From NCBI GenBank assembly GCA_949741925.1, contig CATJOY010000050.1:1-64000 (forward strand): a DNA stretch of 64,000 nucleotides, in the 5' to 3' direction. A program made the translations under genes and the position numbers. Below the pieces are notes generated by a model. The model was not told the DNA's origin. It did no database searches and saw only the letters and a program-made list of their open reading frames with translations. Numbering within the stretch: position 1 is the first letter of the stretch; every line of letters starts with the position of its first letter. Below, piece after piece: positions 1-64,000 of the stretch. The DNA comes from an uncultured Desulfovibrionaceae bacterium. Lineage in GTDB: Bacteria; Desulfobacterota; Desulfovibrionia; Desulfovibrionales; Desulfovibrionaceae.

Positions 1-1
1 C

Positions 2-136
2 AAAGGGAAAGCTGACCTCTCGGATATCACTACCGCTATGGCTGCCGGCAATGCCGGCAGCGGGGGAGGCGTGAAGGATATTGCCTCAAAAGGCCAGGAT
101 GGCTTTTCCGATTCTCCCCAGGGAATACAAGCGTAA
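2..136 (+). CDS. C-terminal fragment of an unidentified protein
   Basis: An open frame enters from the left edge and ends with TAA at 134-136, giving 44 residues that finish in SPQGIQA. The tail is rich in Gly, Ala and Ser (AAGNAGSGGG), typical of a flexible C-terminus. The start lies outside the window, so no function can be assigned. A strong intrinsic terminator follows about 70 bases downstream on the same strand, which supports this being the real end of a gene. Confidence 0.6.
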   Translation, partial: KGKADLSDITTAMAAGNAGSGGGVKDIASKGQDGFSDSPQGIQA

Positions 137-203
137 TGCTCCGAGTCGAGAGCTGACCCATACAGGTATTTTATCAGCGTTGCCGGAAAGTATAAAAAAC
201 AAT

Positions 204-238
204 AAAAAATGCCCTGTGTCTGCCACAGGGCATTTTTT
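204..238 (+). terminator. intrinsic terminator after the left-edge gene
   Basis: Perfect hairpin with arms 204-218 and 224-238, GC core GCCCTGTG/CACAGGGC, loop TCTGC, flanked by A-run and T-run. It can work in both directions, but the plus-strand gene ending at 136 is the natural client. Confidence 0.9.
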
Positions 239-500
239 ACCATCGAAAATTGTATTAATCTCCATAGAGTGCCAATACAGCAGACCGTTATACCGGGCCG
301 AAGTAACTCATTACCTGATGCCGGGAAAAATAGCTGCCTTCCTCAATGAAAAACTCTCGATCTCCTCAGAGATACGTCAAAACCGCCTCTCGACATAATA
401 CTAAACCAGTTTTTATCAAGAGAGCAGGATGAAGCCGAACACATTTCGGGCTGCGGCACCAGGCTCTCCACAAGAGAGCATACGTTTAACTGGAGGAACT
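239..500. other. gene-free stretch between terminator and mlaA end
   Basis: No supported gene. Weak open frames here lack ribosome binding sites and family signatures. It holds the 3' flank of mlaA, with a loose repeat of AAGAGAGCA at about 418 and 472. Confidence 0.5.
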
Positions 501-1277
501 TCATTCCCCCAATTTGGCGATTTTTGCTCTCCGGTACTGGGTATAGCCATCACGGATGGCTGTATAGGGATCAATGGCGGACTTGGTAATATCGTCGTAT
601 AGGTCCAGCGTGCTGTCAAGATCGTTTACCGCGCGCAAAGCCTGAATAGACAGCGTAACTCTCCACGGACGTACATAATAGGTTAAGGGATCCATCAACC
701 AATCTCCCACCCGGCCGACCGTATCCCGGGGATTGCTCGGCCCGAAGATAGGCCAGTAAAGATAGAAACCTTCACCGACCCCCCACACGCCAAGGGTTTG
801 CCCAAAATCGGCGTCCACATGGTCCTGCAGATCCGGATGTGTGGCAGCCACATCAAAAAAGCCGCCAATCCCAGCGCTGGTATTAATGATAAACCGGCTG
901 AATTCTTTACCCGCCGCCTGTCCTTTTCCCTGCAAGAGGTTGTTGATGAATCTGACGGGGAAGAGCAGGTTAGTAAAAAAATTGCCGATGCCCTCACGAA
1001 ATTGGCCCGGGACCACATGGGTGTATACCGCGTTGACCGGTTTGGCGACCATAGTGACTAACCCGTTATTCAGGGCAAACATGGTCCGGTTCCAATTCTC
1101 AATGGGGTCGGGGATGACCTGGGTCTCAAAACCTTCTTCAAGGTAACGGTCATCATCATCCAAGGCTTGTATTGTCGCCTGCTCTCTGGAGGTTGCCAGA
1201 GCATCCTTATCCTGGCGGGAGGCACAGCCACCCGCCAGCAGGCAAATAACAAGCAGGGCAAGAATTCCGGAACGCAT
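501..1277 (-). CDS. mlaA: MlaA (VacJ) outer-membrane lipoprotein
   Basis: 258 residues. A lipoprotein signal peptide ends LLAGGC, so Cys18 would be lipidated. The body matches the VacJ/MlaA family (about 250 residues), for example NWNRTMFALNN and the GQTLGVWGVGEGFYL stretch. MlaA sits in the outer membrane and removes misplaced phospholipids from the outer leaflet, handing them to periplasmic MlaC. The start has AAGGAATAATT directly before the ATG. It lies 2 bases after mlaC and is the last gene of the mla run, so all mla components are in one operon, unlike E. coli where mlaA is separate. Confidence 0.93.
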   Translation of the reverse strand: MRSGILALLVICLLAGGCASRQDKDALATSREQATIQALDDDDRYLEEGFETQVIPDPIENWNRTMFALNNGLVTMVAKPVNAVYTHVVPGQFREGIGNFFTNLLFPVRFINNLLQGKGQAAGKEFSRFIINTSAGIGGFFDVAATHPDLQDHVDADFGQTLGVWGVGEGFYLYWPIFGPSNPRDTVGRVGDWLMDPLTYYVRPWRVTLSIQALRAVNDLDSTLDLYDDITKSAIDPYTAIRDGYTQYRRAKIAKLGE

Positions 1278-1279
1278 AA

Positions 1280-1933
1280 TTATTCCTTTGTGGGAAGTCC
1301 TGAAGCGTTTTGCTTGCGGATCTCTTCGGCCTTGGCCTCGACCCGCTGGATAAGTTGTTCCGGGTTGCCTTTGGCAATAATATCTCTGAACTGTCCCCGG
1401 TAATTTTCGACAAGACTCATTTGTTCAATGAGCACATCATAGACCCGCCAAACATCTCCTTTAACCAGCATCCTGTAAGATACCGGAACACGCTTATCCT
1501 TAATGAGAATACTCGTCTGCACTTCGGCCTTATCGCCCTTGGTGCTTTTTATTTCACCGGTATATTCGACCTGCTCTCCGTTATATCCTTCCAATTTCTC
1601 TATATACAGGGCCCGGAGCAAATCAGCAAAAGCGGTGTTAAAGCGTTTTTTTTGTTCCGGCGTGAAGTTGCGCCACTGTGGCCCGACAGTCCGGGCGGAG
1701 AATTCCTCAAAATCAAACATGTTCTGAACTAAGTTCTGAATTTTTTTTAACAGACTGGGACGAACCGCAGGATCTGTAATACCGGGCTGTTTCATGATGT
1801 TCATAACCTCATTAACAGCCTGTTTAATGGTGTCGGTAGGCGATAACGATGGAGCAGCTTGGGCCGGAGTTCCGATAAGCAAAAAGCTGCAGACAAAAGC
1901 AGTTACTATCAATAAGATAAGAGAATTTTTCAT
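1280..1933 (-). CDS. mlaC: MlaC periplasmic phospholipid-binding protein
   Basis: 217 residues with a Sec signal peptide cleaved near AQA-APS (residue 26). The rest is a Tol_Tol_Ttg2/MlaC domain: a helical start (IKQAVNEVMNIMK), FDFEEFSARTVG, and a C-terminal DVLIEQMSLVENYRGQF typical of the family. It shuttles phospholipid between MlaA and the inner-membrane MlaFED complex. Its ATG overlaps the mlaD stop (ATGA at 1930-1933), pointing to translational coupling. Confidence 0.92.
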   Translation of the reverse strand: MKNSLILLIVTAFVCSFLLIGTPAQAAPSLSPTDTIKQAVNEVMNIMKQPGITDPAVRPSLLKKIQNLVQNMFDFEEFSARTVGPQWRNFTPEQKKRFNTAFADLLRALYIEKLEGYNGEQVEYTGEIKSTKGDKAEVQTSILIKDKRVPVSYRMLVKGDVWRVYDVLIEQMSLVENYRGQFRDIIAKGNPEQLIQRVEAKAEEIRKQNASGLPTKE

Positions 1934-2382
1934 TCTTTCATACTCCCGAATACATAGTTGCTGATGAGCGACTCAATATCAATGGTGGACTGGGTCTGAG
2001 TTATCTCGTCACCCGGTGCAAGATCCGTAGAGGAGCCACCGGGAGAGAGGTTTATGTACTTATCGCCGATGATGCCGCTGGTCTTCACGGCCGCGCCTAC
2101 ATCATCAGAAAGCTTAATGCCATCATTAATACGCAATGAGACTTTGGCGCGGTAATCCGGAGCCAGCTCGATTTTAGCCACCTTGCCAACGGATACGCCG
2201 GATATTTCAACCTGCGCCCCAGGCCGCAGGCCGGTAACAGAGGTGAACAGAGCATAAACTTCGTAGCCTTTATTGGAAAAAAAATCCATTTTCCCCAGGC
2301 GAACCGTAAGATAGGCTGTACACAGAAGACCAAGCAATACAAAAACGCCCACGGCGAGTTCAGCGTTATATTTCTTCATCAT
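1930..2382 (-). CDS. mlaD: MlaD, MCE-domain substrate-binding subunit
   Basis: 150 residues: one N-terminal membrane helix (about 8-28) followed by a single MCE domain (about 38-115) with VTGLRPGAQVEISGVSVGKV and SGIIGDKYINLSPG. MlaD forms a hexameric ring in the periplasm, anchored to the MlaE permease, and passes lipid between MlaC and the membrane. A good ribosome binding site (AAGGAATGTCTCT) precedes the ATG at 2382. The 34-base gap to mlaF is short enough for one transcript. Confidence 0.92.
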   Translation of the reverse strand: MMKKYNAELAVGVFVLLGLLCTAYLTVRLGKMDFFSNKGYEVYALFTSVTGLRPGAQVEISGVSVGKVAKIELAPDYRAKVSLRINDGIKLSDDVGAAVKTSGIIGDKYINLSPGGSSTDLAPGDEITQTQSTIDIESLISNYVFGSMKE

Positions 2383-2416
2383 AGAGACATTCCTTGTCGT
2401 TTCTCATGGCAGCGAG

Positions 2417-3244
2417 TCAACGGCTCAACCAGGCATCAAGCGCAGCTCGAACTTTTGGCGCCAGCTCAGGATTCCGGGCAGCAGCGGCCGGCACACGATC
2501 CGCTTTTCTATCCAGAAAACGACGTAAAAAGGGATCGTCAGTGTTTTTCAATTCTTCAAGGCTGCCTGAAAAGGCCACTGTTCCGGAATTCAGCACCAAC
2601 ACGTGATCTGCGATGTTGTACAAACTGGCCAGATCATGGCTAACCGAGACGATGGTCATATCTGGATACTGTTCCCGCATGGCCAGCAGAAGAGCATCCA
2701 TCTGCGCGGCGTTGATCGGGTCAAGCCCGGAAGTCGGCTCATCGCATAACAACAGCGGGGGATCGGTGGCCAAAGCCCGGGCAAGCCCCGCGCGCTTGCG
2801 CATGCCGCCGGAAAGCTGGTTGGGATAGTAATCCGCAAAGTCCTCAAGACCAACCAGCGAAAGTTTATGTAAAACCAGACCACGAATATCATCAAAACGC
2901 AGATTGGTATGCTCGTACAAAGATAAGCCTACATTTTCTGCCAATGTCAGGCCCCCTAGCAACGCTCCATCTTGAAACAAAACCCCCATACTTCTACGCA
3001 GTCGGCGGAATTCTTTGTCCGGCAGGGCAAAAATATCATGTCCGCCCAGATAAATCTTACCGGCTAGGGGACGCGAAAGCCCGAGAATATGCCGAAGGAG
3101 CGTTGTTTTTCCGCCCCCCGATCCGCCGAGGATGACGGATATCTTACCGCCGGGCAATGTGGCCGCAACATCATGCAGCACCACGGTATCACCGTAGCCC
3201 AGTTTCAGGTTCTCAAGCCGTATATCCCATGCCCCTTGAGTCAT
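2417..3244 (-). CDS. mlaF: MlaF, ABC transporter ATPase
   Basis: 275 residues from ATG 3244. A GTG at 3250, two codons earlier, is possible, but the AGGTG box at about 3249-3253 fits the ATG better. Walker A is GGSGGGKTT, the signature LSGGMRKR, Walker B LLLCDEPTSGLD and the switch histidine is in VSVSHD. These are the marks of the MlaF branch of ABC ATPases. It drives lipid transport with MlaE and MlaD. The C-terminus extends into AAAARNPELAPKVRAALDA. It begins 8 bases after the mlaE stop. Confidence 0.93.
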   Translation of the reverse strand: MTQGAWDIRLENLKLGYGDTVVLHDVAATLPGGKISVILGGSGGGKTTLLRHILGLSRPLAGKIYLGGHDIFALPDKEFRRLRRSMGVLFQDGALLGGLTLAENVGLSLYEHTNLRFDDIRGLVLHKLSLVGLEDFADYYPNQLSGGMRKRAGLARALATDPPLLLCDEPTSGLDPINAAQMDALLLAMREQYPDMTIVSVSHDLASLYNIADHVLVLNSGTVAFSGSLEELKNTDDPFLRRFLDRKADRVPAAAARNPELAPKVRAALDAWLSR

Positions 3245-3252
3245 TGCCACAC

Positions 3253-4128
3253 CTATAACAGAAAGGAGGTTAGAATATAGTCCGCAACAAGGATCAAAAT
3301 GCAGGAGGTGACCACAGCGCTGGTCGTGGCGTTGCCCACGGCCACCGGGCCGACGCCGTCGCGGCGCATGTGGGCAAAATATCCTTGAAAACAGCTGATG
3401 GAAGAGACAATAAGAGCAAAAACCAGCGACTTGATAAACCCGCCGCTAACGTCATGCCAAACCACACTGGTATCTATACGATAAAAATAAACGCCGCCGT
3501 TCATGCCCAGCATGATCACGCCGCTGACGTATCCACCGAGAATGCCTATAACGTCAAATAGCGCCGTCAGGAGAGGAAAGGTGATCAAACTGGCGGCAAT
3601 ACGGGGCGAAACCAAATAGCCCAGGGGATCGATATCCATGACTGTCAGCGCGTCGATTTGATCGCTGATGCGCATGACGCCGATCTCAGCAGCCATGGCC
3701 GAGCCGGCGCGACCGGCCACCATAATGGCCGCCAAAACCGGCCCGAGTTCCATAATGAGGGAGAGGGCTATCAGTGCGCCAAGCATCCCCTCAGCCCCAA
3801 ATTTTACCAGGGTATAGTATCCCTGCAGCCCCAATACCATACCGGTGAAAGCCGCTATAAGGGCGATGAGAAAAAAGGACCGAGCGCCGATAACGTACAT
3901 CTGCCGAAAAATCTTCCGTAGCTGTTTTGTTCCGCTGAAGAGTGCTTTCAGACCGGCAAGCATAAACAAAAAAACAGCTCCCATCTCTCCGACAAGCCGG
4001 ATGAATGAGCCGCCAAAAGCCGCTATGGGCGCTGCAAAATGCCCCGGTAAAGATATATCTGCTTGGTCTTCTTTGCTCACACAATTGTACCCGTTGGTGT
4101 TAATGCCTTCAACTTGCCCCAATGCCAA
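3253..4128 (-). CDS. mlaE: MlaE, ABC transporter permease
   Basis: 291 residues, with about 60 hydrophilic or amphipathic residues before the MlaE/YrbE permease core. The core contains FTGMVLGLQGYYTL, LIMELGPVLAAIMVAGRAGSA and the EIGVMRISDQIDAL coupling segment that is diagnostic of the family. It is an integral inner-membrane subunit that pairs with MlaF. It follows the SPOR-protein stop by only 7 bases and so belongs to the argS-SPOR-mla run. Confidence 0.93.
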   Translation of the reverse strand: MALGQVEGINTNGYNCVSKEDQADISLPGHFAAPIAAFGGSFIRLVGEMGAVFLFMLAGLKALFSGTKQLRKIFRQMYVIGARSFFLIALIAAFTGMVLGLQGYYTLVKFGAEGMLGALIALSLIMELGPVLAAIMVAGRAGSAMAAEIGVMRISDQIDALTVMDIDPLGYLVSPRIAASLITFPLLTALFDVIGILGGYVSGVIMLGMNGGVYFYRIDTSVVWHDVSGGFIKSLVFALIVSSISCFQGYFAHMRRDGVGPVAVGNATTSAVVTSCILILVADYILTSFLL

Positions 4129-4135
4129 TTAGGCG

Positions 4136-4909
4136 TCAAGGCTTTACCGGCTTTTTACTGCGCATCAGAATACGATCAATTCCCATAGTGGAGAGCTTGT
4201 CCCTCAGGAGACGGGTATCATCCGGTTCCCCTCTGAAATGGACTAAAGTTTTATACCAGGTTGTCGTTGCCGTGGCCTGTTTTTCTACAGAAGCCTTAAG
4301 CCCCGCAGCTTGAAGGCGCTTGCGCAATGTTTCGGCGGGTTCGTTTCCTTTGAACGCCGCAACCTGATAAACGTAGTCAAAGGTCTCCCGAACCGGCTGG
4401 GCTGCGGGGGTGGATTTCCCGGTTCCGGTCTGAGCAATCGAGGGCTTGGCGGCTGGGGGACGTGATGAGGCAGCCGGAGGGATCGGCCGGGTATTGCCTG
4501 TCGAGGGAGTCTTAGAAGGCGAAGGAGTCCGCCCCGTCGAGGGGGCGTTTGCAGAAGTACCTTTGAGACTGGTGTGGTAAGCAAGTTCATCCGGCCGCAG
4601 AATGCTGTCAGCAGGGGAGGGACTAGAACTCCCCGTAGAATTATCGGGGGGCACATCAACAGAGGCAGCAGGCGTGCTCTCCGGGGCTGAAGGCATCAGA
4701 TTTGCCAATTCGGGCAGTTTGTCTTCCGGATTCAGGCCGCGCCCCAGCAAAATGCCAAAGAAAAAGACCCAGATGAGCACCCCGCCGCCAAAGAAAAGGA
4801 TCGCCAGCAAACGGCCAAAACTGAGCGTAAGCCGGAATTGCCGCTGTAAAAAATTTTGCGTTGGTCTTGCCTGCGGGGCTCCATTCCCGACGCGTTGCGG
4901 CATATCCAT
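4136..4909 (-). CDS. SPOR-domain membrane protein
   Basis: 257 residues: a short cytoplasmic N-terminus, one membrane helix (about 35-58, LLAILFFGGGVLIWVFFFGI), a long Pro/Ser/Thr-rich linker (about 65-170), and a C-terminal SPOR domain (about 172-250) starting YVYQVAAFKGNEPAETLRKR. SPOR domains bind glycan strands lacking side peptides at division sites. The architecture resembles FtsN or DedD but does not identify an orthologue. Only 25 bases separate it from argS. Confidence 0.82.
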   Translation of the reverse strand: MDMPQRVGNGAPQARPTQNFLQRQFRLTLSFGRLLAILFFGGGVLIWVFFFGILLGRGLNPEDKLPELANLMPSAPESTPAASVDVPPDNSTGSSSPSPADSILRPDELAYHTSLKGTSANAPSTGRTPSPSKTPSTGNTRPIPPAASSRPPAAKPSIAQTGTGKSTPAAQPVRETFDYVYQVAAFKGNEPAETLRKRLQAAGLKASVEKQATATTTWYKTLVHFRGEPDDTRLLRDKLSTMGIDRILMRSKKPVKP

Positions 4910-4934
4910 AATTACCCCCCGCCTGTTCCAGGCG

Positions 4935-6590
4935 TTACATGCTCTCAGGCGCGCTTACCCCAAGCAGGTCAAGGCCGTTGCGCAGAACTTGGCCCACAGC
5001 GCGCAACAACAACAGGCGCGCGAGCGAAAGCGTTTCATTTCCGGCACCAAGCGCTTGATACGAGGCATAATAACGATGGAGATCTCCGGCCAACTCCATA
5101 AGGTAAAAACTGATATGGTGCGGCGCCAAATTTTGGGCGGCGCTTTCGACCACATCCCGAAAAGAATCCAGGCGGCGCATGAGATCTATTTCAATGTCTT
5201 CCGTCAGTAAGGCCAAGGTAGAGAGGGGGGAATCATCCGGCAGCGTTATGCCGCGCTCCGCAGCTTTACGGAGCACTGCGCAGATACGCGCATGGGCATA
5301 CTGTACGTAATATACAGGGTTTTCCATACTGCGTTGCTTGACCAGTTCCAGATCAAAATCCAGTTGGCTATCACTTTTCCTGGAAAGAAACATAAAACGC
5401 GAAGCATCAGCCCCAACTTCCTTAACCACATCTTCCAAAGTATCAAACTGACCGGCTCGGGTGGACATGGCGATCTGACGACCGCCGCGTAGTAAATTGA
5501 CTAATTGGATCAGGATCACTTCAAAGCTTTCCGGCGCTTTGTGCAAAGCGGCAAGGGCGGCCCGCATGCGCGGGATATAACCGTGGTGGTCAGCCCCCCA
5601 TATATCCACCAAAAAGTCAAAACCCCGATCATACTTGTTATCGTGATAGGCGATATCCGAGGCAAAATAGGTCAGACTGCCATCAGATTTTCTGAGTACC
5701 CGGTCCTTGTCGTCGCCGAAATCCGAACTACGAAACCAAAGCGCACCATCTTTTTCGTAGGTATAGCCGGAGTTTTTCAGCCGTTCAAAAGTTTTTTCAA
5801 CAGCTCCGGTGGCGACCAAAGCTCGTTCAGAAAACCAAGATTCATGGGTTACTCGGAACTGAGTAAGATCTCTTTTAATTCCGGCAAGAATAGCGTTCAT
5901 GGCGTATTCAAAACAGATGTGTACGCCTTCCTCTTCATCTTTGTCAGCAAGGCCCGGCGTAGCAGACAGGAGTTCCCGGGCTATATCCACTATGTACTCT
6001 CCCTTGTACCAATCTTCAGGAAACGTGGGAGATTTCCCCGCCAGTTCCTGGAGACGAAGCCAGACCGAAAGTCCCAGCAGACGCATTTGACGGCCCGCAT
6101 CATTAATATAGTACTCGGTATGTACGTCATAGCCGGCAAAGCGCAGTAATCTGGCCAGAGAGTCGCCTACGGCGGCGCCCCGCCCATGACCTATGTGCAA
6201 AGGGCCGGTAGGGTTGGCAGAGACAAACTCCACCTGAAACTTTTTCTTGCCGCCCACGGTGGAAGAACCAAAGGTATCGCCGGCCCGCTCAATTTCCCAG
6301 AGAGTCTGCTGCCAGAATGCTTGGCTGAAGCGAATATTCAAAAACCCAGGGCCAGCCACCTCGGCAGAAGCCACGACGCCATCGCCCTTCAGAAGACCGG
6401 CCGCCAGGTCGTGAGCCAGATCACGGGGAGGTTTCCCGGCCTCTTTAGCGAGTAATAAGGCAATGTTGACAGCCATATCCCCAAACTGTTTATCCTTTGG
6501 GGGCTCAATAACGGTTTTAGCGGGCCAGGCAAGCCCCATAGAAGCGAGCAGAGGAGTCAGCTTTTCAGTAAGATATGTTTTCGCACGCAT
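4935..6590 (-). CDS. argS: Arginyl-tRNA synthetase
   Basis: 551 residues, the normal ArgRS length. The N-terminal Add1 domain is followed by the class I HIGH motif within [15 protein letters not shown]. There is a substrate-pocket stretch [10 protein letters not shown] and a C-terminal DALR anticodon-binding domain ending [15 protein letters not shown] stands where a KMSKS loop would be, as in many ArgRS enzymes. It charges tRNA-Arg. AGGAACCTACT precedes the ATG. It appears to head the run argS-SPOR-mlaEFDCA. Confidence 0.96.
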
Positions 6591-6730
6591 AGTAGGTTCC
6601 TATATGGATAAAGTATGATTGGAGCCGGACGAATACGGAAAACGGCAAGCATAGGCGCGGAGCGCATGGCCCTCAAGTGCCGCCTAAGGCTATAGCTGCC
6701 GGGGGCCTGGAGTGTAAAGAAAAGAATAAA

Positions 6731-6759
6731 AAAATCCCGGAGAAAAACCGGGATTTTTG
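6731..6759 (-). terminator. intrinsic terminator upstream of argS
   Basis: Perfect 11-base-pair stem (6731-6741 with 6749-6759) of AAAAATCCCGG type, ending in a T-run on the minus strand. It ends the lipoprotein gene above and separates it from argS. Confidence 0.88.
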
Positions 6760-6798
6760 CTTTGCAAAAGGCTTTGAAAGGCCTGCCAGAAGCAAGTA

Positions 6799-7428
6799 TC
6801 AATAACTCCACTTGCCGCGCATATGTTTGATCAATTCAGTCAATGGCCGGCGGTTATGTTCGCTGAAAGGACCGGCCAGGGCCTGGGCTTTGGTTTTGCC
6901 AACGCAAACGTATTCAACCTCATGATAGCTGAGACGCCCTATATAGTCTACGGCCTTGTTTTCAGATGCGGAAAAGGAGGTCCTCAGGGAATCCGGATCA
7001 ATCAGGAGATACCGGGCGCGAAAACCTTCGGCAACTGCGACCACTTCTTTGGCGTTAATCCCCGGTCGAATGTTGCGATTCATTTTTGCCAGGCAATCTT
7101 TAGCAAAGGCATCCAGATCCCGCTGGACCTTTTCAGGATCGGCCGCCGCGCGTTTTTTCGAGTCTGTCTTCTGCGACTTGGCAGAGGAGTTTTTGGCAGC
7201 AACATTCTTAGCAGGCTTTTTAGAGCTTCCTTTTTTTTCAGCCGCAGGCGGGGGAGTAGGCGTCGGCTCGGGCTGCGCCGGAGCCGCGGTATCAGAAAGG
7301 CTGCCCTCTGCTACGTAAGCGCCGTGCGTTTCGGCCACATCCTGTTTAAAAAAACAACCGGTCAGCCCGAACAAAGCGACAAAAGAAATAGATAGCGAGA
7401 GAAGAAAAACATGTGGCTTCGTATGCAT
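6799..7428 (-). CDS. Lys/Ala-linker lipoprotein of unknown function
   Basis: 209 residues from ATG 7428, chosen because AGGAAAG lies just upstream; a longer frame to 7530 lacks this. The signal peptide ends GLTGC, so Cys25 is the lipidation site. A Pro/Ala then Lys-rich linker (about 50-95) precedes a compact C-terminal region of about 110 residues with INAKEVVAVAEGFRARYLL and LSYHEVEYVCVGKTKAQAL. I recognise no named family. The layout suggests an envelope-anchored protein with a flexible tether. A terminator follows. Confidence 0.75.
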   Translation of the reverse strand: MHTKPHVFLLSLSISFVALFGLTGCFFKQDVAETHGAYVAEGSLSDTAAPAQPEPTPTPPPAAEKKGSSKKPAKNVAAKNSSAKSQKTDSKKRAAADPEKVQRDLDAFAKDCLAKMNRNIRPGINAKEVVAVAEGFRARYLLIDPDSLRTSFSASENKAVDYIGRLSYHEVEYVCVGKTKAQALAGPFSEHNRRPLTELIKHMRGKWSY

Positions 7429-7511
7429 AGTCTTTCCTATTAAGACTCTATAATAAGGAAAATTCCGGGAAACCCGGAAAAAAGAAAGAAACATATTGTT
7501 GCTTCGAGAAG

Positions 7512-7537
7512 AGGCCCGGCGATTGCTCACCGGGCCT
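7512..7537 (-). terminator. hairpin after the VWA-OmpA gene
   Basis: Eight-base-pair GC-rich stem AGGCCCGG/CCGGGCCT just beyond the stop of the upstream gene. It lacks a strong T-run on the minus strand, so it could be a weak terminator or an mRNA-stabilising hairpin. Confidence 0.5.
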
Positions 7538-7552
7538 TGAACAGCGATACTC

Positions 7553-8578
7553 TTACTTATAGAAGAGTTCCACGCGACGGTTCAGGCGGCGGCCTTCTTC
7601 CGTGCGGTTGTCGTACTTGGGATGGGTCATGCCGTAGCCGGCGGTATTCAACGAAGAAGCGGGCACGCCCTTGCGGACCAAGTAGGCCTTAACGGCATCA
7701 GCGCGGTTAACAGACAGAGTCATGTTGTATGCAGCGGGGCCGATGTTGCAGGTATACCCGTTCAGTTGAACTTGACCGGGGTTTTGCTTCAGGATGGAAG
7801 CAACCTCATCCAGAATGGCGGAGGAGGGACCGTCGATTGCGTAAGAATCAAACGCGAATTGAACACTCCGGAGAACAATGCTTTCTTGAGCAACGACATC
7901 ATAGAAAACATCGCGTACAAACTTATCAACAGCGGCGTCGCTGGCGATCAAATCCTGAGCTTCAACAACCACAGAGCAGGGCCGAATGGCGGCAATGCGC
8001 TGAATGGTATCCTTGCCTTCCTTGGAGGTGGCGAGGGAGATAACATGCACGCAGATATCGGGGTTGACCGAATACATAGCATTCACGCGATCCCAAGGAT
8101 CAACACCCAAGTTGGATTCACCGTCGGTCACCAGGATGACAGCGGCCTTGCGGGGCATGGCGTTGTATTCATCCTGCAGGACGGTGATATCATCGCCCAT
8201 CGGGGTGTAACGGCCGTAAATGGCCAGATTGTTTTTCAAGCTCTTGGCGGCCTGGCCCATATTAGCCCTGTTGTAAGGAGCCAAATCAAGGACTTTGGTA
8301 ACGGGAGCAAAGGTGTGCATGCTACCGGCATAGTTCAGTGCGGGAATCTTGTCGTTCACGCGGGCGATTGCAGCTTTGGCCACATCGATTTTAACGGGTT
8401 GATTGCCGTTCAGATTGCCGGAATTGTTTTTACTCATCATGGACCCTGAATAGTCCACCAGAAAATCAAAACTGGCGATCTTGGGCACCATGGTACCGGC
8501 GGCAGGCGCGGCAACGGCAGTGACAGCCAACGCTACAGCCAACGCGGTAAACAGGGCTACAAGTTTGAAACGTTTCAT
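7553..8578 (-). CDS. VWA-OmpA fusion envelope protein
   Basis: 341 residues from ATG 8578, preceded by GGAGGAGAAC. A Sec signal peptide (cleavage near AAPAAG, about residue 27) is followed by a von Willebrand A domain with an intact metal site, DYSGSMMS and later VTDGESN. The C-terminal OmpA domain (about 230-341) ends in NRRVELFYK with peptidoglycan-binding residues. It is a periplasmic or outer-membrane protein that probably binds peptidoglycan and displays a metal-dependent adhesion fold. The ligand is unknown. Confidence 0.85.
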   Translation of the reverse strand: MKRFKLVALFTALAVALAVTAVAAPAAGTMVPKIASFDFLVDYSGSMMSKNNSGNLNGNQPVKIDVAKAAIARVNDKIPALNYAGSMHTFAPVTKVLDLAPYNRANMGQAAKSLKNNLAIYGRYTPMGDDITVLQDEYNAMPRKAAVILVTDGESNLGVDPWDRVNAMYSVNPDICVHVISLATSKEGKDTIQRIAAIRPCSVVVEAQDLIASDAAVDKFVRDVFYDVVAQESIVLRSVQFAFDSYAIDGPSSAILDEVASILKQNPGQVQLNGYTCNIGPAAYNMTLSVNRADAVKAYLVRKGVPASSLNTAGYGMTHPKYDNRTEEGRRLNRRVELFYK

Positions 8579-8668
8579 GTTCTCCTCCAAAAATAAATAA
8601 TGTTGGTTTGCCAATACAAGGCCCATTGCCAACGCCTACATGAAATGTGACCGAAACGCAAGTAGTAG

Positions 8669-8696
8669 AAGCTCTATACATGGTTTTTTTTATAGA
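8669..8696. promoter_or_regulatory. inverted repeat upstream of the VWA-OmpA gene
   Basis: CTCTATA and TATAGAG arms flank a T-rich spacer about 100 bases before the start codon at 8578. This could be an operator or a promoter region (TATAGA on the minus strand). Weak evidence, position only. Confidence 0.3.
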
Positions 8697-9650
8697 GTTT
8701 CATACGCATTTCGAGAGTTGGGTAAAGCATAGCCGATTCAGCCGCCCCGTCAAGTATTCAGTAGCCAAAAATCACCCTCAGGGAGATGAACTGCATGCCG
8801 CATGGCAACAAAAACGTGCTGTTTGGTAGAGCCCCAAACCAGGGCAGATACTTTCAAGAAGGAATACTGTAAGGCGGTCAACGTTCGTGGAGGAAAAACG
8901 AAGCGGATTCTTGGGAAAACCGGGGCAGTTACGGGAATGGAGTTCCTCATGTATAATGCCTTATCTGTTTACCCTTCATAAGTATTCCGCAACCTTTGGG
9001 CGAAAGAGAAGACAAGGCGCCAAGCAGCCGTTTCCATAGGGGGAATTGGGAAAGGGTTCAACCATGTGCTCAGGCCCGGTGTAAGGCCAAACGCTCCATC
9101 GCCGGCTCCGGGAAAAGTTCGTTTGCCAAAGCCTCTGCTTCCACAATGCCGATCTCCCAACTATCCAGACCTGACTGTCTGCACCGAAACTACCGCAAAC
9201 GACATAACCAAGCACCTCTACAGCGTCATGCGTCATACCTAACACGGCATCATTGCCAAGCGATCCTTTTTATAAAAAACAAATAGAAAACCTTTGCAAA
9301 GAATTTTTATTGATTATTGTGCAATACTGCGCCGGTACTAAAGTAATAAGAGAGAATGAAATTACCTTTCTTTTACTTCATAACGCTCTAAGAAAAGAGC
9401 TACCGCCTTCTGGACAGCAAATGTGCAAAATACTCTATAGAGGCTCAAAGCAGAGCGCTCTATTTCGTTTGCTGTTGTGCTGCCCGTATGGGCATTGGCT
9501 TTTTCTCGGAAAAGAGCTAAAGGCTGCCCCTGAACATGTGCGCCGGCAAGCAGAAGCAGGGGAGCAACCCGCTTGCACCTAACGGTTTTGACCGTTCTTT
9601 CCGGCGTTTTTCTTCATGCCTTTCAGACATTGCCAAGGAGACCTGTCATT
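8697..9650. other. long gene-free stretch between divergent genes
   Basis: About 950 bases with only short overlapping frames, none with a convincing start and family match. Two minus-strand frames at 8969-9245 could join by frameshift, but I could not recognise a family. It must contain the promoters for the VWA-OmpA gene (-) and ychF (+). The 9290-9460 part is AT-rich. Confidence 0.5.
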
Positions 9651-10757
9651 ATGGCTTTAAGTATAGGAATCACCGGCCTGCCCAATGTCGGCAAATCCAC
9701 TTTGTTCAACGCCTTGACCAAGGCGCAAAATGCGGAAGCCGCCAACTACCCCTTTTGTACAATCGAGCCGAATAAGGCCTCGGTTCCCGTGCCCGATGCC
9801 CGGCTTGACAAAATAACCGCCTTGGTCAAACCCCAGAAAACCGTTTACGCTCTTGTGGATTTTATCGATATCGCCGGCCTGGTTCGCGGAGCCAGCAAAG
9901 GCGAAGGTCTTGGCAACCAGTTTCTCGGAAATATTCGAGAATGCGCCGCCATTCTTGAGGTCGTCCGCTGTTTTGATGATGAAAACGTTACCCATGTAGA
10001 GGGGGGAGTTAACCCTGTCCGCGATGTGGAAGTGATTGAAACCGAACTCCTTTTGGCCGATATTCAGTCCGTTGAAAAGCGCTTGGAAAAAATTTCTCGA
10101 CAGGCCAAGGGCGACAAAGCCTTACAGGGATTGAAAGCTGAACTTGAAGTTTTCCTTGAAGAAATGAACCAAGGTCGAAATGCTGCCGCCATCGCTCGGC
10201 CGGATTCTGATCTTTTCAGGGAAACCCTGCGGGAGTTGGGATTATTAACTCTCAAGCCGGTGATATACTGCGCCAATATTGATGAAGAAAGCATGGCCGC
10301 AGGAGGCTGCAACAAGCACACCCGGGCTCTGGAAGCGTTGGCCGCAGCCAGAGGGGCTGGCTTTTTAAGTATTTGCGCCAAAATTGAGGAAGAAATGCAG
10401 GGTCTGTCGGATGAAGACCGTCAGGAGATGTTGGAATCTTACGGCATCCGGGAGAGCGGCCTGGATGCAGTTATCCGAACCGGTTACAAGGCCTTGGGAT
10501 TGATCAGCTATTTTACGGCCGGCGACAAGGAGGCCCGCGCTTGGACTATTTCAGAAGGCTTTAAAGCCCCCCAGGCCGCAGGAGTTATCCACTCCGACTT
10601 TGAACGAGGATTCATTCGGGCAGAGATTATCGCGTACGACGATTTTATCCGCCTTGGCTCGGAATCCGCAGCCAGGGCCGCGGGGCTGTTACGAACCGAA
10701 GGGAAAGAATATGTTATGAAAGACGGCGATGTAACCCACTTCCTGTTCAATGTATAA
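9651..10757 (+). CDS. ychF: YchF, Obg-family redox-linked ATPase/GTPase
   Basis: 368 residues from ATG 9651, preceded by CAAGGAGACC; an upstream in-frame ATG has no site. The P-loop is [17 protein letters not shown], switch II is [16 protein letters not shown], and CANIDEE replaces the usual NKxD, which is why YchF prefers ATP. It has a coiled-coil insert (about 145-200) and a C-terminal TGS domain ending [13 protein letters not shown]. It binds ribosomes and is linked to oxidative stress control. Confidence 0.95.
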
Positions 10758-10990
10758 TCACCGTATTGTTGGGGAGGAGGGCAGTATAAAAATTTTAGGG
10801 GCTGCTGGTTCTTACGTCCCCGGCAAGAGATAATCCCTCCAGATTCCGATTGTTGTTATGTGTTGATCAGCATATGAGGGGTCGGTAGGGGCCGACAAAA
10901 TCTAGGGGAAGCCCTCCATAAACCAAAGGAACCTGATTACCTCCTTGTAAGGGAAGCGTTTTCTTTTTATCGCATCTGATCTGGCTAAAC

Positions 10991-11022
10991 AAAAAAGACA
11001 GCGCAAACACACTGTCTTTTTT
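10991..11022. terminator. bidirectional terminator between ychF and the S1-domain gene
   Basis: Perfect 11-base-pair stem AAAAAAGACAG/CTGTCTTTTTT. It lies between two convergent genes and has A/T runs on both sides. Confidence 0.9.
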
Positions 11023-11042
11023 GCTCGGAAAAAACGGGAGAT

Positions 11043-12680
11043 CTATTTCTTTTTCTTTTCGGCAGCTGCTTGAAGGGCCAAGCCTAGTGTGCCGCCAAAA
11101 CTGACCGGAGAGGGTTTGGGAGCGTGTTTTTTCCAGTCGCTATCCTCACGAGGACGCCGGGCAGAGGTCTCGTTCTCGGAACCGGGAAGGCCTAAGGTAA
11201 TTTTACGGTTGGCCGCGTCGATTTCCCGCACCACCACAGTTACACTTTCTCCCCCGCGGACCTTATCCAAACCGGCTTTATTCCGGGCGCCGGAAATGCT
11301 GGAAGCCGGCACGAGACCAGTGATGCCGGGGGCCAAAGTAACAAAAACACCGAAAGCAGCCTTGTTTTCAACAACACCGGAGACTTCCTGCCCCGGAACA
11401 AAATTTTGGGATACAGAATCCCAGGGATTGTCTCCAGCTTCGCGCAAGCTGAGGGAAATTCGTTTTTTATCCGTATCTATGCCCTTGATACGCACGGAAA
11501 CAACTTCCCCCACACTGACAACATCTTCGGCTTTCTGAATGCGCTTTTCATAAGATAATTCGGAGATATGAACCAAGCCTTCCACCCCGGGAGCGAGGGA
11601 GACAAAAACGCCGAAAGGCGCAATGCGCTGCACTGTTCCGGAAACGACTTCCCCCTCTCGGAAATTCGCTGTGACAGAATTCCAGGGATCTTCGCTTGCC
11701 TGACGGACAGAAAGAGAGATCCTGGTGCCTTTTTCCGACCGGGATATACCCAAAACTTTTACTTTCAAGGGCTGCCCTACAGAAACAGCTTCATCGGCCT
11801 GAGCAACGCGCGCCCACGAAAGTTCGGAAAGGTGCGCCAATCCTTCAATACCCGGGGCCAGTTCCACAAAGGCTCCGAAGGCTGCCAGGCGGGTAACGGA
11901 ACCCTCCAGCGTGTCGCCCTCCTTAACATGCTCGAGAAACGCGCTGAGATTTTCAGTTTGCTCCTGCTCAAGCAGAACTCGACGGGAAAGTACAATATTC
12001 CGCCCAGCCTTTTCAAGACGGGTAACCACAAAAGGAAATGTTTTGCCCACAAAGGCCTCGGGCTCGGTAACCGGACGCAGATCCATCTGCCCCATGGGGC
12101 AGAAAGCGCGGCGCTTCATTACCTCCACGGCAAAACCGCCCTTGACCAGGGCTTTAACCTTGCCCTCAACAGGCAGACGCGCTTCTTTGGCTTCCTCCAG
12201 AGCGGCCAAACCGCCGGCTCCGCTCATCATCTTGGAGAGGCGAACTTCCTGAGGGGAAACAGTCACAACATAGAGATCCAGAACATCACCCACCTGTGGT
12301 GCAGCTCTCTCTTTATCTTCCAGTTCCTCACGATCCACAATGCCATCGACCTTGGTACCGGTGCTGACAAAAATAGTATCGTTGGTTACGGCCACCACAG
12401 TAACCTTAACGCGCTGGCCCGGCGTAAGATGGGCGCCTGGGGTTTCACTGGATTCCTGGGCGGCGAAAAGTTCAGCAAAGCTTTCAGTGGATTCCTCGGG
12501 ATGCCCCGGAGCTGCCGCCGGGGAGACCGGCTGCGCAGATGCCGAAGATAGGGCAACCGGCGCGGCTTCCGGCGCCTCCGCGGATACAGCGGGAACCTTA
12601 GCAGACGAAACGGCAGGTTCAACGGACGGCGTTTCCGGCGCCGCATCCTTTAAATCTGAATTTTTGAAAGCCTCGGACAT
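11043..12680 (-). CDS. S1-domain RNA-binding protein (ribosomal protein S1 type)
   Basis: 545 residues. An Ala/Pro/Glu-rich, probably disordered N-terminus (1-85) is followed by five S1 OB-fold repeats (about 88-150, 165-225, 250-318, 336-405, 422-490) and a Lys-rich tail. The last three carry the canonical GAFVELAPGIEGLAHLSEL or GVFVSLAPGVEGLVHISEL pattern; the second is divergent. The architecture fits a translation-initiation S1 protein (rpsA), although another rpsA may exist elsewhere. AAGGAGCGAACACA precedes the ATG. Confidence 0.85.
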   Translation of the reverse strand: MSEAFKNSDLKDAAPETPSVEPAVSSAKVPAVSAEAPEAAPVALSSASAQPVSPAAAPGHPEESTESFAELFAAQESSETPGAHLTPGQRVKVTVVAVTNDTIFVSTGTKVDGIVDREELEDKERAAPQVGDVLDLYVVTVSPQEVRLSKMMSGAGGLAALEEAKEARLPVEGKVKALVKGGFAVEVMKRRAFCPMGQMDLRPVTEPEAFVGKTFPFVVTRLEKAGRNIVLSRRVLLEQEQTENLSAFLEHVKEGDTLEGSVTRLAAFGAFVELAPGIEGLAHLSELSWARVAQADEAVSVGQPLKVKVLGISRSEKGTRISLSVRQASEDPWNSVTANFREGEVVSGTVQRIAPFGVFVSLAPGVEGLVHISELSYEKRIQKAEDVVSVGEVVSVRIKGIDTDKKRISLSLREAGDNPWDSVSQNFVPGQEVSGVVENKAAFGVFVTLAPGITGLVPASSISGARNKAGLDKVRGGESVTVVVREIDAANRKITLGLPGSENETSARRPREDSDWKKHAPKPSPVSFGGTLGLALQAAAEKKKK

Positions 12681-12840
12681 TGTGTTCGCTCCTTAAAGCA
12701 TTGTGAACTAATCTATGCCGCAACAAATAAATCGGTATGACGAAAGACTCGTTCTATACCAGCGGGAAGCCCAACTAGGCAAGCGTTACCAGGCCCGTTT
12801 TCTAAATATTTATGGCTAAAAAAACAGCTTTTGAAAGGTT

Positions 12841-14334
12841 TCACGGCAAAATGTCTCGACGCTCTTTTTGCATTTCTTCAAACCGCTTAATTTTTGCCTT
12901 ATCCTCAGCGGTGACCGCCAGGGCTCTCGCCTTATCCAGATTGGGGGCGATTTTTTTCGTATCCGCACTGTATAAAGCGCTGTACGCCATGTGCAAGTAC
13001 GCGTCAAACATCTTGTTATCCTTGCCCAAAGCCTGAGCATAATAAAAATGTATTTCAGCGTCGTCAGACAGGCGGACCAAAATTTCACGGAGGTACCGCC
13101 GGGCTTCGCGGAAATTGCCGTTATCCAACAAAACCCTGGCATGAAAAAAGAGCGCCATGTCATCTTTACGGTTCATGGAAACAGCTTGCTGAATCAGGCG
13201 TGCCCCAAGAGCATGGTCACCCTTCATGTAATGGAATATCCCGGCCTCACGAACAATAAGCGAATCTGTACCGCCGCATCGTATGGCTTCGTCAAAGGCC
13301 TGGCGGGCTTCATTGACGCGGTTCAGACGAGAAAGCAAGATGCCCTTTCCCATAAACGCCAAGCAACGTTGCGGCCCGCCGGCTTTCTCCTGAGCGGCAA
13401 AAACGGCCAATGAGGGCTCGGCATCACCGTAGCGTCCCCGTATAAGCGCCTGCACGCGCAAGAAGGCCCGGTCATCATGGTCTCGGTTGCGCACAGTGGC
13501 GGTCAAGGCTCCGATACGCGCGGTGAGCGTGCTGATCCGCTCTCCGATGCCCGGGTGTGAGGAAAGGTAGGTGGGGATATCCAGACCCAAAAGCCATTGT
13601 TGGCGACGGATCTTTTCAAAAGCGCCGACCATGCCGTCAGGTGGAAAGCCGCCGGCTACAAGATAGGTCATACCCACGTGGTCGGCGTCTGTCTCGTCGG
13701 AGCGGCTGTAATTCAGCATGGCAGATTGCCCCGCGGCCATGGTTCCTGTCAGCAGGGCGCTGCCAGTATTGCCGCCGATAAAAATCCCGGCAATGGCGCC
13801 AGCCAATGAGAGCAGACTGACGGCCTGCATTTGCTTGATGCGACTGGCTATGTGGCGTTGCGTGGCGTGGGCCATTTCATGCGCCACAACCCCGGCCAAC
13901 TCAGATTCATGCTCCATGGCGAGAATCAATCCGGTAAAAATAAATAAATTTCCGCCGGGTACGGCAAAGGCATTAATGGCGTTGTGACGAATGACATTGG
14001 TCACAAAAGGAAACGGCTGGGGAGGCACTCCCACGCTCAAACGGCTGACCAGATCATTAATATAGGTGACAACCTCCGGGTCTTCTACCAGGGGGAAAGA
14101 AGAACGCACGGACATGCGGATTTGTTTTCCCAGTTCAGCTTCATCGGCTATGGTGAAATCTCCCCAAGCAGCCTGGCCTCTCAAGGCAAAGCTCGGCGTT
14201 AGGAAAATACCCACAGCCAATAGCCCCGCGATCAGTCGGACCGCGACGGGCCTGCCCCGGCTCGCGGGGCAGAGGAGACTTGCCACTCGAGCCGGGAGGT
14301 TTTTATCCGATCTATTTTCTATGGAATATCCCAT
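12841..14334 (-). CDS. M48 metalloprotease with TPR tail (BepA-like)
   Basis: 497 residues. The N-terminal membrane or signal helix (about 33-50) precedes a zinc protease domain with HEMAHATQRH. A glycine-rich segment follows, and then the family NYSRSDETDADHVG containing the third zinc ligand. The C-terminal half (about 300-470) is tetratricopeptide repeats. It resembles BepA/YfgC, a periplasmic protease and chaperone for outer-membrane protein and LPS-transport assembly, which fits the lpt and mla genes nearby. Its start overlaps the end of cysS by 16 bases. Confidence 0.85.
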   Translation of the reverse strand: MGYSIENRSDKNLPARVASLLCPASRGRPVAVRLIAGLLAVGIFLTPSFALRGQAAWGDFTIADEAELGKQIRMSVRSSFPLVEDPEVVTYINDLVSRLSVGVPPQPFPFVTNVIRHNAINAFAVPGGNLFIFTGLILAMEHESELAGVVAHEMAHATQRHIASRIKQMQAVSLLSLAGAIAGIFIGGNTGSALLTGTMAAGQSAMLNYSRSDETDADHVGMTYLVAGGFPPDGMVGAFEKIRRQQWLLGLDIPTYLSSHPGIGERISTLTARIGALTATVRNRDHDDRAFLRVQALIRGRYGDAEPSLAVFAAQEKAGGPQRCLAFMGKGILLSRLNRVNEARQAFDEAIRCGGTDSLIVREAGIFHYMKGDHALGARLIQQAVSMNRKDDMALFFHARVLLDNGNFREARRYLREILVRLSDDAEIHFYYAQALGKDNKMFDAYLHMAYSALYSADTKKIAPNLDKARALAVTAEDKAKIKRFEEMQKERRDILP

Positions 14335-15776
14335 ACAGCCCCCTGCGGGGTATCGCGTACGGCAACACCTAGCTGACCAATGGCTTCGCGCAATTTATCG
14401 GCCTCGGCAAAATTCTTGGTCCGGCGCGCCTCAAGGCGTTTCTGCATGAGCTCTTCAATTTTAGGAATATCAAGCTTGATCCGCCGAGCCCGGCAATCTC
14501 TCAACTCCTTAAGGAATTCTGCCGGTTCCTGCCGAAATACCCCGAGAATAGCCCCCCAAGAGTCCATATTTTCCAGGAATCGAGTAAGAAGCTCCCGGGC
14601 CTCGCGGCTTTTGCGGGTTTCTTTATTTTCCATAAGTCTGTTGGCCACACGAAGATAATTATTCATGTGCCCTATGGCTGCGGCGGTATTGAGATCATCA
14701 TCCATAGCCGCCTTCCAGGCGTTTTCCAGCTCGTCGAATTCACGGGCAAACTCCGGAGCCAAGGGCGTTTCAGCCCATTTTTCCCGTTTGAGTTCTTCCC
14801 GCACCTGCGCCATGGTTTCGTAAAAACGGCGCAGATTCTTTTCTGTATCTTCCATAGCCTCGTAAGTAAAATCTATGGGGCTTCGGTAGTGGCGGGAGAC
14901 CAGGAAAAAGCGGAGCACTTCAGGGAGATAGCCCTCAAGAATATCTCTAATTGTCTTGAAGTTACCCAAGGATTTGGACATTTTTTCCGAATCCACCTGC
15001 ACAAAACCATTGTGGACCCAAAAACGGCTGAAGGTGCCGCCCTTGGCTGCTTCCGACTGAGCGATTTCATTTTCATGGTGCGGAAAAATCAGGTCCAACC
15101 CGCCACCGTGGATATCCAAGGGAAGCGGCGCATAACGCTGGCTCATGGCTGAGCATTCGATATGCCAACCGGGGCGTCCCGGGCCCCAGGGGCTTTCCCA
15201 GGAAGGTTCACCCGGTTTAGCTGCTTTCCAAAGAGCAAAATCCAACGGATCTTCCTTATTTTCATCGGGATCGATGCGTACCCCTGAACGCAAATCATCC
15301 ACGCTTCGGCCCGAAAGCTTGCCGTATTCCGGAAAGGAACGCACCCGAAAATAAACATCTCCTGCCGGGGTGGCATAGGCGTGCCCCTTGTCAATCAATG
15401 TAGCGGTGAGTTCAAGCATTTCCTGGATATGCTCGGTGGCCTTAGGCTCAACATCGGCTCTGAGAATGCCCAGCCTATCCATATCCTCATGAAAAGCATC
15501 GATGTATTTACGCGCCACAGCCTCGCTGCTGAGGCCTTCTTCATTGGCCCTGTTAATGATTTTATCATCAACATCGGTGAAGTTGCGAATAAAAGTTACT
15601 TCGTAGCCGAGATGCCGCAGATACCGGACCAGCGTGTCAAACGCCACGTTGGAACGGGCATGGCCAATGTGGCAATAATCATAGGCGGTAATGCCGCAGG
15701 CATAGAGGCTGATCTTGTTGCCGCGGACAGGGGAAAACTCTTCTTTTCGTTTGGGAAGCGAATTATATAGCTGCAT
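14319..15776 (-). CDS. cysS: Cysteinyl-tRNA synthetase
   Basis: 485 residues from ATG 15776, preceded by TTTGAGGTTTCTC. An ATG four codons upstream is less well placed. Class I motifs are YDYCHIGHARSNVAFD (HIGH) and SEKMSKSLGN (KMSKS). The zinc ligands include the Cys in YACGITAYDYCH, and the pocket stretch is WHIECSAMS. It charges tRNA-Cys. The gene lies between rpiB and the M48 protease. Confidence 0.96.
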   Translation of the reverse strand: MQLYNSLPKRKEEFSPVRGNKISLYACGITAYDYCHIGHARSNVAFDTLVRYLRHLGYEVTFIRNFTDVDDKIINRANEEGLSSEAVARKYIDAFHEDMDRLGILRADVEPKATEHIQEMLELTATLIDKGHAYATPAGDVYFRVRSFPEYGKLSGRSVDDLRSGVRIDPDENKEDPLDFALWKAAKPGEPSWESPWGPGRPGWHIECSAMSQRYAPLPLDIHGGGLDLIFPHHENEIAQSEAAKGGTFSRFWVHNGFVQVDSEKMSKSLGNFKTIRDILEGYLPEVLRFFLVSRHYRSPIDFTYEAMEDTEKNLRRFYETMAQVREELKREKWAETPLAPEFAREFDELENAWKAAMDDDLNTAAAIGHMNNYLRVANRLMENKETRKSREARELLTRFLENMDSWGAILGVFRQEPAEFLKELRDCRARRIKLDIPKIEELMQKRLEARRTKNFAEADKLREAIGQLGVAVRDTPQGAVWDIP

Positions 15777-15934
15777 GAGAAACCTCAAAGATTCGGATAA
15801 AAGGTAAACTACTACTTGAAGAAATGACCGCTAGGCTGTTGCCGAATACATTTCTGCCGCAAAACAGCCGTGCTTCCGCCTCCCGGAGCAGGGGGAAACA
15901 CGCGGCTTTTCGCGGACACAGTGTATTGAGCCCC

Positions 15935-16384
15935 TTAGAGGATTTCAATCTTATCGACGCGCTGGCGGTGACGCCCACCTTCAAACGAGCTTTTCAGGAA
16001 AAGACACAACAATTCCCAGGCCAGTTCCGGTCCGGTTACTCTCTCTCCCATGCACAAAATATTGGCGTTATTGTGTTCGCGGCTTGTTCGGGCGTGGAAT
16101 TCATGCGTACAGACCGCTGCCCGGATTCCGGGATGGCGGTTAGCACTTATGGACATGCCAATGCCGGTGCCACAAATGAGCACCCCCGGATCGCCGGTTT
16201 TCAGAACTTCTGCGCAGACCAATCGAGCGTAATCCGGATAGTCCACACGCTCGGCGCTCTCAGGGCCGAGATCTTTCACCGGCAAACCGTTCTCCCGCAT
16301 TCTGCCGACAAGAACGCTTTTCAAAGCAAAACCGGCATGGTCGGAAGCGATATAAATAGCATGGGCTGTAGAAAAATTATTCAT
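15935..16384 (-). CDS. rpiB: Ribose-5-phosphate isomerase B
   Basis: 149 residues, the usual RpiB length. Family motifs are IYIASDHAGFALK near the N-terminus (substrate Asp-His), ICGTGIGMSISANRHPGIRA (catalytic Cys and phosphate loop) and REHNNANILCMGER. It interconverts ribose- and ribulose-5-phosphate in the pentose phosphate pathway. Its start overlaps the upstream lipoprotein stop by 8 bases, so the two are co-transcribed. Confidence 0.95.
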   Translation of the reverse strand: MNNFSTAHAIYIASDHAGFALKSVLVGRMRENGLPVKDLGPESAERVDYPDYARLVCAEVLKTGDPGVLICGTGIGMSISANRHPGIRAAVCTHEFHARTSREHNNANILCMGERVTGPELAWELLCLFLKSSFEGGRHRQRVDKIEIL

Positions 16385-17231
16385 GGCTCTTCTCCGGTTG
16401 GTTCACAATACGCCGTGGTTCGGTATCCGGGGGAAAGGTAAGTTCCAGTTGATCCGGGGTAAAAGGTTCTGTTCTGGCCAGCTCGCGGAGTACAACCGTG
16501 GCCTTTCTGCCCGTTGCGGCATGGGCAAAACGCAAGCGTTGCGGGGTGGTGCGGGTGCTATCCTCGGCATACTCGATGCTGATTGTCCAGCCTGTGCCGC
16601 CAGGCTGGGACCAACTGAGAGGAAGCCCTAAAGAAGACAGGGTCAAGCTTCCCCCCAAAGGTACATCCCGAAGGGCATAGCGTATATTCCCCTGTTCCGC
16701 GGGAACGGCTTGGGGCATTGCCTCCTCGTGGCTGTTGAAAAAGAAATCCTTGTACCTCCCGGTGAACAGCAGAGAAAGTTCCCCCAGAGAAAAGGGGAGA
16801 GGCACATCAAAAGCTAAAAGATTTCCCTCAGCCCTGGGCATGAAGTAAACAGCCTTATCCGAAGGCACATAGGCTGAAAAGATCCGTTCATCCTCTCGCA
16901 CAGCGGCGAGAACAGTGCCCATGCCGCCCCGGATATCCAGACGCAGAGGCAGCGCCGGCTCACCGTTGCCCCAAAAATAGGCGCTGACCCGTTGGGTCCC
17001 TTCATCCCCGGCGTAATACAGATTGGCGCTGACGCGGAAAGGGCCGGTCATAGCCTCTCCTGTGCGGGATACATCCAGAAAACGCTCCCAGGCTTGGTCG
17101 GCTTGCCTAAAGAAAGCCGCATCCATCGGCGGAAGATCGCCGCCCCGGCCGGCTCCGGTTGTGGAACAGGCAGCGAGAAAAAGGGTCAGGCAGAGCAGGA
17201 GGGGAGATGGTAGACAAGCATAGAATTTCAT
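16377..17231 (-). CDS. Lipoprotein, possibly LolB-like
   Basis: 284 residues with a lipobox FLAAC (Cys22). The mature part is predicted to be beta-rich (FRVSANLYYAGDEGTQRVSA, VLAAVREDERIFSAYVP, AVYFMPRAEGNLLAFDVPL), which recalls the LolB/LolA-like barrel. I cannot confirm this without profile comparison. It lies between a TPR lipoprotein (ATGA overlap at 17228-17231) and rpiB, suggesting a small envelope operon. Confidence 0.65.
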   Translation of the reverse strand: MKFYACLPSPLLLCLTLFLAACSTTGAGRGGDLPPMDAAFFRQADQAWERFLDVSRTGEAMTGPFRVSANLYYAGDEGTQRVSAYFWGNGEPALPLRLDIRGGMGTVLAAVREDERIFSAYVPSDKAVYFMPRAEGNLLAFDVPLPFSLGELSLLFTGRYKDFFFNSHEEAMPQAVPAEQGNIRYALRDVPLGGSLTLSSLGLPLSWSQPGGTGWTISIEYAEDSTRTTPQRLRFAHAATGRKATVVLRELARTEPFTPDQLELTFPPDTEPRRIVNQPEKSHE

Positions 17232-18916
17232 AAGGCACGCAGCTTTTCGCGGATTATATCCGGGTTCTCGGGTTTACGGCGTAGGGCGTTATCATAGCCT
17301 TTGCGGGCCTCGATTTTCTTGCCGACCTTCCTGGCAATATCGCCGTAATGTTCCCAAATGACAGGATGATCCCCCCCTAGGAAAATACTCCGGCAAATGG
17401 TCTCCCAGGCTTCTCTATAGCTACCGGCCTGATATTGGGCCCAGGCCAGAGAATCGGCAATATGGGCATCTTGGGGGTCTTCCTGTACAGCCCGTTGAAG
17501 AAGCTGGATAGCCCGCTCCAGATCTCTGCCTTCCTCGGCAAGAGAGTAGCCGATAAAGTTAAGCGCCGGGGCATAGCCCGGGTTCAACAAGATAACTTCT
17601 TCCATTATCCGCAGCCCTTCTTCTTTTTGAAGGTCGTCATAAAGGAAGCGAGCCAGATGGTAGAGCAAGATTTCATGATCAGGCCATTTTTCCCGGCCTT
17701 GCTGGAGAAGGGCAATAGCGGCCTTAAGATCTCCAGCCTGTTGCGTTGTGAGAGCTGCTACAATAAAGGACTCAGGCTCATCGGGGCGGGCTTCCAGGCG
17801 CTCCCGGGCCAGAGTTCTGGCCGCTTCGCTATCGCCGTTTTCAGTCAGCAGATCGAGGCGCCACAGAAAAGCTTTCTCGGCCAGCTCGTCGCCGGGAGGA
17901 ATATGTTCCAGCAGGGCTAGGGCTTCCTTAATGTTTCCTTTGGATTCATAGGCGATCCCTGCAAGATAAAAGTAGATCTCGGGCGGAGCATCCTGAAGCA
18001 ACAGCATCCGACGCAACAGGGTTTCAGCCTGAGCATAGGCCTTACCATCCAGCATCAAGAGTACCGACTCCATGCGATAGGTAGGGGAAGAAAACTCCTC
18101 TGCTGTTTTTAGGGCAAGATCGGGACGTTTAGACGCTACAAAGGCCTCCACAAGACGCAGGCGCAGGGCGGCATCCTCAGGGTTGCGGGTCAGAGCCTCC
18201 GTAAGGATATCAGCAGCCCGGACCAACTGCCCTCTGGCTTGGGCGGCGACAGCCAGATTGACCCAGGCATCAGTAAATTCAGGGTCTTCGTCCACAACAC
18301 GCCGTAACTCCCGTTCGCCCTGGCGAATTTTATCCTGCCCCAACAAGGCCATAGCCAACAGATAGCGCACCGCGCTTCCCCGGTCTTGCTCCGGAATGCG
18401 CCGGAGGCATTCCTCGGCATCGGCAAAACGCTGCATGAGAATATATAAACGGCCAAGTTCATGCAGAGCATCCACGTTGCCCGGGCTCAGGGTCAGGAAT
18501 TCGCGCAGCGTGTCGGCGGCGTTAGCGTAGGCCCTCTCCTGGGCGTAACTCTCGCTGATAACAAGATAGAGGGAGAATTCGCCTGGGAAATGTTCCAGCC
18601 CCCTTCGGGCCAGCAGCCGGGCCTCGGCATAGTGGCGACTCAGTAAATAATACTCCGCCCCGTCACGGTAAATCTGCATATCCGGCTTCAGAGCCAGCAG
18701 ACTCTCCAAACTTTGACGCGCCATTTCCGGGTCATTGGCTACAATGGCCTCGTGCAACACAAGATAGTGGTAGACGTGTTGGGCAGATGGGGTCAGGTTC
18801 CAATCCACAACGTGTTTGCCGGCGCAGCCGGCGGAAAGAACAGCGGCGGGAAGCAGCAGGAAAAGAGACAACGCCAGCGGCCGCAAACGGCTGAAGGCGG
18901 TGAAGAGGGCGCTCAT
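17228..18916 (-). CDS. TPR-repeat lipoprotein
   Basis: 562 residues from ATG 18916, with TTGAGG just upstream. The signal peptide ends VLSAGC (Cys31). The rest is almost wholly tetratricopeptide repeats from about residue 70 to the end, e.g. YANAADTLREFLTLSPGNVD and NFIGYSLAEEGRDLERAIQL. Such outer-membrane TPR lipoproteins serve as protein-interaction scaffolds in envelope assembly; the partner is not known. It is translationally coupled to the lipoprotein downstream. Confidence 0.82.
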   Translation of the reverse strand: MSALFTAFSRLRPLALSLFLLLPAAVLSAGCAGKHVVDWNLTPSAQHVYHYLVLHEAIVANDPEMARQSLESLLALKPDMQIYRDGAEYYLLSRHYAEARLLARRGLEHFPGEFSLYLVISESYAQERAYANAADTLREFLTLSPGNVDALHELGRLYILMQRFADAEECLRRIPEQDRGSAVRYLLAMALLGQDKIRQGERELRRVVDEDPEFTDAWVNLAVAAQARGQLVRAADILTEALTRNPEDAALRLRLVEAFVASKRPDLALKTAEEFSSPTYRMESVLLMLDGKAYAQAETLLRRMLLLQDAPPEIYFYLAGIAYESKGNIKEALALLEHIPPGDELAEKAFLWRLDLLTENGDSEAARTLARERLEARPDEPESFIVAALTTQQAGDLKAAIALLQQGREKWPDHEILLYHLARFLYDDLQKEEGLRIMEEVILLNPGYAPALNFIGYSLAEEGRDLERAIQLLQRAVQEDPQDAHIADSLAWAQYQAGSYREAWETICRSIFLGGDHPVIWEHYGDIARKVGKKIEARKGYDNALRRKPENPDIIREKLRAL

Positions 18917-18985
18917 GAAAAACCTCAACAGAATATTCCCCCAAAACGTGCCCGGCAGGGGGGCTTTGCCAACGGCAGCACCCTT

Positions 18986-20107
18986 TCAGGGAGCAACCCA
19001 ATCAGAAGAAAAATCTTTGATTTCTTTGAAAAAATGATCCCGAACCTTTTGCAGAAGCCGCGCTTCAATCTGCCGTACGCGCTCCCGGGTGATATGGTAT
19101 TTTTCGCCGATCTCCCGCAATGTGATCGGATCGTCCGTCAGCAGGCGATGTCGTAATATATATGACTCTTTATCGGAAAGCAAAGGAATGATGCTTTTCA
19201 ATCTATCCTGCACCATTTCAGCTATTTCTCCGTCGGCGAGAATATCTTCAATGCCCGGTCCAAGGGCAGGGAGCATTTCCATCCGGCTGGTTCCCGGATT
19301 ATCCTCACCGCCGAGCGGAGCATCCAGGGAAACATCGCCGCCATCCATGCGCTGCTCCATTTCCAGAACTTGGTTTTCACTGACATTCAGTTTTTGAGAA
19401 AGGGTAGTCGTATCCGGGTCAAACCCCTGAGCGATCAGCCGTTGGCGTTCCTTGTTCAAGTTGTAAAAGAGCTTTCGTTGGGCCTGGGTCGTGCCTATTT
19501 TCACCATGCGCCAGTTATCCATGATGAATTTCAGGATATACGCTTTGATCCAAAAGGCAGCATAGTAGGAAAACTTGATACCCTTTTCCGGGTCGAACTT
19601 ATATACGGCCCGCATCAACCCAACGTTGCCTTCCTGGATAAGATCCAACACGTTCTGCATCCAGCGGCGTTGAAAATCCATAGCAATTTTAACGACCAGC
19701 CGCAGATGCGCTGAAACAATGCGAAAAGCAGCCTCAGGATCGTTGTCGTCTATAACCTTTCTAGCCAGAGAGTATTCCTCATCCGGGCTTAACAGGGGGA
19801 ACCTGCTGACCTCCTGGAGATACTGTTGCAAACTATCCAAGCCGCTACGCCGAACGGGCACAGGCAGTCGATCTGCCGAAGCGGTTTCTTCAGCAGTGCC
19901 GGGAGCGCACAACGCCTCGTCTTCTTCCGGCTCGAACAACAGTTCCTCTGCGAGAAACTCCGGCTCGTCATGGCTCTCATCCGGGTCGTCGTCCACTTCT
20001 TCATCAGCCGGTAAGACTTCGGGTTCAGCAATAACCTTAGCGGGGGGGGGATCTTTGCGGCGAATGGTCCCCTTGGCCGATCGGGGGGGGGAGGTTGTTT
20101 TGGCCAT
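18986..20107 (-). CDS. rpoH: RNA polymerase sigma-32 type factor
   Basis: 373 residues. An unusually long acidic N-terminal extension (about 1-95, runs of Glu and Asp) precedes sigma-70 region 1.2 (LQQYLQEVSRFPLLSPDEEY), region 2 (DLIQEGNVGLMRAVYKFD), an RpoH-box-like QRKLFYNLNKERQRL, and region 4 with ITRERVRQIEARLLQKVR. The RpoH box and the size of the core point to the heat-shock sigma factor. GAAGGTATACT precedes the ATG. The acidic extension is unusual and might affect stability or core binding. Confidence 0.85.
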   Translation of the reverse strand: MAKTTSPPRSAKGTIRRKDPPPAKVIAEPEVLPADEEVDDDPDESHDEPEFLAEELLFEPEEDEALCAPGTAEETASADRLPVPVRRSGLDSLQQYLQEVSRFPLLSPDEEYSLARKVIDDNDPEAAFRIVSAHLRLVVKIAMDFQRRWMQNVLDLIQEGNVGLMRAVYKFDPEKGIKFSYYAAFWIKAYILKFIMDNWRMVKIGTTQAQRKLFYNLNKERQRLIAQGFDPDTTTLSQKLNVSENQVLEMEQRMDGGDVSLDAPLGGEDNPGTSRMEMLPALGPGIEDILADGEIAEMVQDRLKSIIPLLSDKESYILRHRLLTDDPITLREIGEKYHITRERVRQIEARLLQKVRDHFFKEIKDFSSDWVAP

Positions 20108-20374
20108 AGTATACCTTCAATACCTCAAAACAAAATATGAACGACGGAGGCGTTAGCCGTCGCATTCGTGCTACAAAGCGGGCAGGGCTCCGTATTTATT
20201 GAGATACATGCGCACCTGGTATGCTCCCTGCCTGCTGCATCCATACACAATACATCTTGCCGTTCATTTCTAGCTACAGTTTTTATTTGTCCTTTTCAAC
20301 GATTTTCAGTAGAGAAAACAAATTGAACCTGTTACCGCCATCTGGCAACGGAGCCTACTTCAAGGAGTTCTTTC

Positions 20375-22855
20375 GTGCCGTATTTCAGAGACTTTCTTGC
20401 CTCCGGCAGAATTATTTTTTTCGATGGGGGTCTGGGCACCATGCTTCAGGCCAGAGGGCTGCCAGCCGGTGAAAGCCCTGAAGAGTTCAGTTTGGCTCGT
20501 CCCGAGGTGGTCAAAGGCATCCATAAAGAATATGCCCTGGCCGGAGCCGATGTGGTGACAACCAACAGTTTCGGGGGCAGCCGCTTCAAACTGCCCAAGA
20601 ACCTGGAGGTTCTGCCGTTCAACCGTAAAATGGCGGAGATCGCCCGCAGCGCAGCGGATGAAGCCGCCGCCGAAACCGGGCGGCCGGTGTTTGTGGCCGG
20701 CAGCGTCGGCCCAAGCGGATTGTTCCTCCCTCCTTTGGGAGAGCTTTCTTTTAATGATATGGTCGAGGCTTTTCGCGAGCAGATTCGCGGTTTGCTTGCC
20801 GGCGGCGTTGACCTCATTCTCGCCGAAACCCAGTTCGATCTGGCCGAGGCGAGAGCTATCGCCTATGCGGCCCGCCTTGAGGGCGACATGCCCTTGGGCG
20901 TCAGCATGACCTATGAGGGAGGGGTCAGCCTCACAGGAACACCGCCGGAAGTATTTGCCGCCGCCATAGCCAATATGCCGGTAGATTTTCTGGGCATCAA
21001 CTGTAGCGCCGGCCCCTTGGAAATGGGCGGCCTGGTGGAGCGCCTGGGGCGCGTCACAGATATCCCCTTGTTGGTGCAGCCTAACGCGGGGCTCCCCGAA
21101 CTGGTGAATGGCGCAACCGTCTTCAAGCTGGAAGCAGCTCCCTTTGCCGAGGCGGCAGCTTCTTTTGTAACGTTCGGAGCGCGTCTTTTGGGAGGCTGCT
21201 GCGGAACGACGCCCGCCCATATTAGGGAACTGCGCCGCAATCTGGAACAGCAAGCCCCTCCGGCCCCGCCTGTGCGGGAAGAGGGTAAAATTATTCTCAC
21301 CAGCCGTTCTTCCCTGGTCCGCATCGGCCTGAATGAGTCGGTTAGAATTATTGGCGAGCGCATCAACCCCACAGGAAAGAAACAGCTTTCCGCCGAACTG
21401 GCCGCACACGATTTTACCACAGCTCTGCGGTTTTCCGACGAGCAGGTTCTGGCCGGCGCCGATATCCTTGATGTGAATGTCGGCGCGCCGCAGGTGGATG
21501 AAACATCCTTGCTGCCGGAACTGGTCCAGCGTCTTGTCTCCCGGCACAGCCTGCCTCTCTCCCTAGATTCTTCCAATGCCGAAGCCATTGCAGCAGCCCT
21601 AGCCATGTATCCTGCCTCGCCTCTGGTCAATTCCATTAACGGCGAGGAGGGCAGTATGGATCGTTTGGGTCCGCTCTGCCGCGATTTCGGAGCTCCTTTC
21701 ATTCTTCTGCCGCTGAAAGGGAAAGCCTTGCCGGAGACAGCGGCCCAGCGTATTGCCATTATCGAAGCGCTGTTGCGGCGAATGGAAGAACTGCGTATTC
21801 CCAAGCGCCTGGCCATGGTTGACGTGCTGGCGCTGACTATTTCCGCCAACCCGCTGGCTGCGAGAGAATGCCTTGCAGTCATCCGTTACTGCACCGAAGA
21901 GCTGAAACTTCCTACCACGATGGGGCTTTCCAATATTTCCTTCGGCCTGCCCGCGCGAGAACTGATCAACAGTTCCTTCCTGAGCATGGCTGCTGGAGCC
22001 GGTCTTTCAGCCTGCATTGCCAACCCCTCGTCTAAACGTTTTATGGAAGAGACGGCTGCGGCTAATCTGTTGACCGGCAAGGACCACGCCGCAAAAGCCT
22101 TTATCAGCGGTTATGCTTCCTGGACCGGCGGGAGCGGGGGAACAATCCCCGGAGGCAGCGGAAAAAAGAATAATCCCGGAACGGAGGGCAAGGCGTCTTC
22201 ACTTAGCGAAGCGGTTGTTCTAGGCAGGAAAGAGGATATTCCCGAACTGGTGAAAGCAGCCCTTGAAGCAGAAGAACGCCCGCTGGATATCGTGAACAAA
22301 CGACTGATCCCGGCTATCGGCGAAGTCGGCCGCAAATACGAACGCAAAGAGTATTTTCTGCCCCAGCTTATCCGTTCGGCCGAAAGCATGCAGGCGGCCT
22401 TTGCCTTGCTGCGGCCGCTGTTGGAAGAAACCGCCGCGGGAGAAGAGAGGCCGGTTATAATCATGGCCACAGTAGAGGGCGATATCCATGACATTGGCAA
22501 AAACATCGTCAATCTGATGCTTGAAAACCACGGTTTCCGTGTTGTGGACCTGGGCAAAGACGTCAAGGCCGAAGCCATAGTTGCCGCAGCCAGAGAAAAG
22601 AAAGCCGATCTGATCGGGCTTTCTGCCCTCATGACCACGACTATGGTGCGCATGGAAGATACCCTGGCCCTGGTCAAAGAAAACAATCTTGGCATTCCGG
22701 TTATGGTCGGAGGCGCGGTGGTCACGCCCGAGTATGCCCGTAGTATCGGAGCGTTTTACTCCTCCGACGCGGTTGACGCCGTACGGGTTGCCAAGAATCT
22801 CCTGCGCGCCGGTTGCGAGCAGGAGAGCGCGGGCTCTGCCCGTATCCAAGGCTAA
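20375..22855 (+). CDS. metH: Cobalamin-dependent methionine synthase lacking the reactivation domain
   Basis: 826 residues from GTG 20375 with AAGGAG upstream. The homocysteine-binding barrel (about 1-300) carries the zinc Cys pair in LLGGCCGTTP. The pterin-binding barrel (about 325-575) starts with IIGERINPTGKK. The B12 cap and Rossmann domains (about 610-815) include DIHDIGKNIV, whose His is the lower cobalt ligand. It ends there: the C-terminal S-adenosylmethionine-binding activation domain of E. coli MetH (1227 residues) is missing. It makes methionine from homocysteine and methyl-folate. Confidence 0.93.
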   Translation: MPYFRDFLASGRIIFFDGGLGTMLQARGLPAGESPEEFSLARPEVVKGIHKEYALAGADVVTTNSFGGSRFKLPKNLEVLPFNRKMAEIARSAADEAAAETGRPVFVAGSVGPSGLFLPPLGELSFNDMVEAFREQIRGLLAGGVDLILAETQFDLAEARAIAYAARLEGDMPLGVSMTYEGGVSLTGTPPEVFAAAIANMPVDFLGINCSAGPLEMGGLVERLGRVTDIPLLVQPNAGLPELVNGATVFKLEAAPFAEAAASFVTFGARLLGGCCGTTPAHIRELRRNLEQQAPPAPPVREEGKIILTSRSSLVRIGLNESVRIIGERINPTGKKQLSAELAAHDFTTALRFSDEQVLAGADILDVNVGAPQVDETSLLPELVQRLVSRHSLPLSLDSSNAEAIAAALAMYPASPLVNSINGEEGSMDRLGPLCRDFGAPFILLPLKGKALPETAAQRIAIIEALLRRMEELRIPKRLAMVDVLALTISANPLAARECLAVIRYCTEELKLPTTMGLSNISFGLPARELINSSFLSMAAGAGLSACIANPSSKRFMEETAAANLLTGKDHAAKAFISGYASWTGGSGGTIPGGSGKKNNPGTEGKASSLSEAVVLGRKEDIPELVKAALEAEERPLDIVNKRLIPAIGEVGRKYERKEYFLPQLIRSAESMQAAFALLRPLLEETAAGEERPVIIMATVEGDIHDIGKNIVNLMLENHGFRVVDLGKDVKAEAIVAAAREKKADLIGLSALMTTTMVRMEDTLALVKENNLGIPVMVGGAVVTPEYARSIGAFYSSDAVDAVRVAKNLLRAGCEQESAGSARIQG

Positions 22856-22868
22856 AGGATTATCAAAT

Positions 22869-23372
22869 ATGATGCGAACCTTGTTTTTTCTCCTGCTCAT
22901 TGTTGTTTGCCTCTGCGGAGCTCCGGGAACAGGAAAAGCTGCGGCTGACCAGGATTTTGCTCCTTTCGGCCTTGAAGAACTGATGAAGACCTTGGAGCAT
23001 GCCAAAGGCAAAGTTGTGCTTATCAACTTTTTTGCTACCTGGTGCCCGCCCTGCAAGGAGGAAATCCCCCACCTCATGGGTATACGCAAGGGAATTCCGG
23101 AGGATAAGCTGGTTCTCATCGGGGTTTCCGTTGATGAAGACATCCAGGAACTGCGCAAATTCGCCATGAAAACCCGTTTCAATTATCCGGTATATACAGG
23201 GCAGGGCGATTTACTGGCGGCTCTCGAACTTTCCGCTATACCGCACATGATCATCGTGGATCGCGAAGGAGCTTTATGTTACAGCCAGCCGGGCCTTTTG
23301 CCTGAAGCATTGCTGCGGCACAACCTGAATCAGCTCGTGGAAGGCCAAAAGGCGGCAATCTGTGCTGAGTGA
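22869..23372 (+). CDS. Exported thioredoxin-like protein (TlpA/ResA type)
   Basis: 167 residues from ATG 22869 (a second ATG follows at once), with AAGGA upstream. A Sec signal peptide ends near TGKAAA. The thioredoxin domain has the redox motif FATWCPPCKEEIP and the cis-proline loop ELSAIPHMIIVD. It is probably a periplasmic thiol reductase for cytochrome c maturation or disulfide control. It starts 13 bases after metH, so it may share its transcript. Confidence 0.88.
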   Translation: MMRTLFFLLLIVVCLCGAPGTGKAAADQDFAPFGLEELMKTLEHAKGKVVLINFFATWCPPCKEEIPHLMGIRKGIPEDKLVLIGVSVDEDIQELRKFAMKTRFNYPVYTGQGDLLAALELSAIPHMIIVDREGALCYSQPGLLPEALLRHNLNQLVEGQKAAICAE

Positions 23373-23409
23373 CACTTTTTAGGGAAAAAAAGCACTTACG
23401 GAGGCAGGC

Positions 23410-23880
23410 GTGTCGGATATACAGCTACGCAAAGCACGCATGGCGGATGTGCAGGGCATCCATGCCCTGGTCATGGAGGGAACGGCCCAAGGGCTGTTGT
23501 TGCCTCGCTCCCTCAACCAAATATATACCAAGCTTCGTGATTTTTGGGTTTTGGATCATGGCGAGGGCACCCCGGTTATCGGCTGTTGCGCTCTGGCCAT
23601 AGCCTGGGATAATATGGCCGAAGTACGTTCTCTGCTGGTAGCGGGGAACGCCAGGCGCAGAGGCTATGGCTCGCTTCTTGTAGAGGCTTGTCTTGGCGAG
23701 GCCAGAGATTTCGGCATTAACCGGGTTTTCAGCCTGACCTACCAAGTAGCCTTTTTTGCCAGTTTGGGATTCAAGGAAATTCCTAAGGAAAATCTACCTC
23801 AGAAAATCTGGACGGATTGTATAGATTGCCCGAAGTTCCCCAACTGCGATGAAGTTGCCATGATCCGGGAGCCGGTATGA
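23410..23880 (+). CDS. GNAT acetyltransferase, short ArgA-like
   Basis: 156 residues from GTG 23410, with GGAGG upstream. It has a GNAT fold with acetyl-CoA loop NARRRGYGSLLVEACLGEA, and a C-terminal cysteine cluster CIDCPKFPNCDEVAM. The latter is typical of stand-alone N-acetylglutamate synthases that start arginine synthesis without a kinase-like domain. Substrate specificity is inferred. It overlaps hpt by 4 bases (ATGA). Confidence 0.78.
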   Translation: MSDIQLRKARMADVQGIHALVMEGTAQGLLLPRSLNQIYTKLRDFWVLDHGEGTPVIGCCALAIAWDNMAEVRSLLVAGNARRRGYGSLLVEACLGEARDFGINRVFSLTYQVAFFASLGFKEIPKENLPQKIWTDCIDCPKFPNCDEVAMIREPV

Positions 23881-24410
23881 ACGGGCGTCGCTATACGTTA
23901 ACTCCTGTTTTCCCGGAGGAGGCCATTGCCGCCAGAGTTCGGGAAATCGCGGGAGAAATCAATAGCCTTTACCGGGACGAACCCTTGGTCATTGTTTGTG
24001 TGCTCAAGGGCGGCTTCATGTTTTTTGCGGACCTAGTAAAGTATATTACCATTAAGCCGGAACTCGAGTTTGTCCGGATTTCCAGCTATGGCTTGGGGAC
24101 CGAGTCTAAGAGCATCGGTTTTACCAAGGATGTGGAGCTGAGCCTGGAAAACAAACACGTGTTGCTGGTTGAAGATGTTGTGGATACCGGCTATAGTATG
24201 CAATTCCTGATCAGGCAGTTGCAATCAAGAGGAGTAAAATCTTTGCGGCTGGCCGCGCTCATTGACAAGCGCGAGCGGCGAGAGGTGGACGTAACGGTCG
24301 ATTTTGCGGGGTTTCGGCTCGATGAAGGTTTTATTGTTGGCTATGGGCTGGACTTTGCGGAACATCATCGGGAGTTGCCCGGCATCTATGAAGTGGTATT
24401 TGACAAATAA
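23877..24410 (+). CDS. hpt: Hypoxanthine phosphoribosyltransferase
   Basis: 177 residues, normal length. The PRPP-binding motif VLLVEDVVDTGYSM is intact, with a flexible-loop SSYGLGTESKS and the base-recognition end FIVGYGLDFAEHHRELPGIY. It salvages hypoxanthine and guanine. The start overlaps the acetyltransferase stop, so it is translationally coupled. Confidence 0.94.
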   Translation: MNGRRYTLTPVFPEEAIAARVREIAGEINSLYRDEPLVIVCVLKGGFMFFADLVKYITIKPELEFVRISSYGLGTESKSIGFTKDVELSLENKHVLLVEDVVDTGYSMQFLIRQLQSRGVKSLRLAALIDKRERREVDVTVDFAGFRLDEGFIVGYGLDFAEHHRELPGIYEVVFDK

Positions 24411-24500
24411 CCTGATATACGGTTTGGTGAATTCGTCTCTTGTGCCCTTTCCCCAGGTTGGGTGTAGGAGACCGAGCAAAGCCCGGTGCGAGGAAAAATC

Positions 24501-25406
24501 ATGCTGGTAACCTGCCCCAATTGCGGAACGCGTTTTAATATCCCGGATATGGCCTACAAGCCGGGACGTAAAGCCCGTTGTTCCAATTGCGGCACTGTTT
24601 TTCCATTGCCGCCGCTGGATTCTTTCGCACCGCAAGGCGAGTCTGCCGGGTTTCAAAGTCCCGCTCCTGAACCTCCGTTGCCGGAACAGCACGCCCCACG
24701 CGCCGCCAGATCCGCTAACTATGATAGGCCCGGCACTCCTCAGGATGCGGTTCCTTCTTTTGAAGATATTATCACCAATGTCGGAGGGGGCGGAGAAGGA
24801 AAAAGGCCCGAGCAGGCCGCCCCTCCCAAACCGAAAACCGAAGGCTCCGGCAAAAAACGGATCCTGTTGTTCCTGTTGGCCGGTGTGCTGACAATCCTGC
24901 TGGCAGGACTTGGCGCTTATGTTATTTTACACGCCTTTAGCTCGCCATCCTCACCTCAAGAAGATATCCTTAAAGACAAACTGAAAAATTTAGCCCTGAC
25001 CGATATGCGTCAGGTGCTGATCACTAATAATGATAAAATCGAACGCATGGTTGTTATTGAAGGCAAGGTAGAGAACCGTTCTACAACGCCTAAAAGTCTT
25101 ATCCTTCTGGAAGCCACGCTCATGGATAAATACGGGCAGGTGCTGGCTATCCAGCAGCAATACTGCGGGATCACACTCTCACTTTTCCAATTGCAGGTTC
25201 TGAGTGATGAGGAACTGCGCGAGCGTCTTAACCGGCAAAGTGACATTGCCTTGGCCAATACCAACATTCTGCCCGGGGGGAATGTTCCCTTTACCATCAT
25301 CTTTTTTAATCAGCCGCCGGCCGCCTATGAATTCAAGGTTCGCATCATAGATGCGCAGGAAGGCGACCTGAACGTCAGGCGGGATGCCGGTTCCGTCACT
25401 CCTTAA
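24501..25406 (+). CDS. Zinc-ribbon (MJ0042) membrane protein with DUF3426-type domain
   Basis: 301 residues from ATG 24501 with GAGGAAAAATC upstream. The N-terminal zinc ribbon CPNCGTRFNIP...RCSNCGTVFPLP is followed by a Pro/Glu-rich linker, one membrane helix (about 120-145) and an extracytoplasmic domain (about 165-290) starting NLALTDMRQVLI with EGKVENRSTTPKSLI. This matches the MJ0042 ribbon plus DUF3426 layout common in deltaproteobacteria. Its role is not known. Confidence 0.8.
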   Translation: MLVTCPNCGTRFNIPDMAYKPGRKARCSNCGTVFPLPPLDSFAPQGESAGFQSPAPEPPLPEQHAPRAARSANYDRPGTPQDAVPSFEDIITNVGGGGEGKRPEQAAPPKPKTEGSGKKRILLFLLAGVLTILLAGLGAYVILHAFSSPSSPQEDILKDKLKNLALTDMRQVLITNNDKIERMVVIEGKVENRSTTPKSLILLEATLMDKYGQVLAIQQQYCGITLSLFQLQVLSDEELRERLNRQSDIALANTNILPGGNVPFTIIFFNQPPAAYEFKVRIIDAQEGDLNVRRDAGSVTP

Positions 25407-25491
25407 GTTGGCGGCTCCGTTACAATCCGTCATTTTTTGGGAAGCAACGGATTCACATGAACTTCATCATGGTGCGTGCCGTTCATCCCAT

Positions 25492-25515
25492 AAAGCCGGG
25501 CACAGCCCGGCTTTT
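25492..25515 (+). terminator. intrinsic terminator before radA
   Basis: Stem AAAGCCGGGC/GCCCGGCTTT with an ACA loop and following T-run, 86 bases after the zinc-ribbon gene stop. Confidence 0.85.
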
Positions 25516-25566
25516 ACTTGTGACGGCGGCAGGCCATGGAACGACCTGACTGTGGATTGAGCTCGT

Positions 25567-26964
25567 ATGGCAAAACAAAAAGATGTCTTTATCTGCAGCG
25601 CCTGCGGGGCAAAATCCCTTCAATGGCGTGGACAATGCTCGGGCTGCGGCGCCTGGAATACCCTGGAAGCCGTTACCCTGCCGCAGGCCGGGCCGGGGAG
25701 GGCGGCCGCCTCCGGCGGCAGCGCCATTATGCCGCTCAAGGATGCGCCGGATTCCGAAGCGCGTGCCTTCAGCACCGGCCTTGCAGCCCTCGATAGGGTT
25801 CTCGGCAACGGTCTTGTGCCGGGAGCTTCAGTGTTAATCGGAGGAGAGCCGGGAATCGGCAAATCGACCTTACTGTTGCAACTTGCCGGTGCTGTAGCCG
25901 CTACGGGCCGGAATGTCCTGTATCTCTCCGGAGAAGAATCACTGCCCCAAATCAAGGCCAGAGCAGAACGTCTTGGGGTGCTCCACGACAGTTTGCATGC
26001 TCTTTCCACCTCTCGGGCCGACGATGTCTATCCCGTGTTGGAAGGTCCGGCGGCTCCTGATTTGCTGATTGTGGACTCTGTACAGACTCTTGCCACAAGT
26101 GCTGCCGAGGGGCTGCCCGGCAACGTCGGCCAGGTTAGGGCTGTGGCTCTGGAAATAAGCGAATTGGCCCGTAAAAGCATGACCAGCGTTCTTTTCGTCG
26201 GCCATGTAACCAAAGATGGAGCCATAGCCGGCCCTAAGCTCCTGGAGCACATGGTGGATACGGTTATTTCCCTGGAAGGGGACAGGCAGCAAATTTTCCG
26301 CCTGCTGCGGGTGCTCAAAAATCGCTTCGGCCCCAACCAGGAACTCCTGGTGTTCCAAATGCAGGGGCAGGGCATGGCTCTCGTGGAAGACCCATCCACG
26401 TATTTTCTCGGCGCGCGAGACGCCTCCCTTTCCGGCGCTGCTGTCGTCATGGCTATTGAGGGGCAGCGTCCCTTTGCCGTAGAGGTTCAAGCTCTTGCCA
26501 CCAAGACGTTTTTAGCCATACCCCGCCGCGCGGCCTTGGGATTTGACGTCAACAGGCTTCACCTGATCTTGGCCGTGCTGGAAAAACGCCTGAAACTTTC
26601 CTTTGCCCAGTTAGATATTTATACTAAAATCGGCGGCGGCCTCCGTATGCAGGATCCGGGCATGGATCTGGCTTTGGTGGCGGCCATCCTCTCCTCGGTA
26701 TATGATATTCCCCTCCCGGAAAGAGCCTTGTTTTGGGGGGAAGTGGATCTAAACGGGCAGATACGGCCGGTTAACGGGCATTCCCTTCGGCTGGATCAGG
26801 CCCGCAGGCTCGGTTATACCCCCTTGTATTTTCCGCAACCTGTGGAAGGAAAGCCGGGGGACTCTAGGAAGGCCGAAGGCCTAAAGACGTTATCCGAATT
26901 GCAGAACGCTGTTTTCGGCCAGGAACGCAGAAAAACCCGTTCAACCAGCAATGCCCCTTCCTGA
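25567..26964 (+). CDS. radA: DNA repair protein RadA
   Basis: 465 residues. The N-terminal four-Cys zinc finger (CSACGAKSLQWRGQCSGCG) is followed by a RecA-like ATPase with Walker A GGEPGIGKSTLLLQ, the RadA-specific motif LKNRFGP, and a C-terminal Lon-like domain (about 300-450) starting PFAVEVQALATKT. RadA drives branch migration in recombination intermediates. The gene stands alone behind a terminator. Confidence 0.95.
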   Translation: MAKQKDVFICSACGAKSLQWRGQCSGCGAWNTLEAVTLPQAGPGRAAASGGSAIMPLKDAPDSEARAFSTGLAALDRVLGNGLVPGASVLIGGEPGIGKSTLLLQLAGAVAATGRNVLYLSGEESLPQIKARAERLGVLHDSLHALSTSRADDVYPVLEGPAAPDLLIVDSVQTLATSAAEGLPGNVGQVRAVALEISELARKSMTSVLFVGHVTKDGAIAGPKLLEHMVDTVISLEGDRQQIFRLLRVLKNRFGPNQELLVFQMQGQGMALVEDPSTYFLGARDASLSGAAVVMAIEGQRPFAVEVQALATKTFLAIPRRAALGFDVNRLHLILAVLEKRLKLSFAQLDIYTKIGGGLRMQDPGMDLALVAAILSSVYDIPLPERALFWGEVDLNGQIRPVNGHSLRLDQARRLGYTPLYFPQPVEGKPGDSRKAEGLKTLSELQNAVFGQERRKTRSTSNAPS

Positions 26965-27274
26965 TTCCCCCAATACCGGGACGGCCCGCATCCGGGAATT
27001 CGTCTGGACAGAAAATAATCACATATTATAGTATCCTGTTGTGTTCCGGCATCTGTACGAAGGCCTGTTTGTGCTTTATCTATGGAAAGCGCTTTGCGTC
27101 GCTCCACGGTAAGGCTGAAAGATATCCCGGACCTAAACCCGGATCAGTCGCTGATGCGATGCAAAAAGAAAACAGGCGCTTTTGGAGGACGTCGGACCAG
27201 TTCACCATTCAACAGGCGGCGAAAGGACATGAAAATAACGCTGATGTCATTTCGCGGCTGTTCAGGATTGTAGT
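26965..27274. other. gene-free stretch before clpS, with a possible leader ORF
   Basis: No family-matched gene. Just before clpS, an ATG at 27229 with GAAAGGAC directly upstream opens a 14-codon frame, MKITLMSFRGCSGL, whose stop (27271-27273) is 1 base before the clpS ATG. This could be a translated leader coupling to clpS; it could equally be chance. Confidence 0.4.
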
Positions 27275-27583
27275 ATGCCAGACGCTTCTCTTTCTGCCGA
27301 TAATGCCGTTTTGCTGAAACAACAGGTTCGCGAGCCGCGCCGTTATGCGGTTATTCTGCATAATGACGATTACACCACTATGGAATTTGTAATCTCCGTG
27401 TTGGTTGACGTTTTTCGTAAGAATTTGGAAGAAGCCAGGGCCATTATGCTGATGGTCCATGAAAAAGGCCGGGGGGTGTGCGGAATCTATCCCGCAGAAG
27501 TGGCCGAAACAAAAGCGGCTCTTGTTCACGGCAAAGCCAGAGCAGCCGGATACCCCCTCCGCTGTACTCTGGAAGTTGTATAA
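27275..27583 (+). CDS. clpS: ClpS adaptor protein
   Basis: 102 residues. The core motif VILHNDDYTTMEFVISVL contains the N-degron-binding Asn-Asp and Met gate, followed by VHEKGRGVCGIYPAEVAETK. ClpS hands substrates with destabilising N-terminal residues to ClpA. AGGA lies 7 bases before the ATG. It is the first gene of clpS-clpA-aat. Confidence 0.94.
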   Translation: MPDASLSADNAVLLKQQVREPRRYAVILHNDDYTTMEFVISVLVDVFRKNLEEARAIMLMVHEKGRGVCGIYPAEVAETKAALVHGKARAAGYPLRCTLEVV

Positions 27584-27594
27584 TAGAGGTACCC

Positions 27595-29886
27595 ATGCTT
27601 GGCAAACACCTTGAGGCCGCTCTTTCCGCGGCGGTCAGCGATGTGCAGCTCAGGCGTCACGAGCTCCTGACTTTGGAGCATCTTTTGCTGGCTATTACTG
27701 AACAACGCTATGGCGTTGATATACTTGAAGAATGTGGCGTTGATGTGCACAGACTGCAAGAGAGACTTGAAGAATTTTTCCGTTCTTCCTTGAACTCGCT
27801 GCCTGAGGGCATCGATGTGGAGGTGGTCCAAACCCTGGCCATGCAGCGGGTCATGCAGCGGGCTGTCAGGCAGATCCATGCCGCGGGCAAAGAGACAGTA
27901 GAAATTGGTGACGTTTTAGCGGCTATTCTTGAAGAAGAAGATTCTTATGCCGCTTTTTTTCTCCTTTCCCAAGGGATTACCCGTGTTGGCCTGCTGGAGG
28001 TTGTGGCCCGTTTTCGTGACGAGGAAGAAGCCCCAAAAGAAGGACGCACGGAGCAAGAAGGCGAGGAGGGGAGCTCCAGAGATCCTGCAGCGATTCTGGC
28101 CAAGTACACCCAGGATTTGACGGCCAAAGCCCAACAGGGCTTGATTGACCCCCTTATCGGCAGAGAAGAGGAGCTGACGCGCTGTATCCAGATACTGTGC
28201 CGCCGCCGGAAAAACAACCCGTTGTTCGTGGGTGATCCGGGCGTGGGGAAAACCGCCCTGGCCGAGGGACTGGCCTTGCGCATCTACGAGGGCAGGGTGC
28301 CCGAGGCGTTCAAAACAGCCAAAGTCTTTTCTTTGGATATGGGCTCTCTGCTGGCGGGCAGCAAGTACCGAGGCGATTTTGAAGCCCGGCTCAAAGCGGT
28401 TGTAGCCGCTTTGCAGAGCACTCCCAATTCCGTTCTGGTGATTGACGAAATACATACCATTGTCGGGGCCGGGGCAACCAGCGGCGGTTCTATGGACGCC
28501 TCCAATATTCTCAAGCCCGTGCTGGCCTCAGGCCGCTTGCGCTGCGTTGGCTCAACAACCCATGAGGAATACCGAAATCACCTGGAGAAAGACCGGGCTC
28601 TCTCCCGCCGTTTTCAGAAAATCGATATCCAGGAACCCAGCGAAGAGGAAACGGTGGCCATTCTCAAGGGGCTGAAATCCCGCTACGAGAGGCACCATAA
28701 GGTCAGCTATTCAGTGGCCGCCCTCAAGGCGGCGGTTAGCCTTTCCGGCCGCTATCTGCAGGATAAACCCCAGCCGGATAAGGCCATTGATGTTATTGAC
28801 GAAGCCGGGGCGGCCGCCTGTCTGGCCCGGAGTGCGGCAACGCGTCTCGGTACGAGCGGCAGGAACGGCGTAAAAGTAGGCGTTGCCGAAATCGAGCGGG
28901 TTGTGGCCGCTATGGCCCGTATTCCTTCCGTCAAGGTCAATCTTCCCGATAAAGAAAAACTGCACACTCTGGAGGACGAGCTGCGCGGAGCGGTCTTCGG
29001 ACAGGATGAAGCCGTGGACGCGGTAACCAGGGCTGTTTTGCGGGCCCGGGCCGGTTTTTCCAAAAGTGACCGACCTCAGGGTTCTTTCCTTTTTTATGGT
29101 CCCACCGGCGTCGGCAAGACAGAACTGGCCCGGCAACTGGCCGCATCGCTAGGGATCAACTTTTTGCGGTTCGACATGAGCGAATATATGGAAAAGCACG
29201 CCGTTTCCCGCTTTATCGGCGCGCCGCCGGGGTATGTTGGCTTTGATCAGGGGGGGCTATTAACCGAAGCAGTCCGGAAGACCCCCCACAGCCTTATTCT
29301 ATTGGATGAACTTGAAAAGGCGCATCCGGATATCTTTAATGTGTTGCTCCAAGTTATGGATTACGCCACGTTGACCGATACGACCGGGCGCAAGGCGGAC
29401 TTTCGCAACTGCATTCTGATAATGACCTCTAACGCTGGAGCCTTTGAAATGTCCGGCCGCAGCATCGGCTTCGGCTCCGCTAAAAAGAACTTTGACGCCG
29501 CGGCCAAAGGCCGCAAAGCAGTAGAGCGGATATTCTCGCCGGAATTTCGTAACCGCTTGGATCTTATGATCCCCTTTGCTAACCTCTCTCCCAATGTTAT
29601 GGGCCGCATTGTGGATAAATTCATTGCCGAGCTTTCTTCCGGGCTTAAGGAAAAGAAAGTTCGTCTCGCGCTCTCCACGGCGGCTCGAGAATGGCTTGCG
29701 GAAAAAGGCTATGATGAACGCTTTGGCGCAAGGCCCCTGGCGCGTTTGATCCGGGAACAGCTTGAAGACCCCCTAGCGCGCGAACTGCTGTTTGGCGCCT
29801 TGACAGCCGGCGGTTCCGCTATGGTGGATACCTCCGGCGATACGCTTTCCTTTACGTATGAAGCTGCGGGGACTAAGGAGGGGTAA
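27595..29886 (+). CDS. clpA: ClpA, ATPase subunit of ClpAP protease
   Basis: 763 residues from ATG 27595 (AGAGGT upstream), 11 bases after clpS. The N-domain (1-140) binds ClpS. D1 has Walker A GDPGVGKTALAEG and Walker B LVIDEIHTIVG. D2 has Walker A GPTGVGKTELARQ and LLDELEKAHPDIFN. An acidic, Lys-rich linker EEAPKEGRTEQEGEEG (about 145-165) sits between N-domain and D1. No long ClpB middle domain is present, which separates it from ClpB. Confidence 0.94.
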   Translation: MLGKHLEAALSAAVSDVQLRRHELLTLEHLLLAITEQRYGVDILEECGVDVHRLQERLEEFFRSSLNSLPEGIDVEVVQTLAMQRVMQRAVRQIHAAGKETVEIGDVLAAILEEEDSYAAFFLLSQGITRVGLLEVVARFRDEEEAPKEGRTEQEGEEGSSRDPAAILAKYTQDLTAKAQQGLIDPLIGREEELTRCIQILCRRRKNNPLFVGDPGVGKTALAEGLALRIYEGRVPEAFKTAKVFSLDMGSLLAGSKYRGDFEARLKAVVAALQSTPNSVLVIDEIHTIVGAGATSGGSMDASNILKPVLASGRLRCVGSTTHEEYRNHLEKDRALSRRFQKIDIQEPSEEETVAILKGLKSRYERHHKVSYSVAALKAAVSLSGRYLQDKPQPDKAIDVIDEAGAAACLARSAATRLGTSGRNGVKVGVAEIERVVAAMARIPSVKVNLPDKEKLHTLEDELRGAVFGQDEAVDAVTRAVLRARAGFSKSDRPQGSFLFYGPTGVGKTELARQLAASLGINFLRFDMSEYMEKHAVSRFIGAPPGYVGFDQGGLLTEAVRKTPHSLILLDELEKAHPDIFNVLLQVMDYATLTDTTGRKADFRNCILIMTSNAGAFEMSGRSIGFGSAKKNFDAAAKGRKAVERIFSPEFRNRLDLMIPFANLSPNVMGRIVDKFIAELSSGLKEKKVRLALSTAAREWLAEKGYDERFGARPLARLIREQLEDPLARELLFGALTAGGSAMVDTSGDTLSFTYEAAGTKEG

Positions 29887-29887
29887 G

Positions 29888-29935
29888 ATGTCTTTTGCTG
29901 CCGCTCGGGCAGGCTCCTGGTATACGAGACAATGA
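29888..29935 (+). CDS. possible 15-codon leader ORF before aat
   Basis: ATG 29888 with a strong AAGGAGGGGTAAG ribosome binding site encodes MSFAAARAGSWYTRQ and stops at 29933-29935, overlapping the aat ATG (29932) as ATGA. The aat start has no good site of its own, so ribosomes finishing this ORF may restart on aat. There is no homology evidence that the peptide itself matters. Confidence 0.45.
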   Translation: MSFAAARAGSWYTRQ

Positions 29936-30648
29936 GCCCGGTCTTCCTGCCGCCTGGCGGGGATGTGGTTTTTCCTTCCCTGCGTTTTGCTTCTCCTGAA
30001 GGCCTGCTTGCCGTGGGCGGCGATCTTTCGCCGGAGCGTCTACTCGCGGCATACCGTTCCGGCATATTTCCCTGGTATGACGAGACAACGCCCATATTGT
30101 GGTGGAATCTTCCGGAACGGTTTATTCTTTTTCCGGATTCCTTCCATATCCCGCGCTCACTGCGGCGGATACTCCATGCCGAAACCTTTACCATCACCCT
30201 GGATACGGCCTTTGAGGAGGTCATCACCGGCTGCGCTGAAACGGCCCGGAAAGGGCAGAAGGGCACTTGGATTACCAGGGATATGATTACGGCCTATTGC
30301 AACCTCCATGCCGCCGGGTATGCCCATTCTGCGGAGGCCTGGCAGGATGGGCGCTTGGCCGGTGGCCTCTATGGACTAGCTCTTGGCGGGGTCTTTTTTG
30401 GCGAATCCATGTTTTTCCGTGTTCCCGAAGCATCCAAGTGTGCCCTGGTCTGGCTTTTCTCGTACCTGGCCTTTCGCGGCTTCCGCCTGGTGGATTGCCA
30501 ACAACCAACGAAAAATTTAGCCCGCTTTGGGGGGGTCAGCGTGCCCCGGCGGATTTTCATGCAGCTTCTTAAACAGGGGCTGCACCACGATGTCAGCAAG
30601 ACGCCATGGCAATTTCCCCACGATTTTCACCCACTAAACAAGATCTAG
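29932..30648 (+). CDS. aat: Leucyl/phenylalanyl-tRNA-protein transferase
   Basis: 238 residues with the Aat family landmarks LLAVGGDLSPERLLAAYRSG, IFPWYDE, WWNLPERFILF, GGVFFGESMFFR and LVDCQQPTKNLARFGG. It transfers Leu or Phe from tRNA to N-terminal Lys or Arg, creating an N-degron. With clpS and clpA just upstream, the tagger, adaptor and unfoldase of the N-degron pathway are encoded side by side. The start is set by an ATGA overlap with a short leader ORF. Confidence 0.95.
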   Translation: MSPVFLPPGGDVVFPSLRFASPEGLLAVGGDLSPERLLAAYRSGIFPWYDETTPILWWNLPERFILFPDSFHIPRSLRRILHAETFTITLDTAFEEVITGCAETARKGQKGTWITRDMITAYCNLHAAGYAHSAEAWQDGRLAGGLYGLALGGVFFGESMFFRVPEASKCALVWLFSYLAFRGFRLVDCQQPTKNLARFGGVSVPRRIFMQLLKQGLHHDVSKTPWQFPHDFHPLNKI

Positions 30649-30702
30649 GGGCTGCTCCTCAATACATTTCATCGGTATACGTATTGCTGCCCCGCTGGTT
30701 AT

Positions 30703-30744
30703 ACCCCAACGGCCCGGAATTCTTTCCTTCAGGGCCGTTGGGGT
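30703..30744. terminator. 13-bp hairpin after aat
   Basis: Perfect stem ACCCCAACGGCCC/GGGCCGTTGGGGT with a 16-base loop. No clear T-run follows, so termination is likely but not typical. It separates aat from convergent wrbA. Confidence 0.6.
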
Positions 30745-30892
30745 CACAACGTGGGGCAAACATTTGCCTACCTACAGAAAGCCTGGCCGTCGCAACTAAA
30801 AGGGAGGCTTTGCTTTCACGCCATGCAGCAGTATAGCCAGTTCCCTCATGAAACGCTTTAAAGACGGGCAACAAAAGCCGTCAACGCAGTGT

Positions 30893-31507
30893 TCATACGG
30901 TTTGCCCGAGTTTCTTGGCCACTTCAGTAAGGAACTTGCCCTGCCGGCGAGCGATTTCCTTTTCAGCTTCGCTGATCTCTCTGCTGCCGTTGTCACCGGC
31001 AATAGTTCCCGAACCATAAGGGCTTCCGCCACAAACGACATCGCTGCCATGCAGTTCCGGGGTACTGAACGGTACGGGAGCAATCAGCATGCCGTGGTGA
31101 AGAATATAGGTGTGAAAACTAAAGTGCGTAGCTTCCTGCCCGCCGTGCTGAGTATTTGACGAGGCAATAGTGCCCGCAACTTTACCGGCCAAGGCGCTCT
31201 TGGCCCATAAACTGCCTGTTGAATCCAAAAACGCGCGCATCTGAGCGCACATGCCCCCAAAACGAGTAGGGCTGCCGAAAAGAATTGCCCCGGCTTCAAC
31301 CATATCCTCAGGAGTGGCGGTCGGCAAATCGGCCCCCCGAGCAGCAGCCGGCAGAGCTCCGATTTTTTGCAGAACTTCTGGTGAGAGTATTTCGGGAACG
31401 GTCCGCAAAACCGGCTCGCCGCCGGCTATCATGACTCCTTCAGCAGCAGCTTGAGCCAGAGCATAGATATGGCCGTAGACCGAATAAAAAATAATCAAGG
31501 TTTTCAT
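30893..31507 (-). CDS. wrbA: NAD(P)H:quinone oxidoreductase WrbA
   Basis: 204 residues of flavodoxin fold. The FMN phosphate loop is FYSVYGHIYALAQAAAEG, followed by FGSPTRFGGMCAQMRAFLD and ASSNTQHGGQEAT, all WrbA landmarks. It performs two-electron quinone reduction and protects against redox cycling. AAGGAGTATCC precedes the ATG. Confidence 0.94.
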   Translation of the reverse strand: MKTLIIFYSVYGHIYALAQAAAEGVMIAGGEPVLRTVPEILSPEVLQKIGALPAAARGADLPTATPEDMVEAGAILFGSPTRFGGMCAQMRAFLDSTGSLWAKSALAGKVAGTIASSNTQHGGQEATHFSFHTYILHHGMLIAPVPFSTPELHGSDVVCGGSPYGSGTIAGDNGSREISEAEKEIARRQGKFLTEVAKKLGQTV

Positions 31508-31811
31508 GGATACTCCTTCGATTTTTACGATATTCAGGAAACGCCGTAAGGCCTTTTCTATACCTTAAAAGGTTACAGCGTGTGGTCAACTGTAAATTTT
31601 GCGGTCCTTTCTACGAAGACGGCATGTTCATGCATTACTGCCTGGGGGAAGCAACGGTCATCCGCTCAAACACTGGGGAAACTATAAGGTCATTTAGGAG
31701 GCAAAACAGAGAGCCACATATCCTCGGGCAAAAAAGATGGCACACCACCTTGAGATGCACCAGAATCAATAATAGTCTGGATCCGGAAAGGGGGCCTCGT
31801 GGGAAAAAATC
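31508..31811. other. stretch without a supported gene
   Basis: A 77-codon plus-strand frame from GTG 31582 begins VNCKFCGPFYEDGMFMHYC, which has a zinc-ribbon-like Cys pattern, and AAAGG lies upstream. The second half looks non-coding, so I do not call it. The wrbA promoter must lie at the left side. Confidence 0.4.
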
Positions 31812-32270
31812 TTAACGGCGGGGTTTATAAAAGGCATTGTTCCTGGCCAGCTCTCGAAAGGCGGGGTTTTCTTCCACCCACCGACTGCGGATTCTGGAGA
31901 GAAAAAGGAGCATACTCGAACCGTAAAGCAATACGAAAAGGCAAAGCAGGGGAAAAGCAGCCGGAGAAAGGGCAGGAGCCAGCGCAAGGGCGCCAAGAAA
32001 GGTAAAAAAACAGAAGCAAAGGGAGAGACAGCAAAACCTGTTGAAAGCAAGAGAAACCAAAGAGACGCCGGAAGTGATAATCAACGGAAAGGAGAGAAAC
32101 GCGCCCATCCAGAATTCCTTCAAGAACAACGGATTGATATCTTCGCTAATCTCTTGGGGGCTGAGTATAAGCACAGCAAGCGCATACAGAAGAACAAGAA
32201 TATGAACGCAACGAACAAGCCTGATGAAGCGGCCTGTGCGCTGAGTAACCTTGATATAGCCCTGGCTCAT
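31812..32270 (-). CDS. Small four-helix membrane protein, unknown
   Basis: 152 residues from ATG 32270, chosen because CAGGAATCCT precedes it; a longer frame to 32351 lacks a site. Four hydrophobic helices are visible (about 20-40, 55-75, 80-105, 108-128), with a basic C-terminus ending NNAFYKPRR. I recognise no family. Confidence 0.65.
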   Translation of the reverse strand: MSQGYIKVTQRTGRFIRLVRCVHILVLLYALAVLILSPQEISEDINPLFLKEFWMGAFLSFPLIITSGVSLVSLAFNRFCCLSLCFCFFTFLGALALAPALSPAAFPLLCLFVLLYGSSMLLFLSRIRSRWVEENPAFRELARNNAFYKPRR

Positions 32271-33171
32271 AGGATTCCTGGGGCTGAAGGGTAGAAATTC
32301 AGGCGCGATTGCCGAATATAGCCAGCATACACATGGAACAAGCTGAGACAAACCTCATCGCTGTGCCGAATCATGTACCGAGCTATCGCCGTCATGTCTC
32401 GAACATGCATGAACGCAACGCTTGAAAATACTTTTAATTAGGTAAAATCATTAATTTTTTAATCATCCTGGGGGAACGGCCTTGCGGCGTCGCCTTGCGG
32501 TGTTGTTACGCGAATAGCTATGAGTTGTCTAGCCATCCTGGCGTTATAACTAGGCCTTACGGATATGGTAGAGATGGAAATAAAAATGTCCCATAATGTA
32601 AATTATGTTAACTTTTGTATGAGAAAATGCTTTGCCCAAAGAAATTTGCCGTTGTTCTAGCAAAACTTTCCCTTTATTTCGCAAAAAATCGCTCCAAGCC
32701 CCCAAAAGAACTCTGTCACAGGCCTCTTTTGGTATTTCCTAAAGGTTCCGTAGGTTACACATTCGTTTGGAATGGATTCATTGTATATTACAAATACGGC
32801 GATCCATCGTTGCTCGCCCGCTCCAATAGAATCTTTTAAAAATCGCTATGTGTATCATTTATGACGTGAAACCACCTTTTCCTGTTCAGCTATGCCGCAA
32901 TTATATAACAATTTCCCAACAAGATTACTGATTAACGCACAACATGGGGTACATAAGAAGCTTTATGTACAGTTTTTCCCGGACTATTTGGCTATTGGTG
33001 CGTTCCGATAGTTCCGTGTCCCCGTGGCGTTAGCCTTTCAGCAGCATGCCAAAGCGGAAAGTTATCGTGCAAAAAGCATATATATTCCTGTCAGTATTGA
33101 ATATTTCTTGAACTTATCACGTTTTGAAAAGGTCTGCTGAAGACGCAAACCGTAACTTTCCTGCGAATAGC
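32271..33171. other. long AT-rich gene-free stretch
   Basis: About 900 bases, visibly richer in A/T than its surroundings. A 74-codon frame at 32615-32839 starts at TTG without a site and has no recognisable family. This may be an old insertion scar or a long regulatory region for the M20-yjiHG operon. Confidence 0.45.
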
Positions 33172-33201
33172 TTGACATCTGCAACCCATATAGCCAATAT
33201 A
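33172..33201 (+). promoter_or_regulatory. candidate sigma-70 promoter for the M20-yjiHG operon
   Basis: Perfect -35 TTGACA at 33172-33177 and an AT-rich -10 (CAATAT at 33195-33200, 17-base spacer), leaving a leader of about 35 bases with GGAGG before ATG 33243. Confidence 0.6.
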
Positions 33202-33242
33202 GGCAAAATCATCTGATTCTTTCTATCCCGGAGGAAACAACT

Positions 33243-34388
33243 ATGAGTGCACTATTTGATTGGGTTGACCAGCATGAGGAAGAAATACTGGAAACCTATA
33301 AACAATTGCACATGATTCCGGAACTGGGCTTTCAGGAGTTTAAAACTTCAGCATTTCTGGCTGAGGAACTGAAAAAACTGGGCTTTGAAGTAACCGAGAA
33401 AATCGGTGGTACCGGCGTTATGGGGGTAATGAAAGGCAAGGAACCCGGCATTACCTTTGCCATGCGCGCCGATATGGATGCCCTGCCCATCGAGGAAGCA
33501 ACGGGCCTGCCCTACGCTTCTACCCATCCCGGCGTAATGCATGCCTGTGGTCATGATTCGCACTGCACGATGTTGCTCTATGCGCTTAAAGACCTTATGG
33601 CCCATGGCGGCGTACGGCGCGGCACGTTGAAGGTCATCTTTCAGCCCGCTGAAGAGCTTCTGGGCGGAGCCAGGGCCTTTATCAAAAGCGGCCTTCTGGG
33701 CGACGTGGACGAAATCGTGGGTCTGCATGTACGCAATAATTCCGAAGCCAAAGTCGGCGAGGCGGCCCGGGCGATCTGGCATAGTTCCTCCTGGAAAATT
33801 TTGGCCAAAGTGCATGGCAAAGCGGCGCATGGAGCTTGGCCTCATCGCGGCGTAAACGCTCTGGATGCCGCTGCTGCTATTATCAATAATATTAACGCGA
33901 TTCACATCGACCCCAGAACGCCCCACTCCGTGAAAGTTACCCGTTGCCTCGCGGGGGGAACAGCCACCAATATCATTCCGGAATTTGCGGATATGGCCTT
34001 CGACTTGCGGTCGCAAAACAACGCCGGCATGAAAGAGCTGCTTGAAAAAACCCGCCGCGCTATTGAGGCTGGGGCTGCCGGTATCGGCTGCACTGTGGAA
34101 ATCATTGATGATGGCGGTTGCCCCGCTGCGGAGCTTGACCCGAATCTCACCGCCGAAGCCGAGGCCTCCATTATCAAGGTATGCGGCCATGCCGTTCCTG
34201 ACGTATACACGCCCGGCGGTGAAGATTTCCACTGCTACGCTGCCGAGGCAGGCATCAAATCAGCCTTCATCGGCATTGGCGCAGATCAGACCACCGGCGG
34301 CCATACCCCCACCATGCAGCTTGATCTCAGGGCCTTGCCTATTGGGGTAAAAATTATGGCTGATCTTGCAGCCAAAAAGGTCGGCTGA
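33243..34388 (+). CDS. M20-family amidohydrolase (peptidase/aminoacylase)
   Basis: 381 residues. Metal-binding motifs include MRADMDALPIEEATGLPYAS, HACGHDSHCTML, the catalytic Glu pair in FQPAEELLGGARAF, and LAGGTATNIIPEFADMAFDLR. It belongs to the IAA-amino acid hydrolase/hippuricase branch that releases free amino acids from N-acyl or N-aminoacyl substrates. GGAGG precedes the start. It is followed by yjiH and yjiG, so the substrate or product is probably handled by those membrane proteins. Confidence 0.9.
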   Translation: MSALFDWVDQHEEEILETYKQLHMIPELGFQEFKTSAFLAEELKKLGFEVTEKIGGTGVMGVMKGKEPGITFAMRADMDALPIEEATGLPYASTHPGVMHACGHDSHCTMLLYALKDLMAHGGVRRGTLKVIFQPAEELLGGARAFIKSGLLGDVDEIVGLHVRNNSEAKVGEAARAIWHSSSWKILAKVHGKAAHGAWPHRGVNALDAAAAIINNINAIHIDPRTPHSVKVTRCLAGGTATNIIPEFADMAFDLRSQNNAGMKELLEKTRRAIEAGAAGIGCTVEIIDDGGCPAAELDPNLTAEAEASIIKVCGHAVPDVYTPGGEDFHCYAAEAGIKSAFIGIGADQTTGGHTPTMQLDLRALPIGVKIMADLAAKKVG

Positions 34389-34604
34389 TTTTTAATGGAG
34401 TACATTATCTTTATCGAAAAGGTCGTATGACCTGCTCCCTTCACCAAGGGAACCACAGCCTCTCATTCCCGTTTTCAGACGGGGTTTGTGCGGTAGGTGC
34501 TGCTTTTGCAAAAAAGCGGCACCGCAAAAATCAGAATATAGGGGGTTGAAAGGAAGGCAAGGGGTTTTTGTTTTTGTCTCAATTTGAACAACCGAGGATA
34601 CACC
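34389..34604 (+). other. leader between M20 gene and yjiH with hairpin
   Basis: A hairpin-forming segment near 34495-34525 (GGTGC...GCACC arms around GCTTTT...AAAAGC) could act as a processing site or attenuator separating expression of the hydrolase and the membrane proteins. Confidence 0.35.
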
Positions 34605-35270
34605 ATGAGTTCGGAAGGTACTCAAAAAGTTACTGTCGCAAGCTATGTTCTGCTTGCGCTGGCTTGTATCATTTTTTCCGGCGTATTCGCCAAACACACT
34701 CCTGACAGTTGGTGGCCGGCATGGCTCCAGGTTTTTGATTTCAACATTCTTAACGGCAGTTTTGGCACCATAGCCAAATCCACCAACAACTTCCGCGGCG
34801 TTGGCGGCGTTGGCGCCAGAGATGGCTTTCTGTTTGCCTTAAACTTGTGCCCCTCCGTCATTCTTGCCCTTGGTCTGGTAAAAATTGTTGACGGTTATGG
34901 CGGCCTGCTCGCGGCTGAAAAGATCATCCGGCCCTTTTTCAAGCCGTTGCTCGGCATTCCCGGCATCACCGGTCTGGCCTTCATCACCCACCTGCAAAGC
35001 ACTGACGGCGCAGCGGCAATGACCAAAGAACTCTTTGACGATGGTCATATAACGGATGAAGAGAGAACCCTGTTTACGACCTTGCAGTTCAGCGCCAATG
35101 GAACGATCACCAACTATTTCGCCACCATTGCCGGAGCGTTGCAGGCCTATTTTGTAGTGCCCCTCGGGCTTCCCCTGGTTGTGATCTTTTTATGCAAAAT
35201 CATGGGGACCAACATCATGCGCCTCATTCTGAAGATGCAAAGCAAGAAAAGCACCGGTGCGGAAGCTTAG
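34605..35270 (+). CDS. yjiH: YjiH-like nucleoside-recognition (Gate) domain membrane protein
   Basis: 221 residues from ATG 34605 (CGAGGATACACC upstream). Several hydrophobic helices surround Gate-domain features such as GFLFALNLCPSVILALGL and LGIPGITGLAFITHLQSTDGA. It corresponds to E. coli YjiH (about 227 residues), the partner of YjiG. In E. coli these sit next to the isoaspartyl dipeptidase iadA; here an M20 hydrolase takes that place. They probably form an inner-membrane transporter for the hydrolase substrate (inference). Confidence 0.82.
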   Translation: MSSEGTQKVTVASYVLLALACIIFSGVFAKHTPDSWWPAWLQVFDFNILNGSFGTIAKSTNNFRGVGGVGARDGFLFALNLCPSVILALGLVKIVDGYGGLLAAEKIIRPFFKPLLGIPGITGLAFITHLQSTDGAAAMTKELFDDGHITDEERTLFTTLQFSANGTITNYFATIAGALQAYFVVPLGLPLVVIFLCKIMGTNIMRLILKMQSKKSTGAEA

Positions 35271-35283
35271 GGAGGTACGTTCT

Positions 35284-35775
35284 ATGTCGAAACCTGTAAA
35301 GAAAAACGCCATTGACTACTTTATTGAAGGCGCCCGGAGCGGCTGGACCATCGGCACCACCAGCATGCTGCCTAACGTGGTCATGGCCTTCGTTATTATT
35401 CGTATTCTGAATGTTACCGGCATTATGGACCTTCTCGGTGAATGGGCCGGCGGCGTTATGTCTCTCTGGGGGCTCCCCGGTCAGGCGCTGGCCGTGCTTC
35501 TGGCTGCGTTTATGTCCATGGGCGGCGGTGCCGGCATGGCAGCAGCTATGGCCGTGGATGGGGTTCTTACTCCGGTGCATGTCACCATTCTTGCTCCGGC
35601 CATTATCTTGATGGGAGCCTTGCTGCAATACATGGGCCGTTGCCTTGGCACTTCCGGCTCCAATCCCAAGTATTGGGGATGGCAGATTGGTATTGCCATC
35701 TTTAACGCACTCATTGCGATGTGGATCTTGCGTTTTCTGTTGCTGTTCTTCGGCGATTCCCCTGCCGCGGCCTGA
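35284..35775 (+). CDS. yjiG: YjiG-like Gate-domain membrane protein
   Basis: 163 residues from ATG 35284 with GGGAGGTACGTTCT upstream, 13 bases after yjiH. Helices carry SMLPNVVMAFVIIRILNVTG and the gate motif FMSMGGGAGMAAAMAVDG. The length and position match YjiG, which always pairs with YjiH. It ends the operon before a strong terminator. Confidence 0.82.
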   Translation: MSKPVKKNAIDYFIEGARSGWTIGTTSMLPNVVMAFVIIRILNVTGIMDLLGEWAGGVMSLWGLPGQALAVLLAAFMSMGGGAGMAAAMAVDGVLTPVHVTILAPAIILMGALLQYMGRCLGTSGSNPKYWGWQIGIAIFNALIAMWILRFLLLFFGDSPAAA

Positions 35776-35840
35776 TGCAGCAATACAGCCTCCGGGGAGC
35801 GCTGCCTTGGTAGTTCTTCCCGGTCGGGCAGGTTTATAAA

Positions 35841-35876
35841 CCATAAAAAAGCGCCCTTTCGGGCGCTTTTTTATGG
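35841..35876. terminator. bidirectional terminator after yjiG
   Basis: Perfect 16-base-pair stem CCATAAAAAAGCGCCC with its complement, loop TTTC, T-run on both strands. It serves yjiG (+) and the YHS-like gene (-). Confidence 0.95.
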
Positions 35877-35896
35877 AGCTTACACATCGTTCTTTC

Positions 35897-36202
35897 TCAG
35901 TGCCGGGGATCACCCTTCCGGGATTCGCCTGGTACGGCAATACCCATCTGTTTCAAAAAAGCATCACGGCATTCATAGCTACAGAAGCGATAAACCGTGT
36001 CGCCATCGCGCACGCTAACGCTTTCTTCCTTGGAAACATAGGTACCGCATAGAGGATCCTTCACCAATTCCCCGGCTTCCCTTTTACGTTCAGCATCCTT
36101 ACGGCTTTGTTCCTTATTCCGCAAGGCTCGGTGTTTGCTCTCATTGGCAAACAACTTGTAAACAATAAATACCGCCAGGGCGATGACGATCCAACGTATC
36201 AT
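35897..36202 (-). CDS. PP0621-type small membrane protein with YHS/TRASH-like cysteines
   Basis: 101 residues: an N-terminal membrane helix (IVIALAVFIVYKLF), a Lys/Glu-rich helix, and a C-terminal metal-binding pattern KDPLCGTYV...RFCSYECRDAFL. This is the PP0621/YHS-like arrangement seen next to metal or redox genes. The function is unknown. It lies 11 bases after the racemase gene and is likely co-transcribed with it. Confidence 0.75.
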   Translation of the reverse strand: MIRWIVIALAVFIVYKLFANESKHRALRNKEQSRKDAERKREAGELVKDPLCGTYVSKEESVSVRDGDTVYRFCSYECRDAFLKQMGIAVPGESRKGDPRH

Positions 36203-36213
36203 TAATCCCCCGA

Positions 36214-36930
36214 CTACGAACGCTTGTACACGCCGGGATACAAAACTTCCAGGCAGGCGTCAGCCAAGGAATCCAGGCTGGAAGCATTCTTTTCGGGCGG
36301 CAGACCGGAAGCATCATAGGCCAGCGGCAATTCGGTGCAGGCTGTGGCAACGAGAATATCTTTCTCTTTCCAGAGCCCTTCAACAATAGAACGCATCAGC
36401 TTGCCGGATTCTTCCATCTTATTAGCTTTGACCAACCTTACGCACTGCTGCACTTGATCCTGCACCGCGTCATCGACCTTATGAAAAGTATAGCCCATTT
36501 CCTTGGCGTGCTCTTCGTACAACCCGGTACGGCAGGTGCCTGTGGTTGCCAGAAGCCAAGCGCCTTGCGGGCTGCGCGCCTGACAGGAGGCAATGGTTTC
36601 CCTGACGATATGGATGTACGGCACTGACAGATCCTTATAAAATTTATCGACGAAAACATGCGCCGTATTGCAGGGAGTAGCCAAAAGATCCGCCCCCCAG
36701 CTAATGAGCTTTTCAAAGCCGTCTTTAAAACGAGGGGTGGGATCCGGGACTATGCCCTCAATGGCCTCAACTCTATCCGGCATGTGAGAATCGCAGAGCA
36801 CATAGACGATGGGGTGTTCCTGATCCCGGGTTGCCGGAGATTTCACGGTAAGAAGCCGGAGAAATTCAGCCGTGGCAGCCGGTCCCATACCGCCGAGAAC
36901 GCCGAGAATTTTTTCGGGAGCTTTGATCAT
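36214..36930 (-). CDS. Aspartate/glutamate racemase family protein
   Basis: 238 residues from ATG 36930, with AAAGGACAGACC upstream; an open frame reaching 37131 overlaps folK and has no site. Family motifs are LGVLGGMGPAATAEFLRLL, the first catalytic Cys in LLATPCNTAHVF and the second in VATACTELPLAY. It probably racemises Asp or a related amino acid (YgeA/RacX type). Downstream of folK by 20 bases. Confidence 0.88.
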   Translation of the reverse strand: MIKAPEKILGVLGGMGPAATAEFLRLLTVKSPATRDQEHPIVYVLCDSHMPDRVEAIEGIVPDPTPRFKDGFEKLISWGADLLATPCNTAHVFVDKFYKDLSVPYIHIVRETIASCQARSPQGAWLLATTGTCRTGLYEEHAKEMGYTFHKVDDAVQDQVQQCVRLVKANKMEESGKLMRSIVEGLWKEKDILVATACTELPLAYDASGLPPEKNASSLDSLADACLEVLYPGVYKRS

Positions 36931-36950
36931 GGTGTCTGTCCTTTGGGGAG

Positions 36951-37451
36951 TCAATCCGCCTGAAAGACGGTATCTCCCTGTTGGGTGTAGGAAAGTTGTT
37001 CCAAGGCCTCTTTGACAAGCCTTCCATCCGGAAAACGCAGGCCGGGAGCCAGATCCAGAAGGGGCAACAGCACAAAAGCGCGCAGGTGCATGCGCGGATG
37101 GGGGAGCTGTACTTCCCCTTGAGAGATGCAAGTATCAAACAAAAGGAGATCAAGGTCAATGGTCCGGGGGCCAAAACGCCGAGCCGGATTGCGGATTCGG
37201 CCGAGGCTCTCCTCCACGGCGTGGAGTTGCCTTAGCAGATCTTTCGGGCGTATCCCCTCCTCCAGGCAAAGATGCCCTGCTGCGTTGTAAAACCAAGGCT
37301 GGCTCTTGTCTCCCCAGGGTTCTGTTCGGTACAATCCGGAAAAAGAGGTCCGGATTACCCCGGGAATACAGCCGAGCCGCGCCCGAGCTGCGGCCATGGT
37401 GGCAGGAACATCTCCGAGGTTTCCGCCCAAACTGATAAAAGCGTTGTGCAT
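36951..37451 (-). CDS. folK: 6-hydroxymethyl-dihydropterin pyrophosphokinase
   Basis: 166 residues with HPPK landmarks: ISLGGNLGD at the N-terminus, YRTEPWGDKSQPWFYNAA, and RFGPRTIDLDLLLFD, PHPRMHLRAFVLLPL. It transfers pyrophosphate from ATP in folate synthesis. AAGGAACAGGC precedes the ATG. It is divergent from xerD, 97 bases away. Confidence 0.94.
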   Translation of the reverse strand: MHNAFISLGGNLGDVPATMAAARARLGCIPGVIRTSFSGLYRTEPWGDKSQPWFYNAAGHLCLEEGIRPKDLLRQLHAVEESLGRIRNPARRFGPRTIDLDLLLFDTCISQGEVQLPHPRMHLRAFVLLPLLDLAPGLRFPDGRLVKEALEQLSYTQQGDTVFQAD

Positions 37452-37548
37452 GCCTGTTCCTTACCGCTTCAAGCAAAGCCTGTCAAAAGACGACGCCAGG
37501 CCGGCTTGGAGTCTTGAAAAAAACTACAAGAATTGGCAGGAAGTAAGA

Positions 37549-38529
37549 ATGAGCAAAACGACATCCGCGCTCCCCTCCTCGATGCCTTCGAGTCCGGAAG
37601 GAGTGCCGGTTCATCCCTTGGCAGACCGCTATCTGGAACATCTGCTCATTGAAAAGGGACTTTCCGAAAACACCCTCGCCGCTTACTCGGCGGATCTTTC
37701 GGATTTTTTATCCTTCCTTGCCGAGAGGTCTTTTCCTCTTGAGGAGGTGAGCGATCAGACTTTATTTCTCTATATAGTCGATGTTCGCGCGCGCGGTCTT
37801 TCCGGCCGCAGCCTTGCCAGGCGCCTTTCTGCCCTGCGGGGCCTCTTCAGCTTTGCCCGGCGTGAAGGATTTTTCAGCGCCGATCCGGCCGGATTTCTGG
37901 AAAATCCGAAATTCGTCCGTTCCCTGCCCGAGGTGCTTTCCCAAGAGGAAATGCAACGTCTTCTGGCCCAGCCGGATTGCAGCACAAAACTTGGTTTCCG
38001 AGATCGAACCATGTTGGAAATGCTTTACGCCGCCGGCCTCAGAGCCTCCGAGCTTGTTTCCCTAAAGGCTCTGGATTTCGATCCGGCGACCAACCTGGTT
38101 CGAGTTTTCGGCAAGGGAGCCAAAGAACGGCTCGTGCCGGTGCATAACGAAGCAGCGACCTTTCTTGCGGAGTATACCCATATCTGGCGGCCATTGTTTT
38201 CCCCCAAGGAACCGGCGTTGTTTCTCAATCGCTCGGGCCGCGGGCTCAGCCGTGTGGCGCTGTGGAAAATTGTACAGCGTTACGCGCTGCTGGCGGATAT
38301 CGGCCGCCCTATCTCACCGCATACCTTCCGCCACTCGTTTGCCACGCACCTTTTGGAAGGAGGAGCCGACCTTCGGGCAGTACAAATGCTCCTTGGTCAT
38401 GCGGATATCAGCGCTACAGAAATATATACTCATGTGGAAAAAAGCCGCCTGGGTGTAGTCCATAAAACCCACCACCCCCGGTCCAACGGCGGTAGCGGCC
38501 CTTCCGGGAACGCCCCGCGCACCGAATGA
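37549..38529 (+). CDS. xerD: Tyrosine recombinase XerD-type
   Basis: 326 residues from ATG 37549 (GGCAGGAAGTAAG upstream). The N-terminal SAM-like domain (LADRYLEHLLIEKGLSENTL) is followed by a catalytic domain with Arg in YAAGLRASELVSLK, HTFRHSFATHLLEGGADLRA (His-x-x-Arg), LGHADISATEIYTHV (His and nucleophile Tyr). It resolves chromosome dimers at dif with XerC. A Pro/Ser-rich tail (about 20 residues) follows the catalytic Tyr. The gene overlaps the next frame but not its chosen start. Confidence 0.9.
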   Translation: MSKTTSALPSSMPSSPEGVPVHPLADRYLEHLLIEKGLSENTLAAYSADLSDFLSFLAERSFPLEEVSDQTLFLYIVDVRARGLSGRSLARRLSALRGLFSFARREGFFSADPAGFLENPKFVRSLPEVLSQEEMQRLLAQPDCSTKLGFRDRTMLEMLYAAGLRASELVSLKALDFDPATNLVRVFGKGAKERLVPVHNEAATFLAEYTHIWRPLFSPKEPALFLNRSGRGLSRVALWKIVQRYALLADIGRPISPHTFRHSFATHLLEGGADLRAVQMLLGHADISATEIYTHVEKSRLGVVHKTHHPRSNGGSGPSGNAPRTE

Positions 38530-38606
38530 TCCAAGGCCGCCCTCCCGCCCCGTATGCCCAAAGCCCCACTTGCGGCGCGCCACGCCGACAACAAGGAACA
38601 GATTCT

Positions 38607-41324
38607 ATGCAAAGCAGCAAAATCCAGCCCCAAACCGTAATCACGGCCCACAACAATGCTGATTACGATGCTCTGGCGGCCATGGTGGCGGCCAAACATC
38701 TCTATCCTGAAGCTGTGCTCGTTGCTCCCGGTTACCAAGAACGGCATGACGGCCATTATTTCACAGACAGCATCGCTTATTTATTTCACCTCATCCAGCC
38801 ACGGGAAATAGATTTTTCCAGAGTCTCCACGCTGGTGGTGGTGGATACGCGGCAAAAATCAAGGATTCCCCAAGTGGAAGCCGTTTTTGCTAACCCTGAG
38901 CTGCGCATCCATCTCTATGATCACCATCCCGATTCGGATGATGATCTGCATGGGGAGTTGGAAGTTATCAAGCCCTGGGGCTCCGCTACGGCTATCATTG
39001 TCAGCCTGCTCATGGAAAAAAATATCGAGCCCTCTTCGGATGAAGCAACTATGATGGGGCTGGGCATTTATGAAGATACCGGCTCCTTCACCTTTGCCGC
39101 CACGACCGCCCAAGACCTGGAGGCGGCGGCCTGGCTGCGGCGGCACAAGATGGATATCGAAATCATCAGTGAACTGGTCAGCAGAGATCTGACACGTGAA
39201 CAACTGGCGGTACTGAACACACTTCTGGAAAATGCCGCCACCCATGATATCAAGGGCATCACTGTCGTGCTCTGCGAGGTCTCCTTGGAGGGATACCTGG
39301 GAGATTTTGCGCTGATCGTCCACAAAATGATGGATATGGAAAATATTAAGGCCATTTTTGCCCTGGCCAGGATGGGCGATAGGATTCATGTCGTGGCCCG
39401 CAGTCGGGTGGAAGAAGTGGATGTCGGCCGCATCTGTGCTTCCCTGGGGGGGGGCGGCCACAGCTACGCCGCTTCAGCCGCCGTAAAAGATAAAACGTTG
39501 ACCGAGATACGGGCGGAAATCCTGGCCCTGCTCATGAGTTTGGTCAATCCTCAGGTAACTGTGGAAGACCATATGACCAGTCCGGCCAAAGCCGTGGAAG
39601 ATAATTCAACTATCGCCGCGGCCGGAGAAGTAATGAATCGCTATGGTCTTAAAGCGGTGCCGGTTCTGGCTGCCGGAACCCGGCACTGTGTGGGCTACCT
39701 TGAACAGCAGACTGCGGCGCGAGCCATATTCCACAAGCTGGGGGAACAGCCGGTGACAGCCTATATGCAGAGAAACGTCCTGACCGTTTCTCCGGAGGCC
39801 ACCCTATTCCCGGCCATGGAGATAATTTTGAACCAGCGCCAACGGCTGGTGCCGGTTGTCAAAAACGACGAGGTCGTCGGGGTGCTGACCCGGACAGACA
39901 TCATGCGCCTGCTGGTTGGCGATCAGGCTTTGCGCATTCCTGAAGCCGATCCGCTGGAAACTCCGTTACGGGAACGGAATATCCGTTCCCTGCTCTCCGA
40001 GCGACTGCCCGCAGGCCATGTGGAGCTTCTGGCGCTTGCCGGCAATCTGGGGGATAGCCTCGGCTACGGCGTCTTTGCCGTAGGCGGTTTTGTACGGGAT
40101 CTGCTCCTCTACCGCTCCAATTTGGATATTGACCTCAGTATAGAAGGTGATGGCATTGCCTTTGCCAAAGCACTCGGCAAAAAACTGGGCGGGCGGGTCC
40201 GGCCCCATTATAAGTTTAAAACGGCAGTGGTGCTTTTTACGAACAAGGATGGACACGAGCAGCGTATTGACGTGGCCACGGCCCGGCTGGAGTATTACGA
40301 ATATCCCGGCGCTCTGCCCACCGTGGAGCTTGCATCGGTCAAAATGGATCTCTCCCGCCGTGATTTCACCATCAACGCTTTGGCGGTGCAACTCAACGCG
40401 GCCAAGTTCGGCATGCTGGTAGATCCCTTCGGGGCGCAACGCGACATAAAGGATAAATCCATCAACGTGCTGCATTCTTTAAGCTTCATTGAAGACCCGA
40501 CCCGAATCTTGCGAGGTATCCGTTTTGAGAAACGCTTTGATTTTCGCATCGGCGGCCAGACCGAACGGCTGATCAAAAATGCTCTGCAACTCGGCATGCT
40601 GGAAAAGCTCTCCAGCGCGCGTATGTTTAACGAACTCCGGCATATTTTTGAGGAAAAGGTAGCTGTGGACTGCATTCAGCGAATGGAATCCTTTGATATC
40701 TGGAGGACCATTCATCCACTGCTCAAACTGAACCCGAGCAAGATCGCGCATCTGCGTGAGGCTGAATCTGTTTTGGCCTGGCATGCCCGGCTCTATACCG
40801 GCAAAAACGCCCGCCACTGGCTGGTTTACCTGCTGCTCCTGGCTCAGGGCGGCAAATATGTTCAGGCGGCCGAGGTGCTTGAGAGACTAGGCTTTACCCC
40901 CAAAGGCAAGACGGAATTCATGCGCCAGCGGGAGGCCGTGCGCCAGGCAAATTCCATGCTGCCGGTCTGGAAAGAAAAAGACGGCAGCATGAGCGGCCTC
41001 TATGCTCTGCTTATCCACCTGGAGATCGAGGGAGTCTTGGTGCTGATGGCAATGAACGGTCAGGATTTTTCTAAAGATCTCTCATACTTCTTGACCCGTT
41101 TGTACCTGGAAAAACCCGATATAACCGGCGAAGACATCACCGCCATGGGAGCCGAGCCCGGCCCGCTTTACAGCCGGATTATTCAAGGCGTGCTGGCTGC
41201 CAAGCTGGATGGCAATGTCAAGAGCCGTGAGGAACAGCTCCTCCTTGCGGCCCGTTTGCTTCAGCGGGAACGGGATGGGGAGTGCCCCCAGCCCGCAACC
41301 GCCCCCTCCCCGGCTACCAGGTAA
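38607..41324 (+). CDS. DHH - tandem CBS - tRNA nucleotidyltransferase/poly(A) polymerase fusion
   Basis: 905 residues from ATG 38607 (AAGGAACAG upstream). Domains in order: a DHH phosphoesterase (about 8-180; AHNNADYDALAA, DHHPDSDDD), DHHA1 (about 225-310; GGGGHSYAASAAVKD), two CBS motifs (about 320-440), then a class II nucleotidyltransferase (about 465-880) with GGFVRDLLLYRSNLDIDLSI and RRDFTINALAVQL. This fusion is known from deltaproteobacteria and relatives, where it is annotated as CCA- or A-adding enzyme. CBS domains may sense adenylates. Confidence 0.9.
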   Translation: MQSSKIQPQTVITAHNNADYDALAAMVAAKHLYPEAVLVAPGYQERHDGHYFTDSIAYLFHLIQPREIDFSRVSTLVVVDTRQKSRIPQVEAVFANPELRIHLYDHHPDSDDDLHGELEVIKPWGSATAIIVSLLMEKNIEPSSDEATMMGLGIYEDTGSFTFAATTAQDLEAAAWLRRHKMDIEIISELVSRDLTREQLAVLNTLLENAATHDIKGITVVLCEVSLEGYLGDFALIVHKMMDMENIKAIFALARMGDRIHVVARSRVEEVDVGRICASLGGGGHSYAASAAVKDKTLTEIRAEILALLMSLVNPQVTVEDHMTSPAKAVEDNSTIAAAGEVMNRYGLKAVPVLAAGTRHCVGYLEQQTAARAIFHKLGEQPVTAYMQRNVLTVSPEATLFPAMEIILNQRQRLVPVVKNDEVVGVLTRTDIMRLLVGDQALRIPEADPLETPLRERNIRSLLSERLPAGHVELLALAGNLGDSLGYGVFAVGGFVRDLLLYRSNLDIDLSIEGDGIAFAKALGKKLGGRVRPHYKFKTAVVLFTNKDGHEQRIDVATARLEYYEYPGALPTVELASVKMDLSRRDFTINALAVQLNAAKFGMLVDPFGAQRDIKDKSINVLHSLSFIEDPTRILRGIRFEKRFDFRIGGQTERLIKNALQLGMLEKLSSARMFNELRHIFEEKVAVDCIQRMESFDIWRTIHPLLKLNPSKIAHLREAESVLAWHARLYTGKNARHWLVYLLLLAQGGKYVQAAEVLERLGFTPKGKTEFMRQREAVRQANSMLPVWKEKDGSMSGLYALLIHLEIEGVLVLMAMNGQDFSKDLSYFLTRLYLEKPDITGEDITAMGAEPGPLYSRIIQGVLAAKLDGNVKSREEQLLLAARLLQRERDGECPQPATAPSPATR

Positions 41325-41420
41325 TCTCCCCCGCCGTCTCGTCGGCGCAGGCCTTATTTTGGCGGCAAACGCTTGCTCTTGGGGCGGTAGGTGTGTAAAC
41401 ACAAGGGACGAGGCATTGTT

Positions 41421-41933
41421 ATGGAATGTTTATGGGCTCCCTGGCGTATGGAGTATATACTCGGCCACAAACCGGATTCATGCATTTTCTGTCTTCCGCC
41501 GGATTGTGGGGAAGACACGGAACGCGGCGTGCTTTTCCGCGGGCAACACAACTTTATCATCATGAACAAATTTCCTTATAACAACGGACATATCATGGTG
41601 ACGCCCTACCGGCACGTCATGGATGTTTGCGACCTGGGCGATGAAGAAGCCGCCGAGCTTTTCTCCTTAACGCGCACAAGTGTGGGCATTCTGCGTGAAA
41701 TTCTCTCTCCCGAAGGGTTCAATATCGGGTTCAACATTGGCGCGGCCGCCGGGGCCGGAGTCAAGGAACATATACACTTTCATATCGTTCCCCGCTGGAA
41801 CGGCGATTCATCGTTCATGGCAGTTCTGGGCGAGGTGCGCACGATGCCGGAACATCTGGCCGCAACCTACACCAAACTGAAATCCTCATTTGACAGACTT
41901 TCCACCCTTAAGGAGGCAGCATGCGGTTCATGA
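41421..41933 (+). CDS. HIT-family hydrolase
   Basis: 170 residues from ATG 41421. The histidine triad is EHIHFHIVPRW; an N-terminal Cys pair (CIFC) matches the zinc-binding HIT subgroup. These enzymes hydrolyse dinucleoside polyphosphates or nucleotide phosphoramidates. It overlaps lapA by 13 bases. Confidence 0.9.
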   Translation: MECLWAPWRMEYILGHKPDSCIFCLPPDCGEDTERGVLFRGQHNFIIMNKFPYNNGHIMVTPYRHVMDVCDLGDEEAAELFSLTRTSVGILREILSPEGFNIGFNIGAAAGAGVKEHIHFHIVPRWNGDSSFMAVLGEVRTMPEHLAATYTKLKSSFDRLSTLKEAACGS

Positions 41934-42307
41934 AGGCTTTGCTCATAATTCTTTTCTTCTTTGCGGCGTTAGCATTTTTTATTCAGAACAGCGCTGCGCT
42001 GATCACGCCGCTTGAGTTGAAAATGGATTTTTACTTCGGCTACCAGTGGAGAGCGACTGCCGTGCCGTTTTATTTTGTTGTCCTTGGCGGCTTCCTGGCC
42101 GGAGCGCTGTTGACCCTGGGCATTCTTCTGCTGGATCGTTTGCGCCTTGGAAGCAAAGCCCGCAAAGCAGAGAAAAAAGCCAAGGCGCTTGAAGCAGAAC
42201 TTAAGAGTTTCCGGGATTTGCCTCTGCAATCGCAACCGCTTCTTGAGGCTGCCGCGGTTGACGCTAAAAAGGTCGATTCAGAGCAGCCCGAAACAAAGCC
42301 CGAATAG
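41921..42307 (+). CDS. lapA: LapA-domain (DUF1049) inner-membrane protein
   Basis: 128 residues; ATG 41921 has AAGGAGGCAGC upstream. Two membrane helices (about 6-26 and 47-72) flank a short loop, followed by a Lys/Ala coiled coil and an acidic tail. This is the LapA (YciS) layout. In E. coli LapA and LapB act together in controlling lipopolysaccharide synthesis through LpxC turnover; lapB follows here too. Confidence 0.85.
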   Translation: MRFMKALLIILFFFAALAFFIQNSAALITPLELKMDFYFGYQWRATAVPFYFVVLGGFLAGALLTLGILLLDRLRLGSKARKAEKKAKALEAELKSFRDLPLQSQPLLEAAAVDAKKVDSEQPETKPE

Positions 42308-42415
42308 CCACGCGTATCCGGAGCGGCTCGAGCCAAACGGGCCGCTCGCTCAATCGGGCTCCCTGTGTTTTTTTCGCGTCTTGGTTTTCCCGAGACGCCG
42401 ACGAGGAGAAACATC

Positions 42416-43840
42416 ATGGCATTATTCAGAACTATCCGGCGCACAGTCCGTTCCTTTTTCGGCAAGGCCACTCCTTCCTTCTCTCTTCTGGGAGAAGGCG
42501 AAATGCCGGCGAGCCGGGATACCCTTTCTGTAATCCATGATTTGACGCAGGTAGCCAGAAATAACCCTGAAGCCATTGAAATCTATATGGCTCTCGGCAA
42601 TTTATTTCGTGCCCAGGGTGACATTGAACGGGCAGTGTTGATACGTGAAGGCTTGATCGTCAGAGCCGGTCTTGCCGGTTCCTTCAAAGCCAGAGCCTGT
42701 TTTGAACTCGGCCAGGATTACCGGCGCGCCGGCGTTGTTGACAGGGCTCTGGATGCCTACGACGAAGCCCGGAAGCTCGGTTATGACCCCGAAGCCGTCA
42801 CAGCCGAGTTGGCCAAGCTGTTTGCCGGCGCGGGCAGCTTTGAAAAAGCCGCTGATGCCTATGGCAAGCTTGGTCACCATATTGGCGAGGCCCACTATCT
42901 GATGCGGGCTGCCGAAGAGGTGGCCGATGCCGGCGATACCGCGCGAGCCAAACGATTGCTCAAAAAAGCCACCCGCGTCTATCCCGGTTCCGTAGACGCC
43001 TGGAGCGCTCTCATCCTGATGGCCGCACGAGCGGGCGAATGGCGCAAAGTCTCCTCGCTTTTGAAGCAGGCCCTCTACCGTGTTCCCCCGCACCTCCAGT
43101 TCTTGTTGCTTGAAGTCCTGTATCAGGAGGAACACCGCCAGGCGCAGACCATCGAAGCTGAAGGCTCCTCAAAGCCGGCCCCTCCGGCCCCCCACAACGC
43201 GGATGCTCTTCAGGATGATCCCTCCATCATCGAGGCGCCTGGAGAGGCAAGCAACTTTGCTGAAAAGCCTGCCGCGGAGGAGGATGGCCAAGCCGGAGCC
43301 GACGCTGCGGATACGGCAGTTCAGGAACACGGCAGCTTGGAAGAGGCTCTGCCGCAAGAACCTATTGACGGAGTACAAGCCTGCCCCGGGTTCGAGCCGC
43401 ACAGTGCGACGAACGCAGCCGTATCCACGGCTCAGGCAGAGAGGCCCCAAAATTCGGACCGCGGTTTTGCCGCCTTGCTCAGTAAGGTTGTTATTCCCAT
43501 TTTGGAAAAGCAGCCCCCTCACATCTTGCTGCATTATTACGGCGCTCTCCTGCTCAAAGAAAACCAGGATATAGCAAACGCCGAGATCTGGCTTTCCAAA
43601 GCGCTGGTTGTCCAGCCGGATTTCTGGGCAGCCCGGTTGGAGCTGTTGCATCTGGCCGCTCTCGGCGGCGAATTCAGCCCCTCGCTGGCCATGCAGGTCG
43701 AATACTTTGCAGATCAATTGCAGCACATCAAGCGCTTTGTCTGCACGGTGTGCGGGCTCAAGCAGAACCAGGCATTTTATCTCTGCCCCCGCTGTGGCAG
43801 CTGGCATACTGTTTCTTACCGTCTCAGCCTGAAAGACTAG
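42416..43840 (+). CDS. lapB: LapB-like TPR protein with C-terminal zinc ribbon
   Basis: 474 residues from ATG 42416 (GAGGAGAAACATC upstream). Tetratricopeptide repeats (about 35-235) are followed by an Ala/Glu-rich low-complexity insert (about 245-345), more TPR-like helices, and a rubredoxin-like zinc site CTVCG...CPRCG near the end. E. coli LapB (389 residues) has TPRs plus such a zinc site, so the insert explains the extra length. LapB couples FtsH to LpxC. An N-terminal membrane helix like that of E. coli LapB is not obvious. Confidence 0.8.
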   Translation: MALFRTIRRTVRSFFGKATPSFSLLGEGEMPASRDTLSVIHDLTQVARNNPEAIEIYMALGNLFRAQGDIERAVLIREGLIVRAGLAGSFKARACFELGQDYRRAGVVDRALDAYDEARKLGYDPEAVTAELAKLFAGAGSFEKAADAYGKLGHHIGEAHYLMRAAEEVADAGDTARAKRLLKKATRVYPGSVDAWSALILMAARAGEWRKVSSLLKQALYRVPPHLQFLLLEVLYQEEHRQAQTIEAEGSSKPAPPAPHNADALQDDPSIIEAPGEASNFAEKPAAEEDGQAGADAADTAVQEHGSLEEALPQEPIDGVQACPGFEPHSATNAAVSTAQAERPQNSDRGFAALLSKVVIPILEKQPPHILLHYYGALLLKENQDIANAEIWLSKALVVQPDFWAARLELLHLAALGGEFSPSLAMQVEYFADQLQHIKRFVCTVCGLKQNQAFYLCPRCGSWHTVSYRLSLKD

Positions 43841-43842
43841 CC

Positions 43843-46623
43843 ATGGCTACCTCTTTTGATCCCAAGCAGGATGCCCCGATCGGGGATACGGCAGCATTGT
43901 CTTTTACCGCCGATTCCGCCGGGAACGCCGGTAAAATGACCCCCATGTTCGTGCAATACATGGGCATAAAAAAACAATATCCTGATGCCCTGCTCTTTTA
44001 CCGCATGGGCGACTTTTACGAACTTTTTTTCAGCGATGCCGTCACTGCCTCCCGCGAACTGCAAATAACCCTCACCTCCCGCAATCCCGGGGCTGATAAG
44101 CCGGTCCCTATGTGCGGCGTGCCCCATCACGCGGCCAAAAGCTACATCGCCCAACTTACGGAAAAAGGCTATAAGGTGGCCATCTGCGAACAGATGGAAG
44201 ATCCCAAAAGCGTCAAAGGGTTGGTCAAACGGGCGGTGATCCATGTCCATACCCCGGGCACCTGCCTTGACGAGCTTTCTCTGGACGCCAAAAGCCATAG
44301 TTTCCTTGGCGCCTATATCTGGGATGCAGCTAAGGGGAACGGCGCTTTTGCCTGGCTGGATTATTCCACCGGCGAATGGTCCGGGTTGTTCAGTAAACGC
44401 GAGAACGAACTCTGGCAATGGATTCAGAAGCTCTCCCCACGCGAACTCCTGGTGCCGGACGTGCCCCCGGAAGAACTGCACATGCCCAAGGGCATTGAGT
44501 TAGCCGGAGTCTTCCAGGTTCGGGTTCCCGGGCGTTCCTTTTTCAATTTGACGGCAGCCACGGAAAAAATTTTGAAGGCCCAAGGCGTGGCTGCTCTGGA
44601 TGCCCTTGGGCTGGCGGATAAGGAAAGCCTGACCCGGGCCTGTGGCGCACTGCTGACATATCTTCAGCAAACCCAAAAGCAGGATGTGGGCCACCTTGCC
44701 CCCTTTGCTCCCCTGAACCTGGGGCAACACCTGATCATTGACGAGGTCAGCGAGAGAAACCTGGAGCTTTTCCGCCGTCTGGATGGGAGCAAAGGTTCCG
44801 GTACCCTCTTCCATACCCTGGATGAAACAATGACGCCTATGGGCGGACGCCTTCTCCAGGAACGTCTCCGCCATCCTTGGCGGGATCTGAAGACCATTGT
44901 CAAAACGCAAGAGGCAGTTGATTTTTTTGTCAAGCACGATGATGTGCGTCAACGCCTACGGGAAAGCCTGGATACGGTCTATGACTTGGAACGCCTCTCG
45001 ACGCGCATCAGTCTGAACAGGGCCAACCCTAAAGATTTTGTTGGATTGCGTGATGGCCTCGCCGGCCTTGCCCTGGTTCGTGAAGCCCTTTCAGGAAGCT
45101 ACACCCGGGGGCGCTACGCCACGGCGGATGAATACTCGGGCCAGGCCCTCCCGCCGCCCGTTCTCGACCTTTTGAACCGATGGGACCCTCTGGAAGACCA
45201 GGTTGCCCTCCTGGCCAAATCCATAGTGGATGCTCCGCCGCCGCTTATCACTGAAGGCGGTCTTTTCAAGCCGGGATACAATGCCGAGCTGGATGAATTG
45301 CTGGATCTGGTCGAGCACGGCGAACAAAAACTTCAAGCGTTACTTGAAAAAGAGCAGGCGGCTACAGGCATTGCCCGGATGCGCCTCGGTTTTAACAAGG
45401 TTTTCGGGTATTTTTTTGAAATATCCAGAAGCCAAACCACCAATCTTCCCGAGCGTTTTATCCGCCGTCAGACGTTGGCCAACGCCGAACGCCTGGTTAC
45501 TCCGGAATTGCGCGAGTTAGAGGAAAAACTCCTCTCCGCCTCGGAACAATGGAAAAAGCTCGAATATACTCTTTTCCAAAACTTGCGCGAAGCCATCGCC
45601 GAGAGTCGGGAACGCATCATGTTTATGGCCTCCCTTGTGGCGGCGCTGGATTATTGGCAAAGCCTTGCGGAAATCGCCCGTAATGGGGAATGGACCCGCC
45701 CCGAGCTGCATGACGGGCTCGCCATGCTGATTCGCAATGGACGCCATCCCGTGGTTGAGGCGGCGCAGGGCAAGGCTTCCTTTGTTCCCAACGATCTGCG
45801 CATGGATGACGACAGGCATCTCCTGTTGATCACTGGCCCCAACATGGCCGGAAAATCTACCGTGCTCCGGCAGACCGCCATCCTCTGCATCCTGGCGCAA
45901 ATGGGTTCGTTTGTTCCTGCCTCGGCGGCCCGTATCGGCCTGGTAGACCGTTTGTTTTCTCGGGTGGGCGCTTCGGATAATCTCTCGCGCGGTCAAAGCA
46001 CATTTATGGTAGAAATGATGGAGACAGCCCGCATCCTGCGCCAGGCTACCTCCAAAAGTTTAGTCATTCTGGATGAAATCGGAAGGGGTACCAGCACCTT
46101 TGACGGCATGGCCATTGCCTGGTCGGTAGTCGAAGATCTGGCCAAACGCGCCAAAGGCAGCATCCGCACACTCTTTGCCACCCATTACCACGAGTTAACC
46201 TCGCTGGAGGGCTGTATTCCGGGGGTGTGCAACATGAATATCGCCGTGGCCGAGTCCGGCGGGGAAATCATCTTTTTACGCAGACTTGTGCCGGGGCCGG
46301 CAGATAAAAGTTATGGCATCGAAGTTGCCCGGCTGGCGGGAGTTCCGCCCTTAGTGGTGCAACGCGCCCGGCAGATTCTTGAGGCGCTGGAAAAAAACCG
46401 TGGCCCCAAAGCAGCCAGAATTGAAACCCTAGCAATGCGTCAGCTTTTACCCGGCCTGCTCGTGGAGGAGACTCCCCCTGTGCAGGAAGAGGTAAAACAA
46501 CCGGAAAAAGAACATCCTCTGCTGACCGCCTTAAAAGAACTCGATATCAACCATCTCAGCCCTGTGCAGGCAGCTCTGCGCCTCCAGGAATGGAAAACCC
46601 TTTGGGGAGGCGACGCTGTATGA
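43843..46623 (+). CDS. mutS: DNA mismatch repair protein MutS
   Basis: 926 residues from ATG 43843. The mismatch-binding Phe-x-Glu is in YRMGDFYELFFSDA. Walker A is ITGPNMAGKSTVLRQ, Walker B LVILDEIGRGTSTFDG, and the ATPase ends with ATHYHELTSLE. It binds mismatches and recruits MutL. The N-terminus is about 40 residues longer than E. coli MutS. Only 2 bases separate it from lapB and its start has a poor ribosome site, so translation probably depends on coupling. Confidence 0.96.
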   Translation: MATSFDPKQDAPIGDTAALSFTADSAGNAGKMTPMFVQYMGIKKQYPDALLFYRMGDFYELFFSDAVTASRELQITLTSRNPGADKPVPMCGVPHHAAKSYIAQLTEKGYKVAICEQMEDPKSVKGLVKRAVIHVHTPGTCLDELSLDAKSHSFLGAYIWDAAKGNGAFAWLDYSTGEWSGLFSKRENELWQWIQKLSPRELLVPDVPPEELHMPKGIELAGVFQVRVPGRSFFNLTAATEKILKAQGVAALDALGLADKESLTRACGALLTYLQQTQKQDVGHLAPFAPLNLGQHLIIDEVSERNLELFRRLDGSKGSGTLFHTLDETMTPMGGRLLQERLRHPWRDLKTIVKTQEAVDFFVKHDDVRQRLRESLDTVYDLERLSTRISLNRANPKDFVGLRDGLAGLALVREALSGSYTRGRYATADEYSGQALPPPVLDLLNRWDPLEDQVALLAKSIVDAPPPLITEGGLFKPGYNAELDELLDLVEHGEQKLQALLEKEQAATGIARMRLGFNKVFGYFFEISRSQTTNLPERFIRRQTLANAERLVTPELRELEEKLLSASEQWKKLEYTLFQNLREAIAESRERIMFMASLVAALDYWQSLAEIARNGEWTRPELHDGLAMLIRNGRHPVVEAAQGKASFVPNDLRMDDDRHLLLITGPNMAGKSTVLRQTAILCILAQMGSFVPASAARIGLVDRLFSRVGASDNLSRGQSTFMVEMMETARILRQATSKSLVILDEIGRGTSTFDGMAIAWSVVEDLAKRAKGSIRTLFATHYHELTSLEGCIPGVCNMNIAVAESGGEIIFLRRLVPGPADKSYGIEVARLAGVPPLVVQRARQILEALEKNRGPKAARIETLAMRQLLPGLLVEETPPVQEEVKQPEKEHPLLTALKELDINHLSPVQAALRLQEWKTLWGGDAV

Positions 46624-47078
46624 CCACAAGCCCGGATACCCGCCCCTTCCGTTGCGCGGCGCTCCTGCTTTCCATCGCGCTGATCCTGACAGCCTGCGGT
46701 AAAACCGGCCTTCCCCGCCCGCCTCAGGAAACGGATGCCTTTAGCTTTTCCTCTACTGGTCTTTCTGCAGCCGGGGAATGTTTGCTGGTACGCGGCGTGG
46801 TCCAAGGGGCCATCGATATGGTAGACAGCATACTCCTGGAACTGGCTCCGGTGGATGACGCCGGCAACTGCCCAACCTGCCCGTTCAACGCCAGGGAATG
46901 GTCGGAATTCCGGCTGGACCAGCTTACGCTTGACCCAACAAGCGGGGCCTTCAGTTTCACGTACTGTCCGACCTCTCCCACGAATATCTACCGTTGGCGT
47001 CTGGTCGGCCGGAATGTCCATTCCAGCTTGCCCTACGTCGTGACCACTCCTGCCATTGCCGTGCTGCCCGCTCAGTAA
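46620..47078 (+). CDS. Small lipoprotein with two CxxC-like cysteines
   Basis: 152 residues from ATG 46620, overlapping the mutS stop as ATGA. The signal peptide ends ILTAC (Cys26), followed by GKTGLPRPP, the short motif typical of LptM-like small lipoproteins. The body has a NCPTCPFN cysteine pair and SPTNIYRWRLVGRN. The function is not known. Confidence 0.75.
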   Translation: MTTSPDTRPFRCAALLLSIALILTACGKTGLPRPPQETDAFSFSSTGLSAAGECLLVRGVVQGAIDMVDSILLELAPVDDAGNCPTCPFNAREWSEFRLDQLTLDPTSGAFSFTYCPTSPTNIYRWRLVGRNVHSSLPYVVTTPAIAVLPAQ

Positions 47079-47103
47079 GAGGTCTATACTAAGCCAATCA
47101 CCC

Positions 47104-47127
47104 CCGCCCGCATAGCGGGTGGTTCTT
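47104..47127 (+). terminator. first terminator after the mutS operon
   Basis: Stem CCGCCCGC/GCGGGTGG (one G-T pair), ATA loop, then TTCTTTG. Confidence 0.65.
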
Positions 47128-47175
47128 TGTTTCAGGCGCTTCGCCCCCTCAATTGGCTCAAGCCTTAATAGAAAA

Positions 47176-47206
47176 AACCCGGTTGCAGATTGCAACCGGG
47201 TTCTTT
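47176..47206. terminator. second, bidirectional terminator
   Basis: Perfect 12-base-pair stem AACCCGGTTGCA/TGCAACCGGGTT with a GAT loop, A-run before and TTCTTT after. It can serve both the mutS operon and lptG. Confidence 0.88.
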
Positions 47207-47475
47207 ACAGTATCTTGTCCCGTTATGGCGATTTCTCAAGGTTCCCCCCGGGCTTTGCAGGTGGTGAGGAGAGCGCCGCTGACTAGAGGGGACATCCTGA
47301 TTGGCTTCATGTATTGAACAGCTTCCTAAGGGGAACAAAAACCACGCTAAAGCGGCGCTCCTCAAGCAAGAAACAATGAAAAGGATCTCTAGCGGTTCCC
47401 CCTGCTCTCAAGCTTTGTTTCCTCTAAAGGAAGAGAGCGCGAAGCATAAGAATAGTTTGTGCCTGGCGCTCTGCT
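47207..47475. other. gene-free stretch before the lptG end
   Basis: I see no gene. It is the 3' flank shared by convergent transcription units. Confidence 0.5.
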
Positions 47476-48561
47476 TCAGGCTCCGGAACGAGGCTTTCGA
47501 GTTTTGTAAAATATGGCCGCCAGTCCCAAGCCGACAAAGGCCGCATCAGCGAACCATCCGGCCACAACCGGGGCGATAAGCCCCTTTTCCCCCATCGTGT
47601 TAAAGATCATGTTGACGGCGAAAAAGAGGAAGGTCACCAACAGCCCCACTCCCACCGCGGCGTAAATATTGGCCGTCCAAAGAACTACGGCAAGGGCCAA
47701 AAGCCCCATGGCAATGAGTGAGGCGGCGTAGGCCAGCTTGGCATGCAGCGCGGTGCGCAGTCCCTCCACATTGGAGCCTGAAGCCTCGAGGCTACGGATA
47801 CTCTCCCCCAGCCTCCAGACCGGCAGCGAAGCCAAGTTGGCGCCGGGATCTATGGCTGTAAAGGCGGAAAGATCCTGATGCAGGACAATGGACATCTCCG
47901 GCACTCTCTCATAGCTGAAATGTTCCGGAGCAATAATGACCACATTGTGCAGAACCCAGGAGCCCTGGGTAATTGTAAAGCTTTCTGCGCGAACAATGCG
48001 TTCCAAGTTCGTGCCGTTGTCAGTCAGGCGGTAGGCCAAAAAATCTTTGCCCTTGCCGGTTTCCGGATAGGCCAATCCCAGGTGAACAACCTCCGAGCCA
48101 TCGGTAAACCAGAGGCCCGTAAGCTCCACCTCGCCGACTTCCTTGCCGCGAACGTCTTCTTTCCATATCCGCCCGGCCAGCCTATCCCCCTGCACGCCCA
48201 AGGCCTGAGAGAAAGCAAGCTGGGCCAGAGCCCAAACCAACCCATAGACCAAAATAAAGCGGACAAAAACCGCAGGGCTTACGCCCCCGGCCTGCAAGGC
48301 AGTAATTTCCCGGGATTTCGTCATCAGGCTGAGCTGGACGATACAGGCGATCAGAAAGACGGCGGGCAGAATCTGCGATATAATGAGCGGCGTCTTGACC
48401 AGATAATACCAGAGGATGATGCTGCCGTTCACACCGGCATCAAGAAACTGGTCCAAGCGGTCAAAAAGATCGGTCAGCAGGTAGATGCCCGTACCGATAA
48501 GCAAAATACTGCACAGCAGAAACAGATTGTTATAAATGAGGTAACGGGTCAGGAGCTTCAC
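47476..48561 (-). CDS. lptG: LptG, LPS export permease
   Basis: 361 residues: six membrane helices (three before about 110, three after about 270) and a large periplasmic beta-jellyroll between, the YjgP/YjgQ layout. KSREITALQAGGVSPAVFVRF is the conserved cytoplasmic coupling loop. With LptF and LptB it extracts lipopolysaccharide from the inner membrane. The start overlaps the lptF stop (ATGA). E. coli also has lptF-lptG in this order. Confidence 0.9.
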   Translation of the reverse strand: MKLLTRYLIYNNLFLLCSILLIGTGIYLLTDLFDRLDQFLDAGVNGSIILWYYLVKTPLIISQILPAVFLIACIVQLSLMTKSREITALQAGGVSPAVFVRFILVYGLVWALAQLAFSQALGVQGDRLAGRIWKEDVRGKEVGEVELTGLWFTDGSEVVHLGLAYPETGKGKDFLAYRLTDNGTNLERIVRAESFTITQGSWVLHNVVIIAPEHFSYERVPEMSIVLHQDLSAFTAIDPGANLASLPVWRLGESIRSLEASGSNVEGLRTALHAKLAYAASLIAMGLLALAVVLWTANIYAAVGVGLLVTFLFFAVNMIFNTMGEKGLIAPVVAGWFADAAFVGLGLAAIFYKTRKPRSGA

Positions 48562-49766
48562 GAGGCATCCTCCTCCCGGTGTTCTGTGGCCTCAATTTTC
48601 CGTCTATAGAACGGCAGGCGCATCAGCAAGCCGCGCCAGGTGGGAGTTCGTTCATGAACCGCCAGATACAGACCGATCAGCCCCAGGACCAAAAAGAGCA
48701 GATTCGGAACCCATAAACTGATCCAGGCCGGAATTCTTCCGGATTCGCCGATGGAGATTCCAAGGGAAAAAACACTGTAGTAGGCCAAAAACATGATCAG
48801 CGAGAGCACAACGCCCATTTGGCGGCGCACGCCCTCAAAGGCGCTGGCCAGAGGCACGGCAAAAATACCCAGGACAATACAGGCCAGGGGCAGCGCCCAA
48901 CGTTTATGCAGCTCAACATCCACCTTGGCCTGAAAGCGCTCACTTGGGCCGTTGCGCTCCCGGTAATAGCGTACAAGATCATCCCAACTCATTTCTTTGG
49001 GCCTGACGTCTCCAAGATCTATATTCTTGAAGAGGGAGGCGAGATCCAGCCGGACTATGTATTCATCAAAATCAAGGATGCCGAATTGCTGCCCGTCCGC
49101 CCTGTAGATGTGCCCGTTCTGCAGGCGGAAAACGAGGCTGGCTGTGGCGTTATCTGTGGTGATCGAGCCGCTGGGAGCTAAAATAGTGATGCGGTTTTGG
49201 CGATCTCGGGTTCGATCCTCGAAAATAACCTGGCGCATTTCTCCGGTCTGTGGATCGACCTGCCGGGCAAACAACGTCAGCCCGAAAATATCTTGGTTAA
49301 AAACGCCCGGCTGGATGACGATTCGGGCCCGCTTATTGGCAATATCAAGGATAGTCGTTCTGAATTCGTTCATCCCCCAGGAAAGGCCGTAGAGGGAGAT
49401 AACGGTGTTCAAAAGCGCGCAGAGCAGGCAAAAAAGCAGCGGCGCGGGCAAAAGCTGATACAGACTGATGCCGCCGGCCCGCAGAGCCACCATTTCCCTA
49501 TCGGTGGAAAGGCGCAAAAAGGTCAAAAAAACGCTGAGCATGCAGGAAAGAGGCACAATGATCAGCATGAAAAAGGGGGTCAAATAAACAAACAGGGAGA
49601 TGGCGTCCAGAAAGCCTATTTCCAGGCCGAAAAAAAGATCACTCAACTGCACGCCGCGCCCGATAAGGATCAGCGTCAACAGAGAAACGAGGCAGAGCAA
49701 AAAGGTCTGGGCCAAGTCCCGGGCAAGGGAACGCTGGATCAACGTCACGTGGAAAAAGTTCACCAT
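48558..49766 (-). CDS. lptF: LptF, LPS export permease
   Basis: 402 residues, same family as LptG: SLFVYLTPFFMLIIVPLSCM then STDREMVALRAGGISLYQLL in the first helix bundle, a periplasmic domain (about 125-290), and three C-terminal helices with FEGVRRQMGVVLSLIMFLAY. It pairs with LptG. A basic tail extends into the cytoplasm. Its neighbour upstream, 24 bases away, is a 65-residue protein. Confidence 0.9.
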   Translation of the reverse strand: MVNFFHVTLIQRSLARDLAQTFLLCLVSLLTLILIGRGVQLSDLFFGLEIGFLDAISLFVYLTPFFMLIIVPLSCMLSVFLTFLRLSTDREMVALRAGGISLYQLLPAPLLFCLLCALLNTVISLYGLSWGMNEFRTTILDIANKRARIVIQPGVFNQDIFGLTLFARQVDPQTGEMRQVIFEDRTRDRQNRITILAPSGSITTDNATASLVFRLQNGHIYRADGQQFGILDFDEYIVRLDLASLFKNIDLGDVRPKEMSWDDLVRYYRERNGPSERFQAKVDVELHKRWALPLACIVLGIFAVPLASAFEGVRRQMGVVLSLIMFLAYYSVFSLGISIGESGRIPAWISLWVPNLLFLVLGLIGLYLAVHERTPTWRGLLMRLPFYRRKIEATEHREEDAS

Positions 49767-49790
49767 AGAGTAACCGGCCGCAAGGCCGTT

Positions 49791-49988
49791 TTATCTTGTG
49801 CCGACGCGTTCGGCCGCGTCTCTAAAAAAATCCGCCAGCATGGCGCTTTCCTTAGGACTCAAATTATAGCGCATACCGGCTTCGTCAAGCAACGATTCCA
49901 CAGGCCTGTCAGGATGCGAGGCCAATTCTGCGCGCAGCCATTCCGCTGCGCGGCGGACAAGTTCACTTTGAGGGATAATTGTTGACAT
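49791..49988 (-). CDS. Small helical protein of unknown function
   Basis: 65 residues with a clear AAGGAGCAGC site before ATG 49988. All-helical and charged, with LVRRAAEWLRAELAS and LSPKESAMLADFFRDAAERV. It is probably the first gene of the lptF-lptG transcript. I recognise no family. Confidence 0.65.
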   Translation of the reverse strand: MSTIIPQSELVRRAAEWLRAELASHPDRPVESLLDEAGMRYNLSPKESAMLADFFRDAAERVGTR

Positions 49989-50152
49989 GCTGCTCCTTGC
50001 GTTACGGAGGGCTTCTGGCCGCGTTTGCGCAAGGATTCTCTACACCATGCGTCGGGCACTGGCAATACAGGAATAAAAAACTCTTGCCAAGATTACAGGA
50101 CTTCGGTAAGAAATGCCTCTTCGCGGTGAGGCGCACATTTCACCGTGGGCCC

Positions 50153-50229
50153 GGCAGGGTAGCTCAGTTGGTTAGAGCGCGCGGTTCATACCCGCGTTGT
50201 CGGGGGTTCAAGTCCCTCCCCTGCTACCA
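50153..50229 (+). tRNA. tRNA-Met (CAT anticodon)
   Basis: A full cloverleaf of 77 bases: acceptor GGCAGGG with CCCTGCT (first pair G-T), D arm GCTC/GAGC, anticodon stem CGCGG/CCGCG around TTCATAC (anticodon CAT), T arm around TTCAAGT, and encoded CCA. The first pair and anticodon stem argue against initiator tRNA. An Ile2 tRNA, whose C34 is modified to lysidine, cannot be wholly excluded. Confidence 0.93.
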
Positions 50230-50240
50230 AATTTTACCTA

Positions 50241-50275
50241 TCCCAAGGTTGTTAGCAACCTTGGGATTTTTTTTT
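50241..50275 (+). terminator. terminator after tRNA-Met
   Basis: Perfect 11-base-pair stem TCCCAAGGTTG/CAACCTTGGGA, TTAG loop and nine T residues. Confidence 0.96.
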
Positions 50276-50753
50276 CCTCGAGGTTCCCAAACTGTTTTTG
50301 CATACATTTCCGTGACCAAGCCGCCTTTTCCCCCGCAGTATCAGCTGAAAAACCGGCCGGGAAATCTCCCCCGTTATTCTTGTTGAAAAAGCATTGACTC
50401 CAGCGTGAGCCGGTGTCAGAAAATCCCCCTCAGACCGCTGAAGGTTGCTTGATCAAGCCGGTCTTCCCCGGTATAGCGATCCGTCATAGGGTATCGCGGG
50501 AGCGGCGCACGGTTCTTTTTTCAGCTTCCGGAGTTCTTTGAGTCGCCTGAATTCCCCGGAAGGCAGCTGGCGGCTGGAACAACCAGACCGGCTGCGCCGG
50601 AGTTCCGGCGGCCCCCTCCCTGAGCGCCCTTAGCGAAAAAATTTCAGGTCTGCGGGATTAGGCCCCACTCCCTCTTGTGGGTCATAATGAGGCGAACTAA
50701 AACGGCATTTCTCCACGTCCATAGCGAACGGCAGGGCCGTTCAAGGGGGTATC
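50276..50753. other. gene-free leader region before the second M20 gene
   Basis: No gene seen. Several GC-rich inverted segments (around 50540-50620) may fold, but I recognise no riboswitch. AAGGGGG lies just before the ATG at 50754. Confidence 0.45.
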
Positions 50754-51932
50754 ATGAAAAATTTCAGGGAAGAGGCTCAGGCTCTTGGTGAAGAGATCAT
50801 CGCCATGCGCCGGGCGTTGCATGAACATCCGGAAATTTCCTCTCAAGAAACCTGGACTACGGAATTCATTGCGCAAGAATTGCGCCGCCTGGGCCTTACC
50901 GTTCTGCCCTGGCAAGGAGAAACCGGCGTTGTCGCGCTGCTGCACGGCAAAAAGGAAGGGCCCTGCATAGCCCTGCGGGCGGATATCGACGCGCTGCCTG
51001 TGCAAGAAAAGACCGGCCTGCCCTACGCTTCTAAAATTCCCGGGGTGATGCATGCCTGTGGTCACGACGCGCACACCGCTTCGCTTCTTGGCGCTGCAAG
51101 AATCCTGGCGGAAAACAGGGATTCCCTTAACGGCACGGTCAAATTTATTTTTCAGCCTGCCGAGGAAGTCTCCACCGGCGCGGCAAGCATGATCTCTTTG
51201 GGCGTTCTGGAAAACCCCACGGTGGAATTTATTTACGGCCAACATAACCAGCCGGAGGCCCCCACGGGCACACTGCTTCTTTCGTCCGGGCCGATTATGG
51301 CGTGTATGGGGCTGACCAAGATCACCGTGCGCGGCAGGGGAGGACATGGCGGCATTCCCCACGAGACCCGAGACCCGGTGGTAGCTGCGGCGGCAATCAT
51401 TATGTCTTTGCAAACCATTATCAGCCGGGAAACAGACCCGTTCCAACCCGTAGTCATCACCACCGGGAGCATACACGCGGGCACGGCCGGAAACGTTATT
51501 CCCGATTCCGTGGAAATGCAGGGAACCATACGCACCTTTGATCTCCGGCTGTTTGACGAACTGGAAGACCGCATGCGCCGGATTATCACGGATACCGCGC
51601 ATGCCTATCGCTGCGAAGCGGAATTCACCTATGTTAAAAGCGCTCCCTATGTCTACAACCCGGAAGACCTGACCGAATGGCTTACAAGCGGGCCCTTGGC
51701 CAAAGTTTTCGGGCCGCAGAACATCAAACCGCTCCGCCCTAAACCCGGCGCTGAAGACTTTGCCCATTATCAGGCAAAGGTGCCCGGAGTCTTTGCCTGG
51801 TATGGTTCCGGCAATGAGACCATCAACCTGCCGTGGCATAACCCCGGCTTTACCGTGGATGAAAGCTCCCTTATCCTGGCCGCTGCCGCTTACGCCCAGG
51901 TAGCCCATGACTGGCTGGAAAAAAACGGCTGA
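50754..51932 (+). CDS. M20-family amidohydrolase, second copy
   Basis: 392 residues. Metal and catalytic motifs: LRADIDALPVQEKTGLPYAS, HACGHDAHTASLLGAA, FQPAEEVSTGAASM, and IHAGTAGNVIPDSVEMQGT. It belongs to the same hippuricase/IAA-amidohydrolase branch as the gene at 33243 but has clearly diverged, so it is not a recent duplicate. The substrate is unknown. It is monocistronic, followed by a terminator. Confidence 0.9.
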   Translation: MKNFREEAQALGEEIIAMRRALHEHPEISSQETWTTEFIAQELRRLGLTVLPWQGETGVVALLHGKKEGPCIALRADIDALPVQEKTGLPYASKIPGVMHACGHDAHTASLLGAARILAENRDSLNGTVKFIFQPAEEVSTGAASMISLGVLENPTVEFIYGQHNQPEAPTGTLLLSSGPIMACMGLTKITVRGRGGHGGIPHETRDPVVAAAAIIMSLQTIISRETDPFQPVVITTGSIHAGTAGNVIPDSVEMQGTIRTFDLRLFDELEDRMRRIITDTAHAYRCEAEFTYVKSAPYVYNPEDLTEWLTSGPLAKVFGPQNIKPLRPKPGAEDFAHYQAKVPGVFAWYGSGNETINLPWHNPGFTVDESSLILAAAAYAQVAHDWLEKNG

Positions 51933-51968
51933 TCGGCCTCTACTGCAGAGTTGAAATAACGCTATAGC

Positions 51969-51996
51969 AACGGCCGGGCGAGTCTGCCCGGCCGTT
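51969..51996 (+). terminator. terminator after the second M20 gene
   Basis: Perfect 11-base-pair stem AACGGCCGGGC/GCCCGGCCGTT. A short T-run follows. Confidence 0.8.
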
Positions 51997-52421
51997 TACA
52001 AAGGGAATATTTTCTGGTGTTTTCCCCCTCCGCGCTCGATGGGCCGATGCCTCCGGCAGCATGGAGACAAGCCGCGCCAGAGCAACGGCGGCGAAGTTAC
52101 CACGATCCTTCATGATTCTAAAAACTCTCTAGACTGCCATTGCGTATTGCCTGGCGCTTTCTTTCCCTACCAGGGCACCCTAAAAAAACTCTAAAAAATT
52201 TTATGGGGGTTCACTGCCGAGGAAAAGATATTCTTTTTCTTGGACTGTTTCTCTATATATTGCGCCCGCGCCACGACAAAGGGTTTCCCCTAATCAAAGA
52301 AGGTGAAAAAAAACGGAAGCAGGTCTATTGGGTATACTCTCATGCGCGTTTTTTCCGGCTGATTCCGCCAGGGGAAAAAAGGCTGGGCAACAAAATATGG
52401 TGGAAGCCGACCACTAAAAGG
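51997..52421. other. gene-free stretch upstream of a sigma-54 promoter
   Basis: A 103-codon frame from TTG 52140 has no ribosome site or family, so I do not call it. The stretch is a natural place for enhancer-binding sites upstream of the -24/-12 promoter. Confidence 0.4.
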
Positions 52422-52438
52422 TTGGCACTAAACTTGCT
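52422..52438 (+). promoter_or_regulatory. sigma-54 (-24/-12) promoter
   Basis: TTGGCACTAAACTTGCT has the GG and GC dinucleotides exactly 10 bases apart, matching TGGCAC-N5-TTGCW. It lies about 56 bases before the GTG start of the next gene. Confidence 0.75.
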
Positions 52439-52493
52439 GTTTTCCCTCTAGACAAAGGAAAGGGAAAATTTTGCAGATGCCAAGGAGAGCCCA

Positions 52494-53081
52494 GTGAGCA
52501 TACCAACCATCAACGAACGACCGGCGCGATTGCTTGGGTACGCGGATGATGTGGGCTCAGAACTCCAGATCGGCGACCCCGCCGCGAGCGCGCCAAGCAG
52601 CCTTTCACAATTGACTGACGCCGCAAGCCTTTCGGCTCTTGTTCCCAGGCTTCAGGCTGCCTTAGCGGAAATTGCCGGGCCCGGCGGCAATGTTCTTGAT
52701 TCCCTAAGCCGCAATGTGGAGAGCCTCCAGGACGGTTTTCTTGAAACACTCTACGGCGCGCTCTCCGAGGCCGGTATTAACCTGAATGAAAAGCTGACCT
52801 TGCGCGCGGGGGCGGCCAGCGCCCTGTGTGTTGTAGGCGAGCATCCCCAAAAGGAATTAATCGAAGAAGAACTCCGCCAGCACCCGGAACTTTCGGCCGC
52901 ATTCGCTGAAATAGCCTCACAATCCGAGCTGTTGCGGGATATAACCAATATCGGCAAAGTCATGAGCCGCCAGAGCGGAGCCGAACAGTACGCCGGAATG
53001 GCCGATCATGCCGGAACATCCGTTTATCAGATGAGTCTCAAAGGAGATATGAGCCACTTCTATTTTGGCCGTCGGGCTTGA
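52494..53081 (+). CDS. Uncharacterised soluble protein behind a sigma-54 promoter
   Basis: 195 residues from GTG 52494, with CCAAGGAGAGCCCA upstream. No signal peptide or membrane helix. It is mostly helical and acidic, with LSQLTDAASLSALVPRLQAA and LRQHPELSAAFAEIASQSEL. I recognise no family. The -24/-12 promoter suggests control by RpoN and an enhancer-binding activator, as for motility, nitrogen or stress genes. Confidence 0.75.
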   Translation: MSIPTINERPARLLGYADDVGSELQIGDPAASAPSSLSQLTDAASLSALVPRLQAALAEIAGPGGNVLDSLSRNVESLQDGFLETLYGALSEAGINLNEKLTLRAGAASALCVVGEHPQKELIEEELRQHPELSAAFAEIASQSELLRDITNIGKVMSRQSGAEQYAGMADHAGTSVYQMSLKGDMSHFYFGRRA

Positions 53082-53229
53082 GGCTTGGCCGGGTAGCTTC
53101 CCCCGCTCTCTCCTGCCTTGTCCCGGGAGAGATCCTTATTCCCCTGCCCTTTACCGTTTGCTTGTGCGCTTTGCAGTTTTTTCCTCATGCTCCGTTTCTT
53201 CTTCTTGCTTTTCTGGAAATATGTTGTAA

Positions 53230-53258
53230 TTATAAATGGAGTTTCGGCGTATTACAAT
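53230..53258 (+). promoter_or_regulatory. candidate ssrA promoter
   Basis: -10 TACAAT at 53253-53258, 7 bases before the mature tmRNA 5' end, with a weak -35 TTATAA at 53230-53235 (17-base spacer). Confidence 0.5.
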
Positions 53259-53265
53259 CTTCGTT

Positions 53266-53622
53266 GGGGGCGCACTGGTTTCGACGGGGACGTGGAAACC
53301 GTGATTGCAGGCCGAGGCGCCGCTGGCCTCGTAAAAAGCGGCACAAAAGTAATTGGCAACGATTACGAATACGCTTACGCTGCTTAATTAAGCAGCCCGT
53401 GGAGGATGACTGATGCCTGATACGTCGCCGAAGCGGTCATACTTTTTCAGGCTGGCGCTCAGAGCTGTCTGCCGGGACGAGCGCGAGACCTTAAGGCGGA
53501 CTGGCCGTGTACCGCTCTGACCGGGGGCAACGTGCACGGCAAGAGAGAAACCTGGTCTAAGCCTGTAGATATTACGAGTGAAAACTTCTCGGACGCGGGT
53601 TCGATTCCCGCCGCCTCCACCA
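53266..53622 (+). ncRNA. ssrA: tmRNA (ssrA)
   Basis: The 5' end GGGGGCGCACTGGTTTCGAC and the 3' end TTCGATTCCCGCCGCCTCC-ACCA form the tRNA-like half (GGGGGCG pairs CGCCTCC with one G-T). The tag frame at 53355-53387 reads GNDYEYAYAA-stop, starting at GGC. tmRNA frees stalled ribosomes and tags their products for ClpXP/ClpAP. Its 3' end is a common phage and island integration site, and a broken integrase follows here. Confidence 0.97.
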
Positions 53623-53646
53623 TTTCATAGTCCAACAAGGACTAAG

Positions 53647-53686
53647 AAAGGCCAAAATCTATTGAAAAATAGGGATTTTGGCCTTT
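53647..53686 (+). terminator. terminator after ssrA
   Basis: Perfect 13-base-pair stem AAAGGCCAAAATC/GATTTTGGCCTTT followed by TCTCTT. Confidence 0.92.
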
Positions 53687-53802
53687 TCTCTTGTCCGACC
53701 CCATCCGGTAAAAACCAACTTCGTACTCAATTAACTTGAGTAAGAATTTGAGTAGGGATGAAAGAAACTTCTTACTCAAATTGACAAAAGCGAGGGGCGG
53801 CA

Positions 53803-55160
53803 ATGAAAACAAAAGAATGCCGGTAATAAGAAGCGCTCAGAGTTTACGGCAAAATTCATTGAGTCGTTGAAGCCTACAGAGAAAGAAGAACGCTATACGG
53901 ATGTAAAAACACCCGGCCTCACCCTCGCCGTGTACCCTGCATCCCCTTGGAAGCCGAATGGCTCCAAGAAATGGCGCTTTCGCTATATGTACGGCGGTAA
54001 GGCTATGCTACGGTTTCCCTCAAGCAAGCTCGCGAGAAAGTTTTTAAAGCCTGAAAACTGCTTGATAAGAACATTGACCCATCACAAGAAAGAAAAGCGG
54101 AGAAAATAGCCTCCAAGCCCTTTCCAGCTTCCGGGGGATAGCCGAAGTCCGGCTCGACGACCGCCCAGAAAACAAGTGGGAAGAATCCCACGCCAAGCGC
54201 AATAAAGAACGCTTCATAGGCAATATTTTTCCTGTCATCGGCATGAAGAATATCAATGAGTTGACTTTGAGCGACTTCGACAAGGCGTTTACCCCTATCA
54301 AGCGCCGGGGAGCTTTGGAAACGGCGCACCGGATTGTGCTATGTGCATTGAAATCTTGAGCTACGCCGCCCGCTTCCGCTATCTGGAAGATAAAAATCTC
54401 ATTTTCGACTTACAGCAGTACAAGGAAGACCTGCCCCGCCCAACGAAAGGCAAGCTTGCCACGATCACGCAGCCGGATGAAATAAGCGAACTGCTCTGCA
54501 AGATTGACGAAGCGGAAGCACGGCAGACATACCCGGCAGCGCTGGCGCTCCAAATTGCGCCGTATGTTATGTTGCGGCCCGGCGAACTGGTCGGTGGCCG
54601 GTAGGATAAAATCAATTTTGACAAGGCTGAATGGTACATCAAAGCCGAGCGCATGAAGCCGGGATTCGACCATGTAGTCCCCCTCCCCGTCAGGCCATGG
54701 AGCTGATAAAGAAACTGCACTACTTCACGGCAACGGGGAATATATGTTTCCATCCTCAAGCCGGGGCCGAGGAGAACACCTCACCACGGCAACCTTGGTT
54801 ATGGCCTTACGCCGTATGAAATACCAATCCGGCGACTTCACCACGCACGGCTTCCGAGCCATGGCAAGCACCATCCTGAACGGGAACAAGACGCATGAAA
54901 TAAAAGGCTTTGACCTACCCGCATATGACCCGGATCTGATAGAAGTTCAGCTTTCCCATGCTGAAGAAAACAAGATCCGTAAGGCTTACAACCGGCGCGA
55001 CCCGTACGCCAGAATTCAGGAAAGGCGGGAGATGTTACAGACCTATGCGGATTTGCTTGTTTATTTCAAGTTACATCCCCCCAAAAAGTTACATAAAGAG
55101 GGGGATACTATTGAGGCTTCCTATTCCTTTTTCTTTGTTTTTTTGCTGCCTTTTTCTTAG
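53803..55160 (+). pseudogene. decayed P4-type tyrosine integrase
   Basis: The original start is ATG 53803 (GCGAGGGGCGG upstream). One extra A near 53813 breaks the frame; beyond it the arm-binding domain reads FTAKFIESLKPTEKEERYTD then WRFRYMYGGKAMLR. Further frameshifts lie near 54030 and 54350, a TAG at 54602-54604 sits where Trp is expected, and there are more shifts near 54690-54780. Catalytic remnants are still visible: YVMLRPGE (Arg), HGFRAMAST (His-x-x-Arg) and QLSHAEENKIRKAYNR (His and Tyr). It lies 181 bases after ssrA, so it once inserted an island there and is now dead. Confidence 0.92.
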
Positions 55161-56643
55161 CCTTCTCTTTTTTTAATTTATAACGAAGTATCTCGCTCAT
55201 TTCGAAAATAGTGATCTTTTCTTTTTTATCACTATATGCGTGGTTTATGGCCGATAGTTTAACTTTTTGGAAAAAATTCATTTCAGTACGAATTTTTTTT
55301 GCGTCTTTATATTGTTCATAAGTCCAATCACTAGAATCTAAATAAGCCATATCCTCACTGTTTCCATCAAATCTTGTTGGACTACGTGGGTCAAAAGCCA
55401 AACCTACTGTTATTGAGTATTCTGGGAATAAATCCTTACAAGCGAAGCAATAAGCCATAAGAAACGATTTTCTGTCTTCACGATAGGCATTATAGTCAAG
55501 ATATGTTGACGAATGAGGGAGAATCAGCAAAACATAACATACATCTGAATTGGATGGAGAGCTTAAAACTCTCACGCGAGGTTGACTTGCGTCCTCTTTA
55601 AAAGCAGGCCAAGCCCATTCCAAAAAGTTATTTGATAAGATTGTCCTACCGATTCTTGATTCTGCCGCCATGAATTTTAAAGGAAGAATTTCTTCATCAT
55701 AGCTATCAGCTGAAGTATACCCCCAATTTCCAGTAAAGGCATGCTGGCCTATCCTTTCAATTATACTGTCCCACAAAAATGAAGGCTCTACAAATTCCTT
55801 TAAAGCTCTATAAACATTCTTTTGAGTGTAATCGTCATATATCCCCTCTGTAATAATTGGAGTTACCCCTGCATAGATGCTGTTAAAGTCTGGAAAATTC
55901 AATTCATATGTAAGATGACTTTCATCACGGCTTGATAGATAGAGTCCAATTAGCTCTTGCTCTCCTTGTGCAATAGCTTTTTGTGTTGTCAAAAACACCT
56001 CTTTCTTACTTAAATAGTCAATAAAATCACTAATTGTATCGAATTCTTTAAATAATATGTCTATGCCTTCATCATCAAAAAAATGGACAAATCCTTTGTC
56101 TTTGTCTGGTATTCCTATCTGAAATGGAAATTTAAAGATTTCCTCACCTTCAAAAAATGGACAAAGAAGTAACGAACCACTTTTTCCTCCAAAATACTTT
56201 TTCGCATGTTCTGCAATCCCTCTGGTGACGACAATACGATGAATTTTAACTGTAGCTGCATCAGGAATTTCAACCGGAAAAGGTTGAGAGCATTTTCTAT
56301 CCAAAAATATCCGTGAGCTAAACTGCTTAACCCATTTTTCCGCTTGGTAAACTTGATAAGATGACTTCAAAAAAGCCTTCTTTACCCATCGTGGCCAAGA
56401 AATAGCCAAGTCGTTTTCAGAAGAAAACTTGACTTCCCCTTTATCGGAAAAAATCAAAACATGCTCATTGAAGACCACAAGTAAGTCACAAAGTTCCTTG
56501 CCTTGGCCCTTGGCTATTCCGTCATCTGTATATACATTTGGAAAGGACCATAAGCTTAAGAATGTTTTTTCACATAGTGTTGCAAGTATGCGTTCTGATT
56601 CTGTGACCTGTCCTGATTTCATAATATTTCTTCTAGCTGTCAT
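55108..56643 (-). CDS. AT-rich 511-residue protein with possible nuclease-like N-terminus
   Basis: 511 residues from ATG 56643, chosen for AGGGGGCGT just upstream (ATG 56622 is an alternative). The DNA is much richer in A/T than the core genes, a sign of transfer. The N-terminus has a pattern compatible with PD-(D/E)XK/NERD-like folds: an early Glu (TESERILATL), Asp in GKELCDLLVVF, and Lys in VLIFSDKGEVKF. The middle shows no recognised domain, and the C-terminus is a very basic tail (KKKAAKKQRKRNRKPQ). Its 3' end overlaps the integrase remnant tail to tail. Function unknown; an accessory or defence role is only inference. Confidence 0.75.
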   Translation of the reverse strand: MTARRNIMKSGQVTESERILATLCEKTFLSLWSFPNVYTDDGIAKGQGKELCDLLVVFNEHVLIFSDKGEVKFSSENDLAISWPRWVKKAFLKSSYQVYQAEKWVKQFSSRIFLDRKCSQPFPVEIPDAATVKIHRIVVTRGIAEHAKKYFGGKSGSLLLCPFFEGEEIFKFPFQIGIPDKDKGFVHFFDDEGIDILFKEFDTISDFIDYLSKKEVFLTTQKAIAQGEQELIGLYLSSRDESHLTYELNFPDFNSIYAGVTPIITEGIYDDYTQKNVYRALKEFVEPSFLWDSIIERIGQHAFTGNWGYTSADSYDEEILPLKFMAAESRIGRTILSNNFLEWAWPAFKEDASQPRVRVLSSPSNSDVCYVLLILPHSSTYLDYNAYREDRKSFLMAYCFACKDLFPEYSITVGLAFDPRSPTRFDGNSEDMAYLDSSDWTYEQYKDAKKIRTEMNFFQKVKLSAINHAYSDKKEKITIFEMSEILRYKLKKEKAKKKAAKKQRKRNRKPQ

Positions 56644-56829
56644 ACGCCCCCTAACTACATTCACTATTGTCTACCAAAGCCGTGAGCTACTTGTTCCTGA
56701 CATTCATTCACCAGTATGTTTTTTCCTCTTTTTAGGTGCTCAAAACACCTTGACCAGCGACGGCTCCCACCCTGTAAGTTTGTGGGTTTTCTTGTGCCCT
56801 CTCGAAGGTGCTGGTTTCCTGCATTGTAC

Positions 56830-56908
56830 CTCCGGGTGTGGGCGCAATATAATACCTGGCAACAGGGAAATAGCCCGCCGTCTCGCTGGCGGTTTTGAGC
56901 ACCCGGAG
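56830..56908 (+). ncRNA. structured repeat element, copy 1
   Basis: Outer helix CTCCGGGTG (56830-56838) with CACCCGGAG (56900-56908). Inside is a hairpin CCTG-GCAA-CAGG (56855-56866) and a hairpin CCGCC/GGCGG (56875-56879, 56888-56892). Shared single-stranded parts include ATATAATAC and GGAAATAG. It lies 45 bases before the start of a small acidic-protein gene. Two more copies in the window keep these helices with different base pairs. Confidence 0.75.
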
Positions 56909-56953
56909 TTTCTCATTTTGAAGACTCCAATCAAAAAATCCAGCGAGGTTTTT

Positions 56954-57416
56954 ATGTCTGCTCCATCTCAACCCACTTTTGGTTCATCCCCCAACTTCAA
57001 CACTTTGGCAGAGAAGCTATAAGAAACAGCACAAGCCCTGCTTGGATTCAGCCGCGCCAATCAAATATCCGATCGACGCCAACGGGGAAGAAAAAACGCC
57101 TCCTGAACCCGCCTCAAAAAATGACGACAAGCCCTTCGAAATTCGTTCTTACGAATTACCATATTACATTTTGCACGACGAACAACAGCTACTCAAAATT
57201 GCCGACTCTGACGAACTGGTTGATGTTCTGAATAAAGCCTACGACCTCTTCTATTGCATTGCCAGCTTGATGAAACATTTCGGCCAAGAAGAGGAGGTTT
57301 GCGGCGTTGACCTGAACAATATAGCGCAAGTTCTCTCGCTTCCGCTTGATTGGCTAGAGCGATTGTCCAGTACCCTAAGCGGGTTTGAGTTAATCCATCA
57401 CATGAAGACCGAATAA
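56954..57416 (+). pseudogene. broken small acidic protein (family A, first member)
   Basis: ATG 56954 with CAGCGAGG upstream begins MSAPSQPTFGSSPNFNTL and then hits TAA at 57020-57022 where the intact relative at 60243 has Gln. Coding resumes as ETAQALLGFS, shifts frame near 57060, and continues as FEIRSYELPYYILHDEQQLL to TGA-less end TAA at 57414-57416. The C-terminal part aligns with the relative (EIRS, LM-HF, PLD-L-RL). It is probably not made as one protein, unless the 3' frame is started separately. Confidence 0.75.
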
Positions 57417-57579
57417 ACCAGCGCGTCCCGGGAGCAATTCCGGGCCGCTTTTTTCTTCCTGATTTGTGCCTTTGTGTTGAGCTTCCGCAGGAAGCGAATA
57501 AGCCAGCCCGCTGGGCCGGTCAGTTTGTTGGGACAAAAGTACCCTACAAACTCTGTCCGACCCTCCTATTCTATTCAAC

Positions 57580-57722
57580 GATATGCAAATAGGCCACTCG
57601 ATTTTAACATCATTGCATAAGTTTGCGTAACTTTGCATAAAATAACGTTTTTTGCATATCTTTGCATAAAATTGAACATTGCTGGCATATCGCTGCAATA
57701 ACTTCGCATAACTTTTAATACG
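57580..57722. repeat. iteron-like array of TTATGCAAA repeats
   Basis: On the minus strand, TTATGCAAAG, TTACGCAAAC and TTATGCAATG follow each other exactly 10 bases apart. Further matches (TTATGCAAAG, ATATGCAAAA, TTATGCGAAG, ATATGCCAGC) lie nearby with about 10- to 11-base phasing. One helical turn per repeat suggests cooperative protein binding, as in plasmid or island replication iterons or operators. It lies downstream of alpA. Confidence 0.55.
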
Positions 57723-57841
57723 ATAGGCTATAGCGGCCTTGGCAAGCTCAATCCCTGTAGTAGCTCGCTCATAGATTTGCAGCCGCCCTCGCGTTTCATA
57801 TCTGGCCACGGCTGCCGATCGGCAATAGGCGCTTGGGTGTT

Positions 57842-58072
57842 TTATCCAGCGAATGGCTTTTTAGTTTCGTCGTACTGGCCGGATTGTGCATAAAGCCGCT
57901 CGACCAAAGCGACTATGTCTTCGGTTCGCCATGCAGTTGTGTGCGGGCCAAGTTTTACAGGCTTCGGGTAACGTCCTGTTCGACAACCGCTCCACCACGC
58001 GCTCTTGCTCGCAGGCACTACGGCCCGCACTTGGGGAAGACGCATAAACCCGATAATGGAAGTATTGGACAT
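57842..58072 (-). CDS. AlpA-family excisionase/regulator
   Basis: 76 residues from ATG 58072 (CCGGGAGGTTTTCAA upstream). It is a MerR/AlpA-type winged helix: IGFMRLPQVRAVVPASKSAW then GRYPKPVKLGPHTTAWRTED. AlpA proteins act as excisionases or activators of integrases in P4-like islands, which fits the decayed integrase nearby. Key residues look intact. Confidence 0.85.
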   Translation of the reverse strand: MSNTSIIGFMRLPQVRAVVPASKSAWWSGCRTGRYPKPVKLGPHTTAWRTEDIVALVERLYAQSGQYDETKKPFAG

Positions 58073-58133
58073 TTGAAAACCTCCCGGATAGCTCATAATC
58101 CTTTTATGGAGACTGGAGCACGGGGTTTTCAGT

Positions 58134-58148
58134 AAACGGCGTTTACGG
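58134..58148. promoter_or_regulatory. palindromic operator-like site upstream of alpA
   Basis: GTAAACGGCGTTTAC is a palindrome around one central base, 62 bases before the alpA start. A second, ATGCAAAATTGCAT, lies near 58233-58246. Both are possible repressor sites. Confidence 0.45.
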
Positions 58149-58356
58149 GGTTTCGCCCGAAAAAGGTCGGCGTCCCTATGCGCATTTTTCAAAAATGATT
58201 TTTAGCCCTGACGGGGTTTGCTTTCCACGGATGCAAAATTGCATGCACCTGAAATGATTCATACAAAAAAAGAGGCGGCACCGACCTTTCGAGCGACACC
58301 GTAAGGAGAGATGTCGCGCTGCAAGGGATGTGCCACCCGCGCTTTTTTTGCTTTGT
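58149..58356 (+). other. possible small transcript between alpA and the toxin
   Basis: Around 58265-58350 the plus strand can fold (GCGACA/TGTCGC; outer GGCAC/GTGCC) and ends CACCCGCGC-TTTTTTT, like a terminator. It may be a small RNA, or only the tail of the toxin operon region. A 19-codon frame MSRCKGCATRAFFALFIVQ at 58312 looks like the start of a phage zinc-ribbon protein gone out of frame. Confidence 0.3.
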
Positions 58357-58662
58357 TTATTGTTCAGTGAATTGGAGGCTGCCGTGCATTACGCGAAGAA
58401 TCTGCACCGTGTTGCCCTTTACGCGGTAAATCAGCGCGTAAGGTGTGGCCTTGACGAGCCATTCCCTTGTATTGGGCATTCTTCCCGGCTTGCCCGCTCC
58501 AGGAAGCGTAGACAAGCGCTCAGGAGCTTTGAAGATGCGTTTAAGGTATTCTTCCACATCCTCAAAAGGCACGCCCTCACCAAGCAGGTAGTCGGTAACG
58601 CCATCCAAGTCTTTCCAAGAGCTTTCAGTCCATTCAATGGGCAAAGGGTTACGGGATGACAT
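58357..58662 (-). CDS. ParE/RelE-family toxin
   Basis: 101 residues with the ParE/RelE fold: PIEWTESSWKDLDGVTDYLL, RIFKAPERLSTLPGAGKPGR, and the C-terminal strands WLVKATPYALIYRVKGNTVQ ending ILRVMHGSLQF. The H-G near the end matches the family. Such toxins block gyrase (ParE) or cut mRNA (RelE); ParE-like is favoured by the RHH partner. It overlaps the antitoxin gene by 14 bases. Confidence 0.9.
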   Translation of the reverse strand: MSSRNPLPIEWTESSWKDLDGVTDYLLGEGVPFEDVEEYLKRIFKAPERLSTLPGAGKPGRMPNTREWLVKATPYALIYRVKGNTVQILRVMHGSLQFTEQ

Positions 58663-58894
58663 TGAAGCCCTTAGCCTTTAACCGCGCTCCCATTTCTTCA
58701 TGACTGATAGTGCGTCCTGCCTCGGCATCGTCTATTCCCTTTTGCGCCTCGGCCAGATACCATGTCTCACGCTCAAGGTATTGGGCCACGGCTTCCTTGA
58801 TTATCCAAGCACGGGGCCTGTCCATTTGCTCGGCCATCTTGTCGAGTTGTTCGCGAATCTTCGGGTCGAACCGGACTGTCGTTACTGACTGCAT
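58649..58894 (-). CDS. RHH (CopG/ParD-like) antitoxin
   Basis: 81 residues from ATG 58894 (AAGGAGTAAAT upstream). The ribbon-helix-helix N-terminus is SVTTVRFDPKIREQLDKMAE with RPRAWIIKEAVAQYLE. The C-terminal part (EAGRTISHEEMGARLKAKG) would wrap the toxin. It precedes and overlaps the toxin gene, the usual order, and probably represses its own promoter. Confidence 0.9.
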   Translation of the reverse strand: MQSVTTVRFDPKIREQLDKMAEQMDRPRAWIIKEAVAQYLERETWYLAEAQKGIDDAEAGRTISHEEMGARLKAKGFNVIP

Positions 58895-59040
58895 ATTTAC
58901 TCCTTGCGTAGTCGCATGTATTCTCATATATGCTTAGAGCATACGCTATTCAAAGCTAAACTGCAAGGTTACAAGAATTTTCTGCCTCAAAGCCTAGTGC
59001 CACAACAAGTCAGCTTTACAGACACTATATTCCGGAAACG

Positions 59041-59229
59041 GTGAACGTGAAAGCCATCCGGGCCAGGCTTGGCTTGTCTCAGGCCGGGTTTGCCGCCCGT
59101 TTCGGCCTATCCTTACATACCCTGCGGAACTGGGAACAGGGTAAACGTACACCAGACCCGGCGGCACGGGCCTACCTCAAGGTCATTGAGAAGGCTCCGA
59201 ATATGGTGACCGGCATCCTGCCTCAATGA
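59041..59229 (+). CDS. truncated HigA-like antitoxin (HTH fragment)
   Basis: 62 residues from GTG 59041. It is a complete XRE helix-turn-helix: VKAIRARLGLSQAGFAARFG then LHTLRNWEQGKRTPDPAARAY. Full HigA-like proteins have about 35-40 residues before this. The same frame stays open upstream to 58960 and reads SQLYRHYIPETVNVKAIRAR, but has no start codon, so the 5' end and the partner toxin gene seem lost. Confidence 0.65.
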   Translation: MNVKAIRARLGLSQAGFAARFGLSLHTLRNWEQGKRTPDPAARAYLKVIEKAPNMVTGILPQ

Positions 59230-59912
59230 AAGTGAGGGCCCCGCCGATATGCCATCGGAGAAACGTGACGGCATTTTTGACGGTACTTCAAAATCTCTAT
59301 TCAAAATTATACTGTTATTTCAGCGCAATAAAAATACCCACTCGGTCCCCATTTAGGAGTGTCGGGGTTTTTCCCGAAAAAACCGGAAAAAACTGGACGT
59401 GTCATGTAAAAAGGGGACAAGAAAGTAGCGCTTGTCCCCATATACCAAGAAGCTTGTATCCTAGGCTTTCCCTCGCTGAAGACGCCAAGGAGCAAGGCAA
59501 GGAAGGCGACTCCCTCTTGACGGTTCCGCCTGTCTGATTTTGTTGTCATAGCTCCATATTCTACTGCATCAAAAATAGGCTCGATGGGCTAGACTCTCGC
59601 TCCTGGGATTGCCGGATTACCTAATCCTTAATAACGGCTTATAAATTTTCTGTGCATTTCCACCAGTTTGCATAGTTCAAGGGGAACCTTGAAAGCCGCT
59701 GCCGCCAGCAGTATTATTTCGATAAAAAGCATCTTTGCTAGGTGCCACACGTAAGAGGAATCCTGTTTGCCTCATGGCCCACTCGTAAAACCTTATTAAC
59801 AAGGTGCCTATGCGATATCTGCAAGTTCATCAGAGGCAAATTCTTTTGCCAGAGTTTTCAATAAGTTCTTGAGGCGGTTCCTATTTGACTTGAAAATGTG
59901 AAAATAGACATG
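59230..59912. other. gene-poor remnant region
   Basis: No supported gene. A hairpin GGGGACAAG/CTTGTCCCC at 59413-59439 may be a terminator. On the minus strand just after element copy 3, ATG 59911 opens only 17 codons. A different frame there reads NRLKNLLKTLAKEFASDELADIA to a stop, which suggests a decayed small gene. Confidence 0.45.
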
Positions 59913-59957
59913 AGGCGCTCTGTTGGTTTTACTATTGGAGCCGGCGATAGCAACAAG

Positions 59958-60033
59958 CTCCGGGCGCTAGTAACCGCCAACGGACGACGGACTATTTCCC
60001 CTTGCGGGTATTATATTTCATCTACACCCGGAG
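59958..60033 (-). ncRNA. structured repeat element, copy 3
   Basis: Read on the minus strand: outer helix CTCCGGGTG (60033-60025) with CGCCCGGAG (59966-59958; one G-T), hairpin CCC-GCAA-GGG (60008-59999), and hairpin CCGTC/GGCGG (59990-59986, 59978-59974; one G-T). Flanks share GGACGTAG, ATGAAATATAATACCC and CGGCTCCAATAGTAAAAC with copy 2. Only a decayed reading frame follows. Confidence 0.75.
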
Positions 60034-60199
60034 ATACAATGCGAGTGCTACGTCCTGGAAAAAATGTAAAAAAACACAAACAACTCCTCTTCTCTCTTTT
60101 TACCTTCCTCATTGGTGCCACTCTTCGCCGTTGTTTTTGAGCACCGGAGAAAATCCTGGAAAGTTGCAAAGCGCATGGCAAGCAACAATACAAGGCAGA

Positions 60200-60237
60200 A
60201 AAATACCCCTTAGAACATTCGTTCCAAGGGGTATTTT
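60200..60237 (-). terminator. terminator of the small acidic-protein gene
   Basis: Stem of about 17 base pairs (AAAATACCCCTT...AAGGGGTATTTT), loop around GAAT, with T-run on the minus strand directly after the stop at 60243. Confidence 0.92.
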
Positions 60238-60242
60238 ATAGA

Positions 60243-60683
60243 CTATCCTATATCCGGATTATCTTCTGCAACAGGATGAAAATCCGCTATCAGAGAGCAC
60301 AGGCGGTTTAAGATATCCAGTGGGGCCATGAACGTATTCCCCATGAGTTGGATAGAAAATCCGTTAATTGCTTCATCAGCCTCAAAATGCTGCATGAGCA
60401 GCGCCTGGGTGTAGAGCTGTTCGTAGGTCTTATGAAACATCTCCTGCCAATTTTCCGCATTGAGCAGTTCAAGCAGCTTCCTTTCTTCGTCAACAATAAA
60501 TCCTGGAATGTGGAAGGAGCGGATTTCAGAAGGCGCTTTTTCTTCAACCGGTGGTTCGGCTTCTTTTTTTGTGGCCGCAGGCGAAGCAGCAAAAGCTAAC
60601 AAATCCTGTGCCGTGGCTTGCAACGTTTCAGCTAGTTCGGCGCAATCGGGAAGATTTTGACTTGCGGATGTGACAATAGGCAT
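60243..60683 (-). CDS. Small acidic protein (family A, intact member)
   Basis: 146 residues from ATG 60683, with CACTGGAGCGCC upstream. The N-terminal helix LAETLQATAQDLLAFA is followed by a Lys/Glu/Pro linker and a C-terminal domain (about 50-135) with EIRSFHIPGFIVDEERKLL, YEQLYTQALLMQHFEADE and APLDILNRLCSLI. The broken gene at 56954 is a clear relative. No known family, signal peptide or membrane helix is seen. The structured element (copy 2) ends 48 bases before its start, and its own terminator follows, so it is a self-contained element-plus-protein unit. Confidence 0.78.
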   Translation of the reverse strand: MPIVTSASQNLPDCAELAETLQATAQDLLAFAASPAATKKEAEPPVEEKAPSEIRSFHIPGFIVDEERKLLELLNAENWQEMFHKTYEQLYTQALLMQHFEADEAINGFSIQLMGNTFMAPLDILNRLCSLIADFHPVAEDNPDIG

Positions 60684-60730
60684 GAGGCGCTCCAGTGAGT
60701 TTTACTATTGGAGCCGGCTACAACAACAAG

Positions 60731-60807
60731 CTCCGGGTGCTAGTAACCGTCACTGGAACGGCGGACTATTTCCCCTTGCGGGTATTATATTTCATCCACA
60801 CCCGGAG
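60731..60807 (-). ncRNA. structured repeat element, copy 2
   Basis: Read on the minus strand: outer helix CTCCGGGTG (60807-60799) with CACCCGGAG (60739-60731), hairpin CCC-GCAA-GGG (60782-60773), and hairpin CCGT/ACGG (60761-60758, 60750-60747). Upstream, GTTTGTGG and the block AGAGAAGAGGAGTTG (near 60927-60942) are also shared with copy 3. It directly precedes the intact small acidic-protein gene. Confidence 0.78.
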
Positions 60808-61046
60808 GTATAAGCGAGTACTACGTCCTAAAAAGAACGTGAAGAATCCACAAACTTTCGGGGTGGGAAACCGCCAGCGTAAGGCGTTACTAGCGCCTGC
60901 AAAAACCCTAACCACAAAGAGCTACACCGTCAACTCCTCTTCTCTCCTTTGGCCTCCTGCGCCCAAAAAGCCCTTAGCAAGATTCCTTTGTTCATCTGAC
61001 GCCCCCTGACGCTCACAAGCCTGCTTCGCCATAAAAAGAGACAAAA
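60808..61046. other. stretch between the element and the Hxs locus
   Basis: No gene seen. It holds the upstream flank of element copy 2, including GGCGCTAGTAACGCC (a self-complementary segment on the minus strand), and the likely right side of the accessory region. Confidence 0.4.
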
Positions 61047-61094
61047 GCCCCTTGCGCCTGGACCGCCAGGGGAAAGCCCTGCCGGAGCAGGGCT
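61047..61094 (-). terminator. double hairpin terminator of the Hxs operon
   Basis: Two hairpins in a row on the minus strand: AGCCCTGC/GCAGGGCT (61094-61075) and a CCCC/GGGG stem (61072-61048) with inner CCTGG/CCAGG, followed by TTTTGTCTCTTTTT. Confidence 0.75.
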
Positions 61095-61107
61095 GTCACT
61101 GGCCGGT

Positions 61108-61368
61108 TTAGTAACGGCTGGGGTAATGGGAACGGTGGCTTGTATGGCTTGAATGGCTTTTATGGCTGTAGTGCGCGGGAACCAGCGTTTCGGGAGCCTG
61201 CTGCTCAAGAACATCTGAAAATACCAACAAACCGTCAGAGGCCTCCGCGCGCTTCTGCGGCGTACCCTCCGGCACGGCCGTATTCGCCTGCCCCTCCTGG
61301 TGGCCGAGGCCAAGGCTCGAAGCGACGAACCCGGCACAGAGAAAGAGCGTGTAAATAAGCTTTCTCAT
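61108..61368 (-). CDS. His-Xaa-Ser repeat protein (HxsA-type substrate)
   Basis: 86 residues from ATG 61368 (ACAGGAG upstream). A Sec signal peptide (about 1-20) is followed by a spacer and a C-terminal run HYSHKSHSSHTSHRS at residues 66-80 (five exact H-x-S triplets), then HYP and the end SRY. The His-Xaa-Ser system is a predicted peptide-modification system with radical SAM maturases HxsB and HxsC, HxsD, and repeat proteins HxsA; the two maturases lie directly upstream. It is much smaller than a classical HxsA, so it is HxsA-type rather than a firm orthologue. The chemistry is not known. Confidence 0.82.
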   Translation of the reverse strand: MRKLIYTLFLCAGFVASSLGLGHQEGQANTAVPEGTPQKRAEASDGLLVFSDVLEQQAPETLVPAHYSHKSHSSHTSHRSHYPSRY

Positions 61369-61403
61369 CAAAAAAACTCCTGTATGGTTTGCAAACTGCC
61401 CCT

Positions 61404-62600
61404 TTAGGGGCACCCGCCCGGTTCCTCTGCGTCGGTTGCGGAGTCATTCGGCGGAGTGAAACATACTTCCTCTTTTTTTAGTGGGTGGATATGGTCGAGC
61501 GGCAACGATGCCGAGGTGCCGAAGAACCCGGCACACGCTTCTTTGCGCTCGCATGAATCGCATTGGGGAAGATAAATATTTTTCCAGGAAGCAATGGATT
61601 GGCGCAAAAAAGGCCTGATCTCAGGGGCACACAGACAAAGGGGGATATTATATACCGAAACGGGCAAGCCGCGGCGGGCCAGGGCAAGAACCGCGGCTCG
61701 CAATTGTTGCTGGTATTCGTAGGGTGCAACAGCAACAACAGTGCTGTTGCACGCCGCATTGCCGCAAAGTTCCATCCCCATAAAGACATAATGGGCACAG
61801 AAGGGAAAGTAGTTATACAGGTGCTCAGCAAATGATTCCAAAAATTGAGCGTTTTTTCGGCTGATCACATGGCGTATTTCTATCCTGCATCCTTGTTCTG
61901 CAAGATGGTAGATGCCTTGTTGTGTTGCTATATAGCTTCCTGGTGCTCCCGTAAGGGTATCGTGCAGCATATCAATTTCAGAATGCAAGGATACGCAGAA
62001 AAGAACATTGGGGGTTGCCGCCTCCCCTACCCGCGCGGCAAAGCGCCTGTCAGCAAACGCTTTGCCGTTGGTGAGGATATCAATACGCGCCTCCGGATGT
62101 TCACGGACACAACGACGCAGTAAGGCCACAAAGTCTTCACCTAACAGGGTGGGCTCTCCTCCCGTAAGGCAAAGCTGGGTAAGGCTGCGGCCACGCAAGA
62201 GATCAAGCACAGCCCGGGCCTCGCAAAGGAGCGCCGGGTCATGCGCGCGCGGGGGTTGCGGGCACATAAGGCAAGAGCAATTACAGGCTTCTGTCACAAG
62301 AAGGGCGTTATGCGCCGAACCTGTTTCCCAGAGAACATGCGCCTTCCCGGCGCTATCCAGGCGCACAATGTCGCCATCACCAAGCTGTTCCAGGCCGTCT
62401 ACGCCGAACAGGTGATCCGGATGAAAAAAGCGTCCGGCCGGGCCGGAGGTAAGGCAGGCCCTGTAGCCAAGCGCTCCCCTATCCATTCGCGGCGTAACCA
62501 GGATGGCGCGGCTCCGCGCATAAAAGGGCCGAGAACGGAGGGCGATCTCACCAATGATTGGGGCAAAACGCCGGGACGGTGTGCCCTCAAGCGTCTTCAT
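61404..62600 (-). CDS. hxsC: Radical SAM maturase, HxsC-like
   Basis: 398 residues. The 4Fe-4S motif is EACNCSCLMCPQPP (Cys106, Cys110, Cys113), with LTGGEPTLLG as the SAM-binding glycine motif and HSEIDMLHDTLTG in the barrel. The C-terminal cluster region has QCDSCERKEACAGF. HxsC-type proteins have this CxxxCxxCxQPP signature. It overlaps HxsB by 14 bases and ends 35 bases before the repeat-protein start, so the three form one operon. It would modify the His-Ser repeats of the secreted substrate (inference). Confidence 0.85.
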   Translation of the reverse strand: MKTLEGTPSRRFAPIIGEIALRSRPFYARSRAILVTPRMDRGALGYRACLTSGPAGRFFHPDHLFGVDGLEQLGDGDIVRLDSAGKAHVLWETGSAHNALLVTEACNCSCLMCPQPPRAHDPALLCEARAVLDLLRGRSLTQLCLTGGEPTLLGEDFVALLRRCVREHPEARIDILTNGKAFADRRFAARVGEAATPNVLFCVSLHSEIDMLHDTLTGAPGSYIATQQGIYHLAEQGCRIEIRHVISRKNAQFLESFAEHLYNYFPFCAHYVFMGMELCGNAACNSTVVAVAPYEYQQQLRAAVLALARRGLPVSVYNIPLCLCAPEIRPFLRQSIASWKNIYLPQCDSCERKEACAGFFGTSASLPLDHIHPLKKEEVCFTPPNDSATDAEEPGGCP

Positions 62601-64000
62601 GGCCCTGCGCCACCAGAGGATTGTGGGTTATCCAGCTCCAGATGATATCCTGCGTCTGTTCATCAGCCTGCCGCAGGCGTTCAAACAGACCGTCGAACAA
62701 CAGCTTGTGTTTAACGCAAAAAGGCGTGCCGGCCATTGTTCTGAGTTCATCCCCGGTTTCCAGGTAGTTACGGATAGGATCCGCGCCGCAGTAACTTTGA
62801 TAGACGCACCAGGCGCAGGGAGGCGTTGTTTCCACGCAGGCCCGTGTTGTCAGCGCCTTAAGCCGTGAGGAGGCGAACAAGGCGCTATAGCTATCCCGCA
62901 GCACGTTCCCCAGACAAAAATGTCTATCCCCCATGCGGGCAAGCATGCGCGCTTCATCCGTAGGAAAGACCGAACCATCATAATCATAGATGACGCCGCT
63001 GATTCCTGCTCCGGCCGGGGATTGCAAATCCACAAACCCCGTTGCAAAGGGCGTGAGTATGCGCGAAAAAAGAAGCGCGGCAAAGTGCTCCGGAAAATAG
63101 ACTCGTCTATTGACGGCCAGTATGGCATCGAGGGCTTCAAGGTAGCAGGCGGCAAAATCAGCCGCATCATACCCGAGGGCGGCAGCTTGTTCCGCCGCAA
63201 ACCCATAGGGATTCAACGAGCGTATACATATCCCCTTCATCCCCCGGAGCAGGTATTCATCAATAACCTCTTGCAAATGGTGCAGTGAAAAGGCGGACGT
63301 GGTCATCAGAGCATCCACGGCGTCAGGGCCGAGAAAAGCCCGGGCCTGGTCCAGCTTTTCCAGAAAAAGCGCATGCGTGCCGCTGCCGCCACGCGTTTTG
63401 CGGCAAGCGTCGTGTAGGGAGGCCGGGCCATCTAGGGAGGTGGATAGAGCAATATGGTGCTCACGACAAAAAGCAAGCTGCGCCTCAGTTATTGCCAGAA
63501 GATTGGTACAAATGACAAAATCAACGGCCTTACCGCTCTCGTGAGCGCATTGCTCCGCATAGAGAACCGCGGTTTCGAGTACCGGCCAGTTGAGTAACGG
63601 TTCTCCGCCTTGAAACTCTATTTTGGGGTGGCTTGTGGGGGCCTGAAAAATCATCTCCACCACCCGCCGCGCCACAGAAGCAGGCATATCAAAGCATCGC
63701 GCGTCTTCTTCCGCACTGGAGGCCTGACAATACGCGCAGCGCTGATTACAACGCAGGGTGATGACCATCATGTGTAAGGTAGTGAAATCCCTTAAGAACG
63801 ATTTACGCGTACGGTACCGAGCGGCTAACTTCTGTAAAGAGACCTCCAGTTCATCCTGGGCAAGAAAGAGATGGGATTTCAGAGCAAAAAAGGCCGGATC
63901 CGTAGGCTCCAGGCGGTGGCGCACAAAGTTCTCAAAGGTCTCACGGGGGAAAAATTGAAAGTCCCCGCCCTCGTTAACCAGGAGCATATCCCCCTGTGGC
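62587..64000 (-). CDS. hxsB: Radical SAM/SPASM maturase, HxsB-like (5' end outside window)
   Basis: At least 470 residues. The frame continues past the ATG at 63987 to the window edge (PQGDMLLVNEGGDF), so the true start lies beyond 64000. An N-terminal substrate-binding region is followed by the radical SAM motif LRCNQRCAYCQASS and EFQGGEPLLNWPVLE. A C-terminal SPASM-type Cys array reads CVETTPPCAWCVYQSYCGAD and PFCVKHK. It matches the HxsB description, paired with HxsC. The missing partner HxsD would be expected beyond the right edge. Confidence 0.85.
   Translation of the reverse strand, partial: PQGDMLLVNEGGDFQFFPRETFENFVRHRLEPTDPAFFALKSHLFLAQDELEVSLQKLAARYRTRKSFLRDFTTLHMMVITLRCNQRCAYCQASSAEEDARCFDMPASVARRVVEMIFQAPTSHPKIEFQGGEPLLNWPVLETAVLYAEQCAHESGKAVDFVICTNLLAITEAQLAFCREHHIALSTSLDGPASLHDACRKTRGGSGTHALFLEKLDQARAFLGPDAVDALMTTSAFSLHHLQEVIDEYLLRGMKGICIRSLNPYGFAAEQAAALGYDAADFAACYLEALDAILAVNRRVYFPEHFAALLFSRILTPFATGFVDLQSPAGAGISGVIYDYDGSVFPTDEARMLARMGDRHFCLGNVLRDSYSALFASSRLKALTTRACVETTPPCAWCVYQSYCGADPIRNYLETGDELRTMAGTPFCVKHKLLFDGLFERLRQADEQTQDIIWSWITHNPLVAQGHEDA

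Follow-up and report, generated by a model that had tools for sequence, protein, structure and literature searches.

The locus at the end of the window (the whole 64,000-nt stretch that was analysed) is, on sequence grounds, a complete hxsDBCA operon and a fresh member of the known His-Xaa-Ser (Hxs) family. By analogy with characterised enzymes, the likeliest mechanism, to which we give a probability of about 0.45, is that its two radical SAM maturases would install three-residue His-to-Ser side-chain cross-links in the precursor before Sec export. The Hxs system is credited, in a citation carried by PMC9062424, to Haft and Basu. A sequence-only reading of this DNA had named it the strongest candidate there for an undescribed biochemical system, which is too strong for the genes, as all four are already named and have NCBIfam models, but holds for product and chemistry: the searchable literature, which leaves most subscription journals outside its scope, yielded no paper on either. 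What is added here is a half-SPASM cysteine pattern, a pre-core motif in the precursor and a link to phage and defence elements.

Operon structure and family assignment

The operon is carried on the minus strand and is transcribed in the order D-B-C-A. The first gene, hxsD, lies outside the window (contig 64049–64378, minus strand), and its stop shares 8 nt with the start of hxsB (62587–64056, minus strand; 62587–64000 inside the window), a GTG at contig position 64056, 56 bases past the window edge. HxsB (489 aa, TIGR03978) and HxsC (398 aa, TIGR03977; 61404–62600, minus strand) are both radical SAM maturases, and their genes overlap by 14 nt. The start of hxsA (61108–61368, minus strand), which encodes an HxS-repeat precursor of 86 aa, is 36 nt past the hxsC stop. 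The window copy has the hxsD-B-C(-A) arrangement of an Hxs system, and hxsD, B and C were directly adjacent in that order at 24 of the 34 loci examined. Promoter and terminator scans returned fewer sites than in shuffled sequence.

HxsB scored 522–533.5 bits against TIGR03978 (equivalog cut-off 370) and HxsC 311.9 bits against TIGR03977 (cut-off 267.9), both far above their scores against any other radical SAM family. The overlapping radical SAM gene pair and the Hxs identity proposed in the sequence-only reading are thus confirmed, and hxsD, which had been set beforehand as a check beyond the window edge, was located there. The identity of HxsB and HxsC and the operon assignment appear well supported. 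The two small proteins scored lower: HxsD gave 35.8 bits with TIGR03976 (E 8e-9, cut-off 50), and HxsA gave 43.4 bits with HxsA2 NF038296 (E 5e-11) and 37.6 bits with TIGR03979 (E 2e-9), below curated cut-offs of 48 and 121.65, which are naming thresholds and not biological traits. HxsD fits the family-wide alignment and is placed as expected, directly 5' of hxsB, and we read these scores as probable divergence of two short, correctly placed proteins and not as absence. The window copy resembles the modelled family (TIGR03979/NF038296, TIGR03978, TIGR03977, TIGR03976) in its maturases above cut-off, usual gene order, HxS precursor and hxsD, and differs from it in the sub-threshold HxsA and HxsD and in a short precursor that lacks the peptidoglycan-binding domain at its tail. 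The genome has a single hxs copy, and among 58 relatives only one (G009) had an HxsB above the cut-off. The closest HxsB relative found (66% identity) is from a prophage-like contig (IMGVR_UViG_2562617176, locus L051), which also encodes a short, SRY-tailed HxsA; there, hxs has the gene of a giant phage protein on one side and that of a Rha antirepressor on the other, whereas the window copy lies beside a decayed tmRNA island.

The HxsA precursor

HxsA consists of a signal peptide, a pre-core, five HxS triplets and an HYPSRY tail. The signal peptide (MRKLIYTLFLCAGFVASSLG, 61309–61368, minus strand) is predicted from hydropathy, and the core, HYS-HKS-HSS-HTS-HRS, comprises residues 66–80 (61129–61173, minus strand); a sixth triplet is degenerate, reading HYP instead of HYS. 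The hydrophobic N terminus and five contiguous triplets are those of an HxsA-type precursor, agree with the small secreted protein with terminal H-x-S triplets described earlier, and make a predicted exported precursor well supported. A start at GTG 61413 was rejected, as ATG 61368 (MRKLIYTLFLC...) has an AGGAG ribosome site ahead of it. When the mature part was shuffled 200,000 times with its composition preserved, the longest run was three triplets (23 times), and runs of four or five never appeared.

Among seven E. coli copies, the protein sequence of HxsA hardly varies from the signal peptide through the pre-core to the end of the core, while the hxsB-C DNA falls to about 74% identity. At most 8 of the 15 core codons differ, all of the changes being synonymous, and the peptide is therefore under strong purifying selection. 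Across the family, a common anatomy is seen in which a hydrophobic signal is followed by a variable stretch, a hydrophobic patch (often LYFSD-like) at about −19 to −13 before the core, and then the core itself; of 35 precursors, 19 have L at −4 and 24 have A at −2. Cores have mostly 4 to 8 triplets, a regularity that is partly by construction since the runs were selected by an HxS search, and 14 residue types occur at X, of which S, R, Y and A are the commonest. Short forms stop 2 to 6 residues past the core (SRY, SSY, GW), and nine of ten long forms tested have a C-terminal peptidoglycan-binding domain (PG_binding_1), a link to the cell envelope. At one locus (L034) two hxsA genes (3556–3801 and 4106–4357) that differ in their X residues share one hxsDBC set. 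The HxsB loci L044–L047 are a distinct variant, with larger HxsD-like proteins, hxsC missing or elsewhere, and HxsA-like proteins of 9 to 19 near-uniform HGS units without a clear signal peptide.

The maturases and HxsD

Family alignments of HxsB (22 sequences) and HxsC (25 sequences) each show exactly seven invariant cysteines, in groups of three and four. In HxsC these are C106, C110 and C113 of the radical SAM motif CNCSCLMC (CxxxCxxC, then QPP; 62262–62285, minus strand) and the auxiliary-cluster cysteines C322, C347, C350 and C356 (61533–61637, minus strand), all invariant in 25 of 25. The window HxsB has the radical SAM motif CNQRCAYC (63727–63750, minus strand) and cysteines of Aux II type (CxxCx5C plus a distal C; 62716–62817, minus strand), which correspond to C407, C410, C416 and C440 in L051 numbering and are invariant in 22 of 22. 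The pattern, which supports one auxiliary ligand set per maturase well, predicts that three cysteines of each enzyme bind the radical SAM cluster and four a single auxiliary cluster. The SPASM-type Cys array of the sequence-only reading is therefore correct as to Aux II and not as to Aux I, at whose positions HxsB has no conserved cysteine; it lacks the two-cluster set of full SPASM enzymes and, because the Aux I ligands are absent and Aux II is kept, is a half-SPASM enzyme.

Structures were modelled from the L051 orthologues, whose HxsB is about 65–66% identical to that of the window. The HxsB model (pLDDT 88) matched best to the sulfatase-maturating enzyme anSMEcpe (Z 33.7, 354 residues), closely followed by CteB (Z 32.8, 404 residues). 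As the CteB alignment spans residues 5 to 458, it covers the N-terminal part of CteB, which we take to be its recognition domain. The N terminus of the HxsB model has three strands and three helices, a topology that fits an RRE-like domain; a sequence search with the N-terminal 78 residues alone gave zero matches. HxsB shares the fold of anSME and CteB (4k36–4k39, 5wgg), the CteB match extending over the N-terminal domain as well, and differs from them in its missing Aux I ligands and in its substrate.

The fold match to anSME brings in the main rival to cross-linking, in which the Ser of each HxS would be oxidised to formylglycine or a related carbonyl, the His staying in place as a ligand for metal or for recognition. 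The anSMEcpe structure, top by fold, is also second by sequence. The Asp after anSME Cys276, the catalytic base of that enzyme, has an invariant counterpart in HxsB, D360 of a DE[AG]RM motif, while Cys276 itself (in the YPCD motif of anSME) gives way to S, A or T in all but one of 22 HxsB sequences. Against oxidation, HxsB reached only 74.6 of the 349 bits that the anSME model requires, the Aux I ligands are missing, and the equal conservation of His and Ser and the need for two maturases would be left unexplained. We consider this alternative unlikely.

Among PDB entries, the sactipeptide maturase SkfB is nearest to HxsC in sequence, and structures of the epimerase EpeE are among the HxsB matches (Z ~16). 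Both would suit some other radical chemistry on the repeat, in which Ser or His is epimerised or adjacent triplets are joined to each other. As the EpeE matches are far weaker than those to anSME and CteB, and most HxsA cores have no Cys with which to form thioethers, chemistry of this kind seems improbable.

HxsD has no credible sequence relative in the PDB. The model of the L051 orthologue (pLDDT 90), with the order strand-strand-helix-strand-strand-helix, is that of a small alpha/beta protein. The best Foldseek matches were to RNA polymerase subunits of the AC19/Rpb11 type (E 0.011, TM 0.5), the VIA Z values of 7.2 or less are at a level frequent by chance, and no winged-helix RRE was present among the structure matches. 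Assigning a function to HxsD from fold matches was rejected, the Foldseek E value being 0.011 and the Z scores at chance level.

Modification chemistry

The preference for His-to-Ser cross-links is drawn from radical SAM enzymes that join an aromatic residue, His included, to the beta-carbon of the residue at +2 (reviewed in PMC11002830). Cross-links with this spacing include C2(His)-Cβ(Ala) formed by HaaB, C2(His)-Cβ(Arg) by YhhB, C4(Phe)-Cβ(Ser) by MscB, and Cβ(Tyr)-N(His) in dynobactin, and the H-x-S triplets of HxsA match the three-residue aromatic-X-X motif given by the spacing rule of the same review. Models for DynA, YhhB and GrrM/OscB were within the 25 best matches of HxsB, all below cut-off, and the cut-offs of triceptide maturase models were not reached (YhhB 57.6 vs. 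445, GrrM/OscB 54.3 vs. 310, FxsB 41.5 vs. 370 and AmcB 47.1 vs. 425 bits). The triceptide maturases (such as YhhB, HaaB and OscB/GrrM) and DynA are radical SAM enzymes that act on aromatic-X-X triplets, including His-X-X, as is predicted of the Hxs pair; unlike them, HxsB and HxsC are separate, paired families with one auxiliary ligand set each. The structure matches place HxsB at equal distance from anSME, which oxidises Ser or Cys, and from a cross-linking enzyme; this counts against cross-linking, as does the HYP found at the sixth triplet of the window copy. The missing Aux I points the same way: to our knowledge, the full-SPASM enzymes that form cyclophanes have it.

Radical SAM clusters require a reducing cytosol, and for this reason we place the modification in the cytoplasm, before Sec export; modification of His or Ser at that stage is consistent with a signal peptide on the precursor and cytoplasmic radical SAM enzymes. 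In the proposed cross-linking mechanism, the signal peptide and pre-core of newly made HxsA would serve as leader, and HxsA would be retained in the cytoplasm by the RRE-like N-terminal domain of HxsB with HxsD as partner. By means of 5'-deoxyadenosyl radicals, HxsB and HxsC would then link C2 or N of each His imidazole to the beta-carbon of Ser at the +2 position, so that three-residue rings follow one another along the core. Sec would export this product, which would be either periplasmic or associated with the peptidoglycan and would serve the mobile element or the host, perhaps against other phages.

Genomic setting and distribution

A mobile island at the tmRNA gene, now decayed, probably carries the window copy as cargo. 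The region 53266–58927 contains the tmRNA gene (ssrA, 53266–53622, plus strand; ARAGORN, RF00023 193.9 bits), the C-terminal half of a truncated integrase (54744–55160, plus strand; phrog_216, E 2.8e-6, profile positions 150–244 of 301), an AlpA-type (CP4-57) phage regulator (57842–58192, minus strand; PF05930, 23.2 bits, cut-off 21) and a ParE-type toxin/CopG-type antitoxin pair (58357–58662 and 58649–58927, minus strand), and GC content is down to 37% near 55 kb. The hxs genes are about 7.5 kb beyond the tmRNA gene, past the truncated integrase. Mobile elements are well known to land at the tmRNA gene (PMC10121019), and the hxs-bearing element probably integrated there. No tmRNA 3'-end repeat of at least 13 nt was found between the tmRNA gene and position 75000, and no comparable neighbourhood was found in relatives; the right border is therefore unset, and membership of hxs in the island is likely, not proven.

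Several other features of this region were noted. A 518-aa protein in GC-poor DNA (55108–56664, minus strand) has a sole match, phrog_18195, of unknown function (E 1e-66). On either side of the toxin–antitoxin pair is one of two paralogues, each about 145 aa long (60243–60683, minus strand, and 56979–57416, plus strand; 31% identity over 103 aa), the first without a Pfam match and neither with one in NCBIfam. A diverged repeat of about 90–300 bases is present in two direct copies and one inverted copy (59884–60105, 60656–60955 and 56821–56911), with weaker copies on genome contigs 88, 59 and 29. Past the operon, a PLP-dependent decarboxylase (contig 66843–68171, minus strand; L002:10844–12172) had no match in 19 relatives (E 1e-40) and so may have been acquired too.

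Mobility of hxs relatives is well supported by the contexts in which they are found. Many are carried by phages, P2-like prophages, P4-like islands and conjugative plasmids, and some stand beside Tn7-like genes. HxsB relatives were detected on nine viral contigs, in a Leptospira phage, and in 401 plasmid records, 316 of them from Klebsiella. Published genomes place hxs in islands of P. aeruginosa and V. parahaemolyticus, and 151 of 5,426 complete E. coli genomes carry it, with all 151 copies chromosomal. Prophage copies adjoin terminase or Rha genes; a PHROGs examination of the flanks of locus L052 found nothing. The HxsB tree mixes phyla, with an actinomycete among alphaproteobacteria and the Leptospira phage together with a Bacteroidota plasmid, and the HxsB proteins of the window and of G009, from the same bacterial family, fall in different supported groups. 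One hxs set is on a 330-kb MAG contig of Moraniibacteriota, a candidate phylum of small genomes (L036), which could reflect transfer or misbinning. A sucrose operon is near one hxs copy. In four of seven E. coli loci (L082, L084, L086 and L088) a 'sporadically distributed' TIGR04141/DUF6119 gene is just 3' of hxsA, partial or frameshifted in two of the four; its product is a possible fifth Hxs partner.

Biological role

An envelope or anti-phage role of Hxs is possible. Whatever its chemistry, the system might be cargo that acts at the envelope against phages or in superinfection exclusion, since P2 and P4 elements bear antiviral hotspots (PMC9122126), and in P2-like E. coli prophages hxsDBCA has ogr on one side and the late-control gene D on the other. 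In strain ECC-1470, Pycsar and Lamassu share a P4-like island with hxs, in FDAARGOS_946 hxs is in a tmRNA island beside Lamassu genes, and in CH468 it is near AbiL in the same island. The published P2 hotspot is another site, however, between gpA and gpQ (PMC9122126), and two of the E. coli loci have hxs by itself within a P2-like prophage. PADLOC gave the Hxs proteins no specific match, with weak matches of the radical SAM proteins to general viperin models and none for HxsA or HxsD. Defence neighbours prove nothing alone because mobile islands gather all kinds of cargo; the link of hxs to phage and defence elements is an association only, and we regard an anti-phage role as doubtful.

The dense His repeats of HxsA, together with the precedent of a copper-binding peptide with His cross-links (PMC10206099), would also suit a metal-binding envelope protein (copper, nickel or zinc) whose affinity is tuned by the modification. 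No recurrent metal transporter or regulator was seen beside hxs in the annotated regions read, and such a role is rather unlikely. A single chromate transporter is near a Novosphingobium hxs copy.

Hxs is widespread, being present on plasmids, in E. coli genomes, in phages and in several phyla, and since E. coli, which is easy to work with, has complete sets of all four genes, the chemistry and a possible anti-phage role are directly testable. The cysteine pattern and the pre-core motif indicate the first targets for mutation. Taken as a whole, the picture of Hxs as a mobile envelope defence or exclusion system, with a cell-wall chain of His-to-Ser rings made by paired half-SPASM enzymes as its effector, is a long shot; if it were true, that effector would be a new class of exported peptide.
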